A program made the position numbers and the translations under genes. The notes beneath the pieces were generated by a model. It searched no databases. It was not told the DNA's origin and saw nothing but the letters and a program-made list of their open reading frames with translations. Source: Rhizoctonia solani (taxonomy: Eukaryota > Basidiomycota > Agaricomycetes > Cantharellales > Ceratobasidiaceae). From it: 64,000 bases of DNA. Positions 1-64,000 of the stretch are shown here, piece after piece; the first letter of the stretch is position 1; every line of letters starts with the position of its first letter. The DNA lies in assembly GCF_016906535.1 (NCBI RefSeq), contig NC_057385.1, positions 1,116,001-1,180,000 on the forward strand, given 5' to 3'.

Positions 1-2585
1 GTACCAGCAGCTGTAGCCGAGGAAGGTTGACCATGCTTGTCTTTACTGCTTTCGTTGCTATGAGTTAGACCAAGCTTCCCTCCAATGTGCTCGGCCTCAT
101 GTTCAATGGCACGCAAATGATCAGAAAGCTGGTGATGAACGTCTTCCCGTGTTCCTGAGATCGTGTGCTTCTCGACATCCGGCTGCGAGGCTGAGTTAGA
201 CCGAGAGCGAGTTCCACCGGGCGCATACGCATTCTTGACAACTTCGACTTGGACCTTTTTGACATGTGAGTACTCCAATTGAAATGTAGGAAAAGCAACA
301 AACATACCTCTTCGCCGTTCCCAGGGTCACGTTCAATAACGAGATGTGGACCCTCCCTCCATTCGGTCGTCTCTACATCCTCCTCTCGACCAAGTGGGGC
401 ACCATTAATCCGACCCTTACGGCCTTCAGAAGACGTGATGTGTTCACCAGTGCCATGCTCCTGTTCCCTGATATCCTCAGTTCCGCTGCTTCCTTCGCCA
501 GATAGCTCGGATGTAGGTGCGCTCCCTCGTTTCTCATCGAGCGCAGGCATCTCGCCGCGTTCCGCAACATCATCCCTATTGACAACAATTTCGTCGCCAG
601 GCCGAATTTGCCGGATCTGGTCAGCCCATTCGGGTCGGCCTTCAATAGTATCACGGCGGGACCAGGTATGCCGGATCGAATGCACACGTTTTCCAAGAGA
701 GAAGAACGGAATACTGAGGCCGTCTAATATGGAGGTGTCCGTGTTAGATAACGTTATTCTAGGGTCGGTATAAGGGGTTGCGTGCACTTACGAATCATAA
801 TACTGATAAGAACCATGAAGGCGATCACTGGCTGTATGGAATGTCCCAGGTAATCAATTTGTTGAGGTGTATCTCCGTTGGACAAAAGTCCGTTTGGTTC
901 GATTTCCATAGGTTCAGGTAGTTTGATTGCAGCCAAAGTGCTGATAAAAACCGCACCAACTCCCATGGGCCCGAAATGCCCCGCAAAGACGCATTCACGA
1001 AGGGTGTGAATATCGGGGATGAATTTGTAGAGTGCGAGCATGATCGGAAGCCGACGAAGAACTACTACTGCAAGACCAAGGACGATCAGGCGCCATGGCG
1101 AGATAGAGAGCTCTGGGGCGTCAAAGTCTTCAAACGGAATCCAGGCTCCAATAAAAATGAAACAAGCACAGTTGAACAACAAATCTAGAGTTGGCGTTAG
1201 CAAGTGATAGAACGTCATGTGTGAGCTGGACACGTACCGATGACGTTACTGAACATACTCTCCTCAGTCTGACGGTTGAACCAACCATCCCAAGCGAAAG
1301 CTGTTCCGCACGCGAACGCTGCGAGAAGATCATCTGACCCAAGAAGGGTGGTTGCCCCTGTTTAAACGATCGGAATTAGTTCGGACGGGCAAGGGCAGGC
1401 AGGTTGAGATACGTACCTATGGTAAGGAGGGCCAAGCTGACGTATTGAGCGACATAACTCTGTCGATCGATGAGATCTTTGCGCTCGCAAAACCTCATCA
1501 AATGACGGAAGCCGAATCCCAGAACGGCTCCGAAGGCAATACCGAGCGCAACCTCGTCTATAACACGGTCAAGACAAATTTTAATTGTCAAGTTCGGCCT
1601 ACTCACACAGCCAAGTGACATAAAACCATTCACCTATATAAAAAAAAGGAATTTGTTAACTTGGAAATTGATATAAACATGAGGTGGGCGTACCAACTGC
1701 TACCCGATCCGACTTTTCGATGATAAGGTAGATAGCAATAAACAGAAAGGGGAACGCAGCACCATCTAAACCAATTAGAAAAATTAAGCATATGAGGACG
1801 GGATGTAGGCCGAAACTTACCGTTGCAACCTGATTCGGCCTTGAGGAGATCGGTCAAGTGCCTTGGCACATGTTTGTCAGCGTATTTACCACCCACAACT
1901 GCGGCGGCCAAGATAGGATCGGTTGGGGTGAGGCACGCTGCAATAACCAGGGAGCTGAGGAAAGTGAGTTTGGGGATCAAGGCGTAAATAAGGGCCGCGC
2001 TGATGAACCAGCCATAGGTCATGACGGGGACGAGGAGCATAAATAGGGATTTCCAGTGTTTTAGCATGTACTGCTTTGGGAGCTCAACCCCGATGGCAAA
2101 TACGCCGATGGCCAATACCACACGGGTGACTTCCAGCGTGATTTCATTCACTACTTCGTGAGAGTTTGCCCAACCGCGGGGATCAAAAATGCCGGCGCAG
2201 TAGGGACCTATTATGATCCCAAAGACGGTTGCAATGACGGCTTCACCAATGTAGGCCTGGACGCGTATAAGCTTGGAGAACATATCGAAAAAGGACGGAA
2301 CTTGCCTTTTCACGAATAAATAAAGAGAACATTCCAAATAATACAACAAAGCCGCCGAGGAGGGCGTAGGCCAGATGAGGTGTCGAGACATCGAACTGAA
2401 AACAAAGTCAGTAAGAAAAATCTGCGAGCGCCCAGATGAGAGTTCGAGGAAAGGAAGTTGATAGCGGTAACACGAGAAGTAGATATATGAGTGCGGCGAA
2501 AAGCGCGCAGTCTGGGGGATCAACTCCAATAGAGGCTTGAATAAGCAAGCAATCAGCAGGCAGCACTTACAGGATGGAAGGCCAT
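1..2585 (-). CDS. NHA1: Plasma-membrane Na+/H+ antiporter, Nha1/Sod2 family (3' end outside window)
   Basis: Sodium(potassium)/proton antiporter of the CPA1 type, expected in the plasma membrane, exporting alkali cations for salt and pH homeostasis. Joined exons on the minus strand give MAFHP, then [16 protein letters not shown], then [19 protein letters not shown], a hydrophobic multi-span core and the hallmark segment ESGCNDGAAFPF, whose Asp lies in the transport site of this family. The NDG codons are joined across an intron near 1760-1820. After the last membrane span the protein has a long acidic, Ser/Glu-rich hydrophilic tail (about 1-730), typical of fungal Nha1. The stop lies beyond the left edge. 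The start at 2585 is followed after five codons by an intron with GTAAGT. One internal intron appears to use a GC donor (2257-2305). Family assignment is firm; ion specificity is inferred. Confidence 0.93.
2257..2305 (-). other. Putative GC-AG intron in the Nha1 gene
   Basis: On the minus strand the exon ends GAAAAG and the intron begins GCAAGT, the usual strong donor context of GC-AG introns, and ends CCAG. Removing these 49 nt joins LFIREK to AYIGEA in phase 0, which matches the conserved Nha1 N-terminus. No GT donor nearby gives that join. Confidence 0.7.
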
Positions 2586-4364
2586 GGCAGTTAACCAACC
2601 AGGACCAAGGCCTGATGTTTAAATAGCGATGAACTCGCCTGAAACGGAGAGAAGGAGAGCTGATGTGGTTAGCTGGTCAGCTGGAGGAGCTGGGCGTCAA
2701 GAACGTATACAGAAATGTCCAGCTCGCTGGAGTGGTCGTCGAGAGAGGGTCGTTTCAGGACGTCCGGATGGGCCTCGTGCACTCTACCAGTTGTGGTATG
2801 CGATAAGCTTGCCGCAAGTGGAGTAGCGCCTCGTCTCTTACTCTCCTTACCCGGCGTCATTTGCTTCCGAAATACGGCACCCTTTCGGCCAAGCAGTCCT
2901 GCCAAGCCCAGCGACTTTGTTCAAAACCTTTTACTCGCCAAACCATGGGCCTGACTTTGGCTTTGATCAGCCGCTACCGTGCCTGTGTAACATGTCTGTC
3001 AACGCTGTCTCCAAATTCACCCCTACCTGCCCTTGGGCCGCTACTTGAGCGGCAACCCATCCCCTGCCCTCCTATCCTTAGCGCCAGGTTAACGTCATTA
3101 GCATCAAGCACGCATATGACTTGCCACCCCATTTCGAAGACCGACTCCAATCGAAGCCTACCGATGCTCTTGGAACATCTATAGTTAGCCGATAAATGTC
3201 GGCATAGGCTTGTGTGCCTCTGGATTCAACACCCCCAAACTTTGAGCTTACGGCACAAAAGAAATTGACGATACTGCGGATCAAAATTGGTGTTTATTCA
3301 GTCTAGCTTTGAGGTTAAGTGCATAAGGGTTGGATAAGAGTGTGATATTTTTAACAAGAAACCGCACTCATACAAGGGGATCCCGGATCGCACTTCTACG
3401 GAGGTATCAACGGTTGTATGCGTCGGTTAGTCGGGCTAACTCGTAGTTGTTTGACATTCTTATTAGGGGTGTCGACGCCAAGCTAACAACGTTCCAGTAT
3501 GATAGCTGTTCTAGTACTTCAATACACCATGTAGAATAGTAGGATAAGCGTGTACGAATCAGACTTTGGTGCGATTACGAAATTGTTATCTACTATTCTT
3601 GGGTAAGAACAAACATGCTAATATGACATTTGTCTACGTTTACTGGGCGGTGTGATGTATGCAGTCGAGTAAAGCCCAATATAGATAGCGATCACCCACT
3701 AAGGCTCTAATGCGTTCAAAAATTCATTCCGTAGCTTAGATTGGATTAAGTAGGCTAACTTGAAACTTAAGTCCGGAACCTAAATTTTGTGAGCTTATCT
3801 TCTTTGTAAAACTTCTGAAGTCTCCTAGCTATCCAAGCCAAACAATACGAGTCTATTGACATATCTTGTGAGAAGTAGCTGAGGAGCCTACTTTGAAATA
3901 AAACAATCAAGAGAACGTAATTTTAGGGTTGTGCTAGACCCGACCACCAAATCCTGTGTTACAACTTAAACGCGTTGACTAATGAACATTGGTTGGCGCG
4001 GGAGATCATAAGAGTCGGGGACATGGGGTAAATGCAAGATATAACTCCATTTTGCTACCTATTCTCAGGTGGCTTTACAGAGACTGCATAGGGCTTCTGT
4101 CGCACATAAAGAGTATTACTCCAAAGTCCCAAACAAATTGGTTGGGTTATTTACCATGGAAGCTTGTAGCTAAGGTTAAGATAGGCCGGCAGCAGTTGGC
4201 TGTGTAAATTATGTTATCTGCTCGACCTAGCCGAATTGATTACGCTCCTGAGGGAGCATATTTAAATATGTACAATATTATAACTTTACATGTGGATATA
4301 TATAGCAGAGTTAGATCGTTAGAAATAAATGGCAGGGCCATTTAAGCTTCCAGTGGACGAGATG
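2586..4364. other. Gene-poor intergenic stretch
   Basis: This stretch holds the upstream region of the Nha1 gene and the downstream flank of the BTB gene. Reading frames here are short, out of context and unlike any family I know. The part from about 3300 to 4330 is AT-rich with no recognisable coding, RNA or transposon signature. Confidence 0.6.
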
Positions 4365-5318
4365 TCACGGGCGTTCATACAAATGATCCAGATTCCTCAG
4401 ACGGCTATCGATCACGTCCCGAACGCGCGATACCCATATAACATACTCTTCGCTTGCCTTTGCGGCGCCAACACATTTGGCGCATACCATCGACGCATTC
4501 ACTTTAGGTTGCTGAGCAAGTCGAGGCAAGAGCTCCGGGTCAAGAAAGTTACAACTAGGGGGAAGATCCTTGAAATCGTGTGTAACCAGGATCTTGTAGA
4601 CTGAATGCGACCAGTGGACCATCCAAGAAGGAACAAAAACGACTGTGCTAGATCGAATCTTGTCACAATTTTGACAGATTGGGATTGAGCGAGCTGGACT
4701 GGTTGATGGGTTCATAGGATACTGAGTAAAACCAAACAAGATTTCCGATAGGATATTCGCACGGGCAGCCTGGGTGCCAACCAGTCGAACGGAAAGCTCC
4801 GATCGAGGAGACAACGTCTTCAGTCGTGTCAAAGCCTCCGGAGTTAGCAGTTGAGTCTTCCAGTCCACAAGTCGGGCCAGGACTTTACCAGCCTCTGACA
4901 GATCGAAGGAGTCTGCCAATACACAGGCGCGCAATGGATCTCCCGCGACCAGCTCGCTTTTGGCCCCACAGCGTAATTCAGCGTCGAGGTTCCCCATCAT
5001 GCCTTTAATGTCGTATTTTCGAGCGACAGTAAGGCACATTTCAAGTTTGTCAAACGTGTCAATAACAGGGGATTTAACGGGGTATATGTGTTCTAGCATC
5101 AGACCAATGGTCTGAGAGTCTTCGGCGAGATCAACTACTTGGTGATTGTTGGTTCCGACCTGAAACATATCGCTAAAAACCGTTGAGGCTATGTGCAAGA
5201 GTAGGGAATGGACTCTGAATTCAATTCCATCACTAGAACGGAGAGTCAGGTCTCCTCCTGAAGGAGGTTGGAAGGGCTTGAAAACCGGGTCGGCCGGCTT
5301 GAGCGTAGGAGAAGACAT
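4365..5318 (-). CDS. BTB/POZ domain protein with C-terminal CxxC pairs
   Basis: Single-exon protein of 317 aa. The BTB/POZ fold covers roughly residues 20-130: GGDLTLRSSDGIEFRVHSLL, then an ASTVFSDMF segment, then LAEDSQTIGLMLEHIYP. BTB domains dimerise and often act as Cullin-3 adaptors or in transcription. The C-terminal half carries two CxxC motifs (CQNC near residue 225, CAKC near 288), which could bind one metal ion. That is inference. A paralogue with the same architecture lies at 48147-49098. The start at 5318 (MSSPTLKP) fits the paralogue's domain start. An in-frame ATG lies 26 codons upstream but would overlap the short divergent promoter shared with FEN1. Specific function unknown. 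Confidence 0.85.
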   Translation of the reverse strand: MSSPTLKPADPVFKPFQPPSGGDLTLRSSDGIEFRVHSLLLHIASTVFSDMFQVGTNNHQVVDLAEDSQTIGLMLEHIYPVKSPVIDTFDKLEMCLTVARKYDIKGMMGNLDAELRCGAKSELVAGDPLRACVLADSFDLSEAGKVLARLVDWKTQLLTPEALTRLKTLSPRSELSVRLVGTQAARANILSEILFGFTQYPMNPSTSPARSIPICQNCDKIRSSTVVFVPSWMVHWSHSVYKILVTHDFKDLPPSCNFLDPELLPRLAQQPKVNASMVCAKCVGAAKASEEYVIWVSRVRDVIDSRLRNLDHLYERP

Positions 5319-5430
5319 TATGGTAGGCGCGACTTGGACGATCAAAGCCAATTGAATACAATGTGAGATCACGTGACTTTTCGACGTCACAAACAATCCG
5401 CGTCTCCATCGTGTCTACAACACCACAGTC
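5319..5430. promoter_or_regulatory. Short divergent promoter between BTB gene and FEN1
   Basis: Only 112 nt separate the two start codons on opposite strands, so both promoters and 5' leaders must fit here. A CACGTGA sequence lies near 5370. No TATA box is clear. Confidence 0.55.
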
Positions 5431-7678
5431 ATGGGTATCAAAGGCCTTACTGGATTGCTCTCCGAACATGCTCCAGCCAGCATCAAAGTAAGTTTGGTTT
5501 TCTCGAGACCCCGGTTCGTTCTATTAAAGACCAACTATTTTGACAGGAGCATGACATTAAAACATTGTTTGGGCGTAAAGTCGCAATCGACGCGTCTATG
5601 AGCATCTACCAGTTCCTTATCGCGGTTAGACAACAGGATGGACAAATGCTCACCAATGAGGCTGGCGAAACCACAAGGTGAGTCTATCGCCACATTTGGG
5701 GCCTACCGGTGTATTGACGCTATTTCAGTCACCTGATGGGCTTTTTCTATCGTACCCTTCGCATGGTAGATCACGGTATCAAACCCGCATATGTATTCGA
5801 TGGGAAACCCCCAGATCTCAAGTCTGGCGTGGTAAGTCGGCTTAAATGGTCCCGATCGTAATAATGCCATAATACTTGTTATTATAGCTCTCGAAGCGAT
5901 TTGAGGGCCGACAGAAAGCAAAAGAAGATGGGGAGGAGGCTAAAGAAGTTGGTCAGTCTTGATTCAATATAATTGTCGTTGTGTTTATATTAATAGTGAA
6001 AAGTGATAAGGTACGGCCGAGGATGTTGAAAAGTTTGCGAGGCGAACCGTACGTGTGACGCGTGAACATAACGAGGAATGTCGGAAGCTTCTCAAGTTGA
6101 TGGGTATCCCATGTGTCGTAGTGAGTAATATTGTATTAATCCACGCAAGAGCTCAATTGGCCAATACATCGATTGTACAGGCACCATCTGAGGCGGAGGC
6201 GCAATGTGCAGAGCTTGCACGGGGCGGTAAGGTATGAATGCCATCGGCTTTCCTTCTGTCATATTCAACGTCTGGCATCTTCGCGATTTATTACTCATGC
6301 CTCATATAACACCCCTAGGTATACGCCGCAGGCTCCGAAGATATGGATACCCTGACTTTCAACGCACCTGTATTGTACCGACATCTCACGTTTTCCGAAG
6401 CAAAGAAAGCACCCATCTCCGAAATCGTCCTCGAGAAAGCTCTGGAGGGACTTGGCATGAATATGGAGCAGGTAAGTACTGGCCAATCGACCGGATTCTT
6501 TGCAAATTAATATAATTGAATGACATAGTTCACGGAATTGTGCATATTACTGGGGTGCGATTATCTCGAGCCCATCAAAGGGGTAGGACCTAAGAATGCG
6601 TTTAAGCTCATGCAAGAGCACGGAAGCTTGGAGGAGGTTCTAAAGGTTCTTCGAGCCAAAATGGCTGAACGAGAAGAGGCGGACCTCAAGAAGGAGCACA
6701 AGGCAAAAAGCACGTCCAAAAAGGGATCTAAGCCATCCAAATCCAAAAAGAAGGACGAAGAGGATGAGGACGAAGCGATGGAGTCTGAAGAAGAAGAAAA
6801 GCCAAAGGCGAAAAAACAGAAAAGCACAAAGTCTAAGAACAGGATCGAATCAGACGATGAGGAGGGGTCTGATCCCTGGGACGATACAGAAGCTGTTTCA
6901 TCGCCAGCTCGCGATTCGTCCCCTACACGCGCATCGTCTCCCGCTGCGAGCTCAGAGGCTGGTATGAAGATCGACGAGGATGAAGACACTAAAGTGACTA
7001 GCGCGAGTGAGATAAAGGACGGAGCCGCAGAAGATGACAAGGATCATAAAATGGAGGACGTTGCAGCCAAAGCGGACGATGCCGAAACTAAAGCGGATGA
7101 GGCTCCAAAGAAACCTGCTCCTGTTCGCCGCGGTGGTATTCACGTTCCAGACTACTACCCATGGGAAGAGGCGAAGAAGCTCTTTTTGCAACCGGACGTT
7201 ACCCCTGCCGACCAAGTAGAGGTCTGTAACCTTATTTACCATTAACTCACTCATACTCACCTTCGTACCCCTCTCCAGCTTGTGTGGGAAGCACCAGATG
7301 TCGATGGATTAGTTAAGTTCCTTGTGGTTGAGAAAGGTTTTAAGTACGTCTAGCAATGCAGAGCTGCACCGATTGTAATACTTACTACTTCACAGCGAAG
7401 AGCGGGTCCGTAAGGGTGCCGAAAAGCTCACGAAGATGCTCAACACCAAGCAGCAAGGGAGACTTGATGGATTCTTCAAAGTTACCGAGTCGGCGAGCTC
7501 GAAAGCAAAGGCTACCGCGGGTAAAGGCGCAGCGAGCAGCAAGGGCGCTGGTGCTAAGCGGAAGGTTAGACCCTCTGTTTGTTATTCGCGGCTATTAGTG
7601 TTGATATATCCCTAACCGTAGGCGGACGAGAAAAAGGACACTGGTGGAAAGAAGGCCAAGACTGGGGGCAAAAAGTAA
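5431..7678 (+). CDS. FEN1: Flap endonuclease 1 (FEN1/Rad27) with a long charged insertion
   Basis: Structure-specific 5' flap nuclease for Okazaki-fragment maturation and long-patch base excision repair; nuclear. Eleven exons sum to 1653 nt in a consistent frame, giving 550 aa against about 380 usual. It starts [10 protein letters not shown]. Metal-binding acidic residues are in place: [42 protein letters not shown] and [13 protein letters not shown] with its helix-hairpin-helix. The PCNA-binding box is [10 protein letters not shown], followed by a Lys/Ala/Gly-rich tail. About 150 residues encoded by 6661-7137, rich in Lys, Glu, Asp and Ser, are inserted between the helix after the H3TH region ([12 protein letters not shown]) and the conserved WEEAKKLF segment. 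The insertion lies inside one large exon and is in frame. The gene is head-to-head with the BTB gene. Confidence 0.95.
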
Positions 7679-10600
7679 GGTGCTGGCGAGAGGCCTAGTC
7701 TTCGACATGCAACAGCTCTGCGTATGTAATTGTATAACTCCACTCTTGGTGTCTGATGTCGTATTTCGATCGTGTGCATATATTTGTCGTTAATGGTCTT
7801 CCCTGGGCGTGGGGCTTAATATCTTGTCGGAGGCTCGGTGGTATTTTCCGATGCAAATCTTTGTGAACAGCTCGGTCGTTGGAGTCTTGGTAGTTTCAAT
7901 TTAGTGGGAGCGGATCATGCATATACCCCATTATTCTGGGCAAATGATTCCCAAAGTGCATGACGCCCCTAAATCCCACCGGAATAGATTGCGTTAGAAT
8001 TGACCATTCACCAAATGGGTTTGCACGGCAGTTGGCCTGTTGGTTGGGTGTGTTTTACATGCCCCCGTGACTGGAATTCGCGAGGCAAAAGAAAATCGAA
8101 ATAAATAAATAAAAAACAAAGGTGTGTGCGATTCGCTCTGCGGCTTCTATCCCTCCTGTTTAAGGTACGACTGATGCCATGCATGGTAATTATTTGGACC
8201 TAACAACAGTCAATATCCGATCGTCACGCTCCCAGACCTGGAGCAAGCTAGCCGATGCATATGCTGCGCGGCAATCACTCATATATCGTGAACTCTCGAG
8301 TATCATTAAATCGCTCATTAGCGAACCGTATAAACGGTCTCCGCGGGCAGTTGACTGTAAACTGATGTATCTGCTCCATATCCGGTAACCAATCATCCTT
8401 GGAGAGGTCCAGCCCGATGTTCACATTATAGATCAATCTACAGAGCGAGGGGCTGAAACAGGGTTGGAAACGATAATCGTCGAATATCCACGCAATCACG
8501 AAAGGGGTATACACTTGAGGCTTGACGCGTCCAGAACTCGAACCCTTCTAGATCTGTCCAGCAACACATACTGCGATAAGAGGGAACTCGATGCGCCACT
8601 GGGATAACCCCCTGTGTCAAGAGCTCTGTCCAACCATTTTACAATCAACTCAAGTGATGTCCAGTAAATCCAGCCAATCAGTGGAGTGGGCGTCGTTGGA
8701 CAGTGCGCGTAGTAAACCTTGACATGGGCAGCATTGCTGGCCGAGCAGTGGTTGAAACTGTTCGCCCTGGTGTAAATAGAGCACTACGTCATTCGCATAA
8801 ACTTAGATGCGGGCAGCCCGGCGCTCTTCATCGCGCGGCACGCGTTCAAGTGTCTGACATGTATACATAATATGAAGCAGCGTAAATGGCTAAAGACTAG
8901 AACGGATGCTCAGCAGGGTCAGGACTCAGGAAGTTGTTTTCAAGGTAGAGACATTCCCGACCCACACGAGGAAGCGGGCGAGTACAAATATATGCTATAT
9001 TGCCATTTATGGCCAGCCACATAATCGTTATTATACATTTATTACGTTTTGGTCTATCAACGGAAGGCATTAGCGTGGGATTTCAGTTCGAATAAATAAA
9101 TAGGGGACTTCCTGGGTTGGACCTAGAACTCGATGGGGATGTATGGATCATCCGTGCGTGGCTGGAAAAGCAAAATAGTGCAACGAGCTCAGGAAGAGAC
9201 CGGAACATTTGAGGGTTACACAGCCGACCTTCCATTCAGTCCAGCAACGTTCATACTTGTGGTTGGTGGTGCTGAAATTTTGCTGAAATTTTCTCAGTGT
9301 TTCTCCCTAGGGTTTCATTCTGGTAGTGAACACAGTAATTCAGGTGATGCATCGATAGCAGGAGTAATTGTACATCAGTGGTTGGGAAATCGTGATTTTC
9401 AAAGAAGATCCCTCAAACAAGCTGTGTGGAAGAGTGGGGTGAAAGTAATTGCAAGTTGGGACCAGAAAAAAAACTACGTTATACTGCAAGACTTAAACAA
9501 CCATCCCAGATAACCGTTTTGGGTGCCTGAAAGCGGATACTTGCTAGGGGAATATCTGGACCGATACCAGTATTCGACCTGCCAGTTGTTTGAAGCCAAT
9601 ATCTGAAGCCGACGCATACATCGGCCGTGTGCAAGAAGCGCGGTTTCTGGGGTCAGGGACATCCGGATATCCATATGGGGCCGGCTGAATATGGACCCTT
9701 TGCACTCCCCACAGAGTGTCTCCGGCACCGACCACCGATGGTCGCGTAGCTGTTTGTTCCACCCACTGCCTACGACCCCTGCTTGCTAGTCTGCAGTTAG
9801 ACAGATTGTGTGAGTTGGGCTTGAGGACTTGCTGTCTTGAGGCTAACAACCACATTGCCATCGTCGCCTGGTTTACTACTCGCTTCCAGCAACAGTGACA
9901 ACAACGTCGAGAGTGACGGCAACTGCAACCACAGCAAGACGACGACTCCAAAACTTCTTCTTCTCCCTCGCTCGAAACGATTTCAACGGCCCGGTCTATC
10001 CTGTCTCGGCCTACTTACGCCCCCTCACGACTATCAACTTGTTAATGATTGGACCTCCGTCTCAGTATCCTCGCTTGCAATAATCAGTGGAATCGTGTAT
10101 GTTATCGGTGAGTGTATAGCTATGTATTGCGACTGCGCTACACCTCTGGACTTGCCCAATCATGGGTACGTTGGTTGGTCAACAGACGCCGGCCAACAGG
10201 GTGGCGTCTTGGTTGGGACGTACATCATTCACGTCTGTGTTAACTATCGTACCACACATCTATATTCCATATCTGCCCATCCGCTCCTAGTTTTGGACGT
10301 TCAAGTCTCTATATTGGTGTTGGTGACAACCATGGCGTCATGTTGGGAATCAAATCGCCTTTCCTGATCGATTTACTCTTGTGATCCATTGAAGATCGTT
10401 TCCCGACTGGTCACGGACGTCTTCCCGAGGTTGGCTCCCGTACTATGCTTCTGAAAATCAGTTGAAGGGCGCGAGTTTTCGCTCGAGTCGTCCCTCGAGT
10501 CTCCTGAGTTGCCACTCGGCACGAATCGCTTTGGCCCTTCCAGATCTCTTCCGCATGCCCGTCGGGGAGTGGCATGCGTTCGTTTCTTACCATTAAGCAA

Positions 10601-10918
10601 TTACCATAAGTTTTTGTCCCATTTGGCCTAGATTGACTCGGGTTCAAACGCATACCTGCACGTGGCTATCAGTTACTGACGATGTTCTTTTGTTTCTTCC
10701 ATACCTCGCTTCACCATTCGTACCAATTCAACAACGGGCGCCTCTATATTCTCCGATCCGGATTCTCCTCGTTGAACCATCTATATTACCCTATTGGATG
10801 CTGGTGTTGAACTTTGCAACAAAACGTTTACAACATGCTCGATGACCCTATGACTCCACGACGACCACACCCACGATCCATTTCCCTACGCGCTTGCGCA
10901 CCCAGGACGCTGCACACC
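7679..10918. other. Gene-poor region, partly leader of the downstream HTH gene
   Basis: About 3.2 kb without a gene I can support. A 126-codon frame at 9133-9513 has no recognisable motif and is given no call. An 11-nt direct repeat (gctgaaatttt twice) lies at 9271-9292. From about 9720 to 10900 the plus strand is pyrimidine-rich with scattered short frames, which would suit a long 5' leader or unannotated leader introns of the gene starting at 10919. No transposon ends were seen. Confidence 0.5.
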
Positions 10919-13756
10919 ATGGCAGAGCAATCATTTGGATACTACCCGCATCCCTCCAGCTTCGACTCATTCTCAAGTCTTCAGTATAATCAATCGCCCT
11001 ATGATACTGGATATATTGGTCATGACAACAACCCATTTGCTGACACCAACTTTGTGGGTACTCAGCCGACTCCTCAGGACGATGCTCCCAGCTGGTCGGG
11101 CTCTTTTTCTACTCCCCAGACGGACGGAATAGCATTCCAGCGACGGGGTGCAGTGTCAGATGCCGTCCCTGATCAAGCAAGTCCAGAAGCGAGTAATGAT
11201 TCAGTACCTAAGGGCCTTCGAATTGACACAAGTTGCGGTAGCGGCAACCTTGACCAACATCACGTGCAAGAGGTATGTCTTAGCTTCTCAATCTTCAAAC
11301 ATGAGTCTGGTTTCTGGTGTGGTCGGCTTGTTGAGTGGCCAAGGACCATAGTGGAGCGAACCTATGGGGGTGGGATTGGCTCAGAGACATGGTCTACGCT
11401 TTGGCAGTACTAGCGTTTATTAGCTAGCCGAGATGATACGCTGGACCGGATGGTGTATTCCATATCACCGAGCTCAATCATTGCCATTGTTATGCTATGC
11501 GTCGCCACACCGTGGCTTCCTTAGTTCTGGTGCTGTTGCCTGATTCAGGGGGCAGACTCCACGGACCTTTCGCTATATCCAATCTGTCTGCTCTTTTGGG
11601 ATTGTTTGCTTTCGTTATGACACAGCCAAAGCACCGTGCTAACAAGCATTTACGATTCTACTTAAGCAGGCCGCCACGAATCTCGGCTCGCCAGTAAACA
11701 TTCGGCCCCAGCATCTGAACTCCGCCACCACTCCCACTTCATTCCCGTCTAGTCTGAACACTTACGAAACCTCCACGCCACCAACGACCTTGGACATGAA
11801 CCACCAACGAGGCACTCTGCCTCTGTCTCTCGCAATGCCGCAGAATTCACCGTATTACATCAGTCACCAAGGGATGTACGAGAATCAGCAGCTATCGCAC
11901 CCGCATTCTGCTCATCCTGGCCGACCTAACCAACAGCCATCGATGCAAGATCAATGTCATTATGGGCCTTCAAGTTCACCGCAGCTTCACATGCATTCAT
12001 TGTCCGCACCGCCTTACGGACCGCCAACTCAAAATGGGTTTTCGATTCCCTATACCCCTTCCTCCATCGCCTCTAGCTCCGTTCGGTCCGTTTCTCCCGC
12101 CAGTACGGCTGCCACCAGCGCCCAACCTTTGGATTTCTCTGCCTATGCTTCCCCAGTAGGAGAACATGACACTGGCGCAGGTGAATGCATCGTGCCTGTC
12201 CCATCACTATCAACATTAACCTTTGTGAATGGTTCACCTCATTCTTCCGCAGTCTCCGTACATCTTTCTGCAACGCATCAATCAAACTCATTGGTGACCA
12301 GCGGTCATTCACATCCGTCGATTGCTCGATCTTCCACGGTGGCACCGCGCCCGGGTAATAATCATACTGGGTCTCCTATCAGGCGACGTGCAAACAAGCA
12401 ACGGTTAGACGATGCGCGCCGAAAGGAAATCTGTTCTTATGCTCGCGATCGGCCAAAAGCAAGGCAGGAAGATATTGCGATCAAGTATGGTGTGGAGCGC
12501 AGTACTATTAGCAAGATCCTCAAACACAAAGACAAATGGTTATCTTTGGACACGAACCCGAGGAAATCCATACCGGTGAAGCATAGGTGAGTTACTTTAG
12601 CCCGGTGCGCCTTCCCCTCGGCTGAACGGCCAGCCCTCCTGTATGCATTAGACCTTCCAAATTCCCTGAAATCGAGACCGAGCTACTCAAGTGGGTCAGG
12701 CAGTGCCAGGAGAATGGTACCAATATTACCGATACCCGCATCAAGGCCAAGGCCAAGGAGTGTGCTGCGGAAATCGGTTTGCCGGAGGGAAAGTTCAAAG
12801 CGTCGAGCGGGTGGATTGAGAATTTTAAGCTTCGCAATAGCCTCACACGGCGGTCCCAGGATGAGCGAGACCCATCCCCTCAGCATGAATCAGGTGAAGA
12901 CCTCGAGCAGATGGACGAAGATGAAACCATGCCAACATCGGCCTCTCAGACAACACAGCTCGAGGACAGCGATAGCCACAACGCCGATAGAGTTGAACAG
13001 AATTCATTCAATTCTATGACAACTGTCTCAACTGACCTGGACCATGGTCTGATGTCTCAGGACAACTCGTTCTCAACATTCTCGACTGACCCAATGTCCA
13101 ACGCTACTCAGGACCTCAGCGCATTTCAGTCAAACACCCCTCTGTCTTCTGCCGTTTCTTCATTTGCTTCCTCTCCGTCCGCGACGCGACCCCAACGCGC
13201 GCTGAATGACGGTGGTCTGAGATCCCGGGCACACTCGCACTCGGTTGCCATGAGGGCCGTGGGGCCGGCAAGCTCACCTCAAGTTGGTGTTTGTTCGATT
13301 CAGCCGATGTCTCCAGTGAGACTTGACATGAGGTTTGCTGGCACTCCTACGAGCGCCGCCATTCCTCGTTTCCCCAGCCCCTTGTCTGCGTCTACTTCGG
13401 TATCTGGCAACGGATTGGCTATGGCTCATAACGCTCGATACTCCCCTATATCTCAAAAGCACTCGCGTCACCCAAGTGATGCTTCTGCGTTCAGTTATGA
13501 TGTTGCATCGCAAGCGTCCACGGACATATCTAGTATTGGGTCTTCGTTATTCGATGCTCCATCACCTCATCAGACGCTTGAAGCCCTTGACATGGTCCTC
13601 AAGTACCTCGAGCAACCGCAGACCGCTGGAATCGCTTCTCAATTGGATTGTAGGACCTTTATTGCGGTCAGGGACCGACTGGCAGAGCGCCTTGTTCAAT
13701 CTCTACCTGCGTCATCCGACTCGGAACCTCTCGGTCTCGACGGCGGCCTAGCCTGA
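10919..13756 (+). CDS. CENP-B/Psq-type helix-turn-helix DNA-binding protein
   Basis: Likely nuclear DNA-binding protein related to CENP-B, fission-yeast Abp1/Cbh and the DNA-binding halves of pogo/Tc5 transposases. Three exons (10919-11272, 11670-12586, 12652-13756) sum to 2376 nt, 791 aa. Residues 1-400 are Ser/Pro/Gln-rich and disordered. A Psq-like helix-turn-helix lies at about 12385-12580 (RRKEICSYARDRPKARQEDI, then YGVERSTISKILK). A CENPB-type HTH follows at about 12660-12840, with LLKWVRQCQENGTNITDTRI, then WIENFKLRN. The C-terminal 300 residues are Ser/Thr-rich with acidic patches. No DDE transposase catalytic domain follows, so this looks like a host regulator. The start at 10919 has a strong context (ACCATGG); an in-frame ATG at 10835 would add 28 residues. 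The first intron (397 nt) is unusually long here. Confidence 0.85.
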
Positions 13757-15004
13757 CGTTTCTCGGATATCGTAACAGAATACACGTGTTGCCGAAAAGT
13801 GTGGACTTCTTTGTTGATTTGGGCGGCTGCGGTGGCCATTTTTCTTGTGTAAATCAGTCTGTTCGGTGCACCTGTTGCCTCGTACTGCTGCATTGCTAAC
13901 GACTTTTTCTCTTTTCTATATGCTACTATGACATGCTTTTTTTCTACCCCTTCTGTCAATCCCCACGGTCCCTCACTCTCTCTAACGCATCATCTATTTG
14001 AATTCGCATGCTACCTCATCTCTCTTGTCAATCTCTGGTTCTCAATTTGTTTAGCTATGCACTTGTAATGCCTGTAATGGTAGACGACTAAAGTCGCAAT
14101 CAATCTCATGATTTTCTGGAATTTTTTTAGTTACGATTCTCAACCAAAAACCAAACCAATGGCTTGCTGCAGATCCCAAGAAAATGGCGCATATAGCCTT
14201 TGAATTGAAAAGGTGGAGCCTAGGTCCACATGGAACTATGCCGCGCTCTTGCTTTGTTCTGTACATATGCTCCCTAACCCATGTCTATTAACTCAAAGGC
14301 AAAGGGTAACCAGAGCTTAGAGTTTCTTGCGATCGCACATCCGTCGATGGCCGGTTCGCGCTCACGTCTCGCGCGGCTCACAAGCAATAGCCGAAAATGC
14401 CTTCTTTTTTGGTAGCACTGCCACGCTGAACAAAGGAGTGGTTGGAACCCAACGGGATCTGTGGAAATCAACCCCAGCGCCTTAGCCACTCGAAGATCAA
14501 GTTTAGGGGCATCATGAAGCGCCCCTTTTCTGAGCAGCTGAAACACAGGGGAGACAGGATACTGCCACTGATCCTGGGAACCAAATTAGAGAAGAATTTG
14601 GGTGGCAAACCGCGAAGAAATTATGTTTCCTTTGTTACCTCGAAATACGTATAATTAGCAGACACACCAGGAATACGTAGTACACATGCGCTAGTAAGCT
14701 GGGGGGCTCCAGGAGTATCGGGCTCCCAGGTGCTTCATTGAAAAAACACTATCACGGTAAAATCAAAGCCCCTGGTGCATGAGACAGTTTCTTTGCTAGC
14801 TCTGCCTAATAACCAACATTTATGTAACTTATATAACTGGTCAATTTTATGATTCGAGGTTGCGGTGCTCTTCATGGCGGCCGCTGGCCTTTACGACCAT
14901 TCACACGGGTGCACCATCAATATCAAAAGTATGTTTGAGTTATGTGTTAAAATATAGATTGCGTAGCTTTCGGTACAATCAACCAAGTGAAAAATTATTA
15001 CGTG
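13757..15004. other. Convergent intergenic region
   Basis: This lies between the HTH gene and the convergent GST gene. The first few hundred bases are T-rich and suit a 3' untranslated region. The short frames at 14274-14654 have no recognisable motif. I see no gene here. Confidence 0.55.
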
Positions 15005-15916
15005 TTAAGTGCTCGACTTTTCTTTGAGAGCCTCTTGCACACGCGCTTTGATCCTTTCAAGATACTTGTCCTGTATGAACGCTCAGTATCGGTTGCTTAA
15101 TACGCCATATTTCACTCACTTCCGGGAAGCTCTTCTTCACTGTTTCCCTCGCTAACAGCGCTTGCGCATACTTTGACAGAGTATTAAAGCGTTCGCTCTT
15201 GAAGATCTCGTCGTATATCTTTGATCCCACGCCTGTTTCAAAGCCTCCAACATCATTTCTCAGATGAGAATCGAGTCTAGCTAAGAATGGAGCGACGGCC
15301 ACATCTGCAATGTTAAGTTTGTCTCCTCCTAGGAATGGCTTGGCATGTAGTTCGAGTTGCTCTTGGAACGCGAGCAGGGCACTGTATAACCCATCCGGGG
15401 ATTCGCCTTTCCACGTCACCGCGAAGAAGGCCGGTAATGCTTTAGTACTGAAGAGATCAATTATAAACCTTGCTTGTGCACGCTCGACTGGGTTGGTGGA
15501 TAGCAGACCAGAGTTTGGGTATAAGTCAGCGATGAACTCGAGGAGAACGAGCGATTCCGCAAGCTTGATGGATTCAGGAGATGGATTCGCTGGGTCAACT
15601 TTGGGCCCTCCATAGGCGATAGCGGGGACTATAAATATAAACCGGTGAGTATATTGACTGGGATCGACAATTTGCAGCTGCTGGTTGACACACCCTTGCT
15701 GGCCGGATTGACCTTGGGCGCATACCAATCAGGTTTATTCGCCAAATCGATCTCGTATAAAGTATAATCGGCCTTTGCCTCCTGTAGGGCGATCACCGTC
15801 CGTTGGGCAAACGGGCAGATCTTTCCAAGATTATCGAGGTAGGTAAGTAATGTCGAATGAATTTGATTAACTTATGTGCTAACCTCGGATGAATAGAGTG
15901 TGAGTGTCTCTGGCAT
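15005..15916 (-). CDS. Glutathione S-transferase, omega-like, cysteine active site
   Basis: Cytosolic GST of the omega/GTO-like kind, which act as thiol transferases, dehydroascorbate reductases or glutathionyl reductases. Exons join as MPETLTLYSSE, then ICPFAQRTVIAL, then NPASKVPAIAYGGP. The N-terminal thioredoxin fold carries CPFAQR, where the Cys is the usual catalytic residue of omega GSTs, and the VPA cis-proline that binds glutathione. The helical C-terminal domain follows (about residue 90 on), containing LNIADVAVAPFLARLD. The gene ends with a short last exon DKYLERIKARVQEAL after a 49-nt intron. Three introns interrupt it. It is divergently oriented to Borealin, about 780 nt away. Substrate is not predictable from sequence. 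Confidence 0.9.
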
Positions 15917-16693
15917 AGTTTCAGGTAGCTTTAATATTGAGTCGAGTCAAAGGCAGAGTTTGGCGTGAAAGAATGAATCTGACCTTCTCCTGGGTACTAC
16001 TATTTATGCGATTAATTTGGAAGAAGCTGAAGCGGGGCTGTCATATTTGTTCGTCATCCTTCATAGATATTGCTCATACATTCTTAGTAAGATGAACAAG
16101 TAGTCTCGGCGCTCGGCTTGATGGATGAACAAACTCCCGCGATACGATGAATAATAACCTGGCACTCATCGGGCGATGGTTGATGGTATATGATTAAACG
16201 TACAGCTCGCGGTAGACGTGCCCCTTCCGACCAATGACAATAGTGATGTATAGGATCGATAGGCGACATGAAGCTACGAGCAAACGGGTTAGCTTGACAC
16301 ACCAAGGTCTTACTTTTAGGTATAATCGGGATCAGAATGGGGTACTTTAAGCTTAGGACAGGTGTAGATAGTTTCCTTGTTCAACAAGGTGCCAATATAC
16401 TTCTGGTTTAGCATAACACCCAGCCCTCAAATACCCATAAATGGATGAGAAATTGAGATTGGCTTCGAAGCCAAGTCTCTTCTTGCCGTAGGCTTTCATA
16501 CCCAATAATTTAAAATTTCAAGTCATTAATTCCTTCCAAAGTGAGTTCAGTCTGGTCGGGAATTGTTTGAGTGTTGATCCTGATTCCGAGCGAACTTCCG
16601 AGGTAAGTTGAAATTCTGTCTTCAGTCACGTGGGTCGAGGCTTCACAACAACCAGCCGACCATTCCCCAAGCGCCTTGGCTTACCAGCCGCCA
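15917..16693. other. Divergent intergenic region between GST and Borealin
   Basis: It contains the upstream regions of both genes. A 73-codon minus-strand frame at 16084-16305 has no motif and is not called. A CACGTG site lies at 16626-16631 close to the Borealin start. Nothing else was seen. Confidence 0.5.
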
Positions 16694-18302
16694 ATGCCCG
16701 TGCTAGTTATACAAAACGACGCTTTGGCATCGAATATGGAGAGGAAGAATACGGAACACTATACACCGGGTGCGGCCGCCGCACAAAGCGGTGCATCAAC
16801 GAAACCCACTCGAAGGTTTACAGAGGAGGAGAAGGCGCAATTGTTGGAGAATTTCGACCTAGAAGGTGGGCATTAACCTTGTATGATTGATGTGGTTGCT
16901 AATAGTCTGTTCGTGGTAGTCGCGGATCGAGTTGCACGTATGCGAACCAATGTTACCGACATTCTTGAACGTTTCTTAATCCGACAGGAGAACGAAGTTA
17001 CTCGAATACCACGTGCACTGCGATCTTTGACTGTTGGGGAATTTGCAGATAAATATAATGGGTCTATTTCAGAATGCTTGCAAGGCATGGCCCAGGCGCG
17101 ACTAGAGTCCACCGGAGATGCAGATCTTGCGGGGGGCAAGCGGTATGTTCAGTTACCTAGGTGGTGATATCCGTTGATGTTCACTTTCACTTTCTTCCCG
17201 CTCAGAAAATGGCAGGCATCACAAAATACAGAAACTGCTGCCGTCCCTGATAAAGAAGGGTCGAGAGCACCCAAAGCTGGTATGTATCTTGACCGATATG
17301 CTGGCACGTATATCTAATAGTATTTCGTAGCCCGCAAAGTCGCGCCGCCGTCATCTGCTGTGCGTCGTATTGTCCCAGCCGGTTCCCGGACACCGTCCGC
17401 CAACCGTACCCTCCACTCGAATCCCAACCCCAACCCCAATCCTACACCATCCCGTCCTCGACTCAACGCCACACCTCTCCGCAAAGCTCCTGCCTTGTCC
17501 CGGACAACCACTGTACCAGCCTCGCCTTTCCGAGGAGGCCCTAGTGGGACTCAGCCTGGATACAATGCTACAACACGCTCTGTGTCCCAGCCGGTTATAC
17601 CTACCGCATCTACGAAGCCTCCAACAAGCGCAACATTCGCACCGGTCATGCCACCATCTGCTCCCCTTACCCTAGGCGACCGAGACGAGGCGAACAGATG
17701 CTTAGTATCAACGGTAGTCCACTAGCCAACCCCTTGGATCCCGATTATGACGTGTAAGTGGTTCCTCTTAAATCAAAGGTCTATTAAACGTATTTCTAAA
17801 CGTATTATAGTGCACATGATGATCGACTAAACTTGGATAGCGGAAAAGGTCGACGATCGCCCAAAGCTAAGCCCAACCATCTTTCAAAGCAAGGATCGTC
17901 TATTCGCGTTAGGCCCAACAATTCTCGATCTACTACTTCACTCGCATACGCCATCCATCTGCCAGTTCCACATCGACGCTAGTCTCATACGATGTTCCCT
18001 CTTCTACTTCATCAACTCTCAATTCACAACACTCCGCCAAGCACCTCACGTCTGCGCCCTCCACTTCGCAATCACAACTTGATATACCCCGGACGCCGTC
18101 TAAAATCCGCCGCACCGCTTCCGCGCTTGTCATGCTACCTACCACAAGTGGCGAGGTATTGGAGCTCGACCCACTGGTAGCAAGTCCGGGTGCCGTGGAT
18201 GCTTTAGAAGGTATATCGGATAGTGCAAAGAAAATGGCCAAGGAGGAAATGGTGCGATTCGTCACCGAGGCTGTCGCAAAATGGAACGTCAAAATTAGTT
18301 AG
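16694..18302 (+). CDS. Borealin-like chromosomal passenger complex subunit (Nbl1 domain)
   Basis: Borealin/Nbl1 binds INCENP and Survivin and targets Aurora B to centromeres and the midzone. The N-terminal Nbl1-type region reads FTEEEKAQLLENFDLE, spliced to VADRVARMRTNVTDIL, then RIPRALRSLTVGEFADKY. This is the helical part that joins the INCENP-Survivin bundle. A basic, Pro/Ser-rich middle follows with NPNPNPNP repeats, then MLSINGSPLANP. The C-terminal piece has RTASALVMLPTTSGEVLELD and DALEGISDSAKKMAKEEMV, as in fungal Borealins. The reading frame changes twice (about 17645-17700 and 17895-17980). Phase-compatible introns with weak donors could explain both (GTCATG..GAACAG 53 nt; GTCTAT..TGCCAG 68 nt), but single missing bases explain them as well. 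I therefore give the span, not an exact exon set. Confidence 0.82.
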
Positions 18303-21300
18303 GGCTCACGTGTGCACGACGGTGATGATATTTCGATGTTGGATTGTTTGCTTCATTACATTTGTGTGCTTGTTTATAGTTTTGAAGACATTACTGTACC
18401 AGTTTGTCAGTGTTATCCCATTCGATTGGTTCTTGTTCATGATTTCCATGCCTGGTGCAGCTGATTCCGCTTGTTACACCTTTCCGATCCTCCAAATCAT
18501 GGCACCTTATGTTATGCTCCTCGACAAATATGCTAGCCATATTTTATGTTAATTCCAACTTATTAGCTTTTACATGGATTCTGTTGGCTTCTGTGTGCGT
18601 GTACAATAACCTATTGGCTAGCCCATCGTTGGTATTGATTACGAACAATAAGCCCCCGGTTCACACTCGGATAATATTAATATTCAGCTCATTGGATCAA
18701 TCTAGAGTTTTTGCGACCTTATCCATCAACCGAGTCTATGGTCATGCCAGGAGTCTGTTCAAAGGTAACACTCTACTTGTGTGATATCCTATTCAAATTA
18801 CAATTGCCTCCTCATGGGATCTTGCGTTCAGGTTGTCAGATGGGCTCACATCCCAAGTGCACACAGTTCTCCTGAAGCTTGACTTTTCAATGTTCTGGCG
18901 CTAGCTACAGCCCAACCTACAAGTGTAGGAGAGGAGTACTAGCTGGAAGCTTATACGGGTAACCCCGCGTTGTGTGTATTCAAACAAAATGCCAGCACTT
19001 GCTCTCCTCCAGGAATTCAGCCCGAGGTTCCCACTCGAGGCTAAACAGAAAGACGACATGCCTGGCATTATTCGCGCACTAGATCAACAACTTTGCCTGG
19101 GCCTCAGAAATGTGTCTCCGCCGGAGAAATGCGATTCGATCATGGTTGGTCTGTGTGGTTTACACGGGATTGGTGGAGTCGCTTTTAGGATGGTTACCAT
19201 ATGCATCTGCAAATATGACTTACGTACCCACTTCAAAGCTGGTCAACTCGGCTTTCAAGTTTCCTTAATCCTCAAAACCTATAAAACTCATGTGTCCAGG
19301 GTACTAGGTCCAAGGTCCTTTCGGAGATTCTGTTCAGTTTTCATGCGCATCCCATGAGGTGGACTGTTTCCAACAGGTCAAACACTTTGTTATGCATTTG
19401 TGCGGTGGCTGTCGCGAGCATTTCAAGGGCCGAGGCCTCAAGCGTTCCTCTCTAGCCTTTTCCCCGTGCTGGAGGCTGTATCTACATAAACGGCCAGCTC
19501 CCAATTACCTGGGCCAGGTTTCAGATCTCAGCATGTGGTTACGGGTGTTGAAAAGGCTCGAAGAGTAGTATCCAATGTCTGTCTATGCTGCTAGTGTTTC
19601 TAAGATCGAATATAATGTCACACTGAGAACTAGCTTTTAGGTATGGTTTGACGATATGAGATGCAGGAGTTCATCGGAAAACGTTCGAGCGTGTTGCAGT
19701 GCATAAGCTCTACAAAAAAGCAGCCGATATACAAAGACTTGTCTCCTACATACCAAGAAAGTTGAGGGTTGAAGCGAGAAACCTTGCGCATCTAGTTTTG
19801 AGAACAATAACCCTTTATGTGTCGGACATATAGTAGGTCTGACTCTATTCGACAATACCAGATTTTCCGGGCTGAAGGATGGTATGTAGTGTAGTGTACC
19901 TCTATGCTACTATAACAAAGTGCTACTTAGTATCTTAACCCAACAATCTTCCTTGGTGGTATGACATGATGACCTAATAATGCGACCGATGAACCAAAGC
20001 GTTTTTATTCTATCTTTAAATTTATTTTCAGTGACCCAGCAACCGTGACACTCGGCCAGTAGAGAAAAGAGTCGGCCCTGAACCCAGGAAACCTAAACAG
20101 AGACCCGAACAAGAATCTTCAGAGGTTATTTGCTCATCAATGCGTGTAGTAAATATCCCCATGAGAAAGAAACTGTATAGTTCGGGCAGTTGAACCACCT
20201 TACAATAGATCTGGTGATCGGAGTAGCGGAGAAAAGGGTCTAGGCTAGAAAGGAGATCCCCGAGCCTATGATAGACTGAAATTGGGCTGTACACGCTGTA
20301 AGGCTTCAGATGAGTTCGTAAAGACAAGACGTAGTCGAACTAGATTCCTCAGGAATAGCGCTTGTGCTGGGCTATCTGTAACCAAGAGGTTTGGCTCAGT
20401 TCCATGTAAGCTGGGATTTGGCTGGCTAATTCCCCAAATGAAAATGCGTCCAAACACGAGCAGTGTCTTATGTAGTACCTGCCAGCTCGAGCTCTCTAAG
20501 CTGGGGGAACGTTTAAAGCAAGGTTGAAAAGCAAGCACAGTAATCAAAGATTGCTATTCGGGGTTTGTAGAGTGACGCAACTTGGGGAGCTGGCTGTGAA
20601 TTGGCATCCAGTTAGAATACCTGTGTTGAACACCACAAGACCCAAAAAAATGAGCGAGTATTGCTAAGACCTTTCCGGTTTTACTAGCAATTCATCTAGT
20701 CATATAGCTTTACTTGTTGACTTTAAGATGTGCTTAGACTAGTGTGCGATAAATAGGTGGGTCTAACGAGAGCAACTTGGACTTTCAGTTGGCCAATCTG
20801 TTCGTGGGTCCGTGCAAACAAATCCAATGGTAGAGGTTCACAGAGGTAGCTCTCCAGTAATTGTAACTCGTAGGAGTCAGCTAGGCTACGAAACGCAGAG
20901 GTCGATACTAAATGTTGGGCGCCAGTGGCCATGAGAAATTGACTAGGCGACAGCTACCAACTGAGTTGTAAATAGTTGTTAGCCCATGGCCGATCTTTTG
21001 TACTACGCCTTGAGTAGGAGTGTGCATGACAATATATCTTACAACAAAAAACAGCATTCGATTACTTACCACATCATAGCCTTTACCACCCGCTTTCTAC
21101 CCTCAATAACGTAGTCAAGACCTCACCATCTTTTGTTCCTCCATAGGCTCTACCGAGGGCACTAAGTTGAGAGTAGCAAGCTTAAAGTTGACACAGAAGT
21201 GGACTACAGTAACCTCGAGGGTTGGCTAGTGGGAACCATAAAAGATTGGGGCGAATGCGGGTTTAGGAGCCATAGATCACGTGCCCCATCGAGGAGTCAT

Positions 21301-21613
21301 CACTACCTGAATTCCTGCGACGCTTGCAGCTACAGACACGTAGCGATGAGAACGTAACAAACAGATCCCAACGTGTCATCGAATCACGGTACCATTGTGA
21401 GATTTATAATGACGCATACAAGCTGAAATTTCAGCACTCGAGAAAAAAAAAAGTGAACAGCGGGAGGATTATATACACATGCAATCCTCTCATGTAAGCC
21501 TAAGTGGGCTATGGTACATAATAAAAGTCAAGGGGATGGTATAAACAGTTAAAAATACCGTGAATCATATAATAAAACACGGATTTGGATTGGTATGGTG
21601 CTGAGTTTGAGTT
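18303..21613. other. Gene-poor region, 3.3 kb
   Basis: No gene supported. Frames such as 18974-19357 and 20028-20547 overlap on both strands, lack domains and have no intron-exon pattern. An 11-A run lies near 21446. The region may hold decayed or noncoding sequence; I cannot identify transposon termini or RNA genes in it. Confidence 0.5.
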
Positions 21614-23423
21614 TCAGGGCAGAGCAGCTGGCTGGGCCGCACCAGGTGCCTGATCAGGTGCCAGAGCTGGTATAGGAACTGGCGCCTGGGGAGCTGGTTG
21701 GTCCTGTCCTTGAGGCCTTGGGTCACAGTCATGCTGCCCATGCACGGATTAGTGTGTGCTATGCAGGGAGCAGCTAATATCTCACATTGAAACGGGCAGC
21801 ATGTCCCGCATTATGACTCTGTGTGCGGCACTCCCTCCCGTACCAACAAACGGGTGGGTTGGGTGCTTGAGCTACTCGTTTGGGTTAGTCAAGAATATCA
21901 AACAAGGGGGAGCACTCCTACCTGGAGGTGGGACCTCTCCGTTCTCTTTTTTCCGCTCCCAATTCGCCACGAACCCGTTTACCAGGGTGGCTGATATGCA
22001 ATTAGTACAGAAGTAATCACCTTCGTCATGCCCGGCCTCTCGGAGAAGCTCTTGGGTTGCACTGGCGGGGGTAATATTATTGGCAGCTAGTCGATCCAAG
22101 AAACGCTGGCGCTCGGTTTGGTTCCTGAAAAAGTGCGCATGTGTGCGAGATACTTGGCTCCACAATAATTCGGGGTTAAAATCGTTTCCTGTTTCTGTTG
22201 TAAGGTAGGTTGTGAGGGAAAGTAAAAGACATTGAGCTTGTTATATTACCATTGAAGGGGGTGAGGAAGCGATTCGCGATCCTCCATGGACATCCTATTT
22301 GGTCGAATGCCTCGCAAGTGGCATTTCCACATCCTTTACATATCGACTGAGCACGTCCGGGCCAATTACGAGGAAGATAATTTGAGCAACGTATGCATAC
22401 AACATGCTGTTCACAAGCGCGATTGATCTCTGCTTTGAGTTCATCGGTGCTGTGTAAATTGTTTTGTAAGTAAAGGGATATACTGCTGATAGTTTCATAA
22501 GTGGCTCACAAGAGGTGTTCCGTCTCAGGAAGGTTGTGTAGGGCTTCATCGAAAGGGACCCTTTTGTCTCCTCGTCGAGGCTCAGCAATAGGGCGTCGAC
22601 CATTCAGGTATTCTTGAGCCTCAGAGTCTTTTACAGGATCAGTAGGCTCCGGTATTGGTACCGGGCAAGTATATCCAGAGTGGTGCCCTGGTCTGCATGC
22701 CGCACAAGGAAACACAATACGCCCTCCTACTAAAATATCGAACAAGTCTTCGTCTTCCATGCCTTCGTCCTCGTCATCTTCAATAAAATCATCGAAATTG
22801 TCCTCATCTTCTCCGTTATGATCAGGCTGCTGATTCCCAGCCACCGGGGGCGCCACTCCAAAGGGGTAAATTTCTGCTTTATCTACACCTATTTGTTCAG
22901 CGCCCGCAGCCTCGTCTGCCCGTGCACGTTTATGAGGAGGCCGTTTGGATTCGTAGTGGTTTACGATTGCTTGGAGTTGAAATGAATGCCGTCCTGAGGT
23001 GGCCCTTGTTTTGCACAGGGGGCATGTGTCGTTCCTATTGTATGAATGTTTAAGTGAATAGCTTTGATGTGAAAGAAAAAACGACTTGCCGTTGCCACCA
23101 TCCAAGGAGGCAGTCTTTATCGAAGGTATGCAGGCAAGGGATGACCGTGTACGGAGACTCTAGCACACCCAAGCAAATTCCTACGAGAGTATTTCAGTTG
23201 ATAGACATGAATAAAGCTGAAGTTGAGCTTACCGCAGGATATCTCATCATCAATAGAAAATGTTGATATTTGGGACTCCTCTCCGACTCTGTGGTTCCGT
23301 CAATAAGCCTGTCAATTTGACATACATCCGAAACACTCGCCCTTCGTGATCTTCCTCTTCTGGAGAAACATCTCTGGGACGCTTGGAAGGAGCCAGATCT
23401 CCGGTCGTATTCTCATCTGCCAT
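21614..23423 (-). CDS. CHFR-like RING E3 ubiquitin ligase lacking an FHA domain
   Basis: CHFR ubiquitinates mitotic regulators and delays entry into mitosis under stress. Joined exons give a short N-terminus (MADENTTGDLAPSKRP), then a RING: DEISCGICLGVL, PCLHTFDKDCLLGWW, NDTCPLCK. An acidic stretch follows (DNFDDFIEDDEDEGMEDED), then the cysteine-rich region (FPCAACRPGHHSGYTC, QHVVCIRCSNYLP, CKGCGNATC). The C-terminus CWYGRECRTQSHNAGHAARF, then NHDC, matches the poly(ADP-ribose)-binding zinc-finger-like tail of animal CHFR. A Pro/Ala/Gln-rich end follows. No FHA domain precedes the RING, unlike animal CHFR. The fifth RING zinc ligand is Asp (HTFD), not Cys. About seven exons. The start at 23423 lies 142 nt from the divergent TPR gene. 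Confidence 0.88.
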
Positions 23424-23565
23424 TGTTCAAGGTAGAAAAGTAGAGTCTGAAACTCGGGCATCACAACCGTGAATGGCGCTTATTAAGATCGTGGCGTTTG
23501 AATAGGTGGCACGTGATGTGAGGGGTCAAAGTTGACGTTGCGTACTTGTTTTGACCGCATCAACG
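23424..23565. promoter_or_regulatory. Short divergent promoter between CHFR-like and TPR genes
   Basis: 142 nt separate the start codons of the two divergent genes. A CACGTGA sequence lies at about 23510-23516. No TATA box is clear. Shared regulation is inference. Confidence 0.55.
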
Positions 23566-26500
23566 ATGCATACGCGAACGCGGAGAGCAGCCCGCAAAAA
23601 GACAACGTCAGCTGCAGAGGACGATGCCGTATCTAATGCCTCGTACTCTATGTCGCCGGTGATAGGGCCGGCCGTACTGCTTCCAGACGACTTGCTGTCC
23701 GCACAAGACGATTTGCGCTCTTTGTTGGGCCTCGATGTTGACCTCGCTCAGCCTACCAGCGAACTGCTATTTACTGCATATAGGGCTCTTCTAGGGGTTC
23801 AGGAGGAGGCTCGGGCTGAAGTCGTGCGGAAAGAAGTGGAGCTGGAGCAGGCTATCCAAGACCATGAATCCCGCCTGAACGAGCTGGAGTCTAGGTTGGA
23901 CGAGAGTAGACAGGAAACCGCGGCTGAGAGGCAAAAGAATTCCAATCTCGGTGAGTATTCTCGCACGTTACTACTTCTAATTGTTAACCACCACGTTCAT
24001 AGTCTCTGCGAATGCTGAACTTAACGCGCGCCTCGAATCGATGTCAGCCACGTCCACCGATAACAGCGCATTGTCCCGCCGAGTCGAGGAAGTGGAACGG
24101 GAAAAACGAGACTTGTTGCTTGTCGTAGATCGCTTGAGAGAAGACTCAGTGGCCACGGAGACTGAGCTGGAATCTGTGCGTTCTCGCCTCAAGGAGACTC
24201 GCTCTGAACTTGCCACGGTTCAAACTGAGGCCTCCGAGGCCAAGTCCAACGAGACAACTGCCAAGGTGAGCGCATAAAATTCGTACAAAACGACACTGTC
24301 TGAACATTTGCTACAGTTCAAGCTGGAGACGACTACCCAGGAGCTCGAAATCTTGCGTACCGACCATGCTCGCCTCACTACTTCCCTTTCCCAAAAATCT
24401 GAACAGCTCGCCGCTCTTCGTCGGGAAACTGCTTCTCAAATAACCACCCTCCAATCCGAAGTGTCCGCTGCCCAGAGCACCACCAACTCCCTGAATGCCA
24501 CCCTTGCTTCTGTTCGTTCGGCCCATGAATCTCTACAAAATCAGCACACTACCGTTCTCGAAAAATTAGCGCAAGTACAAGGTGATGCAGGAGCCGAGCG
24601 GGCACAGGCCAAAGCTCAGGCTGATGCCCGAGAACGACTCATTGCTCTCTTGGAGGAGCGAAATGAAGAGGCTGTTAAGCGCGTGCGCGAAGTCGAGGGC
24701 GAATATGAAGCTGTTCTTGAACGAGCTGAGAGGCGGGAGCACAAGCTTGAAGCCGAACGCGATAAGGCTCAAGCCCGTGCTGAGGAATTAGATGGCGTTG
24801 TACGAGGCTTTATGGCTGGAGAATTTGCTCCTGGGGCCGATGTCTCCATGTCGGTTGGCAACACATCTATTGGCCCTGGTATTCCTGGCACCCACGAGCT
24901 GGTACTCCGGGCGGTGTGATACCCTCGACCCCTCGCAATTTGGGCACTCCTAATCCGTTTGCCACGCCTTCCCTGTTGTCTCCAACTGCCCAACTGGCTT
25001 CTCGGAGCCAAAAGGGCGGCAAGTCCTACACTGAGGTGTACGCCGATTATGTGCGTATGTCGGACGAACTTAGCAAACAAAAACTTGAGACCCGACGACT
25101 TGAGGAGTGTCTCGCAGGAATTTTAAGAGACATCGAAGAGAGGGTAAGACTCAAGAGAATAATATCTTATTTTCAGTACTAAATCTTGTCGGGAAACAGG
25201 CACCTTTGCTCACGGAGCAACGCATCGAATACGAACGACTGCAACAAACCGCTGCTGATCTGACCCAGCAACTCGCGGATGCTCTCAAGGCGCAAGAAGG
25301 TATTCGTGCTATCGAGTCGGACCGAGACAACTGCAGACGAGAGGTGAGTTTACTTTCTTCATGGCGTATCACACTACTGAGTCTGTTCGTAGATTCAAGT
25401 CTTGCAGACTCAGCTCGCTGATCTTTCACGCCAAGTTGTTGTCCTTACACGGGAAGTTGCGATTAGGGATGATCCCTCCTTGGCTAACGAAGATTTCTCG
25501 GTTCCCAATGAAATGGACGAAGATAGTACGTCTTGGTATTGTTGATTTGTGGAGTTTTTGTGACTGACTAGTGCGAGTAGCCACTGCCACTGACGAATTG
25601 ATCACATCCGAGCTCGTCCTTTTCCGTTCGCTCCCTGAACTTCAGGCCCAAAACTCTCGTCTCCTTCGCATGACGCGCGAGCTCGGCGACAGACTCGAGA
25701 AGGAGATTTCCAACTCTAACGAGGGTGAGTCTATAAGTCGATCGATTTGCCGTCGTTTTAATCTAATATTATTTATAGGAGAAAACTTGGATGCTGCTTT
25801 GCGCGAGGCAGGAGAAGTCGTCGAACGCCTCGAAAAAGAAGTCGAATCTTTGAACCTTCGAACTGAAAGCCTCAAACGCGAGCGAGACGCATGGAAGCGA
25901 GTTGCTCGAGGCAATGCTCCTGCTGAATCCATTGTGGCCACATCCACCGGAGAGGAACGTATTCCGGCTGAATTGGTGCCTGCCCGAGTCGACGAAGAGT
26001 TGTTGAAACAATTAGAGGAACGAACCAAGGAGGCCGCACAGCTTAGGGAGGAGCTGAATGCTGCACAGCGAGAGGGAGCTAGGTTGGGTGCGCAAGTTGC
26101 CAAGACATCAGCACAGGTCACTTTCCTTGAGGGTATGCATTATAGTCTTTTCAGTCATGTGAATTTTAAACGAACCTTGCTACAGAACAACGTCGTCTTT
26201 CGGCTCAAACCGCAGAGATGCAGTCCCGCGAGCTTGCGGAGATGCAAAGGCGTGTGAGTGAGATGCAAGGATTGAACACTCAGTTGGAGATTGCGTCGAG
26301 GCAAGCGGGGTCAGTATTTTTATAAGCCTGAGAATCGCTCCGTTTGTGTTAACTCGCCAACATAGTGACATTGCAGAGGAGGCTCGTGCAACAGCGGAGA
26401 AATTGAGAAATGACGCTGCATTGCTGAGAGCCGAGAACGATCTCTGGAAGGTACTTTGTTAAGTTTGTATTCCCAAGCTCCTCTACTGATGATGTCACAA

Positions 26501-29500
26501 CCCCTACAGAAAGTGGAAGCTCGTTTGATGGAAGAAAACAAGAATCTGTCTCGCGAGCGCAGTCACTTGAGCGAGCTTATGCGCAATCTGCAAACTATCC
26601 AACACGAACACGAGCGGTCTGGCGCGTCAGAGAAACGAAGGCTCGAAACCGATGTGAAGAGGCTCGAAGCAGATTTGTATGTGTTATTGCTTTGGACTGT
26701 AATCCGTTCAAGCTAAATTCGGTACCACAGGGAGGCTGTGCGAGCCAGGTTAGACAAAGAAACTGACAGGAATCGTGCTACCGTACTCCAGAAAGACTCT
26801 GAGCTACGCGAATTGCAAAGTAAACTGGATCGTGTGGTGAGTTCGTTCCAACTGTTGCAACGCCATATGATTCTGACTACTAGTTCCACAGAACGAAGAC
26901 CTGAGCAAGACCCGCGAGACGGCTTCAGTCGCTGAGAACAGCCGTGTCCATTTGCAACAACGGGTAGATACGCTCGTCAAGGAGGCTCAATCATTGCGCG
27001 AGAAATTGGCTGTCTACGAAGGCCGTGCTCCTGGAGCTCCGATGCCAGAAGGCCTCAACCGCGAGCAGCAGCTCGAGATCGAGTTGGGCGACGTTAGGTA
27101 TGGTCGGGTGGGGTCGCCCTAACTGCCTGTGTACTGATGATCTCTGTGTAGGGCTGCGCTCAAAATTGCCGAGCTTGACCTCGCGTCAGCCCGTGAGCAT
27201 GTTGAACAATTCAAGGCTATCTCCGAAGCGTCCGAGCAGGCTCTTCGTGAACATATGGAGACTTGGGACACATTCAAGGAGGAACAGGAGGCACTTATTG
27301 CGCGCAAAGACGTATGTTCTCTCTTATGCTACCCAACCTCACGCGTTTACACTCCCACCAGGCCGACATTGCTGCTCTAGAAGAACGACTCCGTGGCCTA
27401 CTCGATGACTTTACCAAGACCTCTTCTGAACGCAACCAGTTCCAGCGTGACTTGGAGGCTCAGCGTGTATCATTTGAAGCCGAGAAGCGTGAGCTCGAAG
27501 GCGCCATTGCCGATCTCAGTAAAGTCGATGGTAGTGCCCAGGCCGCTCACCAATCGGCACAAGAAGACCTTCGTGCACAGGCTGCCCTGGCTCAGGTTCG
27601 TGACTACACTATTTAGCATCTGCATTATTGATAACATTGACCAACAGCAAGCCAATGAGAAATATGAGCGGGAATTGCTTGCTCATGCCGAAGCTCTCAA
27701 GCAGATCAATCAACTCAAGAGTACCATCACCGATCTCCAGAACGAAGTCAGGAAGGCAACTACTACTTCCGAAACTGCCTCTTCGAATCTTAAAGCGTCT
27801 GAGGCAAGCTGGACTCGTCAGAAAGAGACCATGGAGAAGGAGTTGTCGGAGCTCACTAATCGGTATATACCTTTTTTCATAACATTTCATATGTTCTAAC
27901 TCTTTGCTAGTATGACTGCCCTCCAGCAACAGAATGCGTTACTTCATACTCAGCTTGAAGATGTCAATACTCAGGCAGCAAAGATTCGCCAGACCGCGAA
28001 TGCGGCTGCCGAGTCGTTGGCGATTGATTCGAACGAGAGCGACGTTGATTCGAAGATGCAACAACTTCGAGAAGTCATTGCTTTCGTACGCAAAGAGAAA
28101 GAGATTGTCGATCTTCAACTTCACCTCGCTCAAGTCGATAATACGCGTGTAAAATCGGAGAACGAGCGCTTGGCAGTAGCGCTGGATGAGGCCAGGACCA
28201 CCCTATTGAAGGTATACTTACTTTCGATTACCGCAGGGAGCATTCTCACAGGTTTAAATAGGAACGAGCCCAGGCAGCCGAGGCGTCGGTTTCCTCCACA
28301 CAGCATGCGGAGCTCGTTGATAAGATTAATCAACTTAATATACTACGCGAGAGCAACGCTACCCTGCGCTCAGATTCCGAAGCAAATCGCAAGAAAGCTG
28401 AACGACTACAAAGTCAATTGCTTCGTCTCAAGACCGAATTCGAACCTATCAAACTCGAACTGGTTACGGCTAAGGCAGAACTTGAAGAACGCCAACGACA
28501 GAACGAGCAATTCCAGAAAGATATCGAGCAACTCAAAGAACGATTTGCTTCAGTGAGCCTATCGATTTGATGGCCCTTAGATAAACTCGTTGACAACAGC
28601 TTAATAGCATGATCGCATCGATCCTGAACAACTTAGCGAAGCAACCGCTGCGAAGGAGGCCGCGGAAGCCAAGGTGGTCGAGCAAACTACCGAGGTCAGC
28701 AATTTAATGACGTCACCATCCGAATGATACTCACGTATGCCTTAGGTTGAGAAGCTACGCAATGCTGCTCGAGGTTGGAAAGAGCGCTATGAGAACTTCT
28801 CTGTCAAGACCCGCGAGGAACTCACGAAGCGTAACAACCAGATTGCCCAGCTTGAAACAGAAAAGAATGAGGTGGTTGAGTCCGCTCGAACAACCACGGC
28901 TGAGCTTGAACAACTGAAGGCTGAGCTTGCTAAAGTTCAAGCCAGTGGTGGTAGTAGTAACGATATCCAATTGAAGGCACTGGAGAAAACAAAGGCCGCT
29001 TTGCAGGCATCGGTGGAGGAACTGACCGCCAAAGTAACAGCATTGGAGGCTAGCGCAGCTGCTGCTCCAGTTTCTGTTGAGGGCGCTCCAGAGCAACAGT
29101 CCCAAATTGTGAGTTTCTCTTAAATTGGCTGAGGCTGCTCTAACGCTTCACAGGCCTCACTTCAAGCCGAGCTCGAGATTTTGCGTAATGAGAAGCAGGC
29201 GCTTGAGGCTGCCCAAACCGCAGTGCCCAGTGCGGACCAAGAATCTCTGAAGAAAGAGAAGGAGAAAGCAGAAGAAGAATTGAAGGAGTTACGCACCAAA
29301 CTGCAGGTAAGGCCGTGCATTCCCTTATGTATCACTATCTTATATACATATATACATCCAGGCGCTCGAAACTCGTAATGCGAAGGTTTTCAACGATGCC
29401 AAAACCTTCAGGCGAGAAAAGGTATGCATTTGTTTGCATTTGTCTGCATTGTTTTTGATCTGAATTGAACAGATCGAGGCCGAACGAAAAGTCCAGCAAC

Positions 29501-30516
29501 TTACAACAGAACTCGCGGAAGCCAAGGCCAACACCGGCGCTGAAGCAGCAAGTTCTACTGAAGAATCAGATGCCCAGCGCGAAGCTGAAAAAGCTGCTGC
29601 GATAGAAAAGGCGGTGACTGAAGCGACTGACAAACTCCGCGCTGAGCTTGCGACCGGCGAGAAAGATGCAAAACCGTCGGAGGACATCGTTGCACTCAAG
29701 GCGGCACACGAGGAGGAGGTCAAGAAACTCAACGAGGAACACGCGGTGAAGTTGGCTGAGTCGAAGGCCGCTAGCACGAGTGACAACAATAACACGGTCA
29801 GCGAAGAAGCTCTCAAGACCGCACGAGAAGAAGGCATTTCCGCCGGCAAAAAAGAACTCGCCTCCAAGCTAACACTCCTAGAACGCAAGCTTCAAAACAA
29901 GGACGCATCGATTGCTACACTGAGCAGTCGCAATGCTGAACTGGAGCAGTTGCTCAAGGCATCTAGCTCCAACTCTCCCGTGACGACTGCAGTTCCCGCT
30001 ACGGAAACTAAAGCCGCTCCCAAGCGCACCGGATCTATTTCCACTCCAGCTGCCCCCACAACAGCGGCCGCCAACTCTGCCGGGTTGCCAGGGAAGCCTG
30101 CTCCTAACGAAACCGCCCCTACGACTGTACCTGCGTCTGCACCTGCACCTGCGGGTGCCGGTAGAGGTACCGCCTCTACTCGTGCTCGTGGAACCGGTGC
30201 GACTCGAGGTGCAGCAGCTCGTGGCCGCGGACGAGGTGGGATGACTGGTGGGTCTGTATTAGATGGCGTGAATGCGGTTCTTGGCGCTGCTGCTGCAACA
30301 AATACTGGTGGGACTTCGATCGCAGGAGCTGCCAAACGCCCTCGCGAGTCTGAAGCTGCTGCTACTGCTGAAGGTGGTAGTGAGTTGGCCAAGCGTTTAC
30401 GAAGTGCGGATCCTTCAAATGCTTCGGCAAAATCTGGCGATGCCGCTACCAGCACAACTGCTCCTACGCGTGTGCTCCCTCCACGAAACCGCCAGCCTCC
30501 CGCAGCGACTCAATAA
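23566..30516 (+). CDS. Nuclear-basket coiled-coil protein, TPR/Mlp1 type
   Basis: Very long coiled-coil protein of the nuclear pore basket; TPR/Mlp proteins help mRNA export quality control, anchor Mad1 and shape heterochromatin exclusion at pores. About twenty exons in one direction encode nearly continuous heptad-type sequence rich in Glu, Leu, Arg and Ala from residue 60 on (for example LNELESRLDESRQETAAERQ). A TPR/Mlp-like block occurs in the middle (WKRVARGNAPAESI, then ENKNLSRERSHLSELMRN). The C-terminus (from about 30000) is a disordered Ala/Thr/Pro tail with RG repeats (ARGTGATRGAAARGRGRGG) and a basic cluster AKRPRES resembling a nuclear localisation signal. The start at 23566 is the first ATG of the frame. 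Exon borders were not all resolved. A Mlp-type protein is the best match by architecture; a different long coiled-coil protein is less likely. Confidence 0.85.
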
Positions 30517-30936
30517 GATATCTAGATCTACTGTAATGCACCCTACGCTTATTCTTTGTCTCTTTCTTTCGCTCTGATGTATGCATGTCTTTGTTATTTC
30601 ACGAAATCCAAGCATTCAAATCTTCTAAGGTTGACCCGTATGACGAAGAACGTTTGAGAATTGGGTAAAACACCAGTATACGCCTACAACAGCGGCACCA
30701 TCTTGTGTACTTTTACTATATGTCGACGTCTATACGACTTTGGGACTTTTATTTGTTCTCATCTGTGTACATTGCGCGGGGGGGGGGGTGCTCTCTGTGT
30801 TTTCAGCCACGCTTTCCCTTCCGAATCCACGACCTTTGGGATCAATATTGATGTTGAGAAACGCGCACACGTGATCGAGTTGTTTTTGGTAGATCCCTCC
30901 TTTCACATACAGGCGCGATACCACTTTATCAGTCAC
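30517..30936. other. Intergenic region with an 11-G homopolymer
   Basis: It holds the 3' flank of the TPR gene and the upstream region of the first unknown paralogue. An uninterrupted run of 11 G lies at 30778-30788, a likely site of length variation or sequencing uncertainty. CACGTGAT occurs at about 30868. Confidence 0.6.
30778..30788 (+). repeat. Poly-G tract (11 G)
   Basis: Eleven uninterrupted G in the spacer downstream of the TPR gene. A homopolymer of this kind is a common place of length error or variation. Confidence 0.9.
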
Positions 30937-32284
30937 ATGGCGAACGCTCCGTTACATCCAATTGTCATCCAGGCGTTTGTTACCGGTCCTTTCGAATGCT
31001 TGGGAGAGGGGCTGCTTCATGATGGCATTGGACGAGAAGAGCCCGACACTCTTAAAAGCTTGATTGCCCCCACAAAGACATCCAAGCGAGTTGCTATCGA
31101 GGATAGAGAGCGTCCTAAGAAATGGTGGAAAGGTATAACATGATCTCACGCTGGTTGGTGCCGTATAGAAGCTGAGAATTCCTTGTGTAGCGCAATGTCT
31201 TCACTATGGGCTCCAAGTGCCTTCGGCCGCACCTATAAGCACATACCGAGTACATTTAGAAAACGGTATTCGCCAACGGGGCGGACTGAAGCTTCCACAG
31301 GATCTCGCAAGCCTGGAGCTCGAGCAGAATTCCAAGTTTAGACATCTTAATGCTCAAGTTCGCGAGGCGACTAGTCGGAGTAGCACCCAAGCAAAGCCGT
31401 CCCAGGCCAAGGCAAAATCAATTCAGTCAGCCCCAACAGCAGCGCTCGAATCGGCACCAAAAACCAAAGGCAAATCGAAGCCCAAGACCGAACCGGAGCC
31501 CAAAGCAAAGGAGCCACGACCCAAGGCAGAACCGGAATCCAAGATCCAGCCCAAAGTCAAGTCTGAAAAGACCAAGTCCAAGCCAAAAGCCAAGTCGTCC
31601 GCAGGAGCTTCTGGAGATGCTGCGGATTCCAAGCAAACTACCACAAGCAAGCGTAAAGCAGAGACAGTTGTTCACCATGTGTATCATTACGATGGAGATC
31701 GACTCGACCAAGCCGCAGCCACTTCCATTGTCGGCCAAGAAACCGGAAAAAGGCCAGCAAAAAAAGCACGTACCGCCGCTCCCCCGGCCGATCGCGATCA
31801 TTCACCTGATCTTCCGCCAAGCTACTCGCAGGCCGTTTCTTGTGCTAAGCAGACTGCTCGTCGTACTGGGGCAAGTGCTCCCCAGGGCAAACAAACAGCC
31901 CGCCGACATAGATTCTGGAAATTAAATGGACATTACGAAATTAATTGCACGTATGTGGATTACCAACTTCTTACCAGGTAGCACACCTCAATTCTTGACC
32001 TTAGATCGGAGGAGCAATGGTCTTTGCCCAATTGCAGGCCTTGCGTCAGCATTCGGTTTGGCGACAGTAACCTGGGTGAACCTGACTTCGAAGGGCTGCT
32101 TGAGCTCCCAGGGTTTATGACATGCGTTCTCCGTCTGAAAGAAGGGGCACCTCCACCAGATGATGGTTACGTTCGCTTCGAATGGTGCGGCCAGGAGAAT
32201 GAAACGGGAGAAATACTCACTCCAAGCATGAGCCAGGTTGGATGGTTGAAAGTCCATCCTGAGCAATTATACATAAAGGAATGA
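30937..32284 (+). CDS. Unknown family, first tandem copy (possible frame break near the end)
   Basis: I do not recognise this family. Three exons (30937-31132, 31191-31950, 32005-32284) sum to 1236 nt, 411 aa. The N-terminal block has GPFECLGEGLLHDGI, then a WWK at the first splice site, then STYRVHLENGIRQRGGLKLP. A long Lys/Pro/Ala/Ser-rich basic linker follows (about residues 120-230), then KRKAETVVHHVYHYDGDRLD, GHYEINCT, and a C-terminal block FEGLLELPGFMTCVLR plus YVRFEWCGQENETGEI and GWLK. The copy at 32898-34128 shares all these blocks in order, with introns at matching places. After LYIKE a stop occurs, but the next frame continues with GMITGRCGEFTFNG to 32412 as if one base were missing near 32265. 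Basic linker suggests nuclear location; function unknown. Confidence 0.72.
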
Positions 32285-32412
32285 TTACTGGGCGCTGTGG
32301 CGAATTTACTTTCAATGGTAATAAGGTTGGCCCCGAGGATCTTGAAGGTTACACATGGGAGGATTTTGGAAAGGATGCTTATGAAGAAGCCAATCGACGT
32401 CGGTGGGGTTAG

Positions 32413-32897
32413 GATCTGATAGCTTGTTGTATGCGTAACATCCACAAGCGAGACACATGTACTATATATAAACTTATTTATCTTGGTCAACAGAGAGGGT
32501 TGTCCATTCCTTTGCAAAACAAATTATAGTAACCCAATTGGGCTCATTACAATGGGCCTGACCTCGAAGTCGCCTACTCTGTGTTCTCTTCTTGAGAACA
32601 AGAAGTATCGAATGGACGATAACATTTTTGGATTGGCCTCTCGACAATATGAGTGGTCTTTGGAGTGATTCATGATAAAGATACACAGAAATTCATTCGC
32701 ACCTTGATGAAACAGTCGTCGAGCCCTAAGTCACGTGACGGAGGGATGTCGTCCGACTGTCAATCCCTCGACCAATCCCTTCTCCTGCTCTCTTACAACA
32801 AGGGCATAACAGACACGGTCGATCTGCCACAATAAGATTAACTCAATAGTCCTAGCAAAAAAATAAAATAATAAAGCCCGCTGTCCAACCACCAGCT
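32413..32897. other. Spacer between tandem paralogues
   Basis: Holds the 3' end of the first copy and the promoter of the second. A CACGTGAC sequence lies at about 32733. Short AT-rich tract just before 32898. No gene seen. Confidence 0.5.
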
Positions 32898-34128
32898 ATG
32901 GCAGATCGACTGGCTGTCATTCCCGTCGCTTCTGGACCTTTCGAGTGCCGCGGCGATGGCCTACTTTACGGAGGAATAAAATGCGAAAACCCAAAGACGT
33001 TAAAGTACCTACTCCTTCCAACAAAGTCTTCTAAGGTGGTTGTGACCAGAGACAGGGATCATTCAAGGATGTGGTGGAAAGGTGCGCCACGTTTGGATGG
33101 TCAAGTAATAATGTACTGACTCTGACCTCACCTTTCCTGATAGCCCAGTGCGTCCATTATGGACTCCCCTCACCTCCATATTCCACTATCAACACCTATC
33201 GCGCTTGCCTCGAGAGGTCTCTCAGACAGCGTGGGGGCTTTACAAGACCACAGCAGTTGATCGACTTGGAAATAGAATTGAACGCGACGTTCAGGCGTCT
33301 TAATCCCTGGGTCTGCGATACAGCTACCTCCAGCTTTCAGCAAGAGCTTAAGCGTGAGTCGGTATTTGATCCCCGAGTACCACGCTAACTGAGTACGGGG
33401 GCTTCGAATAGCGACCGATACGCAGAGGAAACCCCCCACCAGACATAAGCGAACAAATTCAGGCTCTTCCCAGACCAAAGACTCAAAAAAGCGCAAAATA
33501 GACACTACGTATCATGTTAATATCAGTCAGCCATGTGGAGGAGAAATCAGCGTTCCGGTGCCAATGACAAGAGCGCCTGTCGACCCATCTGCGCCGTTCG
33601 CGCACAAGCACCACGATCGTCCACCAGTTGTGTCGAAGAAGTCCGGGGAGAGACAAAACGTCCGGAAGGGTATTCCGGGAGGGTCCAGCGGTAAATACGA
33701 GCTCGATTGTGGGTAAGTCTGATTTTATTGTCTTCATATTCCGGGACTAATTCATGGAAACTTCGTATAGCTTCGGGTCTAATTCTCGGTCCAAGGAGAA
33801 GCCTAAGCTCTATGTTACGATGCTTGAATCTGGGTGGTTTCAAGCTGCTTTATTACTGCCGGGCTTTTTCGAATGTTTGATCCGCCCAAGAACCGACGTT
33901 ACAGTTGCAATTAATGGATACCTTCGTTTCGAATGGTGTGGGTGGAATGAGCAGGCGGGTGAAATTGTGCCTCCTAGTGCAAAGAACATAGGATGGCTAA
34001 AAATATATCACGCTGAAGGTAGGGTCAAAGGCGCAATACAAACGCCCTTGGGTCCCTACTTGATTCAAGGACCAAGAGTTAAATCTGGCTCCCACGTTAT
34101 TCAAGAAAAATGGGAAGACTACAGTTAA
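32898..34128 (+). CDS. Unknown family, second tandem copy
   Basis: Paralogue of the gene at 30937-32284; family not recognised. Four exons (32898-33081, 33144-33353, 33412-33712, 33771-34128) sum to 1053 nt, 350 aa in a consistent frame. Shared blocks: GPFECRGDGLLYGGI, the WWK splice-site triplet, AQCVHYGLPSPPYSTINTYR, LRQRGG, KKRKIDTTYHVNI, GKYELDCG, LLPGFFECLIRP, YLRFEWCGWNEQAGEIVPP, GWLKIYHAEGRVKG. The basic linker is shorter than in the first copy and is interrupted by an extra intron. The C-terminus runs intact to a stop at 34128 (QEKWEDYS), which is the basis for suspecting a frame break in the first copy. The conserved FEWCGxxE block is a good handle for a profile search. Confidence 0.75.
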
Positions 34129-34456
34129 CATACCTACATCCGTGTAGGAGGTTAAAGCGTATCTTCAATATTATTCTATAACATTAACAAAGGGCACTCC
34201 CTTTAGATTACTAGCGTATCCACTTCGTTCCCAATAATCACATTTGTAAATACCCGGTCTGCTTCGTATACCTCATAAAGTGGCCTCGTGTAATCATATA
34301 TTGTCTGTAAATGTCAGAAGTGAAAGAACACATTCATACCTGATTAGTCTTCCCTTGGAGATTCAAAAATGCAAGCGGATATTCTGTTCGATAATTGGAC
34401 ATGACATTGAATCATAGCTACGTTTATAAAGTCAATGGACCCTATGTCTAAGGTAC

Positions 34457-35286
34457 TCAAGTACGTTGAGCACCAGTTTCTTTTTTGATTACAGAATGCA
34501 AGTCTTGTTCTAGAGGTATTGCATAGGAGTCAGCGTCTTCGTATCATCAGTAGGGTTTTGGGGTTCACTCACGCATTCCCCAAACATGAGAGCGCAAGTC
34601 GAGGAACTCTAAAATTGGGGTCATCGTCCATATAGCTATTTGACTTCCATATTAGAAACTTCATACCGATATGAAGTCCATCCTGGAAAAATATCAATCA
34701 AACATATGCAAGGCGAAGGTCAATGGTACATACCACAAGTTTCTTTGCTTCTGATCGTGCCTTTTGTAGATCTTCCTTGCTTGAAGTGTTTTCTGCCAGT
34801 GCCTTTAAATCTTTCTCCACCTCTTCGATACGTCGCACGTGCGAGGACACCTGTGAAGTTAGTCGAGATCTCCATTATTGATCATTATTTTCTTGGTAAT
34901 AGTGTACTTACCTTGCGAGTACTGGCTTGGAGCTCTTCGACACTAGCCTGGAGCTGAGCGGATGCTGCCTGGTACTCCTCAAGCAAGTGGTATGAAGCGT
35001 AGGCAGATGCGAGTGAAAAGCCCAATAAGAACCCAAATATACTGTCTCGGAAGGAAAAAATATTCAATGAAGTGATTAAGTAGATGTATTGATACCAGAT
35101 ATCTTTTCGGACTCACCCTCCACGCAGACCACCTATTGGCCGTTTGACTTTCACAGGCGCAATTTCCACGCCCGGAGGGAGCCCAGTGCTCGTGCTAGAT
35201 GCTTCCGCAAAGCGTGGCGCATTCGTCGTCAAAAGCCGACGACTAGGTTGGGCGATGGAGCGTTGCAGACAAACACGGGCGATCAT
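34457..35286 (-). CDS. Conserved fungal-type small mitochondrial membrane protein (predicted)
   Basis: Joined exons start MIARVCLQRSIAQPSRRLL, a basic amphipathic N-terminus with TTNAP typical of a mitochondrial presequence. After GLPPGVEIAPVKVKRPIGGL a membrane span follows (GIFGFLLGFSLASAYASYHL), then a coiled-coil (about residues 85-140, ending near EEVEKDLKALAENTSSKEDL), then EFLDLRSHVWG and a short tail ETGAQRT with the stop at 34457. Four or five small exons with GT..AG introns. It resembles uncharacterised single-span mitochondrial proteins of Agaricomycetes that I know only by pattern; no function is assigned. The last exon (after HVWG) is the least certain part. It lies downstream of divergent or unrelated genes with no operon-like meaning. 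Confidence 0.7.
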
Positions 35287-35467
35287 TGAGGATCAAAGTA
35301 GGTTTGGGTAAGGGATGAGTTTGATTGCAAATACCCAGATGCCAGGCATGGTAGGCACCAAACCTATGCTTCTCCAACAGGGTTTATAAGATTGTCAAAT
35401 ACTGTAGTTACACTTGACAAAGTAGATCACGCATACACGACGTGAAAATTTACATGAATCGGGATAT

Positions 35468-37238
35468 TCAACGACGTGCCTTGCGCTTCACTTGTAATAC
35501 GTTGACTGGGACAGGGGTGGCCACATTATCTCGGGGAATCAATGGAGGATTGTTATTGACCACACTTTGGTAGATGTGTGCATGATAAAACGATGAATTG
35601 ATATTCTCAGCTTCGCTCTCGCCAGGAGTGGCAACCACACCATCACATAGGGTGCGAATTGATGTTTCGAGGAGCTGGGTTGACCGTATTGCTTTTTCAG
35701 GGGTTGAGAACGCATGGTTCATTAACGACTGCAGAATTCGTGTGTGCGTAGGCAGTGGGGTATATTCGTTGGCGATCTTCGCGTCTGACTTAACCGGTGC
35801 CTTGGAGTTCTCAAATAAAGCAACGAAGAACGCAGTTACAGCTCCCAAGGCACATTCCTGCCGGAATCCCATGCGTTCCCAAAATTCTTTTGCAGATACT
35901 GCGGATAGTGCAAGGCGTCCCCGGCGTACAAGCTCAGGTTCTGCATGTGCATTGCTCTTTGGCTGACTTGGAACGCCTGAAGGAGGTACCAAAGGCGCGC
36001 CCGGGAGAGCTTTTTCGGTAGCTGATGGCGTATCTGGAGTGGGATTTTCATCTACCGGGGGCATGCTATCATTATTAACATCCGGGTCCGAGGGCTTTGC
36101 TGGAGAATTGTTGGCATCTACCCGCCGACGTTTTTTTAGACGAGATTGTGAAGGCGAATCAGAAGCAGACTGGGGAGAAGAATCTGGGGCTTTCTGTGAC
36201 GATATAGAACGAGGCGTTCGCGTTGGAGTTGTAGGAGACGCTGGCCTGGAAGCTGCCTTGGGAACTGGAGGAGGCACGTCTGTCTCGGAAGTCGTACTCG
36301 CAATTTCTCCCAGGAAACGAGCCTTGGGATCATCGGAAAAGGTAGGGATTAAATATGCGATAGATTGGACCTTGGTAGAGTCCTTGGATGAGGAAGAGTT
36401 GATAGTTGGGTCTTCAGTAGAATTTACTGGGAGAGGAAATGTAATTGAAGCATCATCATATGGATGCCCATAAAACCAAGGGAGCTCCCCCGCTTGTGCC
36501 ATCTTAAAACTGGAGCCCGATGACAATGTATGATATGCTTCTATATCGTTGAAGCCAGGAAGGATATACCACATTTTCGTGCCCTTGAAACGAGTTTCTA
36601 AGGATGGCCCAGATATAATCAGAGAGTAGCTCATAATTTTGGTATTCTACGTTCATACCTGGCTGACTGCTCTCTGCGACATCCTTCGCGACATCACCAA
36701 AAAGACTCCACCACCATCTCACCAGGCCCGCATCATTCAGGACACGTTTGTTTTTCCAGTCCGCTGAATCAGGGAACAGGTACTGGGATTGAGCACGGGC
36801 AAATAGATGTACCCAAACTCTTTGGCCACATTCGGTGGGACGTGTATCAGGCCTGGCAAAGAAGTCTATAGTAGCACGTGCAAGGGTACGTGCAGGAGAC
36901 GGTGCGACTTTTGAGAAGCCGGTTGTGTCAATTTTTCCGATATAGAGAATGGACGAAGCAGTTGTAGGAAACAGATAAAGAGTCGCTTCGAGCGCTGCAC
37001 ACAAAATACGTGGCGTAGTCGTTATATCTGTAGGAGTGAGGACTTCAGGATCTGCGTTCTCTGAAACAAGTAGAAGTATATTTTGCGACATTATCTTATG
37101 GCTTTTAGATATCTGTGCATAGGGAAAGAGCTCATGCTCGCGCTGCGGAGAAGAGATCAAAGCATGCAGGGTCAAGGTACGCGACCCGGGAAGCTTGCCT
37201 AACTCTGAAGCCACAAAGTCCCGAAGTGTCTTATGCAT
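35468..37238 (-). CDS. RTT109: Histone acetyltransferase Rtt109
   Basis: Fungal histone H3 Lys56 (and Lys9/27) acetyltransferase, partner of Asf1 and Vps75, acting on newly made histones in replication and repair. Two exons (37238-36659, 36597-35468) sum to 1710 nt, 569 aa. The N-terminal part of the catalytic domain reads LGKLPGSRTLTLHALISSPQ, LEATLYLFPTTASSILYIGK, VWVHLFARAQSQYLFPDSAD and VRWWWSLFGDVA. The second part has YILPGFNDIEAYHTL, PWFYGHPYDD, IPTFSDDPKARFLGEIA and then, after a long disordered Ser/Pro-rich loop with the basic cluster KKRRRV, the conserved FWERMGFRQECALGAVTAFF. The disordered loop splits the catalytic fold, as in other family members. The 61-nt intron falls just before the conserved MWYILPGF block. 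The start is the first in-frame ATG. Confidence 0.92.
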
Positions 37239-37506
37239 TACTATATATCCTTTGAGATTAGTATGGTATACTGCGGACGATATCTTTTAGCGGTGAAAGT
37301 CTCTGATCAGTTCAGGTTCAACCCTGGTCTCAAACTAATCTGGCGCTTATGCACAAAACGCGAACCACACAGAACCAAATAGTATCCCTCATGTAATCGT
37401 AAGTGACCTGTTGCACATATATTTAAACCAACAAAATAATGACAAATCCATATAAAAGAATACAAGATCAACGAATATGATGAGTGCGAAATCACCAACT
37501 ACGTGT

Positions 37507-39213
37507 CTACTTGGACGCAGCAGCGTTAGCTTGAGCAAGACATTGCTGTTGTTGCTAGACGGTAGATTAAAATCAGTACAAATTCGGCCAGGCCAAAGCA
37601 ACAGGCTACTCACAGCATTGCATTCAGCAACGCTAAACGTCTTCGACTGGCCAGCCGCATTACTTGCGTTCGCACATTGGTTATTCTGAACATCACACGA
37701 CCGGGCAAGCGCGTTGCGGAGGTCGTTGAAAAGACTATTTCCCTCGACCTGGAATTGATTACCACTCGCAGTTACCTTGGGCGCAACTACACCTCCGAGG
37801 GATTGACTGAAGACCTGAAGGTTATTGCCTCCGTTGTCGCCCCCATTGCCGCTGTCACCTCCATTGTTGCCGTTGTTCCCACCACTGTTAGAAAATGTCA
37901 GTGAAAATTCATTTGTGAGCTTAGAGAATCACTCGAAATTGAATGACAATATGTGGTTTAGCGGGCGAGAAATGATGGGTATGATATAATAGCTCGGCTC
38001 CGCAAAATATTGGTCGCGAGAATTACTTACTTAGAGGGAGCAGCAGAAGTCGTCGTTGCTGGAGGTGGAGCTTGAGTTTGGGACGAAGACGAGATGTTGT
38101 TGGAGCAGGCGCCGGAGCCGGAGCTGTAGTTGAGGCGGGAGTCACAGTAGACGAGCTCGAGCCAGGGCCTTTAGTTTGAGAAGTTGACGCAGCGGCCGAG
38201 GAGCTGGTCTGGGGAGCCTGTGTCTGGACTGGAGCTGGGTCCTGAGTTGACCCGGGAGCCTGCGCGGGGATTGATGTCGTGGGCGCAGAGGTAGGCGTAG
38301 ACTCGGAACCGGCCGTTACGGTAATAGTAACAGGGACAGCCGTACAATCAGTACCTGTGTTGGCGTCCCCAACCGCAGCCGTAATCTCATCAGCCGTTGC
38401 GTCCAAGACGATCAGATTTCGACTAATGATGCATCCCTGAGCATCGTTCGCGTCACTGTGGATAAACGAATCAACACGCATTCAACCAACTTGGTTCGAC
38501 TTGACTTACTCGCAAGTGTTCCCCTTAGCCGTAGCGTCATTCAGATCGCCAGGTTGAAACGTTCCGGTTTCTAGAGCATCTTGAGGGTTCCCACCAATGG
38601 AAGCTATTTGCTTTGCGAGTGCGAGGACGATTGCCTTATTTTTTGTCGCCGCACCCTGGGCAGCAGGATCTTGATGCTGAGTGACGGCCGCAATCTCCGG
38701 GTTGGTAGGAGTGAACGATGTGCATTGTACAGACTCGAGACCAATCTTGCCAGTATTGCGCTCAAGAGCACGGTACTGTAGTGCCGCCGTCATGCCAGCA
38801 ACATCTCCAGCTGCCTTGGCATTGGTGAACGCCCGATCGGCCGTGGCAGTTTGGAGACAGTCGAGGTCCTGTAATGCAGAAAGCTCCTATCACGATCGGC
38901 TTCTTCGCAAGCTATCAATAGGTCACTTACTGTAATCTTTCCGGCACCAGCGGCTGCCGCGGCATTTCCCAAAAGTCCAAACACAGCGTCCTGGATATTA
39001 TCCGGATTGTTGAGCTTCAAGGCGACATTGGCGGCGCGAAGGATGCGTTCATGAGAATGCTCTTCCTCAGATTTTAGTATATGAATGAATAGCATTGAAG
39101 CATTGATTACCTTGTGGTACCTCACGAATCTGGATTGCACGGCGAATAGGGAGTGCGGCAGAGTTAGAGACAAGATAGAGAGCAAGGATAGTAAGGCTGT
39201 AAGCAGAAACCAT
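37507..39213 (-). CDS. Secreted protein of unknown function with Ser/Thr/Pro linker
   Basis: Signal peptide MVSAYSLTILALYLVSNSAA, then a mature region starting with a basic RRAIQIR stretch. The middle domain (about residues 40-170) is Ala-rich and helical (AALQYRALERNTGKIG, LESVQCTSFTP, GDLNDATAKGNTCE) with paired cysteines. A Ser/Thr/Pro/Ala linker follows, then Gly/Asn repeats (GGNNGNNGGDSGNGG) and a conserved-looking C-terminal block with FSQSLGG, NSLFNDLRNALARSCDVQNN, FSVAECNAQQQQC. I recognise this arrangement only as a basidiomycete secreted type; function unknown, surface or wall location is inferred from the linker. Near 38095 the frame shifts by one apparently missing base inside the linker. 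A TATATAA-like sequence lies about 175 nt upstream (39389-39396, minus orientation). Confidence 0.75.
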
Positions 39214-40493
39214 GTCGAATACGCAATTCAAGGCAAATGTCAAATAAAGTGTTGGTTTGAGGTAAAGAAAGTTTTGAAAATAAAAAGAAAGAAGGTTACG
39301 ACGAAATGAAAAAGAAACCAAGAGCCGGTCTTGGGTAAAGAAAGTGAAAAGGTGCAAAGGTGGCTTTCTTGCAATAAACAGCTCGGGGTTTATATGACCT
39401 CAGTGCACGAGGGGAATCTTGGAAGGAGTGTGAGGGGTTGAGACTATTCTCAGAGTCAGTTTGTTACCATGCGAGACCGTCGTGTCGTAACCAAGGTACG
39501 GGCAGCTTCCCAGCTATGATTCGGGACTCTGCCCGCCTGGGTCGGATGGTTCTGGAGATTATTCCTTCTCCCTCGAATCCATCAAGCGACTAGATATTGT
39601 TCGAAATCGGTCGGGATATGGACCATCTCAGGGGACATCGTTCGCCTTGCCGACCTCGTCCACGGGCCTGAAACGTGCCGTAAATGATATTCCCCAGGCG
39701 ACATGATCAACCCAGAAGGTATGCCCGAAATTATTCCATGCGCTATACCACAAATAATAATAGAGTATCACTGGCGAACAATGCGGGATGACAATGGAAC
39801 GCCATTCTCGTCAGGGGTAGGTAATGTCGACCAAGTGATGTTGTGCGTTCAGGTTTACGAGCAACTGTAGCGATGTATTTATGGCTGAGAAAGAGTAGAA
39901 AATCGCCATCACTAATTTGAGGACAAAGGAAAGAGTCCAAGGAAATAAACAAATGACGATCGCAAGCAACAGGCTTGGTAGGCTACCGTAAGATATATTA
40001 GAAGCACGTGGTGCAACCCCCTATAATTTGCATTAAAACGAGCCACGGCCTGTAGGGTTCGCGATCGTCGTCCCACCGATGGCACTGATCACACATGGCG
40101 GATGTTAGGAATTGTGCCACTTACAATACCCCTTACTTCAACTAGGATCAAACGCTAAAGGTGTGAATGATTTACATCATGGTACTCCTACTCTAGAAGT
40201 ACACGCATACATTGCGACCATGAACATACTTTTCGTCAATACCAATAACCCCTTCACAAATAACCCCTACTATAATCAACAGATCTCAGGAGTTTATCTC
40301 ATCTTAGTATGGAGAAACTCACATAGCCCCGGACGAATATATCTCTTCAGTAATAACGCTGTATCCGTAATTAGTATCACTCTCTATTCTCGTACACCGT
40401 CCAGACGTACGCGAATGGTGTCGAAACGTTGGGTATCTGTCTGCAGTGCCTACCATAAATATCATTTGCTAAGCGCCATGCTCCCGTTTGGTG
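39214..40493. other. Intergenic region
   Basis: Upstream region of the secreted-protein gene and downstream region of the small basic protein gene. Several short frames, no motifs. A CACGTGGT sequence is near 40005. No gene supported. Confidence 0.5.
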
Positions 40494-40844
40494 TCACTGT
40501 TGACGCAGGGGTGATGCTGGAGCTGCTTTGTTTGCCTCTTGTTTCCGTTTGGCCTGCATCTCCGCATGGTATTTCGCCACTGATTCATCCCGCTTTCTCC
40601 GCAACTCGGCCTCTCTTTCCTCTTCTTTCCTCTGAACCTCTAGTGCCCAGGAGGCACCCTCCCGCATACGCTCAGCAGCTCCAGGTCCATATGCAAAGTC
40701 CCTTCGCTTTACAAACGAAGGTGGCACCGGATTGGTTGTGAATATCTTCTTCCTAGGCCTATCGAGATAATCTTCATCGTCTTCAAGGGTCGATATTTCC
40801 CTCTTTGAGGCTGCAGAAGCTGCAGGGTTCGATCCTCTAAACAT
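40494..40844 (-). CDS. Small charged coiled-coil protein, function unknown
   Basis: Single-exon protein of 116 aa starting MFRGSNPAASAASKREI. Middle: DRPRKKIFTTNPVPPSFVKR and DFAYGPGAAERMREGASWAL. The second half is a single charged helix (VQRKEEEREAELRRKRDESV, AKYHAEMQAKRKQE). I cannot name the family. It looks real because the frame is compact, has a clear ATG and biased Lys/Glu/Arg content, and the opposite-strand frame (40112-40741) has no motif. Upstream of the start lies the 529-nt divergent region shared with Mob2. Could be an RNA-processing or ribosome-associated small protein by composition only. Confidence 0.6.
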   Translation of the reverse strand: MFRGSNPAASAASKREISTLEDDEDYLDRPRKKIFTTNPVPPSFVKRRDFAYGPGAAERMREGASWALEVQRKEEEREAELRRKRDESVAKYHAEMQAKRKQEANKAAPASPLRQQ

Positions 40845-41373
40845 TTAGCAAGCTGAAAGGGATACGAAGTGGGGGTTAGTATTGCAATCATTCCCCTTGG
40901 TATGCCTTTGTACCTCTGGCCCGATCACAGGTTACTACGAATGAGTCACAACTCGAATCATTTTTATTCCGCCGTAGCTTCGTATAGCTATTTACTCACG
41001 CACACCGTTCCAAAGTTCTATAAGGAAGTCGGTCGTTGGCGGGACTCAGTGTGGCCGTGTTTAAGCGCGCGTTAGGTTTGGGTGATGGGGTGTACAGCAA
41101 GAGCGCGACCGCAAGTATCAATTACATAAGCGCTAGTATAAAATAGATCCGAACAAGGGTACATTTGAGAAGCCATCGGCGTCTACACGCGACAACAATT
41201 CTCCAACTCTAGCCAACACACCGCCGTTTTTTCTCTGCTGTGATTCGACGTGATTCGCCGCAGGATCGGTATTTACACGCTCTCTACCAGTAAGAAATCG
41301 AAAAACATGGCGTATACGAGTTGAAATCGAGTATTAACGTGAATATTCCCAACAGGCAATCTTATTGACAACC
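40845..41373. other. Divergent intergenic region between small protein gene and MOB2
   Basis: 529 nt with the promoters of both genes. From about 41170 to 41340 it contains repeated cgattcgccgc-like and gacaac-rich sequence without clear structure. No TATA box. Nothing coding was seen. Confidence 0.5.
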
Positions 41374-42372
41374 ATGTCTTTTTTCAATTCCATTGGGTGA
41401 GTGGATTGTCGTTTTGGGCTCTCAGCTGGCTTATGTATACTTCCAGACGCATGGGCCGTAACCCGGCACGAGGAGGTACACCCAAACGATCTCCGTCGCA
41501 GGGTCCGGCACAGACACCTACATCCTCGACTTTCTACGATCCCAATGCACCTCCTTTGCCCACATCTACTCCAGGCGCACCTAAGCAACAGCCATTATAT
41601 ATGTGTCAGCCATTTGTAAAGGCTGCATTAGTAAAAGGCAACTTCAAAACCATTGTCATGCTCCCTAAATACTGCGATGTAAACGAATGGGTTGCAGTCA
41701 ATAGTAAGCATTTATCCAGCGCTCTTAGGCCAACCTAACCCTTGAGCTTCGCATAGTATTCGACTTTTATAATAATCTGAACATGTTCTATGGCGTTTTG
41801 ACTGAATGTTGCACAATGCAGACTTGCCCGACCATGTCTGCAGGACCAACGTATGTGACATCCCTCCACGGACTTGAAATTTCATTGACCGGCTACGCAG
41901 ACTTGACTACACATGGGTCGATCAGTCACGGAAAGCGGTCAAGCTTCCAGCCCCCACATACATCGACTACGTCATGACCTGGTTACAAAATATGCTTGAC
42001 GACGACAGTGTATTCCCAACCAAGGCCGGTGAGTCGTGAACCTGGCATCATTTGCTAATGATGCGTGCCTAACTCGTATTCTCAGGTCGCGATTTCCCCT
42101 CGACATTTGCATCTGTTGCAAAACATATATACCGTCAACTACTCCGAGTATTTGCCCATATATATCACGCCCATTATCCAGCACTTTTGCATCTGTCATC
42201 TGAGGGCCACTTTAATTCCCTTTTCGCCCACTTCCTTGCCTTTGGGAAACAATACGATTTGTTGGAGATAAAAGATATCAAGACCTCAGGAAGCGGGACT
42301 GCAGGAGGTGGCGCGCCCGGCATAGGTGATCTTTGGGAGAAATGGAAAGAGATGGGTATCCTAGAGGCATAG
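41374..42372 (+). CDS. MOB2: Mob2-type kinase activator (Mob1/phocein family)
   Basis: Activating partner of NDR/LATS kinases of the Cbk1/Orb6 branch, controlling polarised growth and cell separation. Five exons (41374-41396, 41447-41703, 41757-41850, 41901-42028, 42086-42372) sum to 789 nt, 262 aa. The conserved core reads YMCQPFVKAALVKGNFKTIV, MLPKYCDVNEWVAVN, FDFYNNLNMFYGVLTECCTM, QTCPTMSAGPTLDYTW, then VKLPAPTYIDYVMTWLQNML, SVFPTKAG, and KHIYRQLLRVFAHIYHAHYP. Cys and His residues that hold the structural zinc in MOB proteins are present (CCTMQTC and HIYHAH). The N-terminal 60 residues are Pro/Ser/Thr-rich. The sequence favours Mob2 over Mob1 by the KGNFKTIVMLPKY and NMFYG segments. Confidence 0.9.
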
Positions 42373-42896
42373 ATGTGAGTGGAATCCCGCTCGAATCCAT
42401 ATAAGCATGCATGTATCCATTTCTCGGAATATGTATTTGTTATACTACCTATACTTAGTACCTGTGTTCTTTCGGTTGAAGACATCCTGCTCCAGCTGTA
42501 CGCCAGTCCACGGCCCCTATTTAAAAAGATACGCTCAGTCAGCCTTTTTTTCGAAAGACGCTGCACAAGCGTGACATGGCTGCATGTGACTTGTTACTAT
42601 GTGTTTATTTTTAGACTACGCGTACACACGTACACATTGTTTCGTTTCAGATAATTAGTAGGCTGTAATTTGAGAGTCCACGAAGCATGCATCAAACTAC
42701 CCCAAGCTAAATTTAGTACATTGGTGACCCATGCAACCACAAGAACCAATTTCAACCCAATTAGCACCCAGTGGATATAAGATAGTCCCCCCTGTTCATC
42801 ATATCCCTAGCAATCCCATCTTTGAGTCTCGATCTCCCCTTAGCATCCGTTTGTTTACCAGATAACACTCCGTTCACTTCTCAATCCCTGTACATT
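42373..42896. other. Intergenic region upstream of pectinesterase gene
   Basis: The 3' flank of MOB2 and the promoter of the pectinesterase. A GGATATAAGATA sequence at about 42773 is a possible TATA element, some 120 nt before the start. A minus-strand frame at 42174-42566 has no motif. Nothing else seen. Confidence 0.5.
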
Positions 42897-44158
42897 ATGC
42901 GTAGCCTTTCACTCCTTACATCTGTCCTGGGCTTAGCGGCTTTTGCCTTCGCCGCATCGTTGCCCCCCGCCGGAGCCATTACGGTAGGGAGCAAAGGTAA
43001 ATACAAAACTCTCGCAGAAGCCCTCAAAGATACCAGCAGGTTGGTTGTTTTCAATTGTCCATTTAACGTGGACTATATGCCGACGCCGAGTTCTCCAGCA
43101 ATACATACTTTGTTTATTCGGGTACTTACACCGGCCAGACCATAGTCACTCGCGCCAATATCAAGAGTGCGTGGTATTTCGAGTTCGAGGAAAAATCTAC
43201 TAATGAACATATCCAGTTTATGGTCAGACGAACGATGCACAAGCGTATGGTTCCAACACCGTGACGTTTACTGACAACAAACCTGCTTCGACGACCGGTG
43301 GTGACGAACAAAGTGCTACCATTCGTGTGCAGGCAACTGGTGTCAGGTGAGCGCGTCATATTTATTTGCCTTGTAAATGAAGCTGACTACTAGAACCGTC
43401 CAGTTTCTACAACTTGAACATCGTTAATTCGTACGGTAAACCGGCAGTTCAGTCTCAGGCCATTGCTCTATCCGTTGAGCAAGGCAAATTTGCTTGCTAT
43501 GCTTGTCAACTTAAAGGCTATCAAGATACCCTGCTATCTCAAGCTGGGGCACAGTTCTATGGCAAGAGTTATATTGAAGGGTAAGTCAGGAGTGCACCCC
43601 TAATACTGAACTTGTAAACTGACATATCACTTTTAGCGCCGTTGATTTTATATTTGGGCAGCATGCCTCTATTTGGATCACCAAGTCTACTATCAAATCC
43701 ATTGGTAACGGATGCATCACGGCGTCTGGTCGTTCGTCTGCCGACAGCAACTACTACGTTATCGACAGCTCCACCATCGAAGGGACTGGGACTGTATACC
43801 TTGGCCGACCCTGGAGGTGAGTTCCTCCCCTGTGCGTACCAGTGTCATACTCACATTTTTACAGCAATTATGCCCGAGTGATCTTCCAGAACAATAACAT
43901 CGGCTCCGAAGTTGTAGCCGCTGGTTGGCAGGTCGGTATTTTATTTATTGTCTCATGATTCATTTGTTGACATTGGAGAATCAGGAGTGGAGCACTGCCA
44001 CTCCTAATACTGATCATGTTCTATTCGGGGAGTATAACAACAAGGGCGCGGGTGCTTGGCGCAATGGCCGTGCGCGCTTTGCGACAAAGCTGTCCGCTGG
44101 GGTGTCGATCACTACCGTTTTGGGTAGCACTAGCTGGATTGATTCTGCTTATATGTAG
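42897..44158 (+). CDS. Secreted pectinesterase (pectin methylesterase, CE8)
   Basis: Removes methyl esters from homogalacturonan in plant cell walls, opening it to pectate lyases and polygalacturonases; secreted. Signal peptide MRSLSLLTSVLGLAAFAFAA. The right-handed beta-helix domain follows: AITVGSKGKYKTLAEALKD, YFVYSGTYTGQTIVT, ATIRVQATGVSFYNLNIVNS, QSQAIALSVEQGKFACYACQ. Family signature sites are intact: GYQDTLLSQ and GAVDFIFGQ hold the two catalytic Asp residues, and YLGRPWR the substrate-binding Arg and Trp. The C-terminus is WSTATPNTDHVLFGEYNNKG and then WIDSAYM. About seven exons. The Gln of the QSQAIAL segment is consistent with an active enzyme. It stands alone, with no other pectin genes in the window. 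Confidence 0.93.
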
Positions 44159-44464
44159 CGAACAAATTTAGCGCCTTATGCAGCCCTGAGCCTTGTAATA
44201 GAAATTCGATCATCCTATTCTCAAACCAGTTTGATTTTGGTGAAGCCAAAAGTCAAATCTCTTACATTATGATTGCGTGGTCTCGTGAATCGTGATCGGT
44301 GTTAAATTAGTGTATGCGTAGTCACGTGGCATCATGGCAGAAGTAGGTTAGGTTTGTCATTGTATACGTGTAACCTTGTCACATAACGCGCCCTGTGATG
44401 GGGACACGACGACCACTTCCAGCTGGTGTCTAGTAGTGTTAAAACCTTGCCCGGACATCCTGAT
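44159..44464. other. Intergenic region upstream of Derlin
   Basis: 306 nt with short AT-rich tracts. A CACGTGGC sequence lies near 44323. Nothing coding was seen. Confidence 0.5.
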
Positions 44465-45251
44465 ATGCCCGTCGGAATTGAAGCATGGCTTACCGAGGTT
44501 CCTCCCATTACCCGTGGCTGGATGATCCTCTCGGTTGCAACTAGTGTGGCGGTGGTGAGTCAGATTGTACCTAATTTCGAGTGGCTATTGAATCGGCTTT
44601 CTGTTAGCAATGTCAGATGATAACACCTGTGCAACTTTACTTTAGCTATGGTTCGGCGTTTGGCCATATGCAGGTGGGTTTCTGACTCCCACGGCGCCAC
44701 GATTGATACTGAAAAGCTCCCAGCCGTGGCGCCTATTGACCACTTTTCTGTATTTTGGTCCGTTATCATTGGACTTTGTTTTTCATATATTCTTCTTGTA
44801 AGCGAGATTCGAACACCGTCCGGCGCATGTACTGAGTTCAAAATTCTTCAGTATGCGCTACTCTCGCATGCTGGAGGAATCTTCGTTCGCCAATCGCCCA
44901 GCATCATATTTCTGGCTCCTACTAACGTCTAGCGCCTTTCTTATAGCGCTTTCTCCTCTATTCACTCTTCCATTCCTCTCTTCTCCACTCGGGTTTGTGC
45001 CAATATATGTCTGGTCAAGGCGCCACCCGACAACTCAAATATCCTTATTTGGGCTGATGACAATCACTGCCCCATACTTACCACTTGCACTGATTGGATT
45101 CAGTTGGATTATCAATGGAACCTGGAAAGCAGCCGCGGGAGATCTCGTAGGCTGTGCTGTTGGACATATTGGATGGTTTGTGCGAGATGTTTGGACCAGA
45201 GAGGCGATGGGAGGCGAAACGTTTTTGTCTACACCTCCAGAAGCAATGTGA
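44465..45251 (+). CDS. Derlin (Der1-like) ER-associated degradation protein
   Basis: Multi-span ER membrane protein of the rhomboid-pseudoprotease family, forming part of the retrotranslocation route of ERAD. Three exons (44465-44554, 44646-44797, 44852-45251) sum to 642 nt, 213 aa. It begins MPVGIEAWLTEVPPITRGW, a Derlin start with PPITR. Further signature segments are QPWRLLTTFLYFGPLS (the WR motif), MRYSRMLEESSFANRPASYF, and hydrophobic spans such as YFWLLLTSSAFLIAL and LPFLSSPLGFVPIYVWSRRH. GHIGWFVRDV lies near the C-terminus. No rhomboid Ser/His catalytic pair, as expected for Derlins. The gene may end at 45251 (PPEAM) or use one more small intron adding three codons. Confidence 0.9.
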
Positions 45252-45656
45252 GTTATTCAACTTACCCTTCGTTGTTAGTACTAAATGCATAGTTATGTAT
45301 CGATAGCCGGAGAATGTTTGGGGATCCGTAAATGAGCTTGTGTGTTTTGAATGCCAAGTCGGACTGGTTTGTTACACGCTGGAGCTTCTGAATATATGTA
45401 CCACATAAATCCGCGGGAATGTAGATGATCAGGCATAGTTTGTAACATCTCCTCCATGGGGATTCTGTTCGGAACTCGCTTACTCGGAGCTACTTCATGT
45501 CCGAAGAGGGAGCCGAGAAAGGTTAGGTTTGTTCGAGAATCTATTAGAAGGATATGACATAAGATGGACCATCAACGAATTCTTGTCCCTGACCACGACC
45601 ATCTACAGGGCCATAACAACTGTTCTTGAGCGACACTTTCTACAAATCCTGAGAGG
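45252..45656. other. Intergenic region upstream of the RBR ligase gene
   Basis: 405 nt. A minor frame at 45529-45711 runs into the next gene's start and has no motif. No promoter element is clear. Confidence 0.45.
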
Positions 45657-47956
45657 ATGGCTGACCGGGAAAAAATACTTGAAGATATTCTTGGCGTCCT
45701 ACCAGATATGAGTCCTCCTTGGCTTCAATACCAGATCGCCCTACACTTGGCCATAGACCCCAACCCATCACATACTCAGATGCGCATTCTTGACTCAGCC
45801 TTTGCTTACGGCTATGTCAAAGTTGCCGAACAACCAGTACCTCCCGGTATACCCCCTATCCCACGGCTGCCTATTCCCGCGACTGCAGCTGCGGCTGTGC
45901 CCCTCCCACCAGTTCAACCACCTCAGCCGCGAGTTCGACCGCCAGCTCAACCGGTCCAAATCCCCCCTGGCGCATGCAGCACAGAAGCGAAAGGCATCCG
46001 AACCTACTATCTCTCCGAATAAGAAACAAGCACTGGACAAAACGGTAGACTTCACGCAAGTAACTAGGCCATTCGTTCAGGGAAGAGACTTCAAATATCA
46101 GGAACTATCTCTTAGTTATTTGAACGCTGAACTTGCAAACTTGCCAAACAATCAGTGAGTCCATCAAACTAATAATGCCCATACAGAGCAGCTTACCCAT
46201 CGTCCGGAACAGCATCCGCCGTCAATTCCATAGGTTCCAATATCTCGTGCCTGCATATTTAGCACTTCGACAACAGCTGGCATCTGGCGCACTGGACGGT
46301 TCGCTGCTTAAAAAGAGACGCAATGCTACTGGTCCTGTTGGGGCAGAATGCGAGCCATCTCCGCTATTCCTTGCGGAAAAGCGAGCACTAGACTCCTACA
46401 TTGGTAAGTATCCCGAATGCAAATTCTCGATTATCCCAATGTTAATTAACCCATCCCAAGCATCGGGATGTAAGAACATAAAGCTTCTGCGTGAAGCGGC
46501 CCCTCCTCAAGAAGTCGATCTTACTCGTCCTCGCACTCCAATCGCTTCCGCAAGTCGTTCGTCTAGTCGTTCGAGCTCTCCCTTTCCCGGACCAAGCCAA
46601 TCTACTGTTCCTAACTCAACCCAGTCCAGCCGCACGAGTTTAGGGAGCCCGGTTAAGAGATGGAGCCCTCCGAACCACGGGGTTAATTCGGCAAACCAGG
46701 GGCGAGAATCTAGATCCCCATCGCCGCTGGCTCGACAACACCACTCAAGATCACCCACTCCGATAGAAATCGAAACCCAAGCGACCGATGCGAGCGTAGT
46801 TGTGATCGAAAGCCAAGATAGTGATATAGTGGTCATTGAAAGTCAACGCGATGAACTAGAGGTTCCGAAATCGCCTCCACCAGCACGACCAGCAAATCTA
46901 GAATGCGGGTGCTGTTTCACCGAGTATGAATTTGTAGGTAAATTTCTCTCGCTAAAAACCTACTCTGCTGACCGCATGAAAGTCCGATATGCTGCAATGT
47001 GCAGAAGGTCACCTGTTCTGTCCACAGTGCACCAAGAAGAATGCTGAAACCGCAGTTGGGGACAACAAACCGGAGATACTGTTGGCGTACACCTTAAATT
47101 ATCCATGATAGTCTACTCACCACGCACTTTTAGGTGTATGGACCAGTCGGGATGCCGTGCGCCATTTCCAGATGAACAAATTCAACGAGTCCTGCCACCA
47201 AACACAATCGACTTGCTTCAGCGAATCCGACAGAAAAAGGCTGTTGATGATGCGAGAATTCCTGGCCTGGAACATTGTCCATTCTGTGACTATGCCTATA
47301 TCATCACGGACGGAGGCCCTACGTTTGTGTGCCAAAAACCAAGTTGCATGGTTGTTAGCTGCCGCCGATGCCGAAGAGTAGAACATGGCGGCATGACCTG
47401 CGAGCAAGTCATACAAAGGGAGAAGAGTTCGCAAGGAGAGCACGCGATAGCTGAGGCTATGAGTGCGTCCATACCTCTAGCTTGTTTCCACTCGTATTGA
47501 TTATTAATTATAGCAATGGCTCTTGTTCGGGACTGCCCGGAATGTAAAACTCCATTCATGAAGGAAACTGGTGTAAGTACAATTCGGATCCACGTGCACC
47601 ATTTGTATTAAACAATAAGCCAGTGCAACAAGATGGTCTGCCCGAAATGCGAAACAGTCTCGTGTTACATATGCCGCCAAAAAGTATCCCAGATTAGTCC
47701 ATACACACATTTCGACCGGGTACGTAGTTCAGAACACCCGCGCTAAAGGGACTCTATAACCGATACGCCTATGCAGGATCCTGATGCGTACGACCTACCG
47801 CCAGATAACAGAAAATGTCCGCTATGGGACATTGACAGAGCTGGTCGCGCTGGCGGGTCGCCCACTCGTTTGCATGCTGAAGAAGTTGCTCGAGCTGAAA
47901 GGGAAGCCAGAGCTCGATATGCTGTTCTTCCCAGGCTAAATGCGCCACGGTTCTGA
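45657..47956 (+). CDS. RBR E3 ubiquitin ligase, RNF216/TRIAD3-like
   Basis: RING-IBR-RING ligases form a thioester with ubiquitin before transfer. The N-terminal region MADREKILEDILGVLPDMSP, then SLPIVRNSIRRQFHRFQYLV and LALRQQLASG is followed by a Ser/Pro-rich linker. RING1: LECGCCFTEYEF spliced to SDMLQCAEGHLFCPQC. IBR-like part: EHCPFCDYAYIITDGGP, CQKPSC, SCRRCRRVEHGGMTCEQV. RING2: RDCPECKTPFMKETG, then CNKMVCPKCETVSCYICR, where the Cys opening the last exon segment is the expected catalytic residue; an intron lies directly before its codon. Order and spacing match RNF216 better than Parkin or HOIP. One frame change at 45850-45980 can be explained by an intron GTATAC..GCATGCAG (131 nt) or by one extra C in the C6 run at 45963-45968. 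Confidence 0.85.
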
Positions 47957-48146
47957 TCGGCATAACTATATTTTTATTTCTTATATTTCGGTATCCCATT
48001 TCGTATTCGCTCCTGTCATCGTATTTTTGGTCACCTATTGCCTGGTTTCTTTTCGTTCTTCGATTTCCGAGCTCTTGTAAACATACCATAACATATACAA
48101 TACAGTTCCTGAGAATCCTCAATTTGTGTTGTCATGCGACCTTAAA

Positions 48147-49098
48147 ATGGTACGATCGAGCATCTTATCAGATAACTAAACCTCCACCAGCCACCCGCTA
48201 TGCTGCTGTCGACACGTCCGACCCAGCCTCTTCACCAACTCGTATTCCACCCAATACAGGGTTCCAAGACGCTGGAGACTTCACTCTCATATCGTCCCCC
48301 GAAGATGTTGAATTCAAGGTCTTCCGTCTCTTTCTCATGACAGCATCTCCCGTTTTTCAGGACATCCTAACCTCGGGATCTGGTCCCCCAGTCATGAAGC
48401 TCTCCGAAGATGCTGAAACCGTTGCCGCGCTGCTCCAATACATATATCCACGTGAAAATCCTACGATCAAGAGCTATGTACTGTTTGAAAAGGTGCTGGA
48501 GGCGGCTCGAAAGTATGAGCTGGGATTTATCACTTCCGACCTTCGGGCATCTATGCGCTCAGAATCACCAGCCCTCACATGGCTCCGCACGGAACCCCTA
48601 CGAATTTACGCCCTTGCGGTACGACACGAGCTCAAAGAAGAGATCGCTATTGCTGCGAAACTCACTATCGGAAAATACGACTTTGCGTCCGCAAAAGCTG
48701 CATCAGAACTGTGTGCACTCAATATACCTTCGAGAGACGCGGTCATGCTGATGCGTATGCACATGGCGCGTGCGGGGGCTTTGTCAGACCTATTGGTCAA
48801 CGCCGAGTCTAATCCACGCTATTTTGCTGGGTTCCCGGTTAAATGCGACCAGTGCAAACACGAGGGAGGATCGGCATCGGAGCTGCAGAAAGCTTGGATG
48901 AAGGAGGCCGTTGCTCTTTTACGAAAGGAACCGTTGGATAAGGCCCACCGACTCTTTGAGCAAGAGTTCTTCTTAGGCTTGAAGCTTCGGTGTAGATGCG
49001 CAAGATGTCGTGACGCCGATCTGTACGATCGAGCTCATAAGGTTTGGGCAGAGGAATGCCGGGAAAAACTCGTGGAGTTGAAATTGGATGATCTTTGA
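48147..49098 (+). CDS. BTB/POZ domain protein with C-terminal CxxC pairs, second copy (start unresolved)
   Basis: Paralogue of the gene at 4365-5318. The BTB domain reads DFTLISSPEDVEFKVFRLFL, TASPVFQDIL, LSEDAETVAALLQYIYPREN. The C-terminal half has CDQC (about 48844) and CRCARC (about 48990), matching the two CxxC sites of the first copy, with conserved W..E and R..E spacing between. The frame from 48191 to 49098 is open, but no in-frame ATG precedes the BTB domain. The most likely start is ATG at 48147 followed by an intron (GTACGA..CACCAG, branch-like CTAAC), yet its phase is off by one, as if a base is missing. The protein function is unknown; Cullin-3 adaptor or transcriptional roles are only possibilities. 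Confidence 0.78.
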
Positions 49099-49597
49099 CT
49101 GATTCGTTTTTACTTGCCATTTACTTGCTCTAAAGTTTCTTGTATTTTAAGCGATATGCCACTTTCTTAATGAGATATAATTCATAGTTTCCTGAGCTTG
49201 GGCTGGACAAGTATAGTGGCAAGCTCAAGCATTACGACATGTACACAATGGGGACAAGCGACAGTGTCTGGCGTTGTTTGTTACGAATAAGCGCTGGGGC
49301 TGTATCCGCTGGCAAATCGGTAACGGATGCACCTGATCCGTGCGCCAGTGATTGTTTGGGGTCCAGCAAGTCGGAAGCAGCTCGAACGCCAGTCCCCCCT
49401 CTGCTGTTTATCAATTCTGGCATACAGGAATCACCCTGATCTTTCGGGATATTTCAATCTTTGACCTTGGCAGCAAATACCGTGGCTAGTTTTTCGTTTG
49501 GTGGCCCAACTTGTCACTGCGGGTCCGGGACGGGAAGCAAAATTCACGGAAATTGAAGCAACCGGACACAGGCTACGGAGCGACGGAGTCGGGAGAC
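49099..49597. other. Intergenic region upstream of the triple zinc-cluster gene
   Basis: 499 nt with no coding signature. Two opposite frames (49232-49423, 49239-49439) are shadows of each other. Nothing else was seen. Confidence 0.45.
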
Positions 49598-52597
49598 ATG
49601 TCCGCATCCGACAAGGATCTAAATAACATCAGCCCTTCGCATACGGGATCTAATGTTGCGGGAAATGCAAGTCACAGTGGTGGTCCAATAGGCAATCGTG
49701 AGTAGCAGGTTCAAGATACCTGTTATTATACCATCTATGGTCGACTTCAAACACAAGTAAACTGACAATCATCTCGTTTACTGACTCTCTATCTAGATGA
49801 TACAGGGAGTACCTACTTTGGACACTGTCAGTCACCGTCATTTTTGCTGTAGTGGTATTGTCCATTATTTTATACTCTGCCTTTTCATTTGTAGTACATT
49901 ATCCGCACCAAGTCGGTACCAACCCTGCACCAGCAAGCAAGCCTCCGTCTCAAAACCAGAATCAGAACCAGAAACCGACTTCGTCTCAGAAATCTACAGT
50001 CAATTCGCCCCCTGCCCCCATTCAAAAGCCAAAGCAAACGACTCGCCCCCCGACAAACCAACCTACTACCATCAAGCCTAGCGCGACTACAAATATACCA
50101 GCTCAACCTCCCAAGAATGCCCCGGCACCAACACCACCAGGTTCCGCGGCGGTGATGGCTGCCGTAATGGCCCAGGCCCAGGCTGCAGCGGGCCAAGCAG
50201 TTGCCGCCCAACAGGCCAGCAAGCAGCAGACCCAATCACACCAGCCACCTCCGCCTGCACCCACACCTGCAACTGTAGCCGCGCCTGCACCTGCGCCTAC
50301 TCAGCCTGCTACACAACATCCACCCCCAATGCCAGCCCCCCAACCTCCTCAGGCATATCCTTATCCTTACCCATACTACTTGCCCCCTGGACAACCGGGC
50401 GCACCTCCTTATCTGTACCCAGGTAGGCAAGGCGGGATTTGTTGGTGCCCCACGTGATACTGATGGATTTTGGCAGGAGCCCCGGGAGCTCCGGCCTTCC
50501 TCCCGGCCGGAACGCCAGGTCAGGGCGGAGCGCCGCCTCCAGGATATCCGTATATGTATCCGATGTATCCGGCCCCAATTCCTGTACCCCAAGCATCTCC
50601 AGTCCGGTATGCACTCTTTTATATCATATAACCTACCCAGTCCCGACACCATCCCAAAAGGTTGTCAAAGAAAGAAGACACAAAGAACTTACCAGGCTTG
50701 CCAAAAGTGCCGCCAGTGGAAGGCAAAGGTCAGTTACATCCGACGAAATTTATTAAGATTGTTTGACATCAGTTGTGTTAGTGTAATGGGCTGAGGCCTT
50801 GCAACCATTGCCAAAAGAGAGGAGTCGCCTGTGAATACGCTGAAAGACGCAATATGGCGGGGTAGGTGCGACCACATTCCAAAGGGTCACTATTGATTGG
50901 TCTCTAGTCCGAACGAAACAAATAATGGAGAGCCGGGCGCCTCTCAGGATGAGTCTTCTCAACCTACCCAGCCAGAGGCTAAGCCTGCGGAGGGGGCCTC
51001 AGATCCAGTGGACCCGAGTAATTTCAACAACGCACAAGCTCAACCCAGCCCTCCTGCCGCATCCAATCCACCGCCACCTCCGCCACCACCCACTTCGAAT
51101 CCCTCAACCCAACCACCACCTCAAACTTCCCCTCCAAATGCTGGCTCTCCACCCCATCCAACACAATTGGCTCAGCCTCCCCCACCAATGGCAATCTATC
51201 CTCCGCCTCCTGGATATGCGTACCCACCACAGCTCTATCCTGGGATGCCTTTTCCGGCGCCTGGGCCCGACCCCAATGCGCCATACGCCCATTTCGTGGG
51301 CATGCAATACGCTCAGCCCTATGGTCCTTACATGTGGGCGGCCCCTCCTCCACCACCCGGTCACGAACAAGCCCCCGCAGCCCATGTTGGAGAGCAGGAC
51401 GAAGGCGAGAGAGATGCAGACGGCAAACTGAAAATCAAGAGAACATTTCAAGCATGTCAAAAGTGCCGCCAGAGGAAAGCCAAGGTAGGTAGGACTTGCC
51501 TGAGTCGCGTTATATTAATCTAACCATCCTATCAGTGTAACGGGGCTCGTCCAAGTTGCCAACACTGTGCGAGTCGAGGTCTTGTTTGTGAATATGCCAA
51601 GGAAAGGAGTAAACCCCGGGGCACAAACGGAGAGGAGGGAGACGAGATTTTGGACTCTCAGAGCACTGAAGCACCTACCACTATGGACCCAACTCAAGCT
51701 ATGGTCCCTACAGCATCTTCCCCGGTCAACCCCAACCAGCAAGTAGCGCCGGGAGCTCCTCCTGTTCCAGCAACTGCTCCACCAAACATGTTCCCGCCGC
51801 CCTTTCCTTACGACCCCAATGCGTACAACCCTCATGTTGACCCCCACCAACATGGTGGCCAACCGATGTACCCCTTTCCACCATATGGATATGGCCATCC
51901 GCCCGGATTTGGAAGCATCGCCGGTCCCCCACTAGTTCACATAGGAGAAGAGGGCGCGGTTCCTCCATACCACACCGCAGTACCCCCTCCAGCAGTCATC
52001 CCTGGGCCGCCTCCTTCGAACAGCCCACCATCAGGCTCATCGAAACGACCCCGAACGATTCGCCCCCCGGGTGCGCAGGGGATGGGGAAATCACGCATTT
52101 TCCAGGCCTGTGAGCGCTGCCGAGAACGTAAAGCCAAGGTAGGTTCTGTTCGCTATTATATTTGATTCCTGTCCAGACCTTCGTACTCCTAGTGTGACGG
52201 CGTTCGCCCCATATGCACACATTGCGCCACACGCGATCTCAACTGTGAATGGGCCGATAAACGTCGCATGCGTGGGCCCGCTAAGGGCATCACCCCTAGG
52301 AGAACCCGTCAAGAGAACAACAAATATATCACTCAAGAAAACATAGATGTAAATATGAGTATGCAGGCCATGCCATTGGGGCTCAACGCAGCAGAGTTGC
52401 AGCAGATTGAACCCCACGCGTCCACTGCCTCTGAACGTAAACGCAAGCGTCGTTCAAGCCATAGCAGCGGCTCTCCCTCGCCATCCGAGTCCAGTAGCAG
52501 CTCGGATAGTTCGCCCTCTGAGAGTGATGACGACGATGCTGACAGGAACAGTACAATGGGAATAGGAGCGGGAGTCGTATCGAGTGGGTGGTCATAA
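49598..52597 (+). CDS. Protein with three Zn(II)2Cys6 clusters and Pro/Tyr-rich linkers
   Basis: Nine exons (49598-49697, 49797-49826, 49895-50422, 50477-50606, 50641-50728, 50782-50861, 50908-51484, 51536-52138, 52193-52597) sum to 2541 nt in frame, 846 aa. Three fungal binuclear clusters occur at residues about 283, 502 and 703: CQKCRQWKAKCNGLRPC..C, CQKCRQRKAKCNGARPSC..C, CERCRERKAKCDGVRPIC..C. Each has six Cys with CX2CX6CX(5-6)CX2CX6C spacing. Each follows a low-complexity linker rich in Pro, Tyr, Gly (PYPYPYYLPPGQ; YPPPPGYAYPPQLYPG; YPFPPYGYGHPPGFG). The C-terminus is Ser-rich with a basic cluster KRKRRSSHSSG and an acidic end. No fungal transcription-factor MHD follows. Probably a nuclear DNA-binding regulator. 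The 34-nt intron at 50607-50640 is short for this window. Confidence 0.88.
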
Positions 52598-53668
52598 TTT
52601 TATTTCTCGGTTGTAGGCGCTTTTACATTTTTTGTACACTTCGTTTTTATGGGATCGTATTTTTATGCTGGAATGGATATGAGAGGCGAAGCCGAGTTTC
52701 AGAATCGCATCTCCAGGGGACGCCGAGAGTCCTCAAGCAAATATTATCCAAGGCCAAAAGACTAACGCATATTAAAGTCTCAGCGTACACCTTCTCGCAA
52801 AAATGCCCTAAGCTCTGTAAGTTCATACCACTGCCATGCTCGGGGAGCTTTAACAAAATTGTAGCAAATACTAGTACTCTCGGGCTGCATTATATGCACA
52901 CTATGTAGGACTTTCTAGCCCTGTGCTAATGATGGTCAGCAAAGCCCCTTGATTTTCCCATGGACTTTGAGACCTTTCATTAGCAAGAGAGTTGCCAGTG
53001 TTTAGGTACCCGCCATCCTAAGGATTCTCCCGCACTTTGTCAATAGTAACCATGTGGGATGCTGTGGCCCGAAATCGCCGACGTTCGTTGGCACAGATAA
53101 TCATTGCTTGCTCGACTTTGATCATCCAAGGCCGAAGTTTTATTAATACAACTGGTAATATATTCTTCAACGGCGATATATCCTTGGCCTATTGTCCCCG
53201 TGGCCATGAATACGATATCTCTTTCCTACAAGTCGATGTACGGTAGTTTGGTCTCGAGCCCGTCTTCAGATAATTTTGTCATATATTTGTATGAGCTAGC
53301 CTTCAGACTACTTGAGTATATCGTCATATAGTCCAAATATACCAGCTACTTTCTTGGGCCATATGGAACACTGGGACCGCTTCACACGGAAATGATGACG
53401 GGTAATTATCCTATAATAAGCGAGCCTTAGCCGCTAATCTTTGGCATCGCATATACCCATCGAACTTACTCTAAGACACAAGTTGCAACATGTGCGACGG
53501 TCTTGCGCCTTTTCTTCTATTTTCTTCTACAGATGGAACCCAGTGGTGATGTAGCGACCGGTAAGAGCGGAGGCTGTCTTGAGGTATAAATAATGAACAT
53601 AATTGTTTGTCTAAACACCATCTTTCGAACATATTATCTCCTGAAGCCATAAGTTCAGCTTCTCAAAT
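52598..53668. other. Intergenic region, 1.1 kb
   Basis: It separates the zinc-cluster gene from the secreted protein gene. AT-rich patches, no coding pattern. A TATAAATA lies at the right end, annotated separately. Confidence 0.5.
53585..53592 (+). promoter_or_regulatory. TATA box of RlpA-like gene 1
   Basis: TATAAATA lies 77 nt before the start codon in an otherwise non-TATA window; the position suits a core promoter with a short leader. Confidence 0.5.
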
Positions 53669-54396
53669 ATGCTATTTGCCACCCATCTTTTGACTGCTTT
53701 CGTCGTTGCTGTTGGGTTTTTTGGAAGTGCTGCGACAGCTCCAGTCCAAAACACTACTACACACGGACTTGTCGCCCGTGGTCCTTACGACACCCATAAT
53801 GGATGGGTAAGTAATATTATAGCCAATATTGTGCGCTGTAAGGGTCAAACTAATCTTTAATAGGCATCGTGGTGTATGCATACATTCGACATGTTTATAC
53901 TGAAATTCCGTTACTAACAACTTAAACAGACAACCCCTCCGCAGGGATCGGTGCATGCGGTTGGCAAAACGTACGTTTTTTCTTTTCCGTAACTTACACA
54001 GTTAAGATGGAACTGTTTACAGCAAGATTATGAATGGGTGGCTGCTGTAGGGACCCAGCTGTTCCAAGAACTAATCCCAGGTACTATTCTAGCTTTACTA
54101 TTTTACTTCTTTCTTGAACTGATTGTTTGCAATAGATGGAAACCCCAACCACAGTGCCGCTTGTGGAAAGACTGCCACTGCTACCTGGAATGGAAAGAGT
54201 ATTACTCTTGGGATCGTTGATCGTTGCCCTGGGTGTGGCTATAACGATATCGACCTTGCACCCGCTGCGTTCCAGCAGTTTGCCGATCTTGGTTAGTTTC
54301 AGAATTGTTACTTATTTTACCCGATGCCACCGAAGCTTACCATCATATGATCTAGGTGTTGGAAAACTGAACGGATTTTCTTGGAGATTCAATTAG
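53669..54396 (+). CDS. Secreted RlpA-like double-psi beta-barrel protein, copy 1
   Basis: Small secreted protein of the expansin/barwin-related DPBB fold (RlpA-like). Such proteins in plant-pathogenic fungi include effector-type secreted proteins; enzymatic activity is not implied. Six exons (53669-53806, 53864-53873, 53930-53970, 54023-54080, 54136-54291, 54356-54396) sum to 444 nt, 147 aa. Signal peptide MLFATHLLTAFVVAVGFFGS, then a short pro-region ending LVARGPYDTHNGW, possibly cleaved after the Arg. The domain has ASWYNPSAGIGACGWQN, WVAAVGTQLFQE, CGKTATATWNGKSI, VDRCPGCGYNDIDLAPAAF, KLNGFSWRF. The second exon is only 10 nt and gives Ala-Ser-Trp plus the first base of Tyr. The same 10-nt exon exists in copy 2. 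Convergent with CDC123 at 120 nt. Confidence 0.88.
53864..53873 (+). other. 10-nt microexon of RlpA-like gene 1
   Basis: GCATCGTGGT flanked by TAATAG and GTATGC; needed to join HNGW to YNPSAGIG in frame. Its counterpart at 56763-56772 is GCTTCGTGGT. Confidence 0.8.
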
Positions 54397-54515
54397 CTTA
54401 TAATTTGAGAGTAGTACCTAGGCAAATAAAGTGGCTACAAGATTTAAAGTATCTAAACTAGGGACTAGAAGATCAAAGAAGATCAAATCTTTAAAGGCAG
54501 GCATATATGCAACAC

Positions 54516-55975
54516 TTAGCGCTCGCCCCTTCTTGCCTCTATTTCCTGAGCTTCTCGTTCTCGCTGCGCCATTTCAACCGCTATTTCTGCAGCGAAACGC
54601 ATTGCGTTATCGCTAAGTGCGTCGGCAGGTATCATATTGTGACTATACATTGGGCGAGCAGATTGGTTTGGCGAGGTAACAATTCGAAGCAAGGGAAGAT
54701 CGATTCCTGAGGCCGTTCGTCCACCGGTGTGTGGGCTTTCTTCCAAGTTGAGTGACTCAATTCCCAGCTCTATTACTTCTTGTTCGGCGCGAGTATGGAG
54801 TTCCACTAGTTCAGACCACTCAAATAGCAAGGGGTCTGTTCGGGGAGCGTAGGGGTTAAAGTCCACTATGTGCGCTCTGGACAGATCGCGAGTTAACAGC
54901 AAATCCATCACATCTAGCGGGCTTCTGTTAAAAAAGCACTAATAGTTTGGTTATAAGATACCTACAGCTAGTGACTTCGCCATTAGCAAACTTGAATTTA
55001 ACCTCTTCATTCCAGAATTTGAGTACTGTGGAGCGCATTAAATTTTGGGTTTCTTGAGAAAGTAAATGCTCAAAGAAGTTAGGATCTCTTTGGCTAATGG
55101 CTAAAGAAGAAGGTGAGATTAATATACTAGACTTCCTGGAGGTTTTCACCTAGTAATCGATTGTTCCTAACAAAACAACGAACTTCCCGGCTCCGTTCTA
55201 TCTCGTACCACTTTTTTAAAACAAGTTCTAGTTGAACAGTATGGTTTGTTTCGCTTGAATCAGAGGTGACACTATGGGGATCAGGGCTTAATCCGTCAGC
55301 TACACCATTACCGAAACCATTGGTGGCTTGGCTATTTGAGTGCGAGTTGTCTATGCACCCCTCAAAAATCCGGTCGGTATCCAGATCGTGCATAGTAAAG
55401 TCTGAGCTTTTTAGTAATAAATATACGTCGGCGGGAGACGTGCATCGAAGTGGACCACCAGACGAAAGCATCCAGCCGGCATCCTAAATAACAGTCAATC
55501 TTAGATTTATCGTCGCAATGCGAGCGGTCTACCTTGGGAGCTGTCCAGTTTAGCTTCGGGAACACAGCGTCATAAGATGATATTGCTCTTCGAATGTGTT
55601 GATCAATTTCAGGGAAGGAAAACCTTGCCATGGGGCTGCTATCTTCACCATCATCGTGGTCAGATCCCATTTCCTCGTCGCTCGACAAGTCCCCTGTTGG
55701 GCGGCTATAGGACACATTATGATAAGAAATTTAGCTGATGTCATACACAGGTGGAATTTGGATCCTCACTGATCCTCTGCCCCTTCAGGAATAATCAAAC
55801 CATCAGATTCCAAATATGCTCGAAAATCTTCGCCAAGCGCATTTATTATTGTAGTCTTGATAGTTTTGCGTTGGAATGTAGTGTACCATGCTGATGTTTG
55901 GCATGCAAGTACATCCTTACGATGCAGAGGTGGAAAGATGTCTATTGTGGGGTTGTCTGGGTTGAGTGAAGACAT
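54516..55975 (-). CDS. CDC123: CDC123 family, eIF2 assembly factor
   Basis: CDC123 has an ATP-grasp fold and promotes assembly of the eIF2 heterotrimer, so it is needed for translation initiation and cell-cycle progression. The start MSSLNPDNPTIDIFPPLHRK is followed by DVLACQTSAWYTTF, then LESDGLIIPEGAED, acidic DSSPMARFSFPEID, VFPKLNWTAPKDAGWML, LRCTSPADVYLLLKSSDFTM, LELVLKKWYEIE, EVRCFVRNNRLLGISQRD. Near the C-terminus VMDLLLTRDLSRAHIVDFNP leads to YAPRTDPLLFEWSELVEL, where the Asp-Phe-Asn and Asp residues belong to the metal/ATP site. The tail IAVEMAQREREAQEIEARRG is charged. Several short introns. Stop near 54516. Convergent neighbours at both sides are the two RlpA-like genes. Confidence 0.93.
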
Positions 55976-56225
55976 GGCTTGGGAATTCTTAGGGTCACGT
56001 GTCGTATGGGTGATCATGATCACCATTGATTGACATCAAAGCTTAAAGGTCTGACACACCACCAACGAGATTCAGAGTTGGATTTCAAGCTGGGGTATGT
56101 ATTCTACCGGAATCCAAGATGAAGGAACATATGTGACGAACTGAATAACAACTGAAAGACAAAAATATGGGTGCGCTGCTTGTCTAAGTTCGGCGCGAGT
56201 CGCACATCTATAACTGCCCATAGAT

Positions 56226-56973
56226 TTAATTGAATTTCCAGGAGACACCATTAAGCTTTCCAGTTCCTGTTTCCATCAAGCCTGTTAGCCCATTCAGGTC
56301 AGTCGCCCTCTTCTACCATGCACTCACCCAGTCCGGAGAACTGCTGGAACGCAGATGGAGATAGGTCGATGTCATTGTAGCCACAGCCAGGGCAGCGGTC
56401 AACGATTCCGACCTTGATCGTCTTTCCGTTCCAGCTAACGTTGGCTGTTTTTCCACACGCCTTGCTGTGGTTAGGGTTTCCGTCTGCGAGTCAATGAGGG
56501 ACCGGGGTGGGAGGGGAGGGGGCGTGAGTTAGTAAGAGCAGGTAAATGCATGACGACCTCAAGTGATCTCGCCACCGAGTCAGACAGGCAAATTTTGGTT
56601 CAGCACTCACCGACCATCATCTCCTGGAACAAAGCAGTACCAACGGCAGCGACCCACTCGTCGTCACGGTTTTGCCAGCCGCATGAGCCGATGCCAGCAG
56701 ATGGATTGTCTGAAACACAGTTAGGTCAAAATGAGCATGGGTGCTGGGACGCTGATACTTACACCACGAAGCCTACATAGTACGTCGATCGTAGCTGTCA
56801 GATCTCATAGCCCCAGTTGTGCGTAGTAGCATACATACCCAACCGTTGTGAACATCATAGGGAGCGCGAGCCGCCAGGTCACTGGTAGCTGTGCTGTTCA
56901 CAGGAGCAGCGAGAGCGGGAGAAAAAAGCCCGAGAGCGGAGGCGAGGACAGCGAGCTTGGCGAATGCGTACAT
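56226..56973 (-). CDS. Secreted RlpA-like double-psi beta-barrel protein, copy 2
   Basis: Same architecture as copy 1. Signal peptide MYAFAKLAVLASALGLFSPA, then NSTATSDLAARAPYDVHNGW. The 10-nt microexon (56763-56772) gives ASWY; the next exons give GIGSCGWQNRDDEWVAAVGT, ALFQEMM, HSKACGKTANVSWNGKTIKV, VDRCPGCGYNDIDLSPSAFQ, QFSGLG, KLNGVSWKFN. The two domain cysteines in CPGC and the GACGWQ-type Cys are conserved. A TATAAATA lies 95 nt upstream. It is transcribed in the opposite direction to copy 1 with CDC123 between them. The truncated third copy lies 1.1 kb upstream in inverted orientation and is closer to this copy than to copy 1, so the duplication that made it is younger than the copy 1/copy 2 split. 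Confidence 0.87.
56763..56772 (-). other. 10-nt microexon of RlpA-like gene 2
   Basis: GCTTCGTGGT on the minus strand, flanked by TAG and GTAAGT, same length, phase and product (Ala-Ser-Trp-Tyr) as in copy 1. Confidence 0.8.
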
Positions 56974-57067
56974 GTGGAACTTGGTGCCGGAAGGGCGAGA
57001 GATAAATGAGGTTGATCAGGGGTGAGTCGATGTGTCTCTGAATAACGTCGCAGGCTTGTACGCTTCA

Positions 57068-57075
57068 TATTTATA
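57068..57075 (-). promoter_or_regulatory. TATA box of RlpA-like gene 2
   Basis: TATAAATA on the minus strand, about 95 nt before the start at 56973. The copy 1 gene has the same octamer in a similar place. Confidence 0.5.
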
Positions 57076-57356
57076 ACTTGCGTTCAACCATAAGACCGTC
57101 AAACCGAATTTCCGTATTTTGAGTCCACGTAGTAGATATTACCATCACGATCATGTATAGGAAGTACATCTAGTAGGACTGGAGCCCGATCAACGCGCTT
57201 TCAGCGCTTAGAACTTAGCCGATGTTGCTCGCCATAGGCTCAATAACATGTATGCTTGGCGTGTACACGGGGCCGCCACAGAACGGCTGTACCTCGGAGG
57301 TTTTGTTTTGAACTCTTGCTCATTTTCATTATCTCCACGGTATCATTATCGTCTGT

Positions 57357-57698
57357 TCATCTTTCATAGTATCTCACAGGCTGACCTTTAGGATCTGATT
57401 CCAGGTCGACATTCTGGTGACAGGCCAGGTCAATGATCATAATACGTGATTGTCTCGGTCGATACGATAGCGTTAGAGCATAATCGGTAATGCTAGTGAG
57501 CCTCAATACTCTCGTTCTCTGGTTAGACTTGCTCGCCATTCGGCCGACTCGGACTTCGCCTAGGTAATCACAGGCGGCTATCCCCCATCCAAACGCATGA
57601 CTATTCCAGGCACGAAAGAAGTTTCCACATGAGATTTGAATGTATCCTAACGTGCCAGGAGTATTAATATACAGGCACGCAAGGTGTGAGCCACGCAT
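57357..57698 (-). CDS. Possible remnant of an unrecognised gene
   Basis: A 113-codon frame with ordinary amino-acid composition: TSITDYALTLSYRPRQSRIM, then DLACHQNVDLESDPKGQPVR, then YYER at the end. I do not recognise a family with certainty; the last segment resembles tails of some fungal F-box type proteins, which is only an impression. No introns or upstream exons could be attached. Could be a fragment or chance. Confidence 0.3.
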   Translation of the reverse strand: MRGSHLACLYINTPGTLGYIQISCGNFFRAWNSHAFGWGIAACDYLGEVRVGRMASKSNQRTRVLRLTSITDYALTLSYRPRQSRIMIIDLACHQNVDLESDPKGQPVRYYER

Positions 57699-58133
57699 AC
57701 AGTCCTAGTTTGATCGTTCGGATACAAGCGCGCTCGCTAAATCTAATGGAAGCTCTAATGGCCATAAGTTAATGGAAAGTAATGATCTGAGTCAAGGCCT
57801 AACAATACAGCACAATTCAAAAGACTATACATGCTGGGATGAGCCAAGACCAGGTGCGACCGAACAAGTTCGAGACTGGTACCATATGACCCTCGCTAAA
57901 ATAGCCACCTCGCGCGTAACATCCGGTCTGAACGTGTCCACAATGCCAGTCTGTGAATGTATCAGGGAACATCCATGAAGAATATTCAACATTAGTGAAA
58001 CCATATATCGTACATCAGCTGGGATTGTTGAGTTTATTGGGGGTCAGTGAAGCGGTCCACGTCAGCCAGAGACATATTGACTCACATCTAATCAACCTCA
58101 TTTGTCTCTCGCCCTCCCAGTACCGAGTTCCAC

Positions 58134-58313
58134 ATGCGCGCCTTCGCCAAGCTCGCCATCCCTGTCTCCGCTTTCGGGCTTGTCTCTCCCGCTCTCGCTG
58201 CTCCTGTGAACAGCACGGCTACCAGTGACCTGGCGGCTCGCACTCCCTGTATTCTGACCCCTGACCACTATGCTGCCCTCGTTATATGCTCGCCGTTGGT
58301 CACCAAATTTTGA
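58134..58313 (+). pseudogene. Truncated RlpA-like gene, copy 3 (first exon only)
   Basis: The frame MRAFAKLAIPVSAFGLVSPA, then LAAPVNSTATSDLAAR, matches the first exon of copy 2 almost residue for residue, in inverted orientation about 1.1 kb away. Similarity also covers the region before the ATG back to about 58066 (CAGAGACA..GACTCAC..ATCAACCTCATTT..TCTCTCGCC). It stops abruptly after the codon for Thr-Pro at about 58248, where copy 2 continues with its YDVHNGW segment. After that point the frame runs into unrelated sequence and stops at 58313. No DPBB domain, microexon or later exons follow. The signal peptide would still be made if transcribed, giving a short 59-residue product, but a function is unlikely. 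Confidence 0.8.
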
Positions 58314-58617
58314 CATTTTGCTTCCAAGTTCTTTATATATGGTATATCGCCGCGTATCGTGGGTTGAAACCCAGTGTGCAAGACGGTTCCCGAATTCAGG
58401 TCTCGGTTTTGTCAGTTGTAAGACAGAGAATGTGTAACTGGGTGGTTGTCTTGCAACTATGAAATACTTATTCGCATTGTCCAAGGAAATCTTTCCACTG
58501 CCTAAAAACAGCGACAGTGCATCGTGGGTTCAAGAAATAAATGAGAGCTAAACTAGGGTGATGAATACAACGGGAAGAAAAGAGAGCGAACAAAGAGTAG
58601 ATCCATCAGCGTAAGAC
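58314..58617. other. Short intergenic region
   Basis: 304 nt between the truncated RlpA copy and the Tma23-like gene stop. No feature seen. Confidence 0.4.
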
Positions 58618-59620
58618 TCACTCTCCATCTCGTTTTCGCTTTTTCTCCCTTTTCGGTTTCACCTTTTCCTTATCGGTACCATTCTCCGCCTGCACAAGCA
58701 CCTCTGAAGTGACCCCGTTTTTCTGCGCTTGGGCCCTGTGCTGCTCCTTTTCTTGTTTTCTTGCTACTTTTGCGGCCCGTTTTGCAGCGCGCTCAATCTT
58801 GCGTTTCTCCTTTGCGGCTCTAGCCTCATCTCGAATGGCTTTGGCTTTCCTTCTTTCCTCTCTGGCCTCTCGTCGAGCTGCTTTAGCCTTTCTTCGTTCC
58901 TCCTTGGCCAATCGTCTTGCAGCTTTCTCGGCTTTCTTTAGCTTCTTGTCGTCACTTGGAATCTGGACGTTTGTGGTAGGGATAGTTTCGGTACAGTGGA
59001 GTACTGTAGACGATGTAGACGCGGATGCTGCCGTCGGAGTGGTGCTGGTAGTTTGCGGAGGGTCTACCGACTAGGCTCAAGGTTCTCCTGCGTGATAACA
59101 GGTCCTCTCAAAAATCTCGAGTACAGAGCTCTTCGAGCAGCTTCTTTCTTGGCTAGTGACAAAATAGAGCCTGGCGAAGGGGATGGGGATTTGCTAGATG
59201 ATGGGGTTGGAAGAGACGTGGGTCGACGATTCGACAGTATACCCGTATGTGTTCGTTGAACTTGCTGCGTGTTGGGATGAGACTTGAGCAAGAACCCAGA
59301 GTGTACTGATACTCACTATTGCAGAGTTTTGGTTTTCCTGATCGCTATCAGCCGACGACTCATCTCCAGGCAGCTTCAGCTTGATGGTTTTGGCTGCTAC
59401 ATCATATAGGCTGCACTAACTTAATACCTGAGACAAGACAACGGGTGGCCTGACGTACTTACTGGTCCCAAAAAGCAAAAGATTCATCTCGGTCCTTCCC
59501 AATTCCACCAAGTGTCTTCTTTTGGGCAACCACAACGGGTCGAGACCTGCCTCCGGCTTTCAAAGGATGGCCTACACCTTTCCATCCTTGCTTGACAAGG
59601 TGAGTCTGGCCGTCAAGCAT
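58618..59620 (-). CDS. Tma23/GPATCH4-like nucleolar protein with basic helical tail
   Basis: Tma23-type proteins are nucleolar and linked to ribosome biogenesis. The N-terminus MLDGQTHLVKQGWKGVGHPL, then RSRPVVVAQKKTLGGIGKDR and AFWDHLYDVAAKTIKLKLP follows the degenerate G-patch arrangement of Tma23 (WKxG, PxxVxxKKxxxGxG, WDxxYD). After two introns comes the ALYSRFLRGPVI segment also found in this family. The C-terminal 110 residues are Lys/Arg/Ala/Glu-rich, probably one long helix (REEREERRKAKAIRDEARAA-like repeats), ending KPKREKKRKRDGE. Between EPSR (about 59071) and the tail the frame shifts by one apparently missing base; a 23-nt intron would also fit but is too short to be credible. Divergent from the Urc1 gene, 201 nt apart. 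Confidence 0.78.
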
Positions 59621-59821
59621 GGGGTAATTGGAACTTGTACAAAAATTACATCCGCCCGATAGCCTTCGTTATCTAAGCCTATGCACGTGATTGATTACGT
59701 CAGACACCTGCCTCGCCGACGCCGTGCGTTCTCGGGTTACGGTCTGGGGTATTTAGGCTGGACGACGACATAGTTGCTCCCCTTCCCACTTTCAGTCTCT
59801 GAACTTGATTACGAACAAGCC
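59621..59821. promoter_or_regulatory. Divergent promoter between Tma23-like gene and URC1
   Basis: 201 nt between the two start codons. A CACGTGAT sequence lies near 59686. No TATA box near either start. Confidence 0.5.
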
Positions 59822-62031
59822 ATGCCTGACGACGCTCTACTATCTCAAATCCTTAGCAAGCTCGACGCGTTGACCACGACTCAGGCAACGCTGACGGAGC
59901 GTGTGAGTGTGGAATTTAGTGCTTCAGGTTTCTCGTGTTTTTAAGCAAGTATATAGGTCGAATCTCTGACGCGTACCGGGGCTGGCGTGCCTACTATTAG
60001 TCAACCGAATCGACCTGCGAGTCCGACGGTAACGTTGTCCAGCTCAGGCATAGGCTTGGGCACCAGTCCACCCGTCTCAAGTACGCGTATCTTCCTCGCT
60101 TCCGAATATCTTGAGCTTTAATTTAATTTCTCTAGGCTCTCCTGGGCTAGCGGGTATCCCTACCGCTGTGAGCGTGAGCGCTCTTACAGCTTCACGGCCC
60201 ACAGGAACGCCAATCGAGCAGCCTAAAGATAAAGCCCTCTATCCAAACCGCGTTATCTTGACCAGTGCGTGGAACTTTCGCACGCTGTGGGGGGATGATA
60301 TGACCTGGCCTAATTACCCCGCACTTCTTAGCCTACCCCGATCAAACAGGGATAAAGCCTATCCCACTCAAATGGGCTGCCGACACTCCAACTGCCAGAG
60401 GCCCGATTGTGTGCTCACGTCTGCCATCCAGTATCAAGTTGCGCAATGCCATCGGGTATGTTCATTCTTTTGTCACATATTTTTTTAAATTCTAGGGTTC
60501 TAACAATGCCTGTCACTCAAGCGCCCACTCTGGCTCCTACTCGATTTATCGTGCGCTCGCTATTGCAATGGGGACCCTTTCGCCTACTCACCAGCCTAAC
60601 TATTCGTTAACCGAGCCTCCGGTCGAAATCCCGCCTCAGGCTAGTTGGTTGGTCAGGTTCCGTCAAGTTTAATAACATACTCTAAAGGCACCCTATAGGT
60701 TCGATCCTAAGAAAATTGTGTCTTTTGATCCATGGGGACATGTAGTTCAACAAGTATATGCCAACGAGATTGCGAGTGGATTGGACGTCAGACCCAGTAT
60801 TGCAATCACCAAAGCTGTGGGTACTTTTTTTGCTACTCGATTTTATGACTTAGACCTCCCTCCTAGCACATTAAATTGTCTGAAATCGATGCTGCTCTTA
60901 CTACGCCAACCGCACTCCCTGTCGACGGTAAAATCGTTATCAAATCTCGCCCGCTTTTGAATCCAGACGGAACACAGAGTGACGCGGATCCTGGTATTGA
61001 ACTGGCCTGTAGCAAGGCCGCCGTAGAACCCGTATGGTGGCTCCCTGGAGTTGCCGAGCGCTTTGGAATGTAAGTTGATCACAGTTCTTCGGCCAAAAGA
61101 TACTCAAGGTCATGTCAGTCACGAATCTCTACTTCGCCGAGCACTTTTTGAAGAAACCGGCGGCATGTATCCTGAATTGATTACTCGACCTGACATTAAG
61201 GTGTTTTTGCCTCCAATTGGTGGCTTGACCGTCTACATCTGTGAGTAGGCATATTATTGTGCTTGAACGGTAGAATAATATTTTGGATATTAGTCGGTAA
61301 TCCTGCACACATGCGCGACCCAACCAAAGAGCTCACATTACGTGTACACGATGAATGTATGTGACCATTTGATCGGATGTTGGAAGTTCTGACGATTATC
61401 TCCTCAGGCAACGGATCTGATGTCTTCGGTTCGGATATTTGCACGTGCAAACCTTACCTTGTTTTCGCGATCGAAGAATGTGTCCGCACTGCCCAAAAGG
61501 GTGGAGTCGGAATTGTAGTGTACTTCCGCAAGGAAGGTAGAGCACTGGGAGAAGTCACCAAGTAAGTCGAAAACTCGTGTTCATTATACAAAGCGGTTAA
61601 CTTTGAGTTAGATACCTTGTGTATAACCTCCGTAAGCGTGGCGGCGATAGTGCAGATAAATACTTCAAGTCCACGGAACTTATTGCGGGAGTCAAGGACA
61701 TGCGGTTCCAAGCATTGATGCCAGACATTCTTCACTGGCTCGGAATCACAAAGATTGACAACATGATCTCGATGAGTGATATGTCAGTTTTACTACCACC
61801 CTTCCTGGCGCAGGAACTGACTTCGGGTGATTTAGGAAATACAACGCGATCGTCGATTCTGGAATCCCTATCTTGAAGCGATACGATCTACCGGAACATC
61901 TCATTCCACCCGACTCGCGTGTAGAGATTGACGCTAAGATTGCCTCTGGTTACTTTACTAGTGGCAAGAAGGTTACCGAAGCAGATCTTTACAAGACAGT
62001 TGGGCGTACTTGGGAGGAGACGGACCACTGA
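59822..62031 (+). CDS. URC1: Urc1-type GTP cyclohydrolase II-like protein (uracil catabolism)
   Basis: Urc1 is a GTP cyclohydrolase II homologue of the fungal URC pathway of uracil breakdown. A 100-residue N-terminal extension (MPDDALLSQILSKLDALTTT, with a short helix, then Ser/Pro-rich) precedes the conserved part: YPNRVILTTYPDQTGIKPIP, joined across a 67-nt intron at 60265-60331; LKWAADTPTARGPIVCSR; LRNAIGSNNACHSSAHSGSY. Then FDPWGHVVQQVY, KSRPLLNPDGT, and the GCH-II core VHDECNGSDVFGSDICTC, where the Cys residues are the expected zinc ligands (an intron splits the first Cys codon). VYFRKEGRALGEVTKYLVYN and MRFQALMPDILHWLGITKID follow. Stop at 62029-62031. Seven or more introns. Divergent from the Tma23-like gene. 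The chemistry of Urc1 itself is not settled, so only the family is asserted. Confidence 0.88.
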
Positions 62032-62495
62032 CCCTCCCTCCCAATGGGATTTCTACATAGGGCACAGGGGGGTTCTTAATGAATGAATTTGTTTATTGTA
62101 TGATCTACACGCTTTAACGCCAATTTAGCTGCACTTAAACTAGTCCTCTTGAAAATCGGGGTGGTATGCATCCCGTAAGCACTAGGCAAAATAAGGTCCT
62201 CAAGGAACCCTCGTGAGCCAGCGTGGATCTCAGTGGAGCAGTTGTCGCAATTCATCCGGCCTATCTCGGGAAAGTGCATAGCGCTCGATACTATCCTGTG
62301 GAGCCCCTGGGCGTACCCCTATTGTTTGAGTGTGCTTGCGCCATGTGGCTGTGTAATGAGGTGATTGCTGTCAAAAACACCGACGAAGCCAATTGAGGCG
62401 AACAGTCATCTTGCACATAACGACTAGTAAGCGACGTAACGAGAGCGAGGAAGCGCGAGCATTCGTGGATAGCTTATATAGTGACATATTGCACG
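62032..62495. other. Intergenic region upstream of the MFS gene
   Basis: 464 nt. A CACGTGGG-like element was not seen; a TATATAG occurs at 62475-62481, close to the start codon. Nothing coding. Confidence 0.4.
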
Positions 62496-64000
62496 ATGAT
62501 TACCCCTCAGACTCGACGACAAGCTTCACAAATCTTCAACGATACCCACTCGGATAGTGACGACATTGGAGACGGTGTTGATGACATGCGCTCCCCGCTT
62601 GATAGAACGATTGACAAAATTGGGATGGGTATGTCCTTTTCATGGCTTCTGTAAGTTGCCACATACTTACAAAGTATAGGACCTTATCAATGGGCACTAC
62701 TGGGCCTATGCGGCTTCGGTATGTATTGTGTATTAAAGGCCAACGATGGCATACACCTGACTCACGACACGACTGTCTACAGGATGGGCTGCGGACAATG
62801 TAACTATATCTTATAGTCACCTCTGAGCGTCCATTCACACCGCCATTTCCACGCGTCACTACTTTTTTTTTTTTTTTTTCGTTCGGCCATTTTATTTCAT
62901 AACACTTAGATGTGGCTCCAAGCGATAGCTATTATTCTCCCCCGGGTCCAAGATGAATACGCAATTCCGGATTCGCAGATAGGACTACTATCTGCTTCGA
63001 TGTTTTGTGGAATGATGTTTGGGGCGCTCGGCTGGGGGTCATGTTCCGATGTTGTTGGCCGGAGCATGGCGTTCAATCTCACATTGGCCTTTACGAGCCT
63101 CTTTGGAGTTCTTGCGTGCCTGTCGACCAGTTTTGTTAGCTTGTGCTTTTTTATATTCCTACTTGGGAGTGCAGTAGGCGTGAGTGACTTTCACCACTTG
63201 AATGCGCTATTGCGTTTAATATTTCATTCAGGGAAGTATGCCCACTGATGGCACATTGTTTCTGAGAACGTTCCCAAGAAGAAGCAGTATCTTCTCACAG
63301 CACTATCCGTGTTCTTCTCGCTGGGTGCAGTAGTTAGTGCCATTATCGCCATTATAATCATTCCAGGCAACAGCTGTCCTGAACCAAATGTGGTGGCGCC
63401 CGAGAATTCTACCTCGAATTCTTTCGCGAAACTTGTCCGAACTTTGGTCGCTCGGGGGGAGACCTGGGAACGAGAACACACCACTGCTTTGCGACGTCGC
63501 AAGCCAGAACAGGGGTTGGAAGTATTATTAGGAGTGCTGGGGATCATTGTATGCTTTCCGGTTTTGGTGGTTGCCCCTACTGAGGAGAAATACTATCACA
63601 GACATTGGCTATGTTCGTTCTTCGCATTATTTTCTTTCGTTTGTACGAGTCCCCTAGATACTTGGTCTCTGCGGGGAGAAACACCGAGGCGTCGCTGCCC
63701 TGCAGAGCATCGAAGACTACAATATGAAGTAAGTCATTACTGATAAAGTTACTGGGGCACGTAATAATCTTTCATCTATCTACTTGTCTAGATTCGGTCG
63801 ACCATCTCGATCACGATTTGTAATTACTCTAGCAGACGTATGTGACGCAAAGCCGAGCGCAATGCTTAGCGAAGAAGGCGTTATGTTCGACGCAGGTGAT
63901 GACGAAGAGGCGAATGTGGGGAATAGACCCTCCTCGCGGGGTTCGAATGAGGAGCGCAAATCGTCGGGCTCCGACAGCGGGAAAGAGGACGATCGTTCAC
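62496..64000 (+). CDS. MFS membrane transporter (C-terminus outside window)
   Basis: Major facilitator superfamily transporter with the first six spans inside the window. It starts MITPQTRRQASQIFNDTHSD, a cytosolic tail, then GPYQWALLGLCGFG and GWAADN, MWLQAIAIILPRVQDEYAIP, IGLLSASMFCGMMFGALGWG with SDVVGR (the loop 2-3 motif of the superfamily), SLFGVLACLSTSFVSLCFFI, FLLGSAVG, then SMPTDGTLFL and ALSVFFSLGAVVSAIIAIII. Splitting into about five exons with the third intron (62800-62909) holding a 17-T run. Two apparent one-base-missing frame breaks occur near 63262 (TLFL then ENVPKKKQYLLTAL) and near 63694 (AGRNTEA then VAALQSIEDYN). After 63783 the acidic region RPSRSRFVI and on is cytosolic. 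The substrate is unknown. It resembles sugar/SV2-like carriers. Confidence 0.83.
62863..62879 (+). repeat. Poly-T tract (17 T) inside an MFS intron
   Basis: Seventeen uninterrupted T between the donor at 62800 and the acceptor at 62909; may serve as a pyrimidine tract or be a length-variable homopolymer. Confidence 0.8.

What the first reader, a model, noticed from the sequence alone, without database searches (positions are those of the whole stretch)
49598..52597. One protein with three complete Zn(II)2Cys6 clusters
Direct reading of the joined exons (846 aa, total exon length divisible by three) shows three six-cysteine clusters about 200 residues apart, each after a Pro/Tyr-rich linker. 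Fungal Zn(II)2Cys6 proteins normally carry one cluster, near the N-terminus and often followed by a middle homology region, which is absent here. Three clusters on one chain could bind DNA sites of unusual length or arrangement, or bring distant sites together. This is the best candidate for an undescribed system in the window; the function is inference.
Basis: partly seen in the sequence, partly recalled or inferred. Interest (0 to 1): 0.85.

Follow-up and report, generated by a model that had tools for sequence, protein, structure and literature searches.

The report
Fungal regulator with three DNA-binding clusters
A gene of the crop-infecting fungus Rhizoctonia encodes a probably DNA-binding, mostly unstructured protein with three zinc-cluster domains instead of the usual one; relatives share the layout, so it is real and unusual, but it is a variation on a well-known family and not a new kind of system.

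Summary
The three Zn(II)2Cys6 clusters are real: the joined model has three PF00172 matches and no other Pfam family. Exon 8 alone holds the second half of cluster 2 and the first half of cluster 3 in one frame, so these two are not separate genes. The layout is conserved: 12 close relatives, all Ceratobasidiaceae, were found; 9 of 12 show all three clusters on one predicted chain, the other 3 look like truncated or misread models. Conservation alternates: a Pro/Tyr block before each cluster, variable spacers between. The nearest wider kin, among them a paralogue in this genome with the same intron position, carry one cluster.

It creates 15 residues before cluster 1 unlike those of relatives, and the window's letters do not give the conserved frame there.

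A second three-cluster gene lies elsewhere in this genome, so triple clusters are not unique. Most likely function: a multivalent DNA-binding regulator (inferred). New variant of a known kind.

The parts
50423..50476 (+). intron 3 (54 nt), inside the first Pro/Tyr block
50696..50728 (+). cluster 1, first half
50729..50781 (+). intron splitting cluster 1 after KAK, phase 0
50782..50861 (+). cluster 1, second half and tail (exon 6)
50908..51484 (+). exon 7: spacer, second Pro/Tyr block, first half of cluster 2
51485..51535 (+). intron splitting cluster 2 after KAK, phase 0
51536..52138 (+). exon 8: second half of cluster 2, third Pro/Tyr block, first half of cluster 3, one open frame
52139..52192 (+). 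intron splitting cluster 3 after KAK, phase 0
52193..52597 (+). exon 9: second half of cluster 3, basic stretch RKRKRR (nuclear-signal candidate, by eye) and Ser/Asp tail

Best explanation
It is a regulator of the Zn(II)2Cys6 kind in which a cluster of a single-cluster type was copied to three on one largely disordered chain. Each cluster probably binds a short CGG-like DNA triplet (recalled from Gal4-type factors). The chain, with about 170-195 residues of linker between clusters, ties three weak contacts into one multivalent contact with promoters that hold several such triplets at loose spacing, without the coiled-coil dimer that Gal4-type factors use. The conserved Pro/Tyr blocks, the Ala/Gln-rich N-terminal block and the Ser/Asp tail probably recruit partners. 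Shown: three clusters on one predicted chain, their conservation, the alternating layout, likeness to a single-cluster family, no Pfam middle homology region. Inferred: DNA binding, multivalency, partner recruitment, nuclear location, copying from one cluster.
For: Three Zn_clus stretches. All three clusters of the window, and every complete cluster in the 12 relatives, keep arginine at position 5 and lysine at position 8 of the motif, positions reported as conserved in five of the seven major cluster types of P. ostreatus (PMC7295025, passages). Cluster 2 matches the solved DNA-binding domains of HAP1/CYP1, LAC9, PUT3 and GAL4 (E 4e-5 to 5e-4). Across 10 aligned members the three cluster cores have mean identity 0.92, 0.90 and 0.92 to the window, with 23 of 27, 21 of 28 and 21 of 28 positions identical in all; the Pro/Tyr blocks have 0.90-0.93; the spacers between them 0.21-0.64. 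In a tree of 43 cluster rows, clusters 1, 2 and 3 each form their own clade over the ten members (97/97, 97/85, 100/99), so the three were present before these lineages split. The predicted model of relative P0002 has short helices at the clusters, one helix at 108-128 and no long helix after a cluster.
Against: No DNA-binding, expression or localisation data. Cluster 1 has tryptophan at motif position 7 in the window and in all 11 relatives that show cluster 1, where every complete cluster 2, cluster 3 and single cluster examined has arginine, and its loop is one residue shorter, so it may have left ordinary DNA binding. The structure model has mean pLDDT 42.8 and proves little. The conserved Pro/Tyr blocks show that the linkers are more than spacers, which the bare multivalency picture does not need. 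Whether the three clusters descend from one cluster within this gene is not resolved (support 69/74).
Confidence: 0.55

Rival explanations
1. Division of labour: one or two clusters (most likely 2 and 3) bind DNA, while cluster 1 serves another purpose, such as protein contact or self-association.
For: Cluster 1 alone has the tryptophan at position 7 (12 of 12 proteins that show it) and a shorter loop, and it is the least like the single-cluster kin: mean identity to the Ceratobasidiaceae single clusters 0.61, 0.69, 0.65 for clusters 1, 2, 3. The second three-cluster gene has a third cluster without the basic residues at positions 5 and 8, so clusters in such chains can lose binding residues.
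Against: Cluster 1 keeps all six cysteines, R5 and K8 and is as conserved as the others. One Tulasnella single-cluster protein also has the short loop (P0013).
Confidence: 0.3
2. Architectural or general chromatin factor: the chain bridges DNA sites or gathers promoters in condensates through its Pro/Tyr-rich parts, without a specific target gene set.
For: Low-confidence model over most of the chain (674 of 818 residues under pLDDT 50), conserved Pro/Tyr blocks before each cluster, no middle region found.
Against: No test here bears on bridging; low model confidence from 11 sequences is not proof of disorder or of phase separation.
Confidence: 0.1
3. Gene-model artefact: two or three neighbouring genes read as one.
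For: Public models of this locus disagree: one fuses a BTB gene (P0003), one adds a downstream gene and misreads cluster 1 (P0001). The conserved frame near intron 4 is not given by the window.
Against: Exon 8 ties clusters 2 and 3 physically. Nine of 12 relatives carry all three on one predicted chain, with conserved blocks on both sides of the introns.
Confidence: 0.04

Closest known systems
Single-cluster Zn(II)2Cys6 family of Cantharellales and other Agaricomycetes (P0013-P0015, P0017-P0035; own-genome paralogue L016)
   Same: Cluster and near flanks alike. Intron at the same place, after KAK, phase 0, read in the paralogue L016 and suggested by inserted residues in P0031 and P0032. No other Pfam domain in the three members scanned (P0015, P0018, P0030).
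   Different: One cluster, not three: of the 21 listed besides P0006, 16 have exactly one complete motif and 5 have one broken or misread motif; none has two. Comparing P0002 with P0018, each of the three clusters matches the single one; the match at cluster 1 runs on into weakly similar flanks, and no separate match outside clusters is significant. P0025 also carries a precomputed PF00155, perhaps a fused model.
Gal4-type Zn(II)2Cys6 activators (GAL4, LAC9, HAP1, PUT3)
   Same: Cysteine spacing; sequence match of cluster 2
   Different: One cluster near the N-terminus followed by a coiled coil and often a middle homology region (recalled); here three clusters and no PF04082
Two-cluster proteins in print: PoZCP55 of Pleurotus ostreatus (PMC7295025, passages) and an Alternaria factor (PMC10305253, one passage)
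   Same: More than one zinc cluster on one protein
   Different: Two clusters, not three; PoZCP55 also has three septin domains and its clusters at the C-terminus; the Alternaria factor is said to have one transmembrane domain
Second three-cluster gene of the same genome, L019 (C13, about 1832978-1830640, minus)
   Same: Three Zn_clus stretches on one chain, 71.4 bits; each cluster split by an intron
   Different: Introns split each cluster just after its second cysteine and the next residue; clusters 61 and 90 residues apart; third cluster lacks R5 and K8. Its conservation in other species was not tested.

Membership tests
Zn(II)2Cys6 (PF00172) proteins | six-cysteine motif CX2CX6CX5-12CX2CX6-8C and Pfam score above the cut-off | tested here: met
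   88.2 bits against 21, three stretches; motif at residues 283, 502, 703
Zn(II)2Cys6 (PF00172) proteins | binds two zinc ions per cluster and contacts DNA | not testable with these tools
   sequence only; similarity to solved DNA-binding domains
CeGAL / Gal4-type with middle homology domain | Zn2C6 domain paired with the fungal_trans middle homology domain (PF04082) | tested here: not met
   no Pfam family but Zn_clus up to E 1; the pairing from PMC10141177 (passages)
Gal4-type dimeric factors | coiled-coil dimerisation helix after the cluster (recalled) | tested here: inconclusive
   no long helix after any cluster in the model of P0002, but mean pLDDT 42.8
single-cluster Cantharellales family (P0018 type) | exactly one cluster | tested here: not met
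   three clusters
single-cluster Cantharellales family (P0018 type) | intron after KAK, phase 0, splitting the cluster | tested here: met
   all three clusters of the window gene and paralogue L016; not read at DNA level in other species
single-cluster Cantharellales family (P0018 type) | common descent of the cluster | tested here: inconclusive
   clusters 0.61-0.69 identical to the Ceratobasidiaceae single clusters; whether the three form one clade apart from the singles is unresolved (69/74)

The most novel reading that the evidence does not exclude
A module of one conserved Pro/Tyr block plus one zinc cluster, repeated three times on one chain, works as a single-molecule three-headed DNA reader: the heads have diverged (cluster 1 with its constant tryptophan and short loop) to read different half-sites, so that one monomer recognises a composite promoter code that other zinc-cluster factors read only as dimers, and each Pro/Tyr block docks a partner beside each head. 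It would be an invention of the Ceratobasidiaceae, made by copying exons whose introns cut the cluster at one and the same codon boundary.
Probability: 0.25. Interest if true: 0.6.

Novelty: new variant of a known kind. Interest (0 to 1): 0.4.

Why it matters
Zn(II)2Cys6 factors are one of the largest classes of fungal regulators and are mostly understood as one-cluster proteins, many of which dimerise (recalled). A conserved three-cluster chain lets one ask whether several heads on one flexible chain can replace dimerisation, and how extra DNA-binding heads arise by copying of exons. It also shows how automatic annotation can lose intron-split clusters: the public AG-1 IA model P0001 shows two of the three.

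Tried and rejected
Three separate genes: rejected for clusters 2 and 3 by exon 8, and made unlikely for cluster 1 by nine of 12 relatives. Chance cysteines: the bare DNA pattern for a CX2CX6C half-motif is common by chance (8 found in the window, three of them in these clusters; 4.77 expected; 16 of 100 shuffles reach 8), but the Pfam match is not. Whole-unit triplication including the linker: profile comparison found the three clusters alike (E 1.7e-17 to 1.4e-22) but the three Pro/Tyr blocks not demonstrably so (probabilities 0.3-2.6%), so only the clusters are shown to be alike. Intron-guided copying: the same phase-0 position in all three clusters is seen, the mechanism is not shown. Docking motif: PPG followed by Y or F occurs once in each Pro/Tyr block of the window, P0002, P0007 and P0010; P0004 lacks the third; only these 5 of the 10 aligned proteins were examined, and in such Pro-rich sequence this may be chance. 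No fold search was run because the model was too poor. Rfam found nothing above its thresholds in the window. Searches with one cluster as query scored few candidates (18 and 32), and only the 7974 candidates sharing most words were scored, so three-cluster relatives outside Ceratobasidiaceae could have been missed. PF00172 in the own genome gave 104 matches (150 of 167 candidates scored), none at the window's gene, so intron-split clusters are missed there and clusters per gene could not be counted genome-wide; of the neighbouring matches I worked out only the closest pair (C13); L018 (C14) was fetched and not analysed.

Full report
What is there. The window lies in a 40.7-Mb, 16-contig genome. 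The closest public proteins are from Rhizoctonia solani and Ceratobasidium. Over the 526 residues from exon 7 to near the end, the window protein and the AG-1 IA record P0001 differ at one residue, so the genome is most likely R. solani AG-1 IA or very close (Basidiomycota, Cantharellales, Ceratobasidiaceae). Joining nine exons between 49598 and 52597 gives 846 residues with three Zn(II)2Cys6 motifs. Pfam finds PF00172 in three stretches and no other family. Proline is 19.8% and alanine 11.5% of residues.

One chain or several. Each cluster is cut by an intron directly before its third cysteine, always after KAK and in phase 0 (50729-50781, 51485-51535, 52139-52192). Exon 8 therefore holds the end of cluster 2, the linker, and the start of cluster 3 in one uninterrupted frame, and exon 7 holds the spacer after cluster 1 and the start of cluster 2. 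Separate genes for clusters 2 and 3 would have to share exon 8. A search with residues 255-846 found 16 proteins, 12 of them from Rhizoctonia or Ceratobasidium, both Ceratobasidiaceae, at 58-93% identity. Nine of these 12 (P0002-P0010) carry three clusters; in P0006 the second shows only if one extra residue at the splice junction is allowed. P0001 has two complete motifs (cluster 1 misread), P0012 two, P0011 one complete and the first halves of the other two. The other four (two Tulasnella, Cyclocybe aegerita, Coemansia umbellata) have one cluster each. These are predictions, not transcripts.

The doubtful junction. In 10 of 12 relatives the residues before cluster 1 include a conserved KEKK[ST]Q stretch. 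An 11th (P0011) has the same stretch after an insert that looks like the retained intron, beginning with the two residues that the window's donor letters would encode. The 12th, P0001, is misread there. The window's letters do not give the conserved frame on either side of this intron; by eye, the misread frames of P0001 imply slightly different letters there than the window has. This points to an assembly error or a strain difference; I could not see reads.

Anatomy. With the window and nine relatives aligned (A1), mean identity to the window alternates: 1-42 0.48; 43-101 0.54; Ala/Gln-rich block 102-154 0.87; 155-197 0.36; Pro/Tyr block 1 198-262 0.91; 263-277 0.21; cluster 1 region 278-318 0.92; 319-408 0.51; Pro/Tyr block 2 409-473 0.90; 474-483 0.54; cluster 2 region 484-540 0.94; 541-592 0.63; Pro/Tyr block 3 593-651 0.93; 652-679 0.64; cluster 3 region 680-751 0.89; 752-792 0.51; Ser/Asp tail 793-846 0.78. 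I set the borders after seeing the invariant columns, so the contrast is descriptive. Parts of the linkers are thus as conserved as the clusters. An AlphaFold2 model of relative P0002 from 11 sequences has mean pLDDT 42.8, with 674 of 818 residues under 50; short helices at the clusters and a helix at 108-128 in the Ala/Gln block are the main elements.

Origin. In a tree of 43 cluster rows, clusters 1, 2 and 3 each form one clade across ten members (97/97, 97/85, 100/99), so all three were present in their common ancestor (few columns, many forks open). In the own genome, the only match to the protein outside its own locus is L016 on contig 1: a gene with one cluster, cut by an intron at the same codon boundary. 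A search with the Tulasnella member P0014 gave 22 proteins: P0006 of the three-cluster family and 21 others from Rhizoctonia, Ceratobasidium, Tulasnella, Botryobasidium (Cantharellales) and one unnamed source (P0019). Of the 21, 16 have one complete cluster, 5 one broken or misread cluster, and none more than one. Mean identities over the cluster core are 0.62 (1-2), 0.50 (1-3), 0.57 (2-3), and to Ceratobasidiaceae single clusters 0.61, 0.69, 0.65. So copies 2 and 3 are closer to the single-cluster type than to their sisters and copy 1 is about equally close to copy 2 and to it. Whether the three form one clade (69/74) and whether cluster 2 could group with the singles (p 0.337) is not settled. 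At DNA level a 47-nt stretch at the start of the clusters is the longest repeat listed (81% and 62% to copy 1).

How it probably works. All clusters keep the six cysteines, arginine at position 5 and lysine at position 8, and cluster 2 matches solved DNA-binding domains of HAP1/CYP1, LAC9, PUT3 and GAL4. The rest of this paragraph is inference. Gal4-type clusters read CGG-like triplets and usually pair through a coiled coil (recalled). Here no coiled coil or middle region is seen, and three heads sit on one probably flexible chain, so multivalent monomeric binding to several triplets is the simplest reading. Cluster 1 has tryptophan at position 7 in 12 of 12 proteins that show it, against arginine in every other complete cluster of these families examined, which suggests a different site or a different task. 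Pro/Tyr blocks, Ala/Gln block and acidic tail are likely contact surfaces.

Novelty. Three clusters are not unique: on contig 13 of the same genome (about 1832978-1830640, minus) a second gene joins to 720 residues with three Zn_clus stretches (71.4 bits), intron-split at another position, the third cluster without R5 and K8. Two-cluster proteins are in print: one of 66 zinc-cluster proteins of P. ostreatus, with septin domains (PMC7295025, passages), and one mentioned for Alternaria (PMC10305253, one passage). The passages seen of PMC5415576, PMC3998117 and PMC10141177 deal with mixed-type factors, counts or the middle homology domain and say nothing of three zinc clusters in one chain; the whole texts were not read. 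Nine answered paper searches listed no paper that, by title and start of abstract, describes this family. The library holds open-licence papers only, and four listings were cut (10 of 92; 15 of 16; 25 of 70; 25 of 123). Verdict: real, conserved, seen only in Ceratobasidiaceae so far, a new variant of a known kind.

Noticed in passing
L019 (G000:C13 about 1832978-1830640, minus strand): A second three-cluster Zn(II)2Cys6 gene: motifs start at residues 33, 121 and 239 of a 720-residue joined model, each split by an intron just after CxxC plus one residue; third cluster lacks the usual basic residues; Arg/Asp-rich stretch in the tail.
   Followed up: partly
L016 (G000:C1:2917767-2917892, plus strand): Single-cluster paralogue with the same intron position after KAK; it and most of its Cantharellales kin share the lead SPTPTKRQRT before the cluster.
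   Followed up: partly
window 47899-49098 (+): BTB-domain gene directly upstream on the same strand (PF00651, 31.5 bits); the R. solani protein P0003 joins a BTB domain to the three-cluster protein.
   Followed up: partly
window about 53645-54220 (+): Open frames of a probably secreted protein, which the AG-1 IA model P0001 appends to the three-cluster gene; its end has a weak DPBB_1 match below the cut-off.
   Followed up: no
G000:C11 about 1551000-1956807 and G000:C13 about 143313-540126: Seven pairs of Zn_clus matches on contigs 11 and 13 have equal or nearly equal scores and lie in mirrored order (coordinate sums within about 10 kb), as if a segment of roughly 400 kb were duplicated in inverted order.
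   Followed up: partly
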